Notes under the pieces: model-generated | Database searches by the model: none | What the model was told of the DNA's origin: nothing | What the model saw: the letters and a program-made list of their open reading frames with translations, nothing else | Made by a program: the position numbers and the translations under genes | From: Sedimenticola sp. | GTDB taxonomy: Bacteria; Pseudomonadota; Gammaproteobacteria; Chromatiales; Chromatiaceae | DNA length: 47,463 nucleotides | Assembly: GCA_027030425.1 (NCBI GenBank) | Contig: JALVEW010000015.1 | Location: 1-47,463 of the forward strand | Reading direction: 5' to 3' | Shown: piece after piece, positions 1-47,463 of the stretch | Layout: every line of letters begins with the position of its first letter | Numbering within the stretch: position 1 is the first letter of the stretch

Positions 1-1375
1 GCACGTCGCCCCAGTAGAACGTATGCAAAGTGAAATAGGAAGGCGTCAGGCCCAGTTCGACATATTTGGGCAGATGTTCCGGGCGCTGGAACTGGGAATG
101 AACGATCACCGTGCGCCGGTCGTCTTTGGCGCTGATGCCCGCGTGCTCGATGGTCTTGATCATCATGTCGATGGCGCCATCGCCATTGGCATGAACATGC
201 AGGGGAATCTTGGCTTCGAATATCTTCTTGGTGATGGCGTCCAGCTGTTCCTGGGTGAGGGATGACTCTCCTTTCCAGTTGTTCTGGCCAGCGGGACCAC
301 CGCCGTGATACGGGTGGGAAACCAGCGCGGTCTTGCCCTGTGGCGAGCCATCGATGGTGATCTTGCAAGCCTGGAGTTTCAGGTGGTTGTGGTACTCACC
401 AAACCTGTACCTGGGGTTGTCGAACCACTTGTCCATCTCGGTGAAGCCCGGCAATGCCAGAATATCCAGGAAAAGCCGTTCCTGTTCTGCGGCTTTCATC
501 AGGAAATCCAGGTCCTCGGCATGGGAAAAGCCTTCGATAGCCTGGGTATATCCATTGCTGGCGTACATCATTTGCGCGGGTTTGGTCAGATCCAGCATCT
601 CAGATTCGCTGGGTTGGGGAAGCTTGGCGAATACAGGAATATAGGCAACCTCCATGAGCAGCCCTGCAGGTTCGTTGCTGCCGGGCATGCGTGCAATCAC
701 CCCGCCGGCGGGGGTCTGGGTGTTTTCATCGATGCCCGCCCACTGGAGGGCCTGGGAGTTGAGCACGGCTCCGTGCATGGAGATGTGGATCAGCATCACC
801 TTCCGCTTGGGAAAAGCCGCGTCCAGATCTTTCTTGGTGATGTGGCGTTTTTCCTCAATCAGGTCCTGGTCATAGCCCCAGCCAATGATCCAGCCATCCT
901 CGGGGACATGTTTTTCTTCCTGATAGCTTTTCAGCTTTTCGATGATCTGGGGAATGCTGGTGGCGGTGCCCATGGGGGGCGCTGCCACGTTGACCTGGTT
1001 GACCATTCTCAGGGCTGACATGAAATGGCTGTGAGGATCGAGGAAGCCAGGCAGCATGGTGTTGCCCTTGAGGTCGATAAGTCGGGCATTGCTGCCATAT
1101 TTCCCAATGGCGGCGTCTTTCCTGCCGACGAATACGATTTTCTCTCCCTGGGTCACCACCGCTTCTGCATAGTTTGGCTGGCTGCCGTCCATGGTCAGGA
1201 TGTCTCCTCCATAGTAAATGACAGAGGCGGGCTGCCGTGGTACTGCATCGACCTTGTAGAGTTCTCCCGTGCCGGGCAGATAGATTTCTTTGGTGGCCGA
1301 ATGGACGGCCAGGGGCATCAGCAACAGCACCAGCAGTATTGCTTTCCATTGGGGGGCATAGTTGAGGCGCGTCAT
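1..1375 (-). CDS. Exported amidohydrolase family 3 (YtcJ-like) protein, 3' end cut by window edge
   Basis: The leftward frame is open from ATG at 1375 to the window edge, about 458 codons without the C-terminus. GGAG sits about 7 nt before the ATG. Residues 11-26 are hydrophobic and end near AVHSA, which suggests export or membrane anchoring. A metal-dependent hydrolase fold follows: a short N-terminal beta region, then DPHSH at residues 114-118, whose two His are the usual HxH metal ligands of the amidohydrolase superfamily. Further on are VHANGDGAID and VHSQFQ, which carry later metal-ligand His candidates typical of Amidohydrolase_3 (YtcJ/exoenzyme regulator AepA group). Members hydrolyse amide or related bonds in small molecules; the substrate cannot be read from sequence. 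It stands alone, with no pathway genes in view. Confidence 0.85.
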   Translation of the reverse strand, partial: MTRLNYAPQWKAILLVLLLMPLAVHSATKEIYLPGTGELYKVDAVPRQPASVIYYGGDILTMDGSQPNYAEAVVTQGEKIVFVGRKDAAIGKYGSNARLIDLKGNTMLPGFLDPHSHFMSALRMVNQVNVAAPPMGTATSIPQIIEKLKSYQEEKHVPEDGWIIGWGYDQDLIEEKRHITKKDLDAAFPKRKVMLIHISMHGAVLNSQALQWAGIDENTQTPAGGVIARMPGSNEPAGLLMEVAYIPVFAKLPQPSESEMLDLTKPAQMMYASNGYTQAIEGFSHAEDLDFLMKAAEQERLFLDILALPGFTEMDKWFDNPRYRFGEYHNHLKLQACKITIDGSPQGKTALVSHPYHGGGPAGQNNWKGESSLTQEQLDAITKKIFEAKIPLHVHANGDGAIDMMIKTIEHAGISAKDDRRTVIVHSQFQRPEHLPKYVELGLTPSYFTLHTFYWGDV

Positions 1376-1664
1376 GTTCACATCTCCATTGTTTTGGGTT
1401 ATTGAATCCTTCAGAGCCCACATCCGGCATAGGGTTCGTTGGGGTATTAGGTCCTAGAGGATACACCAGATAGGGTTTGGTGGATGGATCGCAATCGCTC
1501 AGCGCCGCCCCCCCTGTTCACCAAAAAACAGTGCAGATATGCTGAACCATTGCACAAGGAGCAGGATGGCAGGGTCGTCAGCAATACCCGCTAAGAGATT
1601 CCGCCGTGGACAAATATTGATTTTCTGCTAGGCCAAGAATCTTGCTGCCCATGCCGGGCTGGGC
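1376..1664. other. Intergenic region, no gene recognised
   Basis: This is 289 bp between two leftward genes. I see no ORF with a plausible ribosome binding site, no tRNA, and no strong terminator. It should hold the promoter of the amidohydrolase and the end of the SulP transcript, but no box is clear enough to call. Confidence 0.5.
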
Positions 1665-3344
1665 TCATTCATTGGTATTCTTCTTGATGCCCTCATCCCG
1701 AAGCATCGCGCTGGCCTTTCGCAGAGCCTCGATTCGTTTACTGACGATGTTTTCCGTTGGAATCCGGGCGGTGACCTCCTGTTTGTCAAGCATCTCACAT
1801 ACCGGCTTTCGACAGCCGACGATGAACACCTGGCGTTTCTGGGCAAGAGCGTCGTGAACGATATCGAACAATGCCCTGGTGGCGGTAAAATCGATCTGGG
1901 GTACGTCAGTCAGTTCCAGAATCAATACATCGTAGTCATCGAAACGGGACAGGTTGCGTACCATGCCCTTGGCGGCGCCAAAACTCATGGGGCCACCCAA
2001 ATGGAATATCAGGATGCGTCCCTTGGAGGCTTTCATTATGGCGGCTTCTTCTTCGCTGAGGGGAGTGTCCTCATCGATGTCCCGAATGGCGTGAATGCTC
2101 TGCAGCTGTAACTCCACCATGCGCCGCATGAAAACCAGGCCCGCCATGGCCATGCCCACGGCTACCGCCATGATGAGATCCACGAATACTGTCATGAACA
2201 GCACGACGCTCATCATCACCACACCGGCTCGAGGTGCATTGTGAATTCGCTTGAGATAGTCCCAGTCAATGATGTCTGTGCCTACCTTAATGAGGATGCC
2301 GGCCAGCACGGCCTGGGGAATCTGGCTGGCCAGGCTGCCGGCGCCCAAAGCCATGAGCAACAGCACCAGGGCATGAAATGCGCCGGAGATAGGCGTCTGC
2401 CCACCGGCCTTGACGTTGACGACGGTGCGCATGGTGGCTCCTGCCCCGGGCAGTCCGCCAAAAAAGCCGGCAATGGTATTGCCCAGCCCCTGTCCAATGA
2501 GTTCCCTGTCCGACTTGTGGTAGCTGCGTGTGATGTTGTCGGCCACCAGGGATGTGAGCAGAGAGTCGATGGAGCCCAGGGCAGCCAGGGTAAGTGCGGA
2601 CTTGATCATTTCCGGCAGCAGGCTTATATCCCAGACAGGTGTTCTCATTTCCGGGATGCCGGTTGGAATGCTGCCGAGGATGGGGGTATCGCCTGGTGTC
2701 ATGAACAGCTTGTAGGCCAGGGTACCCACAATCAGTGCTGCCAGTGGGGAAGGAACGAATCGGTTCAGCCGGGCGGGCATCAGGTACACGATAAGCAAGG
2801 TGATGGCTCCAAGGGCCAGTGGCTGCGGAGCCAGATCCTGCCAGGCGGAAGGCACGGCCTGAATCGACGCCAAGGGGCCGGGTTGGGCGGAATAGCCCAA
2901 CAGTGGGGGTAGCTGGAGCAGGATGATTATGATTCCGATACCACTCATGAAGCCGGAAACAACGGGATGGGGAACCAACTCGATGAATTTGCCGATGCGC
3001 AGGACACCAAAAAGCATCTGAAACAGTCCGCCCATGATGACTATGGTAAAGGCCACGGCCATGCCATGAGCGGGGTCTTGGGGAAACATGCCCGTGTACT
3101 GGGAGATGATTGCAGCCATGACTACGGTCATGGGCCCGGTAGGACCGGAAACCTGAGCCGGGGTGCCACCGAATACCGCGGCAAAGAAGCCAACCAGAAT
3201 GGCGCCATACAGTCCTGCAATGGGGCCCGCGCCGGAAGATACGCCCATGGCCAAGGCCAGGGGCAGGGCCACGACCGCGGCGGTCAATCCACCATAGATA
3301 TCGCCACGCAGGTTCTTGAAGTGGAGGCCGTTGACCAAGGGCAT
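1665..3344 (-). CDS. SulP family anion transporter with STAS domain, BicA-like
   Basis: This 559-residue inner-membrane transporter has a multi-helix SulP core (about residues 15-410) and a cytoplasmic STAS domain (about 440-545). The N-terminus (GDIYGGLTAAVVALPLALA) and GGTPAQVSGPTGPMTVVM strongly resemble BicA, the sodium-dependent bicarbonate transporter of cyanobacteria. D260, T264 and T304 match, with a constant shift of two, the BicA residues I remember as lining the sodium/bicarbonate site (D258, T262, T302). Sulfate or other anions remain possible. The STAS loop reads PQIDFTATRAL, so the usual D-S/T-x-G phosphoacceptor pattern is altered. No Shine-Dalgarno is evident. A TATAAT at 3372-3377 (minus strand) lies about 28 nt before the ATG, but its -35 is poor. 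A phosphoribulokinase 8 kb away supports inorganic carbon as substrate (inference). Confidence 0.88.
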   Translation of the reverse strand: MPLVNGLHFKNLRGDIYGGLTAAVVALPLALAMGVSSGAGPIAGLYGAILVGFFAAVFGGTPAQVSGPTGPMTVVMAAIISQYTGMFPQDPAHGMAVAFTIVIMGGLFQMLFGVLRIGKFIELVPHPVVSGFMSGIGIIIILLQLPPLLGYSAQPGPLASIQAVPSAWQDLAPQPLALGAITLLIVYLMPARLNRFVPSPLAALIVGTLAYKLFMTPGDTPILGSIPTGIPEMRTPVWDISLLPEMIKSALTLAALGSIDSLLTSLVADNITRSYHKSDRELIGQGLGNTIAGFFGGLPGAGATMRTVVNVKAGGQTPISGAFHALVLLLMALGAGSLASQIPQAVLAGILIKVGTDIIDWDYLKRIHNAPRAGVVMMSVVLFMTVFVDLIMAVAVGMAMAGLVFMRRMVELQLQSIHAIRDIDEDTPLSEEEAAIMKASKGRILIFHLGGPMSFGAAKGMVRNLSRFDDYDVLILELTDVPQIDFTATRALFDIVHDALAQKRQVFIVGCRKPVCEMLDKQEVTARIPTENIVSKRIEALRKASAMLRDEGIKKNTNE

Positions 3345-3415
3345 GGAGACTGAAATGCGGTGAAAGGAATAATTATATCACTGCTGACAATGAAGGCGGG
3401 GTAGTGAACTCCTAG

Positions 3416-3480
3416 AGGTCGGAGTCAAATCTCCTGAGCCGCTGTGTTTATGCAATATCACACTGATTTGACTTTGACCT
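3416..3480. repeat. 65-bp palindromic element with GGTCGGAGTCAAATC ends
   Basis: The left end (3416-3431) and right end (3465-3480) are 16-bp inverted repeats matching at 14 of 16 positions, with a 33-bp loop. It shares the GGTCGGAGTCA terminus with the element at 13941-14041. Such ends resemble short elements mobilised by IS200/RAYT-type transposases. It sits between two leftward genes and may also end the upstream transcript. Confidence 0.6.
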
Positions 3481-3495
3481 TTTACACTACGGCAA

Positions 3496-4581
3496 TCAGT
3501 GGTTGGCCTTAACGGCCAGACGCCGGATATCGGCATTGTCCGGCAAAGGCTTTGCCTGCAGCAGCCAGTCCGCCATGCGCTGCGCGTACCAGGGAATGGT
3601 CAGGCTGCCGTGGGCGCCGAAGCCGTTGAACATGTGCAGCCGGGGAAGTTCCGGGTGGGTGCCGATGAAGGGCTGACGGTCGGCGGTTGCCGGGCGCACG
3701 CCGGCTTCATTCTTCTCCAGGGCCAGGGCGTCCGGATGCCGCAACAGCGCTTCCATGCCGGCCAGCAGTTTCTGTTTCCCTTCTTCCGTGGCCCGGTTGT
3801 CCTGGCGGTCGTGATAGTGGGTGGCGCCCAGGCGGTAACGTTCCTCATCCACGGGCAGCAGCCAGGTGGCGCCGTTGACGATGCGATCCGGCAGGGGGGC
3901 GTCGCCACAGCGCTTCAGGGTCAGGATCTCGCCCTGGTCGGGGGCGAAGGGCAGCCATCGGAACCAGGGGTTGTGCATGGAGCGGTAGCCGTCGCAGAAA
4001 ATCACCTGGTCGGCGGTAATCTCTTTCCATGACAGCTGTCCTGCCTGAAGTTCCAGGTCTTCATAACTCAGCTTTTCATTGCGCAGCATGTTTCTTTCCC
4101 GCAGCCAGTCCGCCATGAAGGCCAGCAGTCTGGGCAGCCGCACCCAGCCTGTCCGGTATTGCTCGAAGCCGCCCCAGGGGGCATGCACGGGTTGGGGGAA
4201 GTCATCCGCGTCCAGGCGTTGCCCGAGCAGGTCATGGGTGTCCCCTCTGTCCTTTTGGCGCTCATAGAAGCGAATCTGTTCGGCGGAACGGAACAGGCGC
4301 ACCATGTCCAGCCGTTTCAGGAAGGGCTGTCCGGCCAGCCCGGCCAGTTCGCCATAGGTCTGTTCCAGGGTTTGCAGCCATTGGTGCACATGAGGGGAAT
4401 GGTTGAAGCGCATGCCGGCCAGGGGATTGATGAGCCCGGCGGCAACCATGGAGGAGGCCGTGGCGTGGCCGTCGTCCACCACCAGAATCCGCTGCCGCCG
4501 CTGGGCCAGACGCCAGGCCAGCAGGCTGCCCGCCAGCCCCTGGCCGATGATGAGGTAATCGTAATGGTGTGCTGAAGACAT
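3496..4581 (-). CDS. DadA-like FAD-dependent oxidoreductase
   Basis: This 361-residue flavoprotein opens with the dinucleotide-binding signature DYLIIGQGLAGS (residues 8-19) followed by an acidic strand end (ILVVDDG), the ADP-binding fold of the DAO/glycine oxidase family. The C-terminal part contains GVRPATADRQPFIG and FNGFGAHGS, the usual second FAD contact of this family. Members oxidise amino acids or other amines. The closest architecture is the C-terminal oxidase part of MnmC, but the methyltransferase half is absent and no partner gene is adjacent, so the substrate is unknown. It is divergent from the POT transporter, with 39 bp between start codons. The ATG at 4581 fits the nucleotide-binding strand starting within ten residues. 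Confidence 0.85.
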   Translation of the reverse strand: MSSAHHYDYLIIGQGLAGSLLAWRLAQRRQRILVVDDGHATASSMVAAGLINPLAGMRFNHSPHVHQWLQTLEQTYGELAGLAGQPFLKRLDMVRLFRSAEQIRFYERQKDRGDTHDLLGQRLDADDFPQPVHAPWGGFEQYRTGWVRLPRLLAFMADWLRERNMLRNEKLSYEDLELQAGQLSWKEITADQVIFCDGYRSMHNPWFRWLPFAPDQGEILTLKRCGDAPLPDRIVNGATWLLPVDEERYRLGATHYHDRQDNRATEEGKQKLLAGMEALLRHPDALALEKNEAGVRPATADRQPFIGTHPELPRLHMFNGFGAHGSLTIPWYAQRMADWLLQAKPLPDNADIRRLAVKANH

Positions 4582-4620
4582 TATACTGCGAGGTCAATCA
4601 ATAATAATTCAGTCGCCAAC

Positions 4621-5946
4621 ATGAGCTACCTTACCCGCCCCCTGGATCAGAAGGGCATGCCCGCGGGCATTCCCTATATCATCGGCAACGAGGCCGCGGA
4701 GCGTTTCAGCTTCTACGGCATGCGCACCATACTGGTGGTGTTCATGACCCAGTATCTCATGGGCGCCGGGGGTGAGCTGGCGCCCATGAGCGACGAGGAT
4801 GCCAAGGGCTGGTATCACCTGTTCGTGTCCGCCGTGTATTTTACGCCTTTGCTGGGCGCGATTCTCGCCGATGTCTGGTGGGGCAAGTACAAGACCATTC
4901 TGCTCCTGTCCCTGGTGTACTGTGGCGGACACCTGGCCCTGGCCCTGGACGACACCCGTCTGGGGCTGGCCCTGGGCCTGGGGCTCATCGCTCTGGGCGC
5001 CGGAGGGATCAAGCCCTGCGTGTCCGCCCATGTGGGCGACCAGTTCGGCAACAGCAACCGGGGGCTTATCAGCCGCACCTTCGGCTGGTTCTACATGGCC
5101 ATCAACGTAGGGGCCTTTGCCTCCACCCTGCTCACACCCTGGCTGCTGAAACATCATGGCCCTCACTGGGCCTTTGGTGTTCCCGGGATGCTCATGGCCC
5201 TGGCCACCTTCATGTTCTGGGCCGGGCGCAACAAGTTCGTCCACGTGCCGCCTTCGGGCAAGGGCTTTCTTCGGGAGGCTTTCTCGGCCGAGAGCCTGCG
5301 CATCTTCGGGCGCCTGGCGCTCATTTACATATTCATCGCCGTGTTCTGGGCGCTGTACGATCAGACGGGATCATCCTGGGTGCTGCAAGCCCAAAAAATG
5401 GATCGGCATCTGCTGGGCTTCGAGCTGCTGCCATCCCAGATTCAGGCGGTGAACCCCCTGCTCATCATCATTCTCATTCCCCTGTTCAGCTATGTCATCT
5501 ATCCGGCTCTGGGCAAGCTCATGAGGCTTACGCCCATGCGAAAGGTGGCCATGGGCTTCGGGCTGGCGGCGGCGGCTTTCGCCATCTCCTCCCTGGCCCA
5601 GGAGCGCATCGATGCCGGTGGCACGCCTGGTGTTTCCTGGCAGCTGCTGGCTTACCTGGTGCTTACATGCGGTGAGGTCATGGTGTCCATCACCGCATTG
5701 GAGTATTCCTATACCCAGGCCCCCCGGGCCATGAAGTCCTTCATCATGGCCCTGTTCATGCTGTCCGTCTCCCTGGGGAACATCTTCACCAGCGTGGTGA
5801 ATTTCTTCATTCAGAACGAAGATGGCACCGTGATGCTGGAAGGCGCGGAATACTACTGGTTCTTCACGATTCTCATGGCGGTGACTGCGGTGATCTTTGC
5901 CGCCGTTACGCCCTTTATCAAGGACAGGACCATTCTGCAGGGTTGA
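4621..5946 (+). CDS. POT family proton-coupled di/tripeptide transporter
   Basis: This 441-residue inner-membrane protein of the major facilitator superfamily has both PTR2 hallmarks. The first is near residues 23-35 (NEAAERFSFYGMR, the ExxERFxYYG motif with Phe for the first Tyr). The second is FYMAINVGAFAST at about residue 157, matching the FYxxINxG signature. Helix-rich hydrophobic segments run to the C-terminus. The family imports di- and tripeptides with protons. The length is a little short for the family (about 450-500). It is divergent from the FAD oxidoreductase; a link through peptide or amino-acid use is possible but not shown. It ends immediately before a long palindrome shared with the convergent acyltransferase gene. 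Confidence 0.9.
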   Translation: MSYLTRPLDQKGMPAGIPYIIGNEAAERFSFYGMRTILVVFMTQYLMGAGGELAPMSDEDAKGWYHLFVSAVYFTPLLGAILADVWWGKYKTILLLSLVYCGGHLALALDDTRLGLALGLGLIALGAGGIKPCVSAHVGDQFGNSNRGLISRTFGWFYMAINVGAFASTLLTPWLLKHHGPHWAFGVPGMLMALATFMFWAGRNKFVHVPPSGKGFLREAFSAESLRIFGRLALIYIFIAVFWALYDQTGSSWVLQAQKMDRHLLGFELLPSQIQAVNPLLIIILIPLFSYVIYPALGKLMRLTPMRKVAMGFGLAAAAFAISSLAQERIDAGGTPGVSWQLLAYLVLTCGEVMVSITALEYSYTQAPRAMKSFIMALFMLSVSLGNIFTSVVNFFIQNEDGTVMLEGAEYYWFFTILMAVTAVIFAAVTPFIKDRTILQG

Positions 5947-5948
5947 TA

Positions 5949-6055
5949 GGGGCCGGCGGGGTTCCGGGTCAGGGATGTCGGTGGCATGGATGCCACCGTC
6001 AAGCTCCCAGGGATGGGTTTTACAGCGTTCCCTGACCCGGAACCCCGCCAGCCCC
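5949..6055. repeat. 107-bp long-armed palindrome between convergent genes
   Basis: The arms at 5949-5975 and 6029-6055 are 27-bp inverted repeats with one mismatch. The 53-bp centre holds another hairpin, GGTGGCAT/ATGCCACC (5980-5997), and the phrase CCAGGGATGGGTTTTAC, which recurs in a variant form near 15612-15629. It begins three bases after the POT stop codon and lies 75 bp from the convergent acyltransferase stop. It probably acts as a bidirectional transcript end and looks like a dispersed intergenic repeat. Function is inferred. Confidence 0.75.
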
Positions 6056-6130
6056 AAGCCGCCGTGTCATGAATCGAATGGTATTGGAATCGATATCATC
6101 CTTGGATTCCGGAGGCTGCAAAGCAGGGTG

Positions 6131-6883
6131 TCATTCCCGCGTGGAGATGGATTCCAGGGAGCTGACTATGGCCTCCCGGGAAGCGTCCGCCAAGCCCCGG
6201 CGATCCAGCCCCGGGGAAGGGATGACGCCGGAGAAGCACACATGCACTTCGCTTCTGCGCCGGGCCAGGATGCCGAACAGGATGCGGAGGAAACTTTGTC
6301 CCTTGGTATAGGGCACCAGGGTATCCCGCTGGCCGCCGGCGCGGTAACACAGGGCCACCGGGATGACGGGGGCGCCGGCGTCGATGGCGGCGCCGAACAG
6401 GCGGGGAAAGAAACGCCGCACTTGGCTGCCGTCCGAGGTGGTGCCTTCGGGGAAGATGGCCATGCGCCGGCCTTCGCGCAGCCGCGTGGCGATGGCGTCT
6501 GAAATACGTCTTGCTTCGTGGTTGCCGCGGCGGATGAACAGGGTGCCGGAGGCCACGGCGAACCAGCCGATGATGGGCCAGTAGCGGATGCTGTTCTTGG
6601 ACAGAAAGGCCGCGCCGGTAAGGGAATTGAGTACGGGAATGTCCAGCCAGGAGACATGGTTGGCCACCACCAGCCCGCTGTCTTCCGGGATCTTTCCATG
6701 AACGACAGTTTCCACACCCAGAATTTCCAGCAGCCGGCCGGACCAGCGCGCCACGGGCCCCGGGTCGGGAAAGGATACGCCGTCGGGCGCCTTGCGCTTG
6801 TGTATGGTCAGGCTCAGCCAGATGCCGTACAGGGTGTGCAGCAACAACAGCAGGAAGCGCCGGAAGATGCGAACCATCATCAT
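6131..6883 (-). CDS. 1-acylglycerol-3-phosphate acyltransferase family (PlsC-like)
   Basis: This 250-residue lysophospholipid acyltransferase has a hydrophobic N-terminal stretch after FRRF, the catalytic NHVSWLD motif (HxxxxD, H76 and D81), FIRRGN near 117-121, and FPEGTTS (144-150), the second conserved acyltransferase motif. Members transfer an acyl group to lysophosphatidic acid or to other lysolipids, including ornithine lipids, at the inner membrane. It could be plsC itself or a paralogue, which sequence alone does not decide. Its ATG overlaps the TGA of the upstream SpoU methyltransferase by four bases (ATGA), so the two are probably translationally coupled although not functionally related in an obvious way. 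Confidence 0.9.
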   Translation of the reverse strand: MMMVRIFRRFLLLLLHTLYGIWLSLTIHKRKAPDGVSFPDPGPVARWSGRLLEILGVETVVHGKIPEDSGLVVANHVSWLDIPVLNSLTGAAFLSKNSIRYWPIIGWFAVASGTLFIRRGNHEARRISDAIATRLREGRRMAIFPEGTTSDGSQVRRFFPRLFGAAIDAGAPVIPVALCYRAGGQRDTLVPYTKGQSFLRILFGILARRRSEVHVCFSGVIPSPGLDRRGLADASREAIVSSLESISTRE

Positions 6884-7431
6884 GCCTGTCTTTGCCTCGT
6901 GTATTCATACATGACGATGGATGCGGCAATGCTCACATTGAGGCTTTCCACCCGGCCGAATTGGGGAATGTGAAGGAGGCGGATGTCCGGATAATCGTCG
7001 GGATCAAAGCTCAGCCCGGTTTCCTCGTGGCCGAAGATGAAGGCGCTTTTGTCCGGCAGGGGTTCTTGGGGCAGGGCCCGGCTGCCGCCGGGGGACAGGG
7101 CGTAGAGGCTGTAGCCCCGGGCCCGAAGATCCTCACGACTCTGCGGGAAATCATCGAAGAAACGCGCCGGCACCTGGCGAAAAGCGCCCTTGGCGGGGGA
7201 AGGGTCAAAGGGGCCAATGTCGATGAGTTGTACCTCGTGGGCGCCAAAGGCCTCGGCACTGCGGAAGATTTTTGGCACATTGTATCCCGCCTTGAGGTGG
7301 TCCAGCACGATGATGAACTCGTGTGCTCCGGGCCTGGCCAGCAGGTTGCGGCGCCGGTTCTTCTCGTAGGCGCGCAGCATCTGCTCGCGCCGCCGCTCAC
7401 GCAGTTTGCGCGCCGACAGTTTTTCGGTCAT
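6880..7431 (-). CDS. SpoU/TrmH family RNA 2'-O-methyltransferase
   Basis: This 183-residue SPOUT-fold methyltransferase shows the three family motifs: NVPKIFRSAEAFG near residue 50 (motif 1), FIFGHEETGLS near 130 (motif 2, SAM-binding knot), and ESLNVSIAASIVMYEY near 160 (motif 3). A basic N-terminal tail (KLRERRREQM) probably helps RNA binding. The target nucleotide, in tRNA or rRNA, cannot be assigned; the short form without a substrate-binding domain resembles TrmL/TrmH-like proteins. It is the first gene of a two-gene leftward unit with the acyltransferase and is divergent from dxs, with about 67 bp between their starts. Confidence 0.87.
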   Translation of the reverse strand: MTEKLSARKLRERRREQMLRAYEKNRRRNLLARPGAHEFIIVLDHLKAGYNVPKIFRSAEAFGAHEVQLIDIGPFDPSPAKGAFRQVPARFFDDFPQSREDLRARGYSLYALSPGGSRALPQEPLPDKSAFIFGHEETGLSFDPDDYPDIRLLHIPQFGRVESLNVSIAASIVMYEYTRQRQA

Positions 7432-7498
7432 TGGGTCGCTCTAAACTGTTAGAATAAGGGATTACCCCTATTGTTCATCCAGAAGCGCATTCTACCCC

Positions 7499-9382
7499 AT
7501 GTCCAGCAGCAGCGAGCAGCCAACCCCATCCTTGCTAGAACAGGTCGATCTGCCGGAAGACCTGCGCCTGCTGGAGGCGGAGCAGCTGCAGCCCCTGGCG
7601 GACGAGTTGCGCGAGTTCCTGGTAAAGAGCGTGTCCCGCACCGGCGGCCACCTGGCGGCGGGCCTGGGCGTGGTGGAACTTACCGTGGCCCTGCATTACG
7701 TGTTTGACACACCTCGGGACAAGGTCATTTGGGACGTGGGGCACCAGGCCTATCCCCACAAGATTCTCACCGGACGACGGGAGCGCATGAATAGCCTGCG
7801 CCAGAAGGGCGGCGTGTCAGGCTTTCTCAAGCGCAGCGAATCCGAGTACGACGCTTTCGGCGCCGGGCATTCCAGCACCTCCATCAGTGCCGCCCTGGGC
7901 ATGGCCGTGGCCGCCAAGCTGGAAGGCATACAAAGGGAGCATATCGCCGTCATTGGTGACGGCGCCCTTTCCGCGGGCATGGCTTTCGAGGCCCTGAACC
8001 ATGCCGGCGCCCTGGATATGGATCTGCTGGTGGTGCTCAACGACAATGACATGTCCATCTCCAACCCCGTAGGGGCGGTGAGTAACTACCTGGCACGGGT
8101 GCTGTCCAGCCGTTTCTACAATCGCATGCGCGAGGGCGGCAAGAACGTCTTGGGCGTGATGCCCGGTATGCGTGACCTCATGGATCGCTGGGAGGAGCAC
8201 ATGAAAGGCATGCTCATTCCCGGCACCCTGTTCGAGGAGCTGGGCTTCAACTACATTGGCCCTATCGACGGGCATGATCTGCCCCTGATGGTGCAGACCC
8301 TGCGCAACATGAAGCGCATGCGCGGTCCGCGCTTTCTGCACGTGGTCACCCAGAAGGGCAAGGGCTTTGCCCCGGCGGAAGGCGACCCCTGCGTTTTTCA
8401 TGGCGTGGGGCCTTTCGACCCGGACACGGGCCGGCAGAATGGCTCTGGTGGCAGTGGCAAGACCTACACCCAGGTATTTTCCGACTGGATTTGCCGGCAG
8501 GCCGCCGAAGACGAGCGCCTGCTGGCCATTACCCCCGCCATGTGCGAGGGGTCGGGCTTAGTGCGGTTTGCCAATGATTTTCCCAAACGGTATTTTGACG
8601 TGGGCATTGCCGAGCAGCATGCCGTGACTCTGGCGGCGGGCATGGCCTGTGATGGCCTCAAGCCCGTGGTGGCCATCTATTCCACCTTCCTGCAACGCGC
8701 TTATGACCAGCTGATCCATGACGTTGCCCTGCAAAACCTGGATGTCACCTTCGCCGTGGACCGGGCGGGCCTGGTGGGGGCCGACGGGGCCACCCATGCT
8801 GGAGCCTATGATCTGAGCTATGCCCGCTGCATTCCCAACTTATGCGTACTGGCGCCCGCGGATGAAAACGAGTGTCACCACATGCTTCAGGCCGCCTGGG
8901 AACACCCTGGGCCTGCCCTGGTGCGTTATCCCCGGGGCAAGGGGCCGGGAGTGGAAGTGGTGGTCGATGCGGCGCCTTTGCCCTGGGGCAAGGCGGAAAT
9001 CCGCAGGGAAGGCCGTCGCGTGGCGCTACTGTGTTTCGGCAGCATGGTCAATACGGGCATGGAGGTGGCGCGGGAACTGGACGCCACGGTCATCAACATG
9101 CGTTTCATCAAGCCCCTGGACACGGCAATGGTGGAAGACATGGCGGCCCGTCATGAGCTGCTGGTGACCCTGGAGGAGAACGCCCTCATGGGCGGCGCCG
9201 GTTCCGCCGTGGCCGAGGCCCTCAACGCCCGTGCTGTCCAGGTTCCCCTGGTGCAGTTCGGCCTGCCCGACGAGTACCTGGAGCAGGCTACCCAGGCCGA
9301 GCAGCTGGAGATGGCGGGACTGACTGCCGGGCAGATTCTTGCATCGCTGCGTCAGCGGCTTGCCCGGTTTCAACAGCCGTAG
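7499..9382 (+). CDS. dxs: 1-deoxy-D-xylulose-5-phosphate synthase
   Basis: This 627-residue enzyme aligns end to end with E. coli Dxs (620). It condenses pyruvate and glyceraldehyde-3-phosphate into DXP, the first step of the MEP isoprenoid pathway and a source for thiamine and pyridoxal. Visible landmarks are [17 protein letters not shown] near residue 80, the thiamine-diphosphate GDG motif in [19 protein letters not shown] near 155, NDNDMSIS near 180, then the pyrimidine-domain [11 protein letters not shown] near 370 and [15 protein letters not shown] near 420. No Shine-Dalgarno is obvious upstream of the ATG, but this start places the conserved N-terminal helix correctly. The TAG stop lies inside the first arm of a REP-like repeat. 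Confidence 0.98.
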
Positions 9383-9446
9383 GCCGGACTTCAGTCCGAC
9401 AACGCTCCGTTTGTGGGCGCTATTGTCGGGCTGAAGCCCGACCTAC
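9379..9446. repeat. REP-like double palindrome, copy 1
   Basis: Two small palindromes (around CGGACTTCAGTCCG and CGGGCTGAAGCCCG) form the arms 9379-9401 and 9424-9446, which are themselves inverted repeats matching at 20 of 23 positions. The unit overlaps the dxs stop codon and sits between convergent dxs and the transporter gene ending at 9460. A second copy with the same architecture is at 42908-42973. Confidence 0.8.
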
Positions 9447-9459
9447 ATTCCAACAATAA

Positions 9460-10812
9460 TCAATGGGGAATGGGTTTCTCGAAGAAATCAAAGAACAGCC
9501 ACATCAGCAGTGAAGAGGTCACCAGGGTCAGCAGCATGGCCGGCGTGCCTTTGCGGAACCACAGTCCCGGCGTGATGCGCCAGTCCGCGTTGCCGGTTTC
9601 CTTGGCAATGCGCTCGGAAAGGGTGACGATGAATACGTTGGCGGTGGAGCCCAGATGCGTGCCATTGCCGCCCATGCCCACGCCAACGGCCAGCGACCAC
9701 CACAGGGGAGAAACATTGATGCCCTGTTGTTCCATGCCCATGATGATGGGGATCATGGCGGCGGTGAAGGGGATGTTGTCGATCATGGCGGAAAGAATAG
9801 CGGCGACCCACATGAGCAGGATGGCTGCGAGGAGCAGGTCGGATTCCACGAAGGGACGGATGAACTGTCCCAGGTATTCGAGAAAATGGCTGTGTTCCAC
9901 GCCGCCCACCAGAACGAACAGGGACATGAAAAACATCAGGAGGCTCAGTTCCACATCCTCCAAGGTGTCATCCATGTCCACATTTTTCGAGATTAGCAGC
10001 AGGATGGACAGGCCCAGCACCGCGACCACCCATGGCTCCCAGTGCAAGTGGTGATGGAAGATGAAGAACACCACCATGACGGCCAGTACCAGCAGGGACA
10101 TGCGCCAGGTGTGGGGATCGGCCAGTTTTTCCCTGTCTTCAAAGCTGGGCTTTTCGGTCTTGCCGCTGAGTTCCTTGTTGAACAGGAACTTAAGCGCCAG
10201 AAGGATGGCGATCCAGGCCACTAGCACCAGACCACCCATCTTGATGAGGAAAGTGTTGAAATCGATATGCGCCGCTGAGCCTATCATCAGGTTGGGCGGG
10301 TCGCCCACCAGGGTGGCCACGCCACCTGTATCGGACAAAAGGGCCGCGGCCAGCAAGTAGGGAACCGGCGATGTTTTCAATGCCTGGGCAATGAGTACGA
10401 TGAGGGGGCCGAAAATGACCACGGTAGTCACGTTATCCAGCAACAGGGAAATGACAGTGACCGCGGTGCCGAGGAGGGCCATCAGCAGGAACTGGCGCCC
10501 CTTGCTGAAGTCGGCAATGCGATAGGCCAGCACCTGAAAACCGCCCGTGGGGATCATGATGGCGACGATGGTCATCATGGCGCCGAGGAGGAATACCACG
10601 TTCCAGTCGATGGCTTCCAGGGCCATTTCAGGATTGTAGAAACCCATTAGTTGTCCCGCCAGTACCATCATGGCGGCGCCGCCCATGGCGAACTTGGTGC
10701 GGTGGAAACCATGCACCCCCTCGGTGAATATTCCGATGAAAGTGATGGCCAGTATGAAGCCGGAGACGGCCATGCTGCTGTTCCAGGTCAGGGTTTCAGT
10801 TATTGCTTCCAT
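9460..10812 (-). CDS. ArsB/NhaD superfamily (SLC13-like) ion transporter
   Basis: From ATG at 10812 this is a 450-residue polytopic membrane protein. The start was chosen because GGTGAAG lies just upstream; a longer frame from TTG at 10863 adds 17 residues with little support. Typical features of the ion-transporter superfamily are the two inverted halves, LLLDNVTTVVIFGPL with VGDPPNLMIGSA in the first, and AMIDNIPFTAAMIPI with GGNGTHLGSTANVF in the second. The latter paired DN and PPN/GST re-entrant loops are shared by ArsB, NhaD and P-protein permeases. Sodium/proton exchange is the likeliest function; arsenite or dicarboxylate transport is less likely, as no ars genes are near. A terminator separates it from prk. 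Confidence 0.82.
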   Translation of the reverse strand: MEAITETLTWNSSMAVSGFILAITFIGIFTEGVHGFHRTKFAMGGAAMMVLAGQLMGFYNPEMALEAIDWNVVFLLGAMMTIVAIMIPTGGFQVLAYRIADFSKGRQFLLMALLGTAVTVISLLLDNVTTVVIFGPLIVLIAQALKTSPVPYLLAAALLSDTGGVATLVGDPPNLMIGSAAHIDFNTFLIKMGGLVLVAWIAILLALKFLFNKELSGKTEKPSFEDREKLADPHTWRMSLLVLAVMVVFFIFHHHLHWEPWVVAVLGLSILLLISKNVDMDDTLEDVELSLLMFFMSLFVLVGGVEHSHFLEYLGQFIRPFVESDLLLAAILLMWVAAILSAMIDNIPFTAAMIPIIMGMEQQGINVSPLWWSLAVGVGMGGNGTHLGSTANVFIVTLSERIAKETGNADWRITPGLWFRKGTPAMLLTLVTSSLLMWLFFDFFEKPIPH

Positions 10813-10910
10813 ATCTTCACCAAGTGTTTCCAGGTGTATTCCAGACGGTTTCCAGGCTGTCAATAAGTGCCGGCAGGCGCCTTAGGATGATAAACAGGCC
10901 TGCTGGAAAA

Positions 10911-10943
10911 GGCCCTCTTGCCCCTGGAAAAGGCAAGAAGGCC
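10911..10943 (-). terminator. Rho-independent terminator of prk
   Basis: A 12-bp stem (10911-10922 with 10932-10943, one G-T wobble) with a 9-nt loop lies 23 bp past the prk stop. On the minus strand it is followed by GGCC-TTTT, a short T-run. Confidence 0.6.
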
Positions 10944-10965
10944 AGGGCCGTAAGGTTGGGAAAAA

Positions 10966-11838
10966 TCAGCTGCGCTCATGCATCATCTTGTCGATGATGG
11001 GGCCCAGGATGATCTCCATGGCGAAGCCCATTTTGCCGCCGGGTACCACGATGGTGTTGCGGCGGGACATGAAGCTGTCGGGAATCATGTTCAGCAGATA
11101 GGGGAAGTCGGTGTCGAACTTCTCCGGGTCGGCGAAACGGATGACCACGAAGCTCTCGTCCGGCGTGGGGATGTCACGGGCGATGAAGGGGTTGGAGGTG
11201 TCCACCGTGGCCACGCGCTGGAAGTTGATGTCCGTGCGGGAGAACTGGGGGGTGATGTGGTTGATGTAGTCCGGCATGCGGCGCATGATGGTTTCCACCG
11301 TGGCTTCAGCGGAATAGCCGCGTTCCTTGGCGTCGCGGTGAATCTTCTGAATCCACTCCAGGTTGACCACGGGGACCACGCCAATGCCCAGGTCCACGTG
11401 CGCCGCCACGTCGTTTTCCTCGGTGACCACCATACCATGCAGACCTTCATAGAACAGCAGATCGGTGCCGCTGGGGATGTCTTCCCAAGGCGTGAATTCA
11501 CCGGGGTTCTTGTCCGTGCCCAGGCGTGCGTTGTGCTCGTCTGCCTCCTCCTGGCTGTGGAGGTAGTAGCGTTTCTGGCCGCTGCCGGTTTCGCCGTAGG
11601 TCTTGAACAGTTCCTCCAGCTTGTCGAAACGGTTGGCCTCGGGGCCGAAGTGGCTCAGACCCTCCTCGGCCATCTTGACCTTCATCTCTGCCCGGTCGTA
11701 GCGATGGAAGCTGTCGCCTTCCACGATGGCGGCATTGATGCCCTCACGGGTGAAGATGTGCTCGAAAGCGCGCTTTACAGTGGTGGTACCGGCGCCGGAT
11801 GAACCGGTTACGACAACGACAGGATGTTTCTTGGACAT
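10966..11838 (-). CDS. prk: Phosphoribulokinase, proteobacterial type
   Basis: This 290-residue enzyme phosphorylates ribulose-5-phosphate to ribulose-1,5-bisphosphate, the CO2 acceptor of RuBisCO, so the organism very probably runs the Calvin-Benson-Bassham cycle. The P-loop GSSGAGTTTV (residues 12-21) and IVEGDSFHRYDR near residue 40 are typical of the octameric bacterial class, as is the 290-residue length. LLFYEGLHGMVV near 125 carries the Walker B-like acidic residue. GGAGG stands just before the ATG. No RuBisCO genes are in the window, so prk is separate from cbbLS here. It lies between two sodium/proton-antiporter-like genes. Confidence 0.97.
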   Translation of the reverse strand: MSKKHPVVVVTGSSGAGTTTVKRAFEHIFTREGINAAIVEGDSFHRYDRAEMKVKMAEEGLSHFGPEANRFDKLEELFKTYGETGSGQKRYYLHSQEEADEHNARLGTDKNPGEFTPWEDIPSGTDLLFYEGLHGMVVTEENDVAAHVDLGIGVVPVVNLEWIQKIHRDAKERGYSAEATVETIMRRMPDYINHITPQFSRTDINFQRVATVDTSNPFIARDIPTPDESFVVIRFADPEKFDTDFPYLLNMIPDSFMSRRNTIVVPGGKMGFAMEIILGPIIDKMMHERS

Positions 11839-11878
11839 GTGATCCTCCGGATACTAGAAAGAGATTGAATACGGAATA

Positions 11879-11928
11879 GTTCAATGGTTAAAGGCGCTGT
11901 TGCCCCACAGTGCACTTAACCGTTGAAC
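11879..11928 (-). promoter_or_regulatory. Inverted repeat in the prk leader (operator or RNA hairpin)
   Basis: GTTCAATGGTTAA (11879-11891) and TTAACCGTTGAAC (11916-11928) are 13-bp inverted repeats with one mismatch and a 24-bp spacer. They lie between the proposed prk promoter and its start codon. They could bind a dimeric regulator or form a leader hairpin. Confidence 0.45.
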
Positions 11929-11942
11929 CACGGAAACTAAGA

Positions 11943-11951
11943 ACTATACCA
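11943..11951 (-). promoter_or_regulatory. prk: Candidate extended -10 promoter of prk
   Basis: On the minus strand TGG-TATAGT forms an extended -10 element with a weak -35 (CGGTTT) 17 bp upstream. The predicted transcript starts near 11936, giving a leader of about 97 nt that contains the 11879-11928 inverted repeat. Confidence 0.4.
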
Positions 11952-12146
11952 CAACACCAGCCTGGAAACCGCCTCTGGTTGTGGGTTTGTGATGTAAGAA
12001 ATTGAATAATAAGGGAGTTTCAGAAGTGCTTTTGGAGTGTCTCTACCATGATGGGGGCTCCCCACGGGAGGTTGTCGCAACAGCCGGCAGCTTCCACTGG
12101 AAGCACGAGTCAGTTGCCTCTTCGCCGCCGGCGGGGTAGGGGCGGG
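11950..12146. other. Intergenic region upstream of prk with stem-loops
   Basis: The stretch from the prk promoter to the nhaD stop has no gene. It holds small palindromes, CTCCC-CAC-GGGAG at 12058-12070 and GCTTCC-ACT-GGAAGC near 12090-12104, enclosed by an imperfect GCCGGC pairing. They probably mark the end of the nhaD transcript, although no T-run follows. Confidence 0.4.
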
Positions 12147-13568
12147 CTAAAACAGATGGCTGTTCAACCAGAGGTGAGCGGCGATACTGGAGCCATAGCC
12201 AAGAGCAATCACAGGTGCCCATTTCAGGTGTCCAAAAAAGGTATAGGTTCCCCTGGCCTGGCCCATGAGGGCCACGCCAGCAGCTGAACCTATTGAAAGC
12301 AGGGAGCCGCCTACGCCGGCAGTGAGGGTCACCAGCAGCCATTGACCGGCAGACATGTCCGGCTGCATGGTCAGCACGGCGAACATTACCGGAATGTTGT
12401 CCACGATGGCGGACATCACGCCAACGGCGATGTTGGCTGGTGTTGCGCCCCACTGGGTGTACATGACGTCCGAGGCGAGGCTGAGATATCCGATGAAGCC
12501 CAGTCCCCCTACGCACAGTACCACGCCATAGAAAAAGAACAGAGTATCCCACTCGGCTCTGGCGACGCTGGCGAAAATGTCGAATGCCACGGGGTCGCCG
12601 ATATGCCCGGCCTGATCGGCGGCTTCGGCGGTTTCGTCCCTGGTGCGGGTCTTGCGCAGGTAATAACCGAAGAATTGCAGGTAGGCCAGTCCGGTGAGCA
12701 TGCCGATCACCGGTGGAAGCCGCAGGTAATTGTGGAAGAACACAGCGGTGGCAATGGTGAGAAGAAACAGCAAAACGATGCGTTTCGCGCCTCTTTTGGT
12801 GGTACCGGCTTCCGAGATGGGGGCTGGGTGGTTATTGGGTACTGCCAATCCCATGATGAAAGCGGGCACCAGCCAGTTGACCAGGGAAGGAATGAACAGG
12901 GCAAAAAATGACCAGAAATCGATCATTCCCTGGGGCGTGGTGATCTCCTTCTGCCACACCATGAGGGTGGTGATATCCCCAAATGGGCTGAATGCTCCCC
13001 CGGCGTTGGCGGCTACCACAATATTGATACAGGCCAGAAGGATGAACTTGTTGTTGTCGCCGCCCACGGCGAGTATAACGGCGCACATGAGCAGGGCGGT
13101 GGTCAGGTTGTCCGCGATTGGAGAGATGAAAAAGGCCAGTAAACCGGTGATCCAGAACAAGGCGCGGAACCCCAGTCCCTTGCGTACCAGCCAGATGCGC
13201 AGTTTCTCGAATACCAGTCGTTCGTCCATGGCGTTGATGTAGGTCATGGCCACCAGCAGGAACAGCATGAGTTCGGCATACTCCAGCAGATTGTGGCGTA
13301 CAGCGTGTTCCGCCTCTGTGGTAAAGCCATGGTTCTGATATACCCAGGCGATGATGGCCCAGATGATGCCCGCGGCCATCATCACGGGTTTGGATTTGCG
13401 CAAGTGGGTGAATTCTTCCGCTATGACGAACAGGTAGGCGACGCAGAAAATCAGCAGGGAAGCGTATCCCGCCCAGTGATGGGTCAGGTCCAGGGAATGT
13501 GCGCCCTCTGCCCGGGCCAGGGCAGGCAATATGAACAGAAGCAGGCTGGGCAGAATGATCTTGGTCAT
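12147..13568 (-). CDS. nhaD: NhaD-type sodium/proton antiporter
   Basis: From ATG at 13568 this is 473 residues; GGGAG is 9-10 nt upstream, and the start is followed at once by a signal-like hydrophobic segment ending ALARAEG, as in other NhaD proteins. The longer frame to 13652 is an unsupported extension. Hallmarks are AIIAWVYQ near 70, SPIADNLTTALLMC near 150, NAGGAFSPFGDITTLMVW near 190 (the conserved G-D/N-T region), and SAIVDNIPVMFAVL plus GGSLLSIGSAAGVALMG near the C-terminus. NhaD antiporters expel sodium in exchange for protons in marine, alkaliphilic and other sodium-exposed bacteria. It is the gene upstream of prk in the same direction, but the 308-bp gap and a separate prk promoter argue against one operon. 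Confidence 0.92.
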   Translation of the reverse strand: MTKIILPSLLLFILPALARAEGAHSLDLTHHWAGYASLLIFCVAYLFVIAEEFTHLRKSKPVMMAAGIIWAIIAWVYQNHGFTTEAEHAVRHNLLEYAELMLFLLVAMTYINAMDERLVFEKLRIWLVRKGLGFRALFWITGLLAFFISPIADNLTTALLMCAVILAVGGDNNKFILLACINIVVAANAGGAFSPFGDITTLMVWQKEITTPQGMIDFWSFFALFIPSLVNWLVPAFIMGLAVPNNHPAPISEAGTTKRGAKRIVLLFLLTIATAVFFHNYLRLPPVIGMLTGLAYLQFFGYYLRKTRTRDETAEAADQAGHIGDPVAFDIFASVARAEWDTLFFFYGVVLCVGGLGFIGYLSLASDVMYTQWGATPANIAVGVMSAIVDNIPVMFAVLTMQPDMSAGQWLLVTLTAGVGGSLLSIGSAAGVALMGQARGTYTFFGHLKWAPVIALGYGSSIAAHLWLNSHLF

Positions 13569-13644
13569 CTGGGTTACTCCCTGGTGTCGAAAACATTTTC
13601 CGGTAGTGACGGTGCCCCGTCCTGGTAACGCGCGTGGCACCCTG

Positions 13645-13674
13645 ATTATCAAGCGAAATCCGGAAACCAGTCAA
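13645..13674 (-). promoter_or_regulatory. nhaD: Candidate sigma70 promoter of nhaD
   Basis: On the minus strand TTGACT (13669-13674) is followed after 18 bp by GATAAT (13645-13650). This gives a leader of about 70 nt before the ATG at 13568. GGCGG/CCGCC half-sites at 13697-13713 lie just upstream of the -35. Confidence 0.5.
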
Positions 13675-13940
13675 AATGCGATGCTGAATAAATGCGGGCG
13701 GTGATTTGCCGCCTTTCGCTGTTCCGGTGCAAACGGTGCTTCCCCCTGGAAGAACAGTCCGCTCAGGGCATTCATCGGCGGCTAGGGAGCAAAGTTAACC
13801 CGAACATTTCACCCGGTCGCTGAAATATCAACCTAATTTATTGTATTTCATTAATAATTTTGGATTATCAGCAAAGTGCAAAATGTTGCCAGGCATTGCT
13901 GAACACGCCCTCGCACCGGTCTTGCCGTCCATCCGCGGTG
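13675..13940. other. Intergenic region, no gene recognised
   Basis: This region upstream of nhaD is AT-rich around 13800-13880. Open frames here lack ribosome binding sites and run into the antisense of the DUF4139 gene. I see no RNA gene. Confidence 0.5.
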
Positions 13941-14041
13941 GGGGTCGGAGTCAATTGGGAAGGATGTTGGGAAGAACCGATGGCATAGCACAACTTGATC
14001 CCGTTCCTTGTAACCGTTGGGGGGAAGATGACTCCGACCCC
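13941..14041. repeat. 101-bp element bounded by GGGGTCGGAGTCA inverted repeats
   Basis: Perfect 13-bp inverted repeats at 13941-13953 and 14029-14041 enclose 75 bp with no coding capacity. The ends match those of the 65-bp element at 3416-3480 and resemble termini of small elements moved by RAYT/IS200-like transposases. It lies 14 bp beyond the 3' end of the DUF4139 gene. Confidence 0.65.
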
Positions 14042-14055
14042 TTTAGCGTAATATT

Positions 14056-15489
14056 TCAGTACCGTACCAGTACCCTGTATTCCAGGGTGACAGAGTTTTC
14101 CGCGGGAATCTCGATAGCCCATTCCACCAGGTTGGCCGCCAGCTTCTGGTGTTTGTGGGATTCCCGCAGCATTTTCCAGTCACCGGGAATGGGCTCCTGC
14201 ACCTTCACAGTCACGGGTTTGCTTTTGGCGTTCTTCAACTCCAGCCGGAAGGTGGCCTCTGCCGCGTAACTGTAGGGGTGGCCGTGGTTGACCTTCTTGT
14301 AGTTGACCTGCTTTTTGCTGGCAGTGACATCGAAGGCCTCGCCCAGCTTGAGACGTACCTGTTCGTTCTTAGGCGTGTGGTCGATGCGGTCCTCGCCCAC
14401 GAACTGGGCGTTGCCCTTGCTGTCTTCCTTGTACACGCGCACGACACCCTTGGGCAGGGGCATGCCCAGGCCTTTTTCTTCGCGGTTCTCGAAGCTGACG
14501 TAGGCGGTTGCTTTGAGTTTCTGCCCCAGGCTGTCATAACGGCTGCGGTAGTAATAGTTCTGCCCCTCGAAAACCAGCTCCTTGCGGGCAGGAACGCCGC
14601 TGGCGTTGAGCAGGGCTACCTGCTTGGTCTGGTTGTCGGCGATGGTGGTGGGACGGTTCAGGGTATAGAGGTGGTACTCGAACAGGGATTCCTCCGCCAT
14701 GGGAGCTGGCGCCTCGGCAGCCATCTCCATCATGGGGGCCTTCTTCAGGTAGCGCATGTTTTCCCGTACCTGGTGCACGTCGCCGGCCACCAGCTGCAGG
14801 CGGGCGTCGGGGTAGCTGGTGCCGCTGCGGTTGGTGAGTGTGACCCAGCCTGCCAGGTCCAGGGCGCTGTCATTCCTGTCCAGGTTGACCACATAGTCCG
14901 CCTTCCAGGAGAGCCCGCCGGACAAGTAGGAAAGCTCTAATTCCTGAGAGCCGGCGGCCTTGGTGGACAGCCGGGTGACCAGGGTGGGCCGGTCTCGCAG
15001 GTTGTCGGGTATGCCGGGGAAGATCCAACGTCCCTCGGGATTGGTTTCGATGCGCCCGCCGATTTCCGCCACCACGCCTTCATTGGTGCTGAGTACTTTT
15101 GCGGCTTCCCGTGTTTCCTTGCCTGTGGCGGGATTCATGCGGATGATCTCGACGGTCTTGCCCGTGTACTTCTCCAGCATCTTCTGCGGGGTCAGCAGGT
15201 CAAAGTTGAAGTTCTGCTCCAGCACGTTCAAGTCCCCGGGGGAACTGATGTTGCGCAGCAGGGCGGTTTCCGGGCGCATGTTAGCGCTGACCCCGCGTAT
15301 GGCCAGGTCCAGGGTGCCGCCCGGAAGCTCCAGCCTGCGCCTGTCCCGGATCAGGGCCAGGTTTTCATTGTAGATGGTCACCGCCAGGGCGGTCTGGTCG
15401 TTGATATTCGAGATCATTTCGTCAGCCTGCAGGTTGCTGCCAACAAGGGCCGTGGCCAGGAGGGGAAAGAAAACAGCGTTCTTTGACAT
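14056..15489 (-). CDS. Exported DUF4139 domain protein
   Basis: From ATG at 15489 this is 477 residues; GGAG lies 7 nt upstream, and the start is followed by a signal peptide (about residues 4-20, ending near LQADE). The 26-residue longer frame precedes the ribosome binding site and is rejected. The mature protein has an N-terminal mixed region (VTIYNENLALIRDRR, typical of the DUF4140/4139 N-terminus) and a long beta-rich DUF4139 part containing LSYLSGGLSWKADYVVNL and NRSGTSYPDARLQLVAG. The C-terminus ends in a strand-rich ENSVTLEYRVLVRY. The biochemical role of the family is unknown to me. Periplasmic or surface location is inferred. It appears to be monocistronic. Confidence 0.85.
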   Translation of the reverse strand: MSKNAVFFPLLATALVGSNLQADEMISNINDQTALAVTIYNENLALIRDRRRLELPGGTLDLAIRGVSANMRPETALLRNISSPGDLNVLEQNFNFDLLTPQKMLEKYTGKTVEIIRMNPATGKETREAAKVLSTNEGVVAEIGGRIETNPEGRWIFPGIPDNLRDRPTLVTRLSTKAAGSQELELSYLSGGLSWKADYVVNLDRNDSALDLAGWVTLTNRSGTSYPDARLQLVAGDVHQVRENMRYLKKAPMMEMAAEAPAPMAEESLFEYHLYTLNRPTTIADNQTKQVALLNASGVPARKELVFEGQNYYYRSRYDSLGQKLKATAYVSFENREEKGLGMPLPKGVVRVYKEDSKGNAQFVGEDRIDHTPKNEQVRLKLGEAFDVTASKKQVNYKKVNHGHPYSYAAEATFRLELKNAKSKPVTVKVQEPIPGDWKMLRESHKHQKLAANLVEWAIEIPAENSVTLEYRVLVRY

Positions 15490-15575
15490 TGAGTGGCTCC
15501 GTTGGGAAACATATGTCGATATTACCCTAACAGGATGATGAAAAACTCCTTCCATGGAATTTTTCAACCACGGGC

Positions 15576-15661
15576 GCGGAAAGCATGGTTTCCGCTTCCA
15601 AGTCGTGAAAGCCAGGGATGGGCTTTTACGACATCCTCCCGGAGAGAAGGAGATGTCCTTG
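15576..15661. repeat. Chain of stem-loops downstream of the glcD-like gene
   Basis: Three consecutive hairpins are visible: GCGGAAA/TTTCCGC (15576-15595), GTCGTGAAAGCC/GGCTTTTACGAC (15602-15632), and an imperfect GACATC.../GATGTC hairpin reaching the stop codon region. The second contains CCAGGGATGGG, also present in the palindrome at 5949-6055. They probably end or stabilise the lpoA-yraN-diaA-glcD transcript. Confidence 0.5.
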
Positions 15662-15663
15662 AA

Positions 15664-17669
<2,006 letters not shown>

Positions 17670-18017
17670 CTACTGGAGCGCGTTGCGTATCCACTGGATC
17701 TGGTGCTCCGGGTCGATGCCGATTATATCGAATCGGCAGGCCGGCGTATGGTTCAATTGCTGCAGGTAGTGCTGGGCGGCGCGCAGCAGCTTCTGTTGCT
17801 TGGCCGGAGTCACGGATTCCACGGCGCTGCCGTAACCGGGGTGACTGCGGTAGCGCACCTCGATGAACACCAGCTCCGGGCCGTCTTCCATGATCAGGTC
17901 GATTTCCCCGGCCTTGCAGCGGTAGTTTCTTTCCCGCAGCTTCAGCCCCCGGCTTTCCAGCCAGCGGCAGGCCAGGGACTCGGCGGCTTCACCTTTGCGC
18001 AGGTGCCGGGCTTTCAT
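17670..18017 (-). CDS. yraN: YraN family (UPF0102) putative endonuclease
   Basis: This 115-residue protein starts at ATG 18017, with GGAAGG upstream, and overlaps the end of lpoA by 29 bases. GEAAESLACRWLESRGLKLRERNYRCKAGEIDLI followed by VFIEVRYR is the Holliday-junction-resolvase-like core. It has the catalytic pattern E...GEIDL...FIEVR; the last element usually reads VEVK, so Arg replaces Lys here. The family is structurally related to archaeal resolvases but its role is not established. It lies between lpoA and diaA, as in many gammaproteobacteria. Confidence 0.9.
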   Translation of the reverse strand: MKARHLRKGEAAESLACRWLESRGLKLRERNYRCKAGEIDLIMEDGPELVFIEVRYRSHPGYGSAVESVTPAKQQKLLRAAQHYLQQLNHTPACRFDIIGIDPEHQIQWIRNALQ

Positions 18018-19956
18018 TGGGGCCTTCCATGCCGTCATCCGGAATTTCTTTCGGCACCACCTGCACGTTCCTTTCCCTCGGCGTGACGCCCAGCACCCGG
18101 GGAGGGTTTTCCAGGGACACCCAGGTCATGCGCCGCAGCAGCTGGCGCTGTTCATTCAGATACAACAGGCCGGTGCGCCCCGGGAAAGGCTCAGCTTCCC
18201 TGCTTTCCAGGCTGCGCAGCAGGGGCAGTACCTTGTAAGCGTCCACACCCATGGGCACCAGGCGCAGGTACTTGCGCGTTCTGGGAGGCAGGCTGGCTTC
18301 CAGGGCTGTCCGCGACAGGGGGTCTCCGGGTTTGTCTTCCAGTATCCAGGGCATCTCCGGCAGCATCAGGCCCGCCAGGTCGAAACTTTCATCATGATCG
18401 AGGCGGCCCCTCCAGGCCCTGGAGGTGGTGAAAACCGGCAGATCTTCCGCATAGTGAAACTGGATCATGGGGCGGATCTGGCGCATCTGCCGGTTGTTGC
18501 CGATGGCAAAAACAAAGTCGATGCCCCGGGGCGGCAGTTCATAGTCCACTTCCTCCAGTCCTTCTTCCTTGGCCTTTTCCTGGGCTTCCTTGAGCTTTTC
18601 CAGCTGAGCCTTGCGTTCCTCGGCCATCACCAGTTCGGCAACGGGCGTGGAATAGTCGCCACTGGCGGGGTCGTAGTCGCGGGTGCGCATGCTGGTGCCG
18701 CCCAGGGCGCGCCAGGCTTTCATGAAGGCGCCCGCCATGCGCTTGCCCAATGGGGTCGCAGGATAGAGCAGAGCGGGCTGGGAGTATCCCTGCCAGGCGG
18801 CCCAGATGGCGACCTGACGGGCCTCGTCCTCGGGTGACAGGGAATACTGGTACAGGCCCTGGGGTGGAATGCTGTCGGTGTTGACCTGATTCAGGGCGAG
18901 CACGGGGAGCGGCAGGCTGCCTGCCCGGGCCAGCTGTTCCACCGCGGGCTTGGCCAAGGGGCCGATGACGATGCTGGCGCCCTCGTCGGCGGCCTGGTTG
19001 AGCAGGGGCCAGACCTGCTCGGGATTGCTGGAATCGTAGAAGCGGATGGGCGGCCGGTTTTCGTCGGGGTCGGCATACCAGGCGGCCAGCAGCCCGTCCC
19101 TGATGGTGGCGGCGGCCCTGGCGTAGGGGCCGCTCAGGGGCAGCAGCACGGCTATCTGGTTCACCTCCAGGGGCGCGCGCTGCTGCTGCAGCCGGAAATA
19201 GCTGGTCAGCAGCTGCGGCAGGGCGGGGTGATCCGGGAACAAATCCCGCCATTCGCGATAGGGGGCGATGATCTCTTCCGGCGTGCTGGGAAAATCCCGC
19301 AGCAGGGCGGCAAGCTCCATCCAGCCCCTGGTGGTGCTGTCAGCGTCGGGCATCTGTTCCTGCAGGTCCCGGGGACGGAAGCGGGTCAGGGTATCCAGTA
19401 TGCCGAGCTGGGTCTGCAATTGCTGTTCGTCGTCCTGCTGCAGTCCGTCCAGGACCATGAGTTCCCTGGCATAGGGCAGTTTTTGCTGCAATTCCTTCAA
19501 GGCAGCGGCCCGCAGGCTGTGATAGCGGATGGCGGCGTCCCGGGAGGCGTTTTTCGGCAGGACCTGGAGGATTTCCAGCACGGTTTCCGGCTGATGCCTT
19601 TCCAGGGCCAGGCTGGCGCGTACCAGTTCCAGCCGGAAGCTTTCCCTGCTAGGCAGGGCAGCAGGCTGAATCTGCTTGAGCAGGGCTTCGGCCTTGTCAA
19701 GCTGCCCATCATGAATCAGACTGTCGGCTGCCAGCAGCTGGTAGAGGGCGCGGTTGTCCGCCGGGGCGCGATTCACGAGATCCAGGTAGAGTTCGGCGGC
19801 TTCCTGGTAGCGCTGTTCCTCGTAGAGCCTGGCTGCGTGAACCGCCTGGGGATCCGTGGGGACGGTTGGCTTGACCGGCGTGGTCTCACATCCTGTGAGT
19901 AGTGCCAACAGAAGGAATGGAAAGAGGATATACCGTGAATACTGTCTGCTGCGCAT
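17989..19956 (-). CDS. lpoA: LpoA, outer-membrane lipoprotein activator of penicillin-binding protein 1A
   Basis: This 655-residue lipoprotein has the signal peptide FPFLLLALLTGC, with the lipobox LLTGC placing the acylated Cys near residue 23. The N-terminal part (about 35-260) is helical with TPR-like repeats (AARLYEEQRYQEAAELYLDLV). The C-terminal part has the periplasmic-binding-protein fold of the LppC family (NQIAVLLPLSGPYARAAATIRDGLLAAWY near 270, later PLLYPATPLGKRMAGAF). LpoA reaches from the outer membrane through the murein to stimulate PBP1A, so it belongs functionally with the dcw genes 4 kb away. It is divergent from rsmI. The Shine-Dalgarno is weak. Confidence 0.93.
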   Translation of the reverse strand: MRSRQYSRYILFPFLLLALLTGCETTPVKPTVPTDPQAVHAARLYEEQRYQEAAELYLDLVNRAPADNRALYQLLAADSLIHDGQLDKAEALLKQIQPAALPSRESFRLELVRASLALERHQPETVLEILQVLPKNASRDAAIRYHSLRAAALKELQQKLPYARELMVLDGLQQDDEQQLQTQLGILDTLTRFRPRDLQEQMPDADSTTRGWMELAALLRDFPSTPEEIIAPYREWRDLFPDHPALPQLLTSYFRLQQQRAPLEVNQIAVLLPLSGPYARAAATIRDGLLAAWYADPDENRPPIRFYDSSNPEQVWPLLNQAADEGASIVIGPLAKPAVEQLARAGSLPLPVLALNQVNTDSIPPQGLYQYSLSPEDEARQVAIWAAWQGYSQPALLYPATPLGKRMAGAFMKAWRALGGTSMRTRDYDPASGDYSTPVAELVMAEERKAQLEKLKEAQEKAKEEGLEEVDYELPPRGIDFVFAIGNNRQMRQIRPMIQFHYAEDLPVFTTSRAWRGRLDHDESFDLAGLMLPEMPWILEDKPGDPLSRTALEASLPPRTRKYLRLVPMGVDAYKVLPLLRSLESREAEPFPGRTGLLYLNEQRQLLRRMTWVSLENPPRVLGVTPRERNVQVVPKEIPDDGMEGPNESPAPAQR

Positions 19957-20010
19957 TGTCCATGTGCCACGAGTTGCAAGGCAGCAGAGTATCCGATGCC
20001 GGAGGGCGGA

Positions 20011-20853
20011 GTGTCAAATAACAGGGGTACACTTTATATAGTCGCTACGCCCATCGGCAACCTGGACGATATCAGCCTGCGTGCCATCCGTGTGCTGGGG
20101 GAAGTGGATCGTATTGCCGCGGAAGACACCAGGCGCAGCCGCCGTCTGTTGCAGCATCATGGCATAGACAGGCCCATGCTGGCCCTGCACGAGCACAACG
20201 AGCGTCGGGCGGTGAAGGGGGTGTTGCAGTTGCTGGAGCAGGGGCAGGATGTGGCTCTGATCTCCGATGCCGGCACGCCCCTGGTCAGTGATCCCGGTTT
20301 TCCCCTGGTGCGGGCCTGCCGTGAGGCAGGCATCAGGGTATCACCGCTGCCCGGCCCCAGCGCCGTCATTGCCGCCCTCAGTGTCTCGGGCCTGCCCGTG
20401 GACAGCTTCTGTTTTCACGGTTTCCTGCCGCGCAGCCCCGGTCCCCGGCGGGAGCGGCTGCAGGCCCTGGCGGCGGAGCCTTCCACCCAGGTGTTCTACG
20501 AATCTTCTCACCGCATCCTCCATGCTCTGCGCGACATGGTGGAGGTGCTGGGCGCCGGGCGGGAGGTCTGCGTGGCCAGGGAGCTGACCAAGCAGTATGA
20601 GGATGTCATGCAGGGCCCTCTGGCCGAGGTGCTGGCTATGGTGGAGGCGGACGACATGCGCCAGCGTGGAGAATTCGTGGTGATCCTGGCCGGCGTGCCG
20701 GAGCGTGACGGGAATCTTCCCTCGGCGGAAGCCATGCGGGTGCTGGATGTCCTTCTCGAGGAGCTGCCTTTGAAGCAGGCATCGGCCCTGGCGGCGCGCA
20801 TCACGGGAGAGAAAAAGAACCTGCTGTACAAGCTGGCCCTGGAAAAACGCTGA
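20011..20853 (+). CDS. rsmI: 16S rRNA (cytidine1402-2'-O)-methyltransferase RsmI
   Basis: This is a 280-residue tetrapyrrole-methylase-fold enzyme. I chose GTG at 20011 because GGAGG lies five bases before it; ATG at 19996 in the same frame would add five residues but has no binding site. Landmarks are LYIVATPIGNLDDISLRA at the N-terminus, EDTRRSRRLLQHHGI near 40, ISDAGTPLVSDPG near 80, and SPLPGPSAVIAALSVSGLP near 110, the SAM pocket. RsmI methylates the ribose of C1402 in 16S rRNA, together with RsmH (encoded at 24685), which methylates the N4 of the same base. It is divergent from lpoA, about 55 bp away. Confidence 0.96.
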   Translation: MSNNRGTLYIVATPIGNLDDISLRAIRVLGEVDRIAAEDTRRSRRLLQHHGIDRPMLALHEHNERRAVKGVLQLLEQGQDVALISDAGTPLVSDPGFPLVRACREAGIRVSPLPGPSAVIAALSVSGLPVDSFCFHGFLPRSPGPRRERLQALAAEPSTQVFYESSHRILHALRDMVEVLGAGREVCVARELTKQYEDVMQGPLAEVLAMVEADDMRQRGEFVVILAGVPERDGNLPSAEAMRVLDVLLEELPLKQASALAARITGEKKNLLYKLALEKR

Positions 20854-20975
20854 GTTCCGGCCCCTCGCTGTGCCGCGCACGGGACGTGGAAAAACGGTGT
20901 TTCAAACAGAAATGCGAGAATCGTTGAAAACGGATTGCTTGACGGTCTCGATATTTGGCTGGAGGAGATCATTTG

Positions 20976-23519
20976 ATGATGTCGATATTGATGCCCCGGG
21001 TTCTGTCATACTTATTAACCCGGCAACCAAATATATCGTCCTCAGCCGCCCTGTCCGCGCGGGTGGCAAGGCATCAACGCGCCGCTGTAGCCCCCCTACA
21101 GCAAGTGTTGATAACGCAGTCCACCCGCGCGGACAGGGCGGCCTTCCTTTTTGTTTTCAATTTGTTAGGTGCTTCAAACAGGGCGCCTCTCTGCGTTGCG
21201 GCTTTTGACAAGGGCTTGCCATTGCCTGCAAGCCGCGCCTTGATACGCGCCCTGTTTGAAGCACTGAGGGCGACATATTTGGTCGCCGGGTTAATAGTGT
21301 TTGTCATCTTCCCCGCATTCTCCGGCGAGGGGATGGCGGCCTCTCTGACAAACCTTCAAGCTGCTGTTGTGCACCCCCTTTCCCCGTCATTGCGCTGGCA
21401 GTCCACCAATCCCGGCGGAGGGGGAGCGTTCAATGCCATTGGCGCCGGTCCCACGGGCATCATCCTGGTGGGTAGCGACCTCAGCGGGGCTTACCGTTCC
21501 CTGGATGGCGGTCGGACCTGGGATGTCATCGGCGCTTCCCGAGGCCTGACCGTAACCCATGTCAGCGGGCTGGGGTTCGACCCCCTTGATCCGCAAATCC
21601 TTTACCTGGGCACGGAAAACGGTGTTTTCCGCAGTACCGATGCCGGGGCGTCGTTCGTTCCGGTATTGAGCCATGGTTACATCACGGATATCAAAATCGC
21701 ATACAGCAATCCCAATGTGGGCTATATGGCTCATCACTCACAGTACGATGTTGCCGACGGAACAATCTACAAGACCACCGACCGTGGTAAGAGCTGGTGG
21801 AGAGTCAGCAACAGCACCCTGCCCAACGGCCTCCATATCCTCAAACTGGCCGTGGATTGGAGAGATGAAGAATCGCTCTACCTTTTGGCCGGGGAGGGGC
21901 GTTTCGCCTGCGGCCCGGCCATGCTCTATCAGAGTGCCGACGGGGGCAAGACCTGGAAGCGCATCGCCGCCAAACTGGGGCAGATTGCCGATATGGCTCT
22001 GGCTCCCAACGACCCCGACAGGCTTTATGTCACCACCTACGGTGATGTCTGGGATTCCGGCTACCGGTGCATAACCGACGATCCTGATGGAGGATATCTC
22101 TACGAGGGGCGTTTCAACGGCGCCTGGGAATGGATGCGATTGACCGGCGAGAACGATCTGGGGAGCCGCAACCTTCTGGTCTGGCCCGATGCCGATGATC
22201 AGCACGCCCTTCGCGTGATCGACATGGACTATCCCGAAATCTGGGAGACTGTTGACGGCGGCGCCAACTGGCGACAGCTCGGCAGCAAGGCAGATTGGAA
22301 TCCTGGCTGGGCGAGTGTGGATTCCGCCTACGGCACCAGTTTCAACGGTGACGCCAAGACCCTGGGCATGGATCTCTCCGATCCCGATGCCCTGCTGTGG
22401 GTTGATTCCCAGTTTGTCTGGGTTACCCGTGACGACGGACGATCCTTTGAACCCTTGTACTCCGACGAACTTGCCCCCGGCCGTTGGCGGTCGCGGGGGG
22501 TGGACAATATCGTGCCCTTTGGACTGGCTCTCAATGCCGACTCGAGCCATGTCTATCTGGCCATGCCGGATTTGGGCTGCTTTCGTAGCGATGACGGGGG
22601 CAATACCTGGCAGAACTGCAATGATGCGCGCTACGTAGGGAGCTGGAATGGTGACGGCGGCAACAGCATGACAGTTGCCGCCGACCCGACACGGCCGAAC
22701 GTGGTCTGGATCACCCAAGCTGAAGAGATAGACAGCCCCCACACCCTGCTGCGCAGCGATGATTACGGCATCAGCTGGAAGCCGGCCAATACCGGCTTGC
22801 CTGATGGTATTCCTTCCGGCTTGAGCGTTGATCCCCATAGCCCGGAGGGAGCGCGCACCTTGTTTATCACTGTTGATGGCGATGTGTACCGCAGCCGGGA
22901 CGACGGACAGCATTGGGACTTGGTGTTGGATTGCAACGGCTGCCGCCACATCGCCGTGGATGCCCATGATGGGCGCCTGGTCTACGCCGGGGGGGAAGCG
23001 GGGTTTTGGCGTTCCACGGATGGCGGGGATTCGGGCACCTGGGAGCAAACCGGCTTGCCGGAAATGACAGGCGCTCTGGGAGATGAGTTCTGGGATGCCT
23101 ATTGGGAAGGCGTGGCCGCCATCCAGCCCGATCCTTTCCATGCGGATTGGGTCTATGTGGCGGTTTTCGGCGAGGGGCGGGGCTTGTATCGCAGCAAGGA
23201 CGCCGGTCGGAACTGGGAACATCTGCTGACCGATGACTACCTGCGCGACATGGCTGTCTCACCCATCGATCCCGACCTGCTCTTTGCCGCCTCCAGCAGC
23301 GCGCTTTACTCCGGTGGTTATGCCCCGGCGTCACGTGGCGTCGTCACCAGCTCTGATGGAGGCAGGACCTGGTCCTCGTTCAATGACGGGCTGTCCTGGC
23401 CTTTCGCCAGCCTGTTGGTAATGGAGTCCAGGCCTCCGTACATGCTCTGGCTTGGCTCCCCCGGGACGGGTTATTACCAGCGCATGCATGCCCGCAGAAA
23501 GGCGATAATACAGGAATAG
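20976..23519 (+). CDS. Secreted Asp-box (BNR repeat) beta-propeller protein, signal peptide interrupted by a mobile element
   Basis: The 847-codon frame opens at ATG 20976, with a strong GGAGGAG eight bases upstream. At least eleven Asp-box repeats of the S-x-D-x-G-x-T-W type are spread over the protein (such as YRSLDGGRTW, FRSTDAGASF, YKTTDRGKSW, YQSADGGKTW, WETVDGGANW, FRSDDGGNTW, YRSRDDGQHW, YRSKDAGRNW, TSSDGGRTW). This matches the two stacked propellers of the sortilin/Vps10, xyloglucanase and photosystem-II-assembly-like proteins. Ligand or catalytic activity is unknown. Codons 14-107 are contributed by a palindromic element; without it the N-terminus is a normal signal peptide (MMSILMPRVLSYL-VFVIFPAF). 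An internal TTG at 21240 could restart a signal peptide (IRALFEALRATYLVAGLIVFV). The gene separates rsmI from rnpB, neighbours in Pseudomonas-type genomes. Confidence 0.8.
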   Translation: MMSILMPRVLSYLLTRQPNISSSAALSARVARHQRAAVAPLQQVLITQSTRADRAAFLFVFNLLGASNRAPLCVAAFDKGLPLPASRALIRALFEALRATYLVAGLIVFVIFPAFSGEGMAASLTNLQAAVVHPLSPSLRWQSTNPGGGGAFNAIGAGPTGIILVGSDLSGAYRSLDGGRTWDVIGASRGLTVTHVSGLGFDPLDPQILYLGTENGVFRSTDAGASFVPVLSHGYITDIKIAYSNPNVGYMAHHSQYDVADGTIYKTTDRGKSWWRVSNSTLPNGLHILKLAVDWRDEESLYLLAGEGRFACGPAMLYQSADGGKTWKRIAAKLGQIADMALAPNDPDRLYVTTYGDVWDSGYRCITDDPDGGYLYEGRFNGAWEWMRLTGENDLGSRNLLVWPDADDQHALRVIDMDYPEIWETVDGGANWRQLGSKADWNPGWASVDSAYGTSFNGDAKTLGMDLSDPDALLWVDSQFVWVTRDDGRSFEPLYSDELAPGRWRSRGVDNIVPFGLALNADSSHVYLAMPDLGCFRSDDGGNTWQNCNDARYVGSWNGDGGNSMTVAADPTRPNVVWITQAEEIDSPHTLLRSDDYGISWKPANTGLPDGIPSGLSVDPHSPEGARTLFITVDGDVYRSRDDGQHWDLVLDCNGCRHIAVDAHDGRLVYAGGEAGFWRSTDGGDSGTWEQTGLPEMTGALGDEFWDAYWEGVAAIQPDPFHADWVYVAVFGEGRGLYRSKDAGRNWEHLLTDDYLRDMAVSPIDPDLLFAASSSALYSGGYAPASRGVVTSSDGGRTWSSFNDGLSWPFASLLVMESRPPYMLWLGSPGTGYYQRMHARRKAIIQE
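21015..21294. mobile_element. 280-bp nested palindromic MITE-like element with TA target duplication
   Basis: The terminal inverted repeats 21015-21045 and 21264-21294 match at 28 of 31 positions and begin TTAACCCGGC. TA lies at 21013-21014 and 21295-21296, as expected for TA-targeting (Tc1/mariner/IS630-type) mobility. Inside are a perfect 22-bp inverted repeat (21045-21066 / 21121-21142) with nested ATCAAC/GTTGAT and GCTGTAG/CTACAGC hairpins, and a perfect 18-bp inverted repeat (21169-21186 / 21247-21264) with GCGGCTT/AAGCCGC inside. The whole folds as a three-way junction. It encodes no transposase. Net gain is 282 bp, a multiple of three, and no stop codon occurs in the frame of the host gene. 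Confidence 0.75.
21045..21157 (+). terminator. Possible terminator inside the palindromic element
   Basis: The 22-bp GC-rich perfect stem of the element (ending 21142) is followed on the plus strand by CTTCCTTTTTGTTTTC, the pattern of an intrinsic terminator. Its loop is long (54 nt) but contains further hairpins. It would lie within the 5' coding part of the Asp-box gene. Confidence 0.4.
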
Positions 23520-23590
23520 GCATGGGAACCCGGCTTTTCGACCGCTTGTGTGATTGGATTGCCTGGTCCCGGATCTTGCTTGAAAGATAC

Positions 23591-23619
23591 TTGCAATCTC
23601 CCCCTGTTGCCTATATTTT
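23591..23619 (+). promoter_or_regulatory. rnpB: Promoter of rnpB
   Basis: TTGCAA (23591-23596), a 17-bp spacer and TATTTT (23614-23619) place transcription start at about 23627, the first base of the RNase P P1 stem. Confidence 0.6.
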
Positions 23620-23626
23620 CCATGAC

Positions 23627-23987
23627 GGGAAGACGGTCGGATAGTCGCTGTTGCTTGTCAACGGAGGAAAGTCCGGGCTCCACAGGGCAGGTCGCCAGGT
23701 AACGCCTGGGAGGCGCGAGCCTACGGAAAGTGCCACAGAAAATATACCGCCTGTCATGATCTTGACAGGTAAGGGTGAAAAGGTGCGGTAAGAGCGCACC
23801 GCGCTGCCGGTAACGGCAGTGGCAGGGTAAACCCCGACCGGAGCAAGACCAAATAGGGAAGCATTGCCGTTGCCCGCGGCCGCTTCCGGGTAGGTTGCTT
23901 GAGGCGTCCGGTGACGGGCGTCCCAGATGAATGACTATCACGGCAGTTTCGGCTGCTGACAGAACCCGGCTTACAGACCGTCTTCCC
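23627..23987 (+). ncRNA. rnpB: RNase P RNA, bacterial type A
   Basis: About 361 nt of the catalytic RNA that matures tRNA 5' ends. The 5' and 3' ends pair as P1 (GGGAAGACGGTC at 23627-23638 with GACCGTCTTCCC at 23976-23987). The universally conserved core GGAGGAAAGTCCGGGCTCC begins near 23663, ACAGGGCAGGTCGCC follows near 23682, and the 3' conserved CAGAACCCGGCTTACAG ends near 23976. The region TAAACCCCGACCGGAGCAAGACCAAATAG near 23828 is the J11/12-P4 proximal core. A T-rich tract follows P1 and ends transcription. It lies directly upstream of mraZ, as in Pseudomonas. Confidence 0.97.
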
Positions 23988-24153
23988 CCCTTTCTTTTGC
24001 CATTCGGCTCACATTTTTTCCATCCATTCGGCAAGACATCCTCATAAACTACTTTAACTTGCGTCTGCAGGTTGCTGTTTGTTGTTCCTTTTTTCTCATA
24101 TTCGTTTTGTTTCGTAAGCCGTTGAGAACTAAGCATTTTTTCTCCGCATCTGC
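23988..24153. other. Spacer between rnpB and the mraZ promoter
   Basis: AT-rich, with several T-runs (23991-23998, 24092-24097, 24137-24142). The first serves as the rnpB terminator tail. No gene is visible. Confidence 0.5.
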
Positions 24154-24182
24154 TTGACCCGGTGGGGTGTAGGGCCTATTAT
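24154..24182 (+). promoter_or_regulatory. mraZ: Main promoter of the dcw cluster (PmraZ)
   Basis: TTGACC (24154-24159), a 17-bp spacer and TATTAT (24177-24182) form a near-consensus sigma70 promoter. Transcription should start near 24189, about 34 nt before the mraZ GTG and just upstream of the MraZ boxes. Confidence 0.75.
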
Positions 24183-24193
24183 TCGAATCAATG

Positions 24194-24217
24194 TGGGGAA
24201 TTGTGGGGAAAAAGGGG
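24194..24217 (+). promoter_or_regulatory. mraZ: MraZ operator: three TGGGG-type boxes at 10-bp spacing
   Basis: TGGGG at 24194-24198, TGGGG at 24204-24208 and a weaker AGGGG at 24213-24217 are direct repeats separated by 4-5 bp, the arrangement bound by MraZ in other bacteria. They lie downstream of the promoter and overlap the leader of mraZ. Autorepression of the cluster is inferred. Confidence 0.7.
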
Positions 24218-24222
24218 TAATT

Positions 24223-24684
24223 GTGTTTCTAGGGATCAACACCTTGAATCTGGATGCCAAGGGGCGTCTGGCCATTCCGGTCAAGTACCGGAAGGAGCTG
24301 GTCGGTCCCGAGGACGCCGGCGTGGTGGTGACGGTGAATCCTTATGAGCGCTGCCTGTGGCTCTATCCCCGGAGCGAATGGCAGGAGGTTGCCCGCAAGG
24401 TGATTTCCCTGCCGGACTTGAAAAAACAGAACAAGAGCCTGAAGCGGCTGTTGCTGGGGCATGCCTCGGAACTGGATCTGGACGGACAGGGACGCATTCT
24501 GCTCAGCGCCAGTCTCCGTGAATATGCGGGCATGGAGAAGCCCGTGGCCCTGGTGGGGCAGGGAAACAAGTTCGAGATCTGGGCAGAGGATGCCTGGTTC
24601 GCGACCCGTGACGATTGCCTGGAAACGGTGATGCCCGGTGACGAGGCCGAGCTGTCGGAAGAGCTGGCGAACCTGGCCCTGTAG
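24223..24684 (+). CDS. mraZ: Transcriptional regulator MraZ
   Basis: This 153-residue protein starts at GTG 24223, chosen because the product then begins FLGINTLNLDAKGRLAIP like MraZ of other gammaproteobacteria (152 residues in E. coli). The frame upstream overlaps the promoter. Two SpoVT-AbrB-like halves are visible, each with a DxKGR/DxQGR motif (LDAKGRLAIPVKYR near residue 10 and LDGQGRILLSASLR near 87). MraZ forms a ring that binds TGGGN repeats and represses the dcw operon; such repeats are directly upstream. The stop codon abuts the rsmH ATG. Confidence 0.97.
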   Translation: MFLGINTLNLDAKGRLAIPVKYRKELVGPEDAGVVVTVNPYERCLWLYPRSEWQEVARKVISLPDLKKQNKSLKRLLLGHASELDLDGQGRILLSASLREYAGMEKPVALVGQGNKFEIWAEDAWFATRDDCLETVMPGDEAELSEELANLAL

Positions 24685-25623
24685 ATGAATGGCTTGCATC
24701 TGCACAAGCCAGTACTGTTCGAGGAAGCGATAGATGCGATGAACATCCGGCCCGACAGTTGTTGCATGGACGGCACCTTTGGCCGTGGCGGCCACAGCGG
24801 CGCCATACTGGAGCGCCTGGGAGAAGGCGGCTGCCTCATCGCCCTGGACAAGGACGAGGCTGCCATCGCCCACGGACGAAAACGGTTTGCCGGAGACGAC
24901 AGGCTGCGCTTGGAGCATTGCAGTTTTGCCGATCTGAAGAAGGTTGCGGAAAAGCATGGCGTGGCGGGCCGCGTGGATGCCGTGCTGCTGGATCTGGGGG
25001 TGTCTTCTCCCCAGCTGGATGATGCGGAAAGAGGCTTTAGCTTCCAGCAGGAAGGCCCTCTGGACATGCGCATGGACAGAAGCAGCGGCCAGAGCGCGGC
25101 GCAATGGCTGGCTACGGCGGAAGAGCAGGAAATCGCCCGGGTGCTGTGGGAGTTTGGCGAGGAACGTTTTTCCCGGCGTATAGCCCGGGCCATTGTGGCG
25201 CATCGCCGGGAAGAACCCCTGCGTACCACCACGCAGCTGGCGCGGCTGATCCAGCGCGCCAGCCCTGTGAAGGACCGCCACAAGCATCCGGCCACGCGCA
25301 GTTTCCAGGCCATACGCATCCATGTGAACAGGGAGCTGGACGATTTGCGCGAAGGTCTGCGCCAGGCGGTGGACGTGCTGGCAACCGGCGGCAGGCTGGT
25401 GGTCATCAGTTTCCATTCCCTGGAAGACCGTATGGTGAAGCGCTTCATGCGCGAGCAGTCCCGGGGCGAGGTCATGCCGCGGGGGGTGCCGGTGCGGGAT
25501 GCCAGTCTGAAGCCCGGTGTGCTCAAACTGGTGGGAAAGGCGGTTCGCCCCGGCAGGCGGGAACTGGAGGAGAACCCCAGGGCGCGCAGCGCCATTATGC
25601 GGGTGGCTGAAAAGCGCCCATGA
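24685..25623 (+). CDS. rsmH: 16S rRNA (cytosine1402-N4)-methyltransferase RsmH
   Basis: This 312-residue SAM-dependent enzyme, formerly MraW, methylates N4 of C1402 in 16S rRNA, the base whose ribose is modified by RsmI. Visible features are HKPVLFEEAIDAMNI at the N-terminus, DGTFGRGGHSGAIL near 30 (SAM motif I), LIALDKDEAAI near 52, VLLDLGVSSPQLDDAERGFSF near 102, and the helical insertion followed by TRSFQAIRIHVNRELDDL and LVVISFHSLEDRMVK. The ATG directly follows the mraZ TAG. The stop overlaps ftsL in ATGA. Confidence 0.98.
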   Translation: MNGLHLHKPVLFEEAIDAMNIRPDSCCMDGTFGRGGHSGAILERLGEGGCLIALDKDEAAIAHGRKRFAGDDRLRLEHCSFADLKKVAEKHGVAGRVDAVLLDLGVSSPQLDDAERGFSFQQEGPLDMRMDRSSGQSAAQWLATAEEQEIARVLWEFGEERFSRRIARAIVAHRREEPLRTTTQLARLIQRASPVKDRHKHPATRSFQAIRIHVNRELDDLREGLRQAVDVLATGGRLVVISFHSLEDRMVKRFMREQSRGEVMPRGVPVRDASLKPGVLKLVGKAVRPGRRELEENPRARSAIMRVAEKRP

Positions 25624-25904
25624 AACGTTCGCGCAAGGTCATGCTGGTGCTGCTGACGCTGGCGGTACTGGTATCCGCCATAGCGGTGGTGCACAGCAAA
25701 TACCGTTCCCGGGTGTTGTTCAGGGAATTGAAGAAACTGGATGCCCGGATCGACGAAGTGGATATCGAATGGGAGCAGCTGCTACTTGAGCATGGCGCCT
25801 GGGGAACGCCGGCGCATATCGAGGCAAGCGCCCGGAAACAGTTGAAAATGCGTATGCCCAGGGCAGACGAAATCGTGATCATCAAGGAGCAACATGGTGG
25901 CTAG
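25620..25904 (+). CDS. ftsL: Cell division protein FtsL
   Basis: This 94-residue bitopic protein has a short basic cytoplasmic tail (KRSRK), one membrane span (about 8-25) and a periplasmic leucine-zipper-like coiled coil (FRELKKLDARIDEVDIEWEQLLLEHGAW). Length and position between rsmH and ftsI identify it more than sequence does, since FtsL is poorly conserved. It works in the FtsQLB complex that activates FtsWI at the septum. It overlaps rsmH by four bases and ftsI by eleven. Confidence 0.93.
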   Translation: MKRSRKVMLVLLTLAVLVSAIAVVHSKYRSRVLFRELKKLDARIDEVDIEWEQLLLEHGAWGTPAHIEASARKQLKMRMPRADEIVIIKEQHGG

Positions 25905-27657
25905 GCGCGAAAAGCGGGCGAGGAGGCAGAAGCAGGCGGAAGCCCTGCCCAAGGCCTACGTGGGTCGTCGCCGGGTGGTGCTGACCATCTTCATGGTGGC
26001 CGTGTTCGGCCTGATATGGCGGGCTGTGGACCAGCAGATCTTCGAGCGGGATTTCCTCCAGTCCGAGGGGGATCACCGGTACCTGGACCGGGTGAAAGTG
26101 CCTGCCCATCGTGGCGCCATCACCGACCGCAACGGCGTGGTGCTGGCCATGAGTACGCCGGTGGATTCCATCGCTGCCAACCCTCGCCTGCTGCGTCCCG
26201 ACGCCAATACCCTGCAACCCCTGGCCCGGGCCCTGGATATCGGACTGGATGACCTGCGCCGCAAGCTGGCGCGGTACAGCCACAAGCATTTCGTCTATCT
26301 GCGGCGGCGCATGCCGCCGGAAGAGGCGCAGCGGGTCATGGAAGTGGCAAGGAAACATCATATCAACGGCATTCAGGCCACCCGTGAATATCGGCGCTTC
26401 TACCCCGACGGGGAAACCTTTGCCCATGTCATCGGCTTCACGGATGTGGATGACATCGGCAGGGAAGGGCTGGAGCTGGCCTTCAATGAACAGCTGGCCG
26501 GCAAGCCCGGGCTCAAGCGCGTGCTGCGGGATGGCCGCCGTCAGGTGGTGGCGGACGTGGAGAGCCTGCGCATGCCCCAGCCGGGCAAGAATCTGGCTTT
26601 GAGCCTGGACCAGCGACTGCAGTACATTGCCTACCGGGAACTCAAGGCCGCCATCAGCCGGCACAACGCCCTGTCAGGATCCGTGGTCATGCTGGACGTG
26701 AAGACCGGGGAAGTACTGGCCATGGTCAACCAGCCGGGTTACAACCCCAATGCACCGCGCAAGCGCGTGGACGGACGCATGCGTAACCGGGCGGTCACCG
26801 ACGTGTTCGAGCCGGGGTCCACCATGAAACCCCTCACTGTGGCCGTGGGGCTGGATCTGGGCATCATCCGGGAAGACTCCCGTATCGACACCAGTCCCGG
26901 ATATTTCAAGGTCGGTCGCCACCAGGTGAAAGACCATAACAACCTTGGATTGGTGGATATCGAGACCATCATCAAGAAATCCAGTAACGTGGGGGCGGGC
27001 AAGATTGCCCTGTCCCTGCCGCGGGAAAAGTTCCATGATTATCTGGCCGCCCTGGGTTTCGGCAAGAGTACCGGCAGCGGTTTTCCCGGCGAGGCAAGGG
27101 GGCAGCTGCGCCCGGCGGCCAACTGGGCGCGCATTGATCAGGCCACCCTTTCCTTCGGATACGGCATCTCGGTTTCCGTACTGCAACTGGCCCAGGCCTA
27201 CGCCGTGTTGGCCAACGATGGTGTGCAGCTTCCCGTCACCCTGTTGCGCCGTGACCAGGTGCCGGAAGGCCGGCGGGTGTTCAGCGTCAAGACAGCCCGC
27301 GCCGTGCGCCGCATGATGGAATCCGTGGTCTCCGAGGGCGGCACCGCCACCCGGGCGGCGGTGGCTGGTTACCGTGTGGCCGGAAAGACCGGCACGGTGA
27401 AGAAGGCAGGCAAGGGTGGATATTCCCAACGTAAATACCTTTCCCTGTTCGCCGGCATGGCGCCGGCCAGTGATCCGCGGCTGGTAGTGGTGGTGATGAT
27501 CAACGAGCCCCGGGGCAAGCAGTACTATGGCGGGCTGGTGGCAGCGCCGGTGTTTTCCGCGGTGATGGATGATGCCCTGCGGCTGCTGAACGTGCGGCCG
27601 GACAATCTTGCCACGCGCAAGGCCGTGCGCCTGGCGGGCGGGGAGGTGAAGCCTTGA
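25894..27657 (+). CDS. ftsI: Septal peptidoglycan transpeptidase FtsI (PBP3)
   Basis: This 587-residue class B penicillin-binding protein has a cytoplasmic tail rich in Arg/Lys and one membrane span (about 27-41). A PBP-dimer pedestal (about 60-225) contains HRGAITDRNGVVLA. The transpeptidase domain has all three active-site motifs: S309-T-M-K312, S363-S-N365 and K498-T-G500. It cross-links septal murein with FtsW, which is encoded downstream. Start is ATG 25894, overlapping ftsL by eleven bases and preceded by AAGGAG (25884-25889). The stop overlaps murE. Confidence 0.98.
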   Translation: MVARREKRARRQKQAEALPKAYVGRRRVVLTIFMVAVFGLIWRAVDQQIFERDFLQSEGDHRYLDRVKVPAHRGAITDRNGVVLAMSTPVDSIAANPRLLRPDANTLQPLARALDIGLDDLRRKLARYSHKHFVYLRRRMPPEEAQRVMEVARKHHINGIQATREYRRFYPDGETFAHVIGFTDVDDIGREGLELAFNEQLAGKPGLKRVLRDGRRQVVADVESLRMPQPGKNLALSLDQRLQYIAYRELKAAISRHNALSGSVVMLDVKTGEVLAMVNQPGYNPNAPRKRVDGRMRNRAVTDVFEPGSTMKPLTVAVGLDLGIIREDSRIDTSPGYFKVGRHQVKDHNNLGLVDIETIIKKSSNVGAGKIALSLPREKFHDYLAALGFGKSTGSGFPGEARGQLRPAANWARIDQATLSFGYGISVSVLQLAQAYAVLANDGVQLPVTLLRRDQVPEGRRVFSVKTARAVRRMMESVVSEGGTATRAAVAGYRVAGKTGTVKKAGKGGYSQRKYLSLFAGMAPASDPRLVVVVMINEPRGKQYYGGLVAAPVFSAVMDDALRLLNVRPDNLATRKAVRLAGGEVKP

Positions 27658-29177
27658 TGGCCAGGGCGCAACAACCCGATTGTCGCTGGCTGGCGGGAGA
27701 ACTGCTTTCCGATCTCTGTTTGCCGGAGGGGGGGTGGCAGAATATCCCTTTGTCGGATCTGACCCTGGACAGCCGCCAGGTTCGGCCGGGCAGTCTGTTC
27801 CTGGCGCTCGAAGGTAGCCGTGGCCACGGTCTCAGCTATCTGTCCCAGGCGTTGGATCAAGGTGCTGCCCTGGTTCTGGCGGAGGTTTCGGATCAGTGGC
27901 CCGCGGAGAATATCCGTAGCCTGGAGGCTCGGGTGCCTGTGCTGCCGGTGGACAAGCTGGGAGAGCGGGCCAGCCAGATTGCCGCCCGTTTCTTCGGTGA
28001 TCCGGCGGCCCGGATGCGCATGATCGGCGTCACCGGGACCAACGGCAAGACCAGCGTGAGCCTGTATCTTGCCCAGGCCCTGCCGGAGCACTGGCGTTGC
28101 GCGGTGACCGGCACCACAGGCAACGGCTTTCCCGGTGAACTTCAGCCGGCCACCCATACTACGCCGGATGCGGTGGAGGCCCAGCGCATTCTTGCCGGCC
28201 TGCGGGAACAGGGGGCGGGAGCCGTGGCCATGGAGGTCTCTTCCCATGCCCTGGACCAGCATCGCTTGGCGGCAGTGCCTTTTCACACGGCGGTATTCAC
28301 CAATCTCAGCCGCGATCACCTGGACTACCACGGTTCCATGCGGGCCTACGCGGCGGCCAAGCAGCGCCTGTTCGATGCCCCGGGGCTGGAGCTGGCGGTA
28401 ATCAACACCGACGACGACGCGGGCGCGGCTCTGCTGGAAAAACTCAAGGGCCGGGTGCGCACTGTGGCCTGTCACAGCGGTGGACGCACCCTGGGCGCGG
28501 ACGAGTTCATCCGCCTGGAAGCCCTGGAAACCCGCTCCCAGGGACTGCTGCTGCAGCTTTCCTCTTCCTGGGGGCTGGCCGAAATCCACAGCCGCCTGCT
28601 TGGTGACTTCAATGCCGTCAACCTGATGCTGGTGCTGGCCGTACTGCTCGCCTGGGAGGTCCCCATGGAAGACGCCTTGGCCCGGCTGGAACGCCTGGAA
28701 ACCGTCCCCGGCCGCATGCAGACCTTTGGCGGTGAAGGCCAGCCCCTGGTGGTGGTGGATTACGCCCATACTCCGGATGCCCTGGGCAAGGCTCTGTCCT
28801 CCCTGCGCGCCCATTGCCGGGGGCGGCTGTTCTGCGTGTTCGGCTGCGGCGGCGACCGGGACCGGGGCAAGCGTCCGCAGATGGGGGCGCTGGCCGAGGC
28901 CATGGCCGATCGGGTGGTGGTCACTGATGATAATCCCCGCCACGAGGCTTCCGCCGCCATCATTGCCGACATCCTCGAAGGCATGGAGCAGCCCGGTGCA
29001 GTGCTGGTGCAGCCGGATCGCGCCCGGGCCGTCGCCCTGGCCATCGGGGAGGCGGCGCCTGGCGACATCGTGCTGGTGGCAGGCAAGGGGCACGAAACCT
29101 GGCAGCAGGTGGGTGAGCTGCGCCTGCCCTTCAGCGACCTGGAGCAAGTGCGCCTTTGCCTGGAGGGTTCGGTATGA
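27654..29177 (+). CDS. murE: UDP-MurNAc-L-Ala-D-Glu:meso-diaminopimelate ligase
   Basis: This 507-residue Mur ligase adds meso-diaminopimelate to the murein precursor in the cytoplasm. The three domains show LDSRQVRPGSLFLAL near 38, the ATP loop GVTGTNGKT (125-133), NLSRDHLDYHGSM near 220 and VVDYAHTPDAL near 365. DDNPRHE contains the DNPR signature of the DAP-specific enzyme rather than the Lys-specific one, so the wall is the usual Gram-negative A1-gamma type. It starts four bases inside ftsI. Confidence 0.97.
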   Translation: MMARAQQPDCRWLAGELLSDLCLPEGGWQNIPLSDLTLDSRQVRPGSLFLALEGSRGHGLSYLSQALDQGAALVLAEVSDQWPAENIRSLEARVPVLPVDKLGERASQIAARFFGDPAARMRMIGVTGTNGKTSVSLYLAQALPEHWRCAVTGTTGNGFPGELQPATHTTPDAVEAQRILAGLREQGAGAVAMEVSSHALDQHRLAAVPFHTAVFTNLSRDHLDYHGSMRAYAAAKQRLFDAPGLELAVINTDDDAGAALLEKLKGRVRTVACHSGGRTLGADEFIRLEALETRSQGLLLQLSSSWGLAEIHSRLLGDFNAVNLMLVLAVLLAWEVPMEDALARLERLETVPGRMQTFGGEGQPLVVVDYAHTPDALGKALSSLRAHCRGRLFCVFGCGGDRDRGKRPQMGALAEAMADRVVVTDDNPRHEASAAIIADILEGMEQPGAVLVQPDRARAVALAIGEAAPGDIVLVAGKGHETWQQVGELRLPFSDLEQVRLCLEGSV

Positions 29178-30544
29178 TCAGTTTCCGGCTCTCCGAGCTG
29201 GCAGTGGCCACCCATGGCGTGGTGCTGGGCAATGACGTGAGCATTGCTTCCGTGAGTACCGACAGCCGCCGCCTGAAGCAGGGTGACCTCTACGTGGCCC
29301 TGAAAGGCCCCCGCTTCGACGGGCATGATTATGTCGCGGATGCGAAAAGCCGCGGGGCGGCGGCCGCCATGGTGAGCCGTGACCTGGACATGGATCTGCC
29401 CCGCCTGCAGGTGGAGGATACCCGCATCGGTTTGGGCCGCATGGCAGCGGCCTGGCGCAGGCGTTCCAGGGCCAAAGTGGCGGCGGTGACCGGCAGCAAC
29501 GGCAAGACCACGGTGAAGGAGATGCTGGCCGCCATCCTGGCCCGCCGGGGCAGTACCTTGGCTACCCTGGGCAACCTGAACAACGACATCGGCCTGCCCC
29601 TGACCCTGTGCCGCCTCCAGGATGAGGTGTTTGCCGTGGTGGAGCTGGGGGCCAATCATCCCGGTGAAATCGACTACCTGAGCCGTATTGCCCGTCCCGA
29701 CGTGGCCATACTCAACAATGCCGGCCGTGCCCACCTGGAAGGCTTTGGCGACCTTGAAGGCGTGGCCCGGGCCAAGGCCGAGATTCTCAACGGCCTGGCC
29801 GATGACGGGGTGTTCGTATACAACGCCGACGACCCTTTTGCGCCCCTGTGGCGGGAGCTGGCCGGGAACCGCGCCAGCCTGGGCTTTGGTCTTTCAGAAG
29901 ATGCCCAGATCCGCAGTCCGGACGCGGCCGCCCGGCTGGTCTGGGACGAGGAAGGCTTCCATAACGAGTTTTCTGTGCACACGCCGACTGGCGAATTGCA
30001 GATCCGTCTGCGGCTGGCGGGCGAACACAACCGCATGAACGCCCTGGCCGCCATAGCCGCGGCCCAAGTGCTGGGCGCGTCCCGGGAAGACATCGAGGCC
30101 GGGCTGGCTTCCCTGCCGCCCGTGCCGGGACGTCTGTACAGCCGCCGGGGACCTGGTGGCATGCGCGTCATCGATGACAGCTACAACGCCAACCCGGACT
30201 CCGTGCGCATGGCCATCGCCCTGTTGCGCCTGGCCCCTGGACGCCGGGTGCTGGTGCTGGGCGACCTGGGGGAGCTGGGGGCGGATGCGCCGGCCCTGCA
30301 TGAAGAACTGGGCGCGCATGCCAGGGAGGCCGGCGTGGAATGCCTGTTTACCTGTGGGGAACTCAGCGCCCTTTGCAGCCGGGGGTTCGGTGAAGGGGCA
30401 GCGCATTTCTCCACCCGTGAGGAACTGCTGGATTTCCTGGCCGCGGAGCTGGATGAGGCGGACACGGTGCTGGTCAAGGGCTCCCGGGCGGCGGCCATGG
30501 AGAAAGTGGTGCAGGCTTTGTGCGGGGGGGATGTGACATGCTGA
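29174..30544 (+). CDS. murF: UDP-MurNAc-tripeptide:D-Ala-D-Ala ligase
   Basis: This 456-residue ligase adds D-Ala-D-Ala to make the pentapeptide. The start is ATG 29174, overlapping murE in ATGA; a longer frame begins inside murE and is rejected. Motifs are [19 protein letters not shown] near 30, the ATP loop [12 protein letters not shown] near 107, [16 protein letters not shown] near 160, [12 protein letters not shown], and [13 protein letters not shown] in the C-terminal domain. It is encoded with ddl and the other Mur ligases of the same cluster. Confidence 0.97.
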
Positions 30545-31620
30545 TCTGGCTGGCAGATTACCTGGCCCGGTTCGACCCCGCCTTCAAGGTGTTTCACTAC
30601 ATCACCCTGCGGGCCATCCTTGGTGTGCTCACGGCCCTGGTCATTTCCTTCCTGGTGGGGCCGGTGATGATCCGCCGCCTGAGCCAGTACAAAATCGGCC
30701 AGACCGTGCGCGACGACGGCCCCGAAAGCCATTTTTCCAAGGCGGGCACCCCCACCATGGGCGGCGCCCTGATCCTGGTGGCGGTGTCCATCGCCGTGCT
30801 GTTGTGGGCGGATCTGGGCAACCGTTACATCTGGATCGTGCTGCTCACCACCCTGGCCTTTGGCATCGTGGGCCTTATCGACGACTACCGCAAGCTGGTG
30901 CTGCGGGATTCCCGGGGCCTGCCCGCACGCTGGAAATACCTGGGCCAATCCCTGTTCGGTTTCGGTGCGGCCGTCGCCCTTTATGTAACGGCCAGCCTGC
31001 CGGCGGAAACCCAGCTTATCGTGCCTTTCTTCAAGGATGTGGTGCTGGATCTGGGGCCGGCTTTCGTGCTGCTCAGCTATTTCGTCATCGTGGGCACCTC
31101 CAATGCGGTCAACCTCACCGACGGCCTGGACGGCCTGGCCATCCTGCCCACGGTGATGGTGGCCGGCGCCCTGGGGGTGTTTGCCTATGTGTCCGGTCAT
31201 CTGTACCTGTCCAAATATCTGCTCATTCCCTACCTCCCCGGGGTGGGAGAGCTGGCCATCTTCTGCGGCGCCCTGGTGGGGGCGGGCCTGGGCTTTCTGT
31301 GGTTCAACGCCTATCCCGCCCAGGTATTCATGGGTGACGTGGGCGCCCTGGCCCTGGGCGCGGCCCTGGGGGTAGTGGCCGTGGCCGTGCGCCAGGAGCT
31401 GGTGCTGTTCATCATGGGCGGGGTGTTCGTGGTGGAAACCGTGTCGGTGATTCTCCAGGTGGGCTCCTACAAGCTCACCGGACGGCGCATCTTCCGCATG
31501 GCGCCCCTGCATCATCATTTCGAGCTGAAAGGCTGGCCGGAGCCGCGGGTCATCGTGCGCTTCTGGATCGTCACGGTCATCCTGGTGCTCATCGGCCTGG
31601 CGAGTCTGAAGATAAGATGA
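30538..31620 (+). CDS. mraY: Phospho-MurNAc-pentapeptide translocase MraY
   Basis: This 360-residue ten-helix inner-membrane enzyme joins phospho-MurNAc-pentapeptide to undecaprenyl phosphate, forming lipid I. Length equals E. coli MraY (360). Signatures are [13 protein letters not shown] near 65, GLIDDYRKL near 115 (catalytic Asp pair), [10 protein letters not shown] near 195, [20 protein letters not shown] near 260 and [15 protein letters not shown] near 325 (His cluster of the family). Start is ATG 30538, overlapping murF by seven bases. Confidence 0.98.
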
Positions 31621-32981
31621 TGGCGAACGCACTGCAAACGGATCAGCTGCCGAAACGGGCCCTGGTGGTGGGCCTGGGCAAGACCGGTCTGTCCTGCGCC
31701 CGTCATCTCAGTGCCCGGGGGCTGCAGGTGGCAGTCACCGACAGCCGCGAGCAACCTCCCTGCCTGGAAGCCCTGCGCCAGGAACTGCCGGATGTGGGCC
31801 TGTTTCTCGGCGGATTCGATGAGGCCCTGTTCGCCAACGCCGATTTGCTGGTTCTCAGTCCCGGCGTGCCCCTGACGACGCCTGCTGTGGCCCATGCCCG
31901 GGACAAGGGCGTACCCGTGCTGGGGGACGTGGAAATCTTCGCCAGGGAAGTGCAGGCCCCGGTGGCGGCCATTACGGGCTCCAATGGCAAGAGTACGGTG
32001 ACCACGCTTCTGGGACGGATGGCCAGGGCAGCCGGCCGGCGCGCCGCCGTGGGCGGTAACCTGGGCGAGCCGGTGCTGGATTTGTTGGACCAGGACAATG
32101 AACTCTATGTGCTGGAGCTGTCCAGTTTCCAGCTTGAAACCACCCGCTCCCTGGCGCCAGAAGTGGCGGTGGTGCTGAACATTTCCGCGGATCACATGGA
32201 CCGCTATGCGTCCCTGGATGCTTACGCCACCGTCAAGGCGGGCATTTATGCCGGCGCCCGCGTCGGCGTGTACAACCTGGATGATCCCCGGGTGGCTGCC
32301 ATGCCCCGGGCCGCCAGTTCCCTGTTCTTCACCCTTGGCCGGCCCGCCGATGGCCGGACCTTCGGCCTGTGCGAGGCGGAGGGGAAGACCTGGCTGTGCC
32401 GGGGAGAGCAGCGCCTGCTTCGGGCGGACCAACTCCTCATGCCGGGTCGCCACAACCTGGCCAACGCCCTGGCGGCCCTGGCCATGGGCACGGCCCTGGA
32501 TCTTCCCCTGGAAACCATGGTGGAGGTGCTGAAGACCTTCCCTGGCCTGGCGCACCGAACGGAGCATGTCTGCGTTCATGAAGGGGTTGCCTGGTACAAC
32601 GATTCCAAGGGCACCAATCCCGGCGCCACCATTGCCGCCCTGGAAGGGCTGGATCGGGGAGACGACAGTCGCACGGTGCTCATTGCCGGGGGCGACTGCA
32701 AGAATGCCGACTTTTCCACCCTGGGGGAGGCCATCTGCCGGCTTGCCCGGGCGGTGGTGCTCATGGGGCGTGACCGGGAACAGATCCGTCGTTGCCTGGC
32801 CCCGCAGGTCGAGGTGGTTGAGGCCGTGGACATGAACGACGCTGTGGCCAAGGCCGTGGCCCTGGCCCGGCCCGGTGATCGGGTCTTGCTGTCACCGGCC
32901 TGTGCCAGTTTCGATATGTTCTCCGGCTTCGAGGAGCGCGGGGAAAGTTTCAAGACATCCGTGGCGAGGTATTGCTCATGA
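31617..32981 (+). CDS. murD: UDP-MurNAc-L-alanine:D-glutamate ligase
   Basis: This 454-residue Mur ligase adds D-Glu to UDP-MurNAc-L-Ala. It has an N-terminal nucleotide-binding domain ([21 protein letters not shown]), the ATP loop [15 protein letters not shown] near 125, [11 protein letters not shown] near 168, [10 protein letters not shown] near 190 and the C-terminal [17 protein letters not shown] near 330. It overlaps mraY and ftsW by four bases each. Confidence 0.97.
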
Positions 32982-34147
32982 GTGCCGTGGCCAAGCCCAT
33001 GCCCATGATATCCCGCCAGGGCAATGCCGTGGACTGGATGCTGTTGCTGGCGGTGCTGGCCCTGGTGGGCCTGGGTATTGTCATGGTCAGTTCCGCCTCT
33101 TTGCATCTGGCTGGCAGCGGCAACTCCTTCCACTACCTGAGTAAGCACCTTATTGCTCTGGCCCTGGGGCTGATCGCGGCTTTTGTTGCCCTGCAGGTAC
33201 CCAGCCAGTGGTGGGAGAAGGGCAGTACCTGGCTGTATTTCTTCGGCCTGTTGCTGCTGGCCGTGGTCCTCATCCCCGGAGTGGGCAAGACAGTGAATGG
33301 CGCCACCCGCTGGGTGGCCCTGGGGCCTTTCAACCTGCAGACCTCCGAGTTCATGAAGCTGTTCATGATCTTCTACATGTCGGGATACCTGGTGCGCCGC
33401 CAGGTGGAAGTGGCTCACAGCGTCTGGGGCGTCATCAAGCCCCTGCTGCTGCTTTCCGTGGCGGTAATCATGCTCATGGCCCAGCCGGATTTCGGCACCA
33501 CGGTGGTGCTCCTGGCCACGGCCCTGGGGCTGCTGTTCCTGGGGGGCGCGCCCCTGTGGCAGTTCGGCCTGCTGTTGCTGCTGGCCGTGGCCGGGGGGGC
33601 GGTGCTGGTGATCACCTCCCCCTACCGCATGGAACGGGTGACTTCCTTTCTCAATCCCTGGGCCGATCCCCTGGATTCCGGTTACCAGCTTTCCCAGGCC
33701 CTCATCGCCTTCGGCCGGGGGGAATGGACGGGAGTGGGCCTGGGCAACGGGATTCAGAAACAGTTCTACCTTCCCGAGGCCCACACGGATTTCATCATGG
33801 CGGTAATCGGCGAGGAATTCGGCCTGGTGGGCACACTGACCGTCATTGGCCTGTTCGCCATCCTGGTATGGCGGGCCTTCAGCATAGGGGCGGCGGCAGA
33901 GGCTCTGCAGCGGCGATTCGCGGCTTACGTGGCCTATGGCATCGGCCTGTGGCTGGGCATGCAAGCCTTCATCAACGTGGGTGTCAATGTGGGCCTGCTG
34001 CCCACCAAGGGCCTGACGCTGCCGTTCATCAGCTATGGCAGCAACAGCATGATCATCGCCTGTCTGGCGGTAGGCGTGCTGCTGCGCATTCACTGGGAGA
34101 ACAGCACGGGGCAGGAAGGCCCGGGAGGTCTGCCATGGCGCGCCTGA
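32978..34147 (+). CDS. ftsW: Septal peptidoglycan glycosyltransferase FtsW
   Basis: This 389-residue SEDS-family polytopic protein polymerises septal glycan together with FtsI. The start is ATG 32978, in ATGA with murD; the TTG six bases earlier is less likely. Family features are GLGIVMVSSASLHLA near residue 27, GATRWVALGPFNLQTSEFMKL near 110, and the large periplasmic loop region with SPYRMERVTSFLNPWADPLDSGYQLSQALIA near 215 (the conserved catalytic Asp lies in this loop). HTDFIMAVIGEEFG and LPTKGLTLPFISYGSNSM mark the C-terminal part. It overlaps murG by thirteen bases. Confidence 0.97.
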   Translation: MSAVAKPMPMISRQGNAVDWMLLLAVLALVGLGIVMVSSASLHLAGSGNSFHYLSKHLIALALGLIAAFVALQVPSQWWEKGSTWLYFFGLLLLAVVLIPGVGKTVNGATRWVALGPFNLQTSEFMKLFMIFYMSGYLVRRQVEVAHSVWGVIKPLLLLSVAVIMLMAQPDFGTTVVLLATALGLLFLGGAPLWQFGLLLLLAVAGGAVLVITSPYRMERVTSFLNPWADPLDSGYQLSQALIAFGRGEWTGVGLGNGIQKQFYLPEAHTDFIMAVIGEEFGLVGTLTVIGLFAILVWRAFSIGAAAEALQRRFAAYVAYGIGLWLGMQAFINVGVNVGLLPTKGLTLPFISYGSNSMIIACLAVGVLLRIHWENSTGQEGPGGLPWRA

Positions 34148-35205
34148 TGATCATGGCGGGAGGCACCGGCGGCCATGTCTTCCCCGCCCTGGCGGTGGCG
34201 CGGGAAATGCGTGAGCGCGGCTGGGATGTGGACTGGATGGGCACCCCGGACAGTTTCGAATCGCGCACGGTGCCGTCCCAGGGCTTTCCCCTGCACACCA
34301 TTTCCGCCTATCGCCTGCGGGGCCAGGGCGCGGTGGGCCTGCTGCTGGCGCCTTTCCGCCTGCTGCGCGCCATGGGGCAGGCGGGGAAAGTGCTGCGCCG
34401 CTGCCGTCCCCAGGTGGTGCTGGGCATGGGCGGTTTCGTCACCGGCCCCGGCGGCCTCATGAGCCGGTTGCTGGGCATTCCCCTGGTGGTTCACGAACAG
34501 AACACCATTCCCGGTCTCACCAACCGCTGGCTGGCGAAGATTGCTGTGCGGGTGCTGGAGGCCTTTCCCGGCAGCTTTCACGCTTCCGCGGGCGCGCGGG
34601 AGACGGGTAATCCCGTGCGTGCGGACATCCTGGCCGTGGAGCCGCCGGAGAAACGCCTGGCCGGGCGGGTGGGGCCTGTGCGGGTGCTCATCGTCGGTGG
34701 CTCCCTGGGCGCCCTGGCCCTCAACCAGCAGCTGCCTCCCGCCCTGGCGCGCCAGAAAGTGGAAATGGAAATCCGCCACCAGGCCGGGCGGGGCAAGGCG
34801 GAGGCCACGGAATCCCTGTACCGGGAACTGGACCTGGAGGCCCGGGTGAGTGAATTCATAGAGGACATGGCCGAGGCCCTGGCCTGGGCGGACCTGGTGA
34901 TCTGCCGTGCCGGGGCGCTGACGGTTTCCGAGCTGGCCGCCGTGGGCGTGGCGTCGGTGCTGGTGCCTTTTCCCCATGCCGTGGATGACCACCAGACCCG
35001 CAATGCCGAATACCTGGTGGCTGCCGGGGCGGCACTGCTTCAACCCCAGGCGGAAATCGAAACCCATGCCCTCGCGGAAAAACTGGGCGGCCTGCTGGGC
35101 AGCCGGGACAAGCTTCTGGAAATGGCCCGCGCCGCCCGCGCCCTGGGTCGCCCCGGGGCCACCCGCGCCGTGGCCGATGCCTGCGAGGAGGTGGCAAGCG
35201 CATGA
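34135..35205 (+). CDS. murG: UDP-GlcNAc:lipid I N-acetylglucosaminyltransferase MurG
   Basis: This 356-residue peripheral membrane GT28 enzyme converts lipid I to lipid II. The start at ATG 34135 lies inside the ftsW 3' end and gives [25 protein letters not shown], the universal MurG N-terminus; the longer open frame upstream is antisense-like read-through of ftsW and is rejected. Other signatures are [13 protein letters not shown] near 98, [14 protein letters not shown] near 117, [13 protein letters not shown] near 188, and [25 protein letters not shown] near 260 (UDP-sugar binding). The stop overlaps murC in ATGA. Confidence 0.98.
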
Positions 35206-36641
35206 CGGATATACGTGACATGAGCAATGCCCCCCGGGTCCACGCGGCCGAGGCCATGGGACGCATGCGCCGCCTGCATTTCGTGGGCATAGGCGGTTCC
35301 GGTATGAATGGCATCGCCCAGGTAATGCTCAACCTGGGTTATGAGATCAGTGGCTCGGATCTGGCGGAGAACGCCGCCACCCGCCGCCTGCAGGAGCAGG
35401 GGGCGAAGATTCATATCGGCCATGCCGAAAGCCATGTGCAGGGCGTGGACGCGGTGATCATCTCCAGCGCCGTCACCGATGAGAATCCGGAAGTGCGGGC
35501 CGCCCGGGAGCGGCGTATACCCGTGGTGCCCCGGGCGGAGATGCTGGCGGAGATCATGCGCTTCCGCTACGGCATCGCCGTGGCCGGCACCCATGGCAAG
35601 ACCACCACCACCAGCTTGGCGGCCAGTCTGCTCATCGAGGGCGGCCTGGATCCCACCTTCGTCATCGGTGGTCGCCTCAATGCCGCGGGCAGCTACGCGC
35701 GCCTGGGTACGGGCGAGATCCTGGTGGCGGAAGCCGACGAGAGCGATGCCTCCTTCCTATATTTGCAGCCCATGATGGCCGTGGTGACCAACGTGGACCG
35801 GGATCACATGGGCACCTATGGCGGCGATTTCGCCCGCTTGCAGGACGCCTTCGTGGAATTTCTGCACCACCTGCCTTTCTATGGGCTGGCTGTGCTGTGC
35901 ATGGACGATGCCGAAGTGCGCGCTCTGCTGCCCCGGGTCACCCGCCAGGTGCTCACCTACGGCACCAGCGAGGACGCGGACCTGAGGGCCGTGAACCTTA
36001 CCCACGATGGTCTGAGATCAGGTTTCACCGTGGTGCGGGCGGGACAGGAGCCTTTCGATGTGAGCCTGAACCTGCCCGGGCGGCACAACGTGATGAATGC
36101 CCTGGCAGCCATCGGCGTGGCCCTGGAAATGGGAGTCGGCGTGGAGGCCATACAGAAGGCCCTGGCGGGCTTCCAGGGTATAGGCCGCCGTTTCCAGGTA
36201 CACGAACACTGTGATTTCGGCAGCGGGGAATTCATGCTGGTGGATGACTATGGTCATCATCCCCGGGAGGTGGCCGCCACCCTGCGGGCGGTGCGCGAGG
36301 GCTGGCCGGACCGGCGCCTGGTGCTGGTGTTCCAGCCTCACCGCTACAGCCGTACCCGGGACGCCTTCGATGATTTCGTGGAAGTTCTGTCGGGGGCCGA
36401 CCTGCTGGTGCTCAACGAGGTTTATGCCGCCGGGGAAAAACCCCTGGCGGACGCTGATGGCCGCGCCCTGAGCCGGGCGGTGCGGGCCAGGGGACAAATC
36501 GATCCGGTATTCGTGAGCCAGCTCGCGGATCTGCCGGAAGTGCTGGAGGGGGTTGTCCAGGAGGGCGACATGGTGCTCATGATGGGTGCCGGAGATATTG
36601 GACAAGTGGCAGCGCAGCTGTCGGAGGTTTGGTGCAAATGA
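35202..36641 (+). CDS. murC: UDP-MurNAc:L-alanine ligase
   Basis: This 479-residue ligase attaches L-Ala, the first amino acid of the stem peptide. It shows [18 protein letters not shown] near residue 26, the ATP loop [10 protein letters not shown] (128-137), [12 protein letters not shown] near 178, [10 protein letters not shown], and [15 protein letters not shown] near 347 in the C-terminal domain. It overlaps murG by four bases, and its stop overlaps a 56-codon ORF, again in ATGA. Confidence 0.98.
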
Positions 36642-36808
36642 AACAGCGGGATGTCATCAGGTATCTGCACATGGGTTGTGGTGAATCGCTGGCCGCGCGT
36701 CAGTTTCCCCAGCCCGGGCCCGTAACCCTGGCTGCTTCGGGGCAGTCCGTGAACCGGAAGGCGGCATCCACGCCAAAGAGGAGGAAGGCTCATGAGGAGC
36801 AGCGTTGA
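36638..36808 (+). CDS. Possible small basic protein between murC and murB
   Basis: This 56-codon ORF begins at an ATG that overlaps the murC stop in ATGA and ends 17 bases inside murB, the same coupled junction style as the rest of the cluster. TCGGAGG lies upstream (36621-36627), ten bases from the ATG. The product would start [15 protein letters not shown] and be Lys/Arg-rich towards its C-terminus ([18 protein letters not shown]). I do not recognise a family. It may be only a translational bridge that carries ribosomes across the 150-bp murC-murB gap, or a chance frame. Confidence 0.35.
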
Positions 36809-37691
36809 AACAGCGGATCATTACACCATGTTGCTGATCGATGAACCCATGTCCCGGCACACCACCTGGCGGGTGGGCGGCCCGGCGCGCTATTACTTCC
36901 AGCCCGCGGACGAGGCCGACCTGTCGGATTTTCTCAAGTCCCTGCCCGCCGGGGAGCCCATTCTCTGGCTGGGGCTGGGCAGCAACCTGCTGGTGCGTGA
37001 CGGAGGCTTCCGAGGCACGGTCATTGCCATGCGTGGCCGCCTGGACGACATCGAGACCCTGACGCCCAACCGCCTGAGGGTAGGCGCCGGCGCGCCCACG
37101 GCACTGGTGGCGCGCCATGCGGCCAGGGCGGGCCTGTGCGGCGCGGCCTTTCTCGCCGGCATTCCCGGCACCATGGGCGGCGCCCTGGCCATGAACGCTG
37201 GGGCCTTCGGCAGCGAAACCTGGGAGCGGGTCATCAATGTACAGACCATCGACCGTCAGGGCGTGATCCACAGGCGCACGCCCCTGGAATACAAGGTGGC
37301 CTACCGGGAGGTGAAGACGCCCAGGGAAGAATGGTTCATCGGTTGCGAGCTGCAGCTGGAGCCTGGTGATACGGATGCCGAGCGGAATGAAGTTCAGCGC
37401 CTGCTGAAGAAGCGCAATGAGAGTCAGCCCGTGGGCCAGCCCAGTGCCGGCTCCACCTTCCGCAACCCTCCGGGGGACCATGCGGCGCGGCTCATCGAGG
37501 CCTGCGGCCTCAAGGGTTTCCGTCTGGGTGGCGCCCAGGTGTCCGAGAAGCACGCCAACTTCATCATCAATACGGGCACGGCCCGGGCGGCGGACATCGA
37601 GGGTTTGATTCATCACATTCAGCAGATCGTGGAAGGCCAGACGGGCGTCCGCCTGCAGCCGGAGGTGCATATCGTGGGTGAGCCCGCATGA
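36792..37691 (+). CDS. murB: UDP-N-acetylenolpyruvoylglucosamine reductase
   Basis: This 299-residue flavoenzyme makes UDP-MurNAc from UDP-GlcNAc-enolpyruvate using NADPH. A strong AGGAGG precedes the ATG. The FAD-binding part shows HTTWRVGGPARYYFQP near 20, LGLGSNLLVRDGGFRG near 62 and GAAFLAGIPGTMGGALAMNAGAFG near 117. QPSAGSTFRNP near 215 carries the catalytic Ser, and the C-terminus has SEKHANFIINTG. The roughly 300-residue form with YREV at about 175 resembles type II MurB of Firmicutes and alphaproteobacteria rather than the 342-residue E. coli type. Its place between murC and ddl is also unlike E. coli. Confidence 0.96.
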   Translation: MRSSVETADHYTMLLIDEPMSRHTTWRVGGPARYYFQPADEADLSDFLKSLPAGEPILWLGLGSNLLVRDGGFRGTVIAMRGRLDDIETLTPNRLRVGAGAPTALVARHAARAGLCGAAFLAGIPGTMGGALAMNAGAFGSETWERVINVQTIDRQGVIHRRTPLEYKVAYREVKTPREEWFIGCELQLEPGDTDAERNEVQRLLKKRNESQPVGQPSAGSTFRNPPGDHAARLIEACGLKGFRLGGAQVSEKHANFIINTGTARAADIEGLIHHIQQIVEGQTGVRLQPEVHIVGEPA

Positions 37692-38614
37692 CGCCCAAGG
37701 CCGCTGATTTTGGCAAGGTCGCCGTTCTCATGGGCGGCTGGTCCGCCGAGCGGGACGTCTCCCTGGACAGCGGCGCCGCCGTCCTTGCCGGCTTGCGGGA
37801 AAAGGGCGTGGATGCCCATGGCATCGACGTGGGCCGCGATATCTGTCGGGTGCTGGCCAAAGGGAGCTACGACAGGGCCTTCATCATCATGCACGGCCGT
37901 GGCGGTGAAGACGGCGTGATCCAGGGCATCCTGGAAACCCTGGAGATTCCCTATACCGGGAGCGGTGTGCTGGGTTCCGCCCTGGGCATGGACAAGGTGC
38001 GCTGCAAGCGCCTGTGGTCCGGCATGGGCCTGCCCACGCCGGAATACCTGCTCATCCGGGACGAGGACAGCCTGGACATGGCGGGCGCCCTGGGTTTTCC
38101 CCTGGTGGTGAAGCCAGTGCATGAAGGCTCCAGTATCGGCATCAGCAAGGCCGTGGATGCCGAGAGCCTGCGCCGGGGCTGGGTCATGGCCCGCCAGTTC
38201 GACGACGAGGTGTTGGCGGAGCGCTGGATAGAAGGCGGGGAATATACGGTGGCCATCCTGGGTGACGAGGCCTTGCCGGTGATTCGCCTGGAGACCCCCC
38301 ATGAATTCTATGACTACGAGGCCAAGTACAAGGTGGACAGCACCGCCTATCACATCCCCTGCGGCCTGTCCGCTGACGCCGAGGCGGGCATGCAGGAAAT
38401 CGCCCTGCGCGCCTTCCGGGCCGTGGGTGCCAGGGGCTGGGGCCGGGTGGATTTCATGGTGGACGATCAGGGGCAGCCCTGGCTCATGGAGGTGAACACG
38501 GTGCCGGGCATGACCAGCCACAGCCTGGTACCCATGGCGGCAAAGGCGACAGGCATGGATTTTCCGGAGCTGGTATGGCGCATCCTCAGCGACTCCCTGG
38601 AGGCAGGGGAATGA
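37688..38614 (+). CDS. ddl: D-alanine:D-alanine ligase
   Basis: This 308-residue ATP-grasp enzyme, of the DdlB length, supplies the dipeptide used by MurF. It has VAVLMGGWSAERDVSLDSG near residue 10, IMHGRGGEDGVIQGILE near 66, YTGSGVLGSALGMDK near 90 and LVVKPVHEGSSIGISK near 140. GWGRVDFMVDDQGQPWLMEVNTVPGMTSHSLVP near the C-terminus holds the Mg-binding residues. It overlaps murB by four bases and ftsQ by four. Confidence 0.97.
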   Translation: MTPKAADFGKVAVLMGGWSAERDVSLDSGAAVLAGLREKGVDAHGIDVGRDICRVLAKGSYDRAFIIMHGRGGEDGVIQGILETLEIPYTGSGVLGSALGMDKVRCKRLWSGMGLPTPEYLLIRDEDSLDMAGALGFPLVVKPVHEGSSIGISKAVDAESLRRGWVMARQFDDEVLAERWIEGGEYTVAILGDEALPVIRLETPHEFYDYEAKYKVDSTAYHIPCGLSADAEAGMQEIALRAFRAVGARGWGRVDFMVDDQGQPWLMEVNTVPGMTSHSLVPMAAKATGMDFPELVWRILSDSLEAGE

Positions 38615-39342
38615 AAAAGCGCAGGCAGCAGAGCTGGTTCCAACGGCACTGGCGGCTGCTGGTGCTGGCGGGCTTTGTGTTGCTGGTCGGCGTGGGTTCC
38701 TGGGGGCTTGGGCGCTACCTCATGGACCCCCAAACACTGCCTATACGCAGCATCCAGGTGAAGGGCGAGTTTCGCAACCTGGACCGGGAGAACATCGAGC
38801 AGGTCCTGGCCAGAACCGTGGATGGTGGTTTCTTCAGCCTGGATCTTCGGCGCCTGCGGGATGCGGTGGTCGGGTCTCCCTGGGTGGCCGATGCCCGCGT
38901 CACCCGGGTGTGGCCGGACAGGCTGGTGGTGGATGTGACGGAAGAGAAGGCCATTGCCCACTGGGGAAAGGATGGTCTGCTGAATGACCGGGGCCAGGTG
39001 TTTCATCCGCGCAACAAATTGAAAAAGCGGCTGCCCCTGCGTTTCAGCGGCGATGAGAGCAAGGCGCCGGTGATGCTGGATTTCTTTGTCCGGGAGCAGC
39101 CACGTTTCAGGAAACGGGGCCTGTCCATCAGTGCCCTGTCCCTGGACAAGCGGGGCGAATGGCGACTGGAACTGGCGGATGGAACAGTCATCGTGGTGGG
39201 CAAGGAAGACGCGGACAGACGTCTTGTGCGCCTGCTGGGTGCCTACCCGGCACTGGAGCAGGAAGCACGCAGGCCGGAAAAGGTGGATCTGCGTTACGAA
39301 CAGGGTTTCGCCGTGAGCTGGCGGCCAGAGGAAAAGAGCTGA
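38611..39342 (+). CDS. ftsQ: Cell division protein FtsQ
   Basis: This 243-residue bitopic protein has a basic tail (MKKRRQQS), one membrane span (about 15-33), a POTRA domain starting IRSIQVKGEFRNLDRENIEQVL near 45, and a FtsQ-type beta domain (VADARVTRVWPDRLVVDVTEEKAIAHW). It scaffolds FtsL/FtsB at the septum. The start is ATG 38611, overlapping the ddl stop in ATGA; the longer frame inside ddl is rejected. The last base of its stop is the first base of the ftsA ATG. Confidence 0.95.
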   Translation: MKKRRQQSWFQRHWRLLVLAGFVLLVGVGSWGLGRYLMDPQTLPIRSIQVKGEFRNLDRENIEQVLARTVDGGFFSLDLRRLRDAVVGSPWVADARVTRVWPDRLVVDVTEEKAIAHWGKDGLLNDRGQVFHPRNKLKKRLPLRFSGDESKAPVMLDFFVREQPRFRKRGLSISALSLDKRGEWRLELADGTVIVVGKEDADRRLVRLLGAYPALEQEARRPEKVDLRYEQGFAVSWRPEEKS

Positions 39343-40571
39343 TGAGAAAGGCAGGCAGAAAGATTGTCGTGGGGCTGGACATAGGCACGTCCAAGGTCGT
39401 GGCAATTGTCGGGGAAGTTACCACCGACGGGGAAATCGAGATCATCGGTATCGGTACCCATCCCTCCCATGGCCTGAAGAAGGGCGTGGTGGTGAACATC
39501 GAATCCACGGTGCAGTCCATACAGCGCGCGGTGGAGGAAGCCGAACTCATGTCCGGCGTGGAAATCGAGTCCGTGTACGCGGGCATTGCCGGCAGCCATG
39601 TGTCCAGCCTCAACTCCCATGGCATTGTGGGCATCAACGACGGCGAGGTCACGCCGGGAGACGTGGAACGGGTCATAGACGCGGCGCGGGCCGTGCCCAT
39701 TCCCGCGGATCAGCGCATCCTGCACATCCTTCCCCAGGAATTCATCATCGACAACCAGGAAGGCATACATGAGCCCGTGGGCATGTGTGGCGTACGCTTG
39801 GAGGCTCAGGTGCACATGGTCACCGGGGCGGTGAGCGCCGCCCAGAACATCATCAAGTGCGTGCGCCGCTGCGGCCTGGAAGTGCAGGATCTGATATTGG
39901 AGCAGATCGCTTCCAGCTACTCGGTGCTGGACGAGGAAGAAAAGGATCTTGGGGTATGCCTGGTGGACATTGGCGGCGGCACCACGGATATCGCCGTGTT
40001 CACCGGCGGCTCCATCCGTCATACGGCGGTGATTCCCATCGCCGGCGACCAGGTCACCAACGACATCGCCGTGGCTCTGCGCACTCCCACCCACCACGCC
40101 GAGGAGATCAAGCTGCGCTACGCCTGCGCCCTGAGCAAGCTGCCCTCGGCGGACGAGACCATCGAGGTGCCCAGCATAGGCGACCGGCCGCCCCGGCGCA
40201 TGTCCCGCCAGACCCTGGCGGAAGTGGTGGAGCCCCGCTACGAGGAGTTGCTCACCCTGGTGCAGGACGAGCTGCGCCGTTCCGGTTTCGAGCATCTCAT
40301 CGCTGGTGGCATCGTGCTCACTGGGGGCAGTTCCAAGATGGAAGGCTTGGTGGACCTGGCGGAAGAAGTCTTCCACATGCCGGTGCGCTTGGGCATCCCC
40401 CAGTACGTCACCGGCCTGGTGGACGTGGTGCGCAACCCCATACATGCCACCGGCGTGGGCCTGCTGCTCTTCGGGCAGCAGAACAGTTACATCAACGTGC
40501 CCCATGAGAACAAGGGCGCGTTGCGGGCAACTTGGGAGCGGATGAAAAGCTGGTTCCAGGGGAATTTCTGA
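39342..40571 (+). CDS. ftsA: Cell division protein FtsA
   Basis: This 409-residue actin-like ATPase tethers FtsZ filaments to the membrane. The start at ATG 39342 follows ftsQ with a one-base overlap; the longer frame reads into ftsQ. It shows IVVGLDIGTSKVVAIVGE (phosphate 1) near 8, the 1C subdomain (VNIESTVQSIQRAVEEAE), VCLVDIGGGTTDIAVF near 203 (phosphate 2) and GGIVLTGGSSKMEGL near 325 (adenosine motif). The C-terminal ERMKSWFQGNF is the amphipathic membrane-targeting helix. Confidence 0.98.
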   Translation: MRKAGRKIVVGLDIGTSKVVAIVGEVTTDGEIEIIGIGTHPSHGLKKGVVVNIESTVQSIQRAVEEAELMSGVEIESVYAGIAGSHVSSLNSHGIVGINDGEVTPGDVERVIDAARAVPIPADQRILHILPQEFIIDNQEGIHEPVGMCGVRLEAQVHMVTGAVSAAQNIIKCVRRCGLEVQDLILEQIASSYSVLDEEEKDLGVCLVDIGGGTTDIAVFTGGSIRHTAVIPIAGDQVTNDIAVALRTPTHHAEEIKLRYACALSKLPSADETIEVPSIGDRPPRRMSRQTLAEVVEPRYEELLTLVQDELRRSGFEHLIAGGIVLTGGSSKMEGLVDLAEEVFHMPVRLGIPQYVTGLVDVVRNPIHATGVGLLLFGQQNSYINVPHENKGALRATWERMKSWFQGNF

Positions 40572-40636
40572 TTTATTGAACATATTTAGGCGGCTCCCCG
40601 GCAGGAGCATACAGGCAGACGACAGGAGTAAGACAA

Positions 40637-41854
40637 ATGTTTGAACTAGTGGACGTAGACAGTCAGAACGCGGTAATCAAGGTTATCGGCATCGGCGGGG
40701 GCGGCGGCAATGCCGTGTCCCACATGCTCAACGCCAACATCGAGGGCGTGGATTTCATCTGCGCCAATACCGATGCCCAGGCGCTGAACAATTCAGAGGT
40801 GACCACCACCCTGCAGATCGGCTCCAGCCTGACCAAGGGTCTGGGCGCGGGGGCCAATCCCCAGATTGGCCACCAGGCCGCCATGGAGGACAAGGACCGC
40901 ATCGCCGAGGCCATCAAGGGCTCGGACATGATCTTCATTACCGCCGGCATGGGCGGCGGCACCGGCACGGGGGCGGCCCCTGTGGTGGCGGAGGTGGCCA
41001 AGGAGCAGGGCATACTCACCGTGGCCGTGGTCACCAAGCCCTTCCCCTTCGAAGGGGACAAGCGCATGAAGGTGGCGGAAATGGGCATCGAGGAGCTGGG
41101 CAAGCACGTGGATTCCCTGATTACCATTCCCAACGAGAAGCTGCTCGCGGTGCTGGGCAAGAGCACCACCCTGCTGGACGCCTTCAAGGCGGCCAATGAC
41201 GTGCTGCTCAACGCCGTGCAGGGCATCGCCGAGCTGATTACCCGTCCCGGCCTGATCAACGTGGATTTCGCCGACGTACGCACGGTAATGGCGGAAATGG
41301 GCATGGCCATGATGGGTTCAGGCTGCGCCAGCGGCGAGGAGCGGGCGCGCAAGGCCGCTGAAGCCGCGGTGAACTGCCCGCTGCTGGATGATTTCCACCT
41401 GGCGGGCGCCAAGGGCGTGCTGGTCAATATCACCGCCGGCCTGGATCTTGGCATCGGAGAATTCGACGAGGTGGGCACCACCGTGAAGGAGTTTGCTCGT
41501 GAGGACGCCACCGTGGTGGTGGGTACCGTCATCGATCCCGAGATGCACGATGAGCTGCGGGTCACCGTGGTGGCCACCGGCCTGGGCGAGGAAGAGGAAG
41601 TGCAGATCAGCCGCCCCGAGATGGAAGTGGTGGCGCCGCCCAAGACGGTCATTGCCCAGCCGGAGGAAAGTGCCGCTGGCGAGGAAGTCCCGGCCGAGTT
41701 GGGGAGTGCTTCGAAAGCCTATGAGGGCTACGAGGTACCAACGGCCATCCGCCGCCGGCAGGATCAGAACGCCAATACCGCCACCAGGGCAGCGGAAAAG
41801 CCGGATATGGACTACCTGGACATCCCTGCTTTCCTGCGCCGCCAAGCCGATTGA
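40637..41854 (+). CDS. ftsZ: Cell division GTPase FtsZ
   Basis: This 405-residue tubulin homologue forms the Z ring. It has [13 protein letters not shown] (18-30), the tubulin signature GGGTGTG (106-112), [11 protein letters not shown] near 208 in the T7 loop region, and a variable linker. The conserved C-terminal peptide [13 protein letters not shown] binds FtsA and ZipA. AGGAG lies eight bases before the ATG. The 65-bp gap after ftsA, unlike the overlapping genes before it, leaves room for extra ftsZ expression control. Confidence 0.99.
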
Positions 41855-41869
41855 CGGCGGGGCGGGGAT

Positions 41870-41898
41870 TTGCAATCGGGATGGAAACAGGGTAGATT
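41870..41898 (+). promoter_or_regulatory. lpxC: Candidate separate promoter of lpxC
   Basis: TTGCAA (41870-41875), a 17-bp spacer and TAGATT (41893-41898) lie between ftsZ and lpxC. They would give a leader of about 80 nt containing AGGGAAATCCCT and related small palindromes. Confidence 0.4.
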
Positions 41899-41985
41899 AG
41901 GGAAATCCCTGAGTCCTGTCGATGGGTTCCCTAGGGTATTCTGTATTCTGAACGGTATTTTGGCCGGGGCGGAGAACTAGCGCTG

Positions 41986-42900
41986 ATGATAAGGCAAAGA
42001 ACACTGAAAAATGTTATCCGGGCCACCGGAGTAGGCCTGCATACAGGTGAAAAGGTATTCCTGACCCTGCGTCCCGCGGCGGCGGACACCGGTATCGTGT
42101 TCCGACGGGTTGATCTGCCTGAACCCGTGGATATTCCGGCCACTGCCGAGAACGTGGGTAATACCCAGCTCTCCACCACCCTGGAAAAGGACGGGGTGGA
42201 AATCTCCACCGTAGAGCATCTCCTGTCTGCTTTTGCCGGGCTTGGCATCGACAACGCCTACGTGGATGTCAGCGCCCCCGAGGTGCCCATCATGGACGGC
42301 AGTGCCGGGCCATTCGTCTTCCTGATCCAGTCTGCCGGCGTGGAAGAACAGAATGCCCTGAAGAAGTTCATTCGCATCAAGGAATCTGTGGAAGTGCGCG
42401 ATGGCGACAAGTTTGCCCGCTTCGAGCCTTTTGAGGGCTTCAAGGTCAGTTTCGGCATCGACTTCGACCACCCCGTGTTTACCGAGGAGACCCAGTTCTC
42501 CAGCATCGACTTTTCCTCCACCTCCTTCGTGAAGGAAGTGAGCCGTGCCCGTACTTTCGGTTTTCTCAGGGAAATCGAGATGTTGCGTGAAAAGAACCTG
42601 GCCCTGGGCGGCAGCATGGACAATGCCATCGTGGTGGACGACTACCGGGTGCTGAATGACGACGGCCTGCGTTACGAAGACGAGTTCGTCAAGCACAAGA
42701 TCCTGGATGCCATTGGCGACCTCTACCTGCTGGGCCACAGCCTTATTGGCTCTTTCTATGGTTACAAGTCAGGTCATGCGCTCAACAACAAGCTGTTGAA
42801 CAAGCTGGTGGCCACGCCGGAAGCCTGGGAAGAGGTGACTTTCGAGGAAGAAGACGGGCTGGTGCCCATTTCCTACATCGCGCCTGTGCACGCGTCCTGA
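41986..42900 (+). CDS. lpxC: UDP-3-O-acyl-N-acetylglucosamine deacetylase LpxC
   Basis: This 304-residue zinc enzyme carries out the committed step of lipid A synthesis, so the organism has an LPS outer membrane. The zinc ligands H78, H237 and D241, the catalytic E77 (in VEHLL) and H264 (in YKSGHALNN) are all present at nearly the same positions as in E. coli. [34 protein letters not shown] is the typical C-terminal core. It is the last rightward gene of the cluster and is convergent with dciA, separated only by a REP-like repeat. Confidence 0.99.
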
Positions 42901-42907
42901 ACCGACT

Positions 42908-42973
42908 GTGGGTCGGGCTTCAGCCCGACAAGGGTGCCTGCTACAGGGTATGTCGGACTGAAGTCCGACCTGC
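42908..42973. repeat. REP-like double palindrome, copy 2
   Basis: The arms 42908-42930 and 42951-42973 repeat the TCGGGCTTCAGCCCGACA and TGTCGGACTGAAGTCCGACC modules seen at 9379-9446, with a similar spacer length (20 versus 22 bp). The order of the G/A variant modules is reversed relative to copy 1, as if the unit were inverted. It fills the gap between convergent lpxC (stop 42900) and dciA (stop 42978). Confidence 0.8.
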
Positions 42974-42977
42974 GGTT

Positions 42978-43424
42978 TCAACGGGTTTCGTCCTCTCTTG
43001 AAGCCCTGCCCAGACGTTTGAAGGCGGTACGCAGGGCCGCGTCCTCCAGGCCGTCGGCCAGTTCGCGAATCAAGGCGGCGGTTTTCCCGGGCAGGGAACC
43101 CCGGCGGCCCGTGGCGGGTCTGACTTCCTGTTCGATGATGATGCGCACGTCGACCTTCTTCAGGTTGGGCGCCAGTGATTTCAGTCCCGCGATGATACGG
43201 GGCGCATGAAAGCGCAGGGCCGTACTCCAGGCCGGGGAGTCGGTATGTAGAATAAGACGGTCACTGTCGATGCGGGCGTGAAGGCAATGTTCGTTCAGGG
43301 GAGCAGGCAGGATTTTCCTGGTCTGTTCCAGCAGTGCCCGCTGCTGTTTCAGCATGCGGTTGAGATGGCCCAGTTGGGCGCCATCTTCCAGTACCCTGGC
43401 CACCTTGTGTGGTTTGTTGATCAT
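42978..43424 (-). CDS. dciA: DciA-type DnaB helicase loader (DUF721)
   Basis: This 148-residue protein starts at ATG 43424. The N-terminal two thirds carry the DUF721 fold (LNRMLKQQRALLEQTRKILPAPL...ILHTDSPAWSTALRFHAPRIIAGL), with a basic C-terminal tail. DciA is the ancestral loader or activator of the replicative helicase in bacteria lacking DnaC. The location between lpxC and the M23-secA pair is the same as the Pseudomonas dciA gene. There is no Shine-Dalgarno upstream; a TATAAT on the minus strand lies just seven bases before the ATG. A TTG start at 43457 in the same frame would overlap the divergent gene. Confidence 0.85.
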   Translation of the reverse strand: MINKPHKVARVLEDGAQLGHLNRMLKQQRALLEQTRKILPAPLNEHCLHARIDSDRLILHTDSPAWSTALRFHAPRIIAGLKSLAPNLKKVDVRIIIEQEVRPATGRRGSLPGKTAALIRELADGLEDAALRTAFKRLGRASREDETR

Positions 43425-43430
43425 GAGTTG

Positions 43431-43436
43431 ATTATA
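43431..43436 (-). promoter_or_regulatory. dciA: -10 box that may drive a leaderless dciA transcript
   Basis: TATAAT on the minus strand ends seven bases before the dciA ATG, so transcription would begin at or next to the start codon. The -35 is weak (GTTTGC at a 17-bp spacing). Only 14 bp separate the two divergent start codons. Confidence 0.35.
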
Positions 43437-43438
43437 CG

Positions 43439-44341
43439 ATGTCCAAGAGCGACGCAAACAACAATACTGCTGAAGCGCCTTTCCGCGTTGCCGGAAAGAT
43501 GCTGGCCGTGGCCGCGCTGGTCGGTGTGGCGCTGTTTGCCGGATACCAGTACGGTCGCCTGGAGGCGGTACAGGTCGCCACGGACAGAAATCTTCAGGCG
43601 GCCATGGATGCCATGGCCGACGAAAAACGCGAACTGGCCACCCTGCGCGAGGACATGGAGGCGGAACTTGATGCCCTGGCCCTGCGCATCGGCAGCCTGC
43701 GTGCCAACCTGTTGCGCCTGAATGCCTTGGGTGAACGCCTGGTTGAGGTAGGCAAGCTGGATGAGCAGGAGTTCGACTTTTCCTCCGAGCCTCCCCGGGG
43801 TGGCGTGGACCGGGACGAGCAGGAACCCGTGCTGCTCCCGGAGTTGGAGAGCGAACTGGAGAGGTTGACGGCCGCTTTCCGTGATCGCGAGCACAAGCTG
43901 CTGCTGCTGGAAGAAATGCTTGCCCGGCGGGAGGTGCGCGACCAGGTCATTCCTTCCGGCCGCCCACTCAAGGCCGGGTATGTCAGTTCCTATTTCGGCA
44001 AGCGCACCGATCCTTTCACCGGCAAGAAGAAGTACCACAAGGGCATGGATTTCGTTGGCAAGCGGGGCAGCGAGGTACTGGCCGTGGCTGCCGGCGTGGT
44101 CACCGAGTCCGGTCGCATGAGCGGCTATGGCAATGTGGTGGAAATCCGCCATGCGGACGGCTATGTCACCCGTTATGCCCATAACCAGGAAAATCTGGTC
44201 AAGGTGGGCGACCGGGTGGAAAAGGGCGAGCCCATCGCCATGCTGGGTTCCACCGGCCGTTCCAGCGGTCCCCATGTGCATTTCGAAGTAAGGAAGAACG
44301 GCAAGATCGTTAACCCTGCGCGTTTCATCAAGGGTGGCTGA
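43439..44341 (+). CDS. M23 family (LytM-type) peptidoglycan endopeptidase
   Basis: This 300-residue bitopic protein has a membrane span at about 21-37, a coiled coil at about 50-110 and 138-165, then a LytM domain at about 175-300. The zinc ligands and catalytic His are intact: H200xxxD204 (HKGMD), H248 (YAHNQ) and H279/H281 (PHVHFEV). It is therefore probably an active cross-link hydrolase, unlike the degenerate activators EnvC and NlpD. The same gene order (lpxC, dciA, M23, secA) occurs in Pseudomonas. Its start is 14 bp from the divergent dciA start, and no clear Shine-Dalgarno is visible. Confidence 0.92.
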   Translation: MSKSDANNNTAEAPFRVAGKMLAVAALVGVALFAGYQYGRLEAVQVATDRNLQAAMDAMADEKRELATLREDMEAELDALALRIGSLRANLLRLNALGERLVEVGKLDEQEFDFSSEPPRGGVDRDEQEPVLLPELESELERLTAAFRDREHKLLLLEEMLARREVRDQVIPSGRPLKAGYVSSYFGKRTDPFTGKKKYHKGMDFVGKRGSEVLAVAAGVVTESGRMSGYGNVVEIRHADGYVTRYAHNQENLVKVGDRVEKGEPIAMLGSTGRSSGPHVHFEVRKNGKIVNPARFIKGG

Positions 44342-44481
44342 AACCGCCTTGCTGTCCCGTTGTTACAGTAAATTTCCCGCGTTTGCGGTATTATTCCCCT
44401 TTTTAATTCAGCCGAAAATCATGGGCGGGTTTTGCCGCCTGCCGTCGTATTCTTTTCTGGTCCTGGAAGGTCCCAAGCTTC

Positions 44482-47289
<2,808 letters not shown>

Positions 47290-47297
47290 GGGCTGTT

Positions 47298-47463
47298 ATG
47301 GCTGATATTGCTCCTGTTTCAGGCGTTCGCCTGGCCGCGGCCGCGGCTGGCATCCGCTACCGGGATCGTGACGACCTGGTGCTCATGGAGCTGGCCGAAG
47401 GCAGCACCGTTGCCGCCGTGTTCACCCAAAACGCCTTCTGCGCGGCGCCGGTAGTGGTGGCCC
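47298..47463 (+). CDS. argJ: Bifunctional glutamate N-acetyltransferase / ornithine acetyltransferase, 5' part
   Basis: Only the first 55 codons are in the window. ATG 47298 lies eight bases after the secA stop. The product begins [35 protein letters not shown] and continues [20 protein letters not shown]. This is the typical ArgJ N-terminus (xGxxxAAxxAGI, then AxVFTxNxFxAAPV). ArgJ makes N-acetylglutamate and recycles the acetyl group in arginine synthesis. secA-argJ adjacency also occurs in Pseudomonas. Confidence 0.93.

Follow-up and report, generated by a model that had tools for sequence, protein, structure and literature searches.

How is a gene to be read that carries a long palindrome, open in frame, within its first codons? 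The question arises in a window of 47,463 nucleotides from Sedimenticola sp. (by window we mean this whole stretch of DNA). Here the reading frame of an Asp-box protein is interrupted near its start by an imperfect palindrome of 284 bp with TA at both borders (21013-21296). An initial annotation had described a palindromic, TA-flanked element inserted in frame and had seen in it an unusual route to gene modification. The description was confirmed by our analysis; the interpretation requires a longer discussion.

The Asp-box protein is probably secreted, judging from its N-terminus. Deletion of the element together with one TA removes 282 bp and, as annotated, restores a signal-peptide-like N-terminus in which MMSILMPRVLSYL is followed by VFVIFPAFSGEGMAA; the removal joins MMSILMPRVLSYL to VFVIFPAFSGEG. 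The 94 codons that the element adds contain no stop in the host frame, again as annotated. Searches for orthologues of the gene gave two weak relatives in genome contigs and none in viral contigs, and the protein had no match among solved structures. It lies between rsmI and the RNase P RNA gene rnpB (window 20853-23629). The rsmI-rnpB interval of the congener G001 holds a different gene (EAL-like by eye) with GGGGTCGGAGTCAAATC repeats on both sides, and that of G004 and G007 contains almost no sequence.

The outer arms of the palindrome (21013-21045 and 21264-21296) comprise 33 nt including the TAs and are 91% complementary. Excluding the TAs from the arms gives the terminal inverted repeats of 31 nt with 28 of 31 positions identical that had been annotated. 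Between the arms lie two hairpins, A and B, separated by a spacer (Table 1), an inner architecture absent from the annotation. RNA folding of the element gave z = -14.7 for the plus strand and z = -17.3 for the minus strand, and none of 200 shuffled sequences was as stable on either strand. The palindrome is thus far beyond chance. Short, bounded by terminal inverted repeats and devoid of a transposase gene, for which 284 bp would not suffice, the element has the general features of a MITE.

Table 1. Features of the element and of its host gene (positions in the window)
Feature	Position	Strand	Basis or remark
Shine-Dalgarno-like run GGAGGAG preceding ATG 20976	20961..20967	+	
Host ORF: Asp-box / Sortilin-Vps10-like (BNR) protein, interrupted in frame after codon 13	20976..23519	+	
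Left TA, putative target-site duplication	21013..21014	.	single TA in the empty site of another copy
Left terminal inverted repeat, starting TTAACCCGGC	21015..21045	+	same first bases on the intact IS630 of G342
Hairpin A, conserved core	21045..21142	+	folding, alignment, covariation
CAAGGC, 5' side of the internal loop of hairpin A	21067..21072	+	(nearly) invariant columns in alignments A2 and A3
AACGC, 3' side of the internal loop of hairpin A	21113..21117	+	(nearly) invariant columns in alignments A2 and A3
A/T-rich spacer containing GTTAGG	21143..21168	+	shorter in five outgroup copies
Hairpin B, conserved core; layout approximately the reverse complement of hairpin A	21169..21264	+	folding, covariation
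GCGTTG, one side of the conserved internal loop of hairpin B	21193..21198	+	alignment
GCCTTG, other side of the loop of hairpin B; includes TTG 21240	21237..21242	+	alignment
Right terminal inverted repeat	21264..21294	-	arm pairing
Right TA, putative target-site duplication	21295..21296	.	sequence

Further copies, for which a BLASTN-type search had been proposed, were found both in the same genome and in congeners. Contig C231 of the same genome (G000) carries an identical copy (284/284); a 98% copy lies on C157, C145 bears a variant of 365 bp, and a partial copy stands at the end of contig C271. A TA-bounded palindrome of 37 bp made up of the two ends of the element alone is present at C99/C23 (L018:1492-1528, L019:67-103); these two loci look like overlapping contig ends. 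Within the genus, DNA matches to the element, some of them weak, occurred in 12 of 15 genomes and the end pattern with at most two mismatches in 9 of 15. G007, which is assembled into 3 contigs, contained 16 paired elements, of which 14 measured 283-286 bp and 2 measured 133 bp, and 5 unpaired ends, as counted by hand from the end-pattern matches. Altogether 67 loci yielded 55 bounded elements: 39 have 280-286 bp, 11 are shorter (83-233 bp) and 5 are longer (318-370 bp). On G007:C1 there is in addition a second subfamily of 285-286 bp with the ends TATTAACCCGGCGACCAAGTA and several near-identical copies, which seem to stem from a separate burst of recent date. The identical copy on C231 sits at the 3' end of an ORF (L001:1480-1520; DnaJ-like by eye); with the TAA stop that the first bases of this copy provide, the protein would have RGFY as its last residues.

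The best view of an insertion event comes from the copy on contig C115 of G001. All nine aligned genomes lack the element at this site, and in six of them (G000, G003, G004, G006, G007 and G009; not G008, G012 and G013) a single TA lies exactly at the junction, which supports insertion at TA with duplication of the TA. At the site of the C231 copy (L001) the element is missing from G003, G004 and G007, yet the junction has no clean TA. Four of the six queried insertion sites gave no match across the junction among the matches listed; the query for the L018 site, displaced two bases leftward, gave no match across the junction. None of the 14 congeners carries the Asp-box gene, and for this reason no empty site can be demonstrated for the window copy. 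The comparison with an empty site that had been suggested therefore succeeded for the C115 copy and not for the copy under study, and it is through the former that several copies, a target-site duplication and an empty site come together as in a typical MITE. The element is mobile, and its description as a non-autonomous, TA-flanked element inserted in frame is supported by the other copies and by the empty site of one of them. BLASTN of the window element against plasmids found no match, BLASTN of two outgroup copies gave one partial Azotobacter match apiece, and phage records searched with one core contained none.

A candidate for the mover is suggested by the ends. The TTAACCCGGC ends are those of an intact IS630 element in another family, and those of the two IS630 genes of the genus differ by at most one base. 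The intact IS630 has a length of 1,093 bp, resides in G342 and carries TATTAACCCGGC at both ends; its first 12 bases are identical to those of the element at both ends, and 15 are identical at the right end of the element. IS630 elements of Azotobacter and Pelobacter plasmids have related ends. Genes of the DDE_3 (IS630) type were detected in 2 of the 15 genus genomes, G003 and G001, and both proteins are classified as IS630 transposases by NCBIfam (NF033545). Both genes stop just before a right end of the MITE type (...GCCGGGTTAATA or ...GCCAGGTTAATA), and they look truncated because no matching left end was found for either. The element thus joins ends that match IS630 to a TA target, as would be expected of an IS630-mobilised element. 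A DDE_3 match was found neither in the genome of the window nor in G007, which is 100% complete, and 18 of 26 tested genomes carrying the core had none; the putative mover is absent from most carriers examined. Conversely, G342 was not among the core matches listed, and three tested IS630 loci showed no match to the core.

It is the interior of the element that proved to be conserved. The alignment comprised 29 of the 39 full-length copies and omitted ten that were close to rows already in it. RNAalifold predicted 102 pairs, 67 of them with changes on both sides; such counts do not represent independent events because the rows share ancestry and themselves supplied the structure. In this structure 96.7% of cells were paired, compared with 80.3% in shuffled alignments and 33-41% in slid structures, and none of 500 shuffles reached any of five covariation measures. 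The CAAGGC and AACGC loops are nearly fixed, and the helices that flank them vary. Both hairpins show covariation, and both contain an internal loop that is conserved.

The departures by wobble pairs are distributed unequally over the structure. Hairpin A has 17 G-U against 8 A-C pair columns and hairpin B 7 G-U against 18 A-C (one invariant U-G column was omitted), while the outer stem is even (11 against 12). The difference between hairpins A and B gave a Fisher p of 0.01, and of 0.005 on a set of 26 rows. According to this asymmetry selection seems to act on each hairpin as a single strand, read from its own end towards the interior; we regard it as a lead and not as proof because the columns share ancestry and the test was picked after the counts had been seen. 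A model of the core matched both strands over almost the full length in 26 of 30 loci, from which it follows that the core is nearly two-fold symmetric. A search of the whole window against Rfam identified RNase P only. With looser thresholds the element and six further loci gave no more than microRNA or viral-promoter matches below gathering (best E 3e-4), so the element did not reach the gathering score of any known Rfam family.

The same core is also found between different ends. Starting from weak DNA matches, we reached five loci, located in four genomes from other genera, that share the layout but have different ends. A covariance model (R1) was built from an alignment of 26 rows, namely 21 of the 29 copies, the window copy among them, and the five outgroup loci. 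At E <= 1e-6 it matched 114 of 369 genomes of the class and 85 of 398 genomes of the phylum, 47 of the latter inside the class and 38 outside by hand count; in these scans E-values are rough, filters were strict, few candidates were scored per genome, the two samples overlap, and the genomes that supplied training rows match by construction. A sequence-only model found a match of E <= 1e-6 in all 53 loci given to it. These were 53 of 59 loci (L205, L209, L215, L286, L288 and L296 were left out), chosen by R1 except for one (L225) chosen by BLASTN; in view of this choice and of the omitted loci the result establishes shared sequence beyond mere palindromy and does not serve as an independent count. 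Of the 54 loci examined, which comprise all 29 class loci and 25 of the 29 phylum loci, 42 have a core flanked by TA-bounded inverted repeats with at least 15 of 18 positions identical; among 63 shifted control windows there was no such case. Contig ends or a wrongly placed TA explain some of the 12 misses. Single linkage sorted the ends into 15 clusters, a rough number because some clusters merge visibly different ends and a few ends start at an inner TA. Named carriers include plasmids of Azotobacter chroococcum, Pseudomonas aeruginosa and Halomonas, identified by BLASTN and confirmed by R1. The core, which consists of two hairpins with the CAAGGC/AACGC-type loop whatever the ends may be, is common to elements with many different TA-flanked ends in Pseudomonadota, and the window element possesses it. 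In many of the cores found elsewhere (L280, L210, L213, L284 and others) the ends begin within CTAG, for example CTAGTGTCCCGTC and CTAGTACTCC. An IS630 partner for ends of the CTAG type was not detected in the genomes checked, partners for the other end classes were not found in the same genomes, and a search with one Azotobacter end matched itself alone.

It might be argued that the element is a protein-coding insert fit for exaptation, with an open frame that is maintained and a right end that rebuilds an export signal from TTG 21240. Of the 20 copies closest to that of the window, the 15 with a length of 284 bp indeed all have frame +0 open, wherever they are located. The other five have other lengths, indels and stops in this frame, and the G007 subfamily of 285-286 bp shifts it. 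At least one open frame occurred in 24% of 2,000 shuffles of the element. Third codon positions changed slightly more often than first and second ones (93 against 72 and 69), a bias that is not significant (p = 0.11) and that counts little either way because the copies are related. We reason that one in six intragenic landings, by phase and strand, would be open, because one of the six frames of the element is open; with this and with no clear codon bias, the proposed route to gene modification loses most of its force. A long ORF across the empty junction is absent in 31 of the 55 elements. Among the 24 that remain, including that of the window, ten of the other 23 crossing ORFs were read by eye, with no homology test, and none was a clear in-gene fusion; most appeared to be spurious antisense frames or to lie upstream of a start codon or between genes. 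The 55 elements screened and the ten ORFs read therefore gave no sign of a habit, as in elements of the RPE type, of inserting in frame and contributing a conserved peptide. As to the export signal, the annotated TTG 21240 is in frame, and the N-terminus that begins there has the most hydrophobic 12-mer on the Kyte-Doolittle (KD) scale, 2.91 compared with 2.37 for the empty gene and 1.41 for the first 45 residues from the ATG. By hydropathy an export signal starting at TTG 21240 is plausible. This much of the annotated rebuilding can be kept as a prediction; against it, the TTG is not preceded by a Shine-Dalgarno-like run, and it falls within the conserved loop of hairpin B. Moreover, the window copy is identical to another copy elsewhere, so there has been little time for selection on the fusion. 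We consider it very unlikely that the element is a coding insert. The evidence from the frame, the codon positions, the junction ORFs and the TTG favours a tolerated accident, and of the initial interpretation the mobile element is supported and the adaptation to modify genes is not.

If the frame does not account for the conservation of the interior, two further explanations have to be weighed. Quasi-palindrome correction can yield paired changes without selection, and the palindrome could be kept perfect by such templated repair at the DNA level, the core being functionless and no selection acting on a folded strand. Yet the mismatched internal loops have stayed mismatched and nearly invariant while the adjacent helices changed, and correction of double-stranded DNA would not be expected to distribute the wobble pairs unequally between the hairpins. 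Templated repair thus appears unlikely, if somewhat less so than a coding insert. The other possibility is that the core might act as a structured RNA in host transcripts, as an RNase III/RNase E site, a terminator or an insulator, and might be kept as it lowers or exploits the effect on neighbouring genes. The very stable fold of both strands, the near-symmetry of the core (both strands matched in 26 of 30 loci) and the 31 of 55 elements with no long ORF across the junction would agree with such a role, and NEMIS and ERIC offer precedents in the part of PMC2229807 available to us. The persistence of the core with different ends also fits a role in transposition. We therefore regard the structured RNA as possible, with the chances against it.

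In our opinion it is highly probable that the element is a recent non-autonomous MITE of the IS630 type, that it is in frame by chance and that its interior is a conserved three-way-junction core. The element would have transposed recently by means of a transposase of the Tc1/mariner superfamily provided in trans, which would recognise the TTAACCCGGC ends, insert at TA and duplicate the TA. It would have landed 13 codons into the Asp-box gene in the sole open combination of six choices of phase and orientation, and the resulting in-frame fusion is most likely a tolerated chance. What is conserved is the interior rather than the ORF, a three-way junction formed by the paired ends and the two hairpins with their CAAGGC/AACGC-type loop. 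The likeliest mechanism, and an inferred step, is that the core serves as a cis-acting single-stranded fold which helps spread or persistence. Several observations sit less easily with this explanation. Of the 55 elements 11 are short (83-233 bp) and an end-to-end palindrome of 37 bp exists, which argues against a role for the core in spread. The clean empty site belongs to another copy. DDE_3 matches are lacking in G000, in G007 and in the 18 of 26 core-bearing genomes mentioned above, G342 with its intact IS630 is outside the core matches listed, the three tested IS630 loci have no core, and for ends of the CTAG type no partner was detected in the genomes checked. A bolder and rather doubtful extension would make the core an ancient module, a satellite that moves about among Pseudomonadota and swaps its terminal repeats to suit the resident TA-inserting (IS630-like) transposase, with the two hairpins as a required single-stranded cofactor (RNA or ssDNA) that is read from either end towards the interior.

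Bacterial MITEs are generally regarded as decayed insertion sequences, with the ends as their defining feature. In the present group it is the interior that is conserved; its fold is kept by compensatory changes and the ends differ between groups. If the core helps spread or tolerance, it would provide a direct experimental handle on why some MITEs succeed. A covariance model is now available for a repeat present in about one fifth to one third of the sampled genomes (85/398 and 114/369), and the striking gene fusion of the window becomes probably an ordinary recent insertion.

How does the element compare with known systems? A description of the core was not found in the literature searched, mostly without subscription papers, including the accessible parts of PMC2229807, PMC10969869 and PMC5896051; nor was it described in the parts seen of the accounts of MITEPsy1 and MITEPsy2 (PMC3189936) and of the Thiomargarita MITEs (PMC4853749). 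The window element is a member of a structured-core group that was not found described in this literature. With IS630 itself it shares the first 12 bases of both ends, as seen in G342, and the TA flanks; IS630 differs in carrying a transposase gene, and the three loci tested had no core match. In-frame fusions of MITEs are known from RPE, ERIC and a 107-bp Neisseria element, according to the sections consulted of PMC2229807 and PMC10969869. The Rickettsia palindromic elements (RPE) are likewise palindromic and in frame within protein genes, but as far as these sections go they measure about 105-150 bp, are often intragenic and have a conserved peptide, whereas our elements include a single clear intragenic case, show no clear coding signature and have ends of the TA/IS630 type. 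Small palindromic MITEs are also represented by ERIC/IRU and Correia/NEMIS, some of them fused in frame, with folding transcripts (PMC2229807, in part). They are 107-155 bp long, the two-hairpin CAAGGC/AACGC core is not mentioned in that part, and the comparison is one of descriptions. QMITE1 of Coxiella burnetii, another gammaproteobacterial element, resembles ours in its length of 300-400 bp, its predicted folding energy of about -193 kcal/mol and its overlap with ORFs; it has variable direct repeats of 2-3 nt and a potential IHF site (PMC5896051, in part). A relation between the two is possible, and they are set apart here by description only. RUP of Streptococcus pneumoniae is an IS630-linked MITE thought to be mobilised by IS630-Spn1, and like the window element it is a short non-autonomous repeat with a TA target and IS630-like ends. 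In the text available of PMC2229807, RUP has 107 bp and no further structure or function signature is reported, whereas the element described here has 284 bp and a covarying core of three arms.
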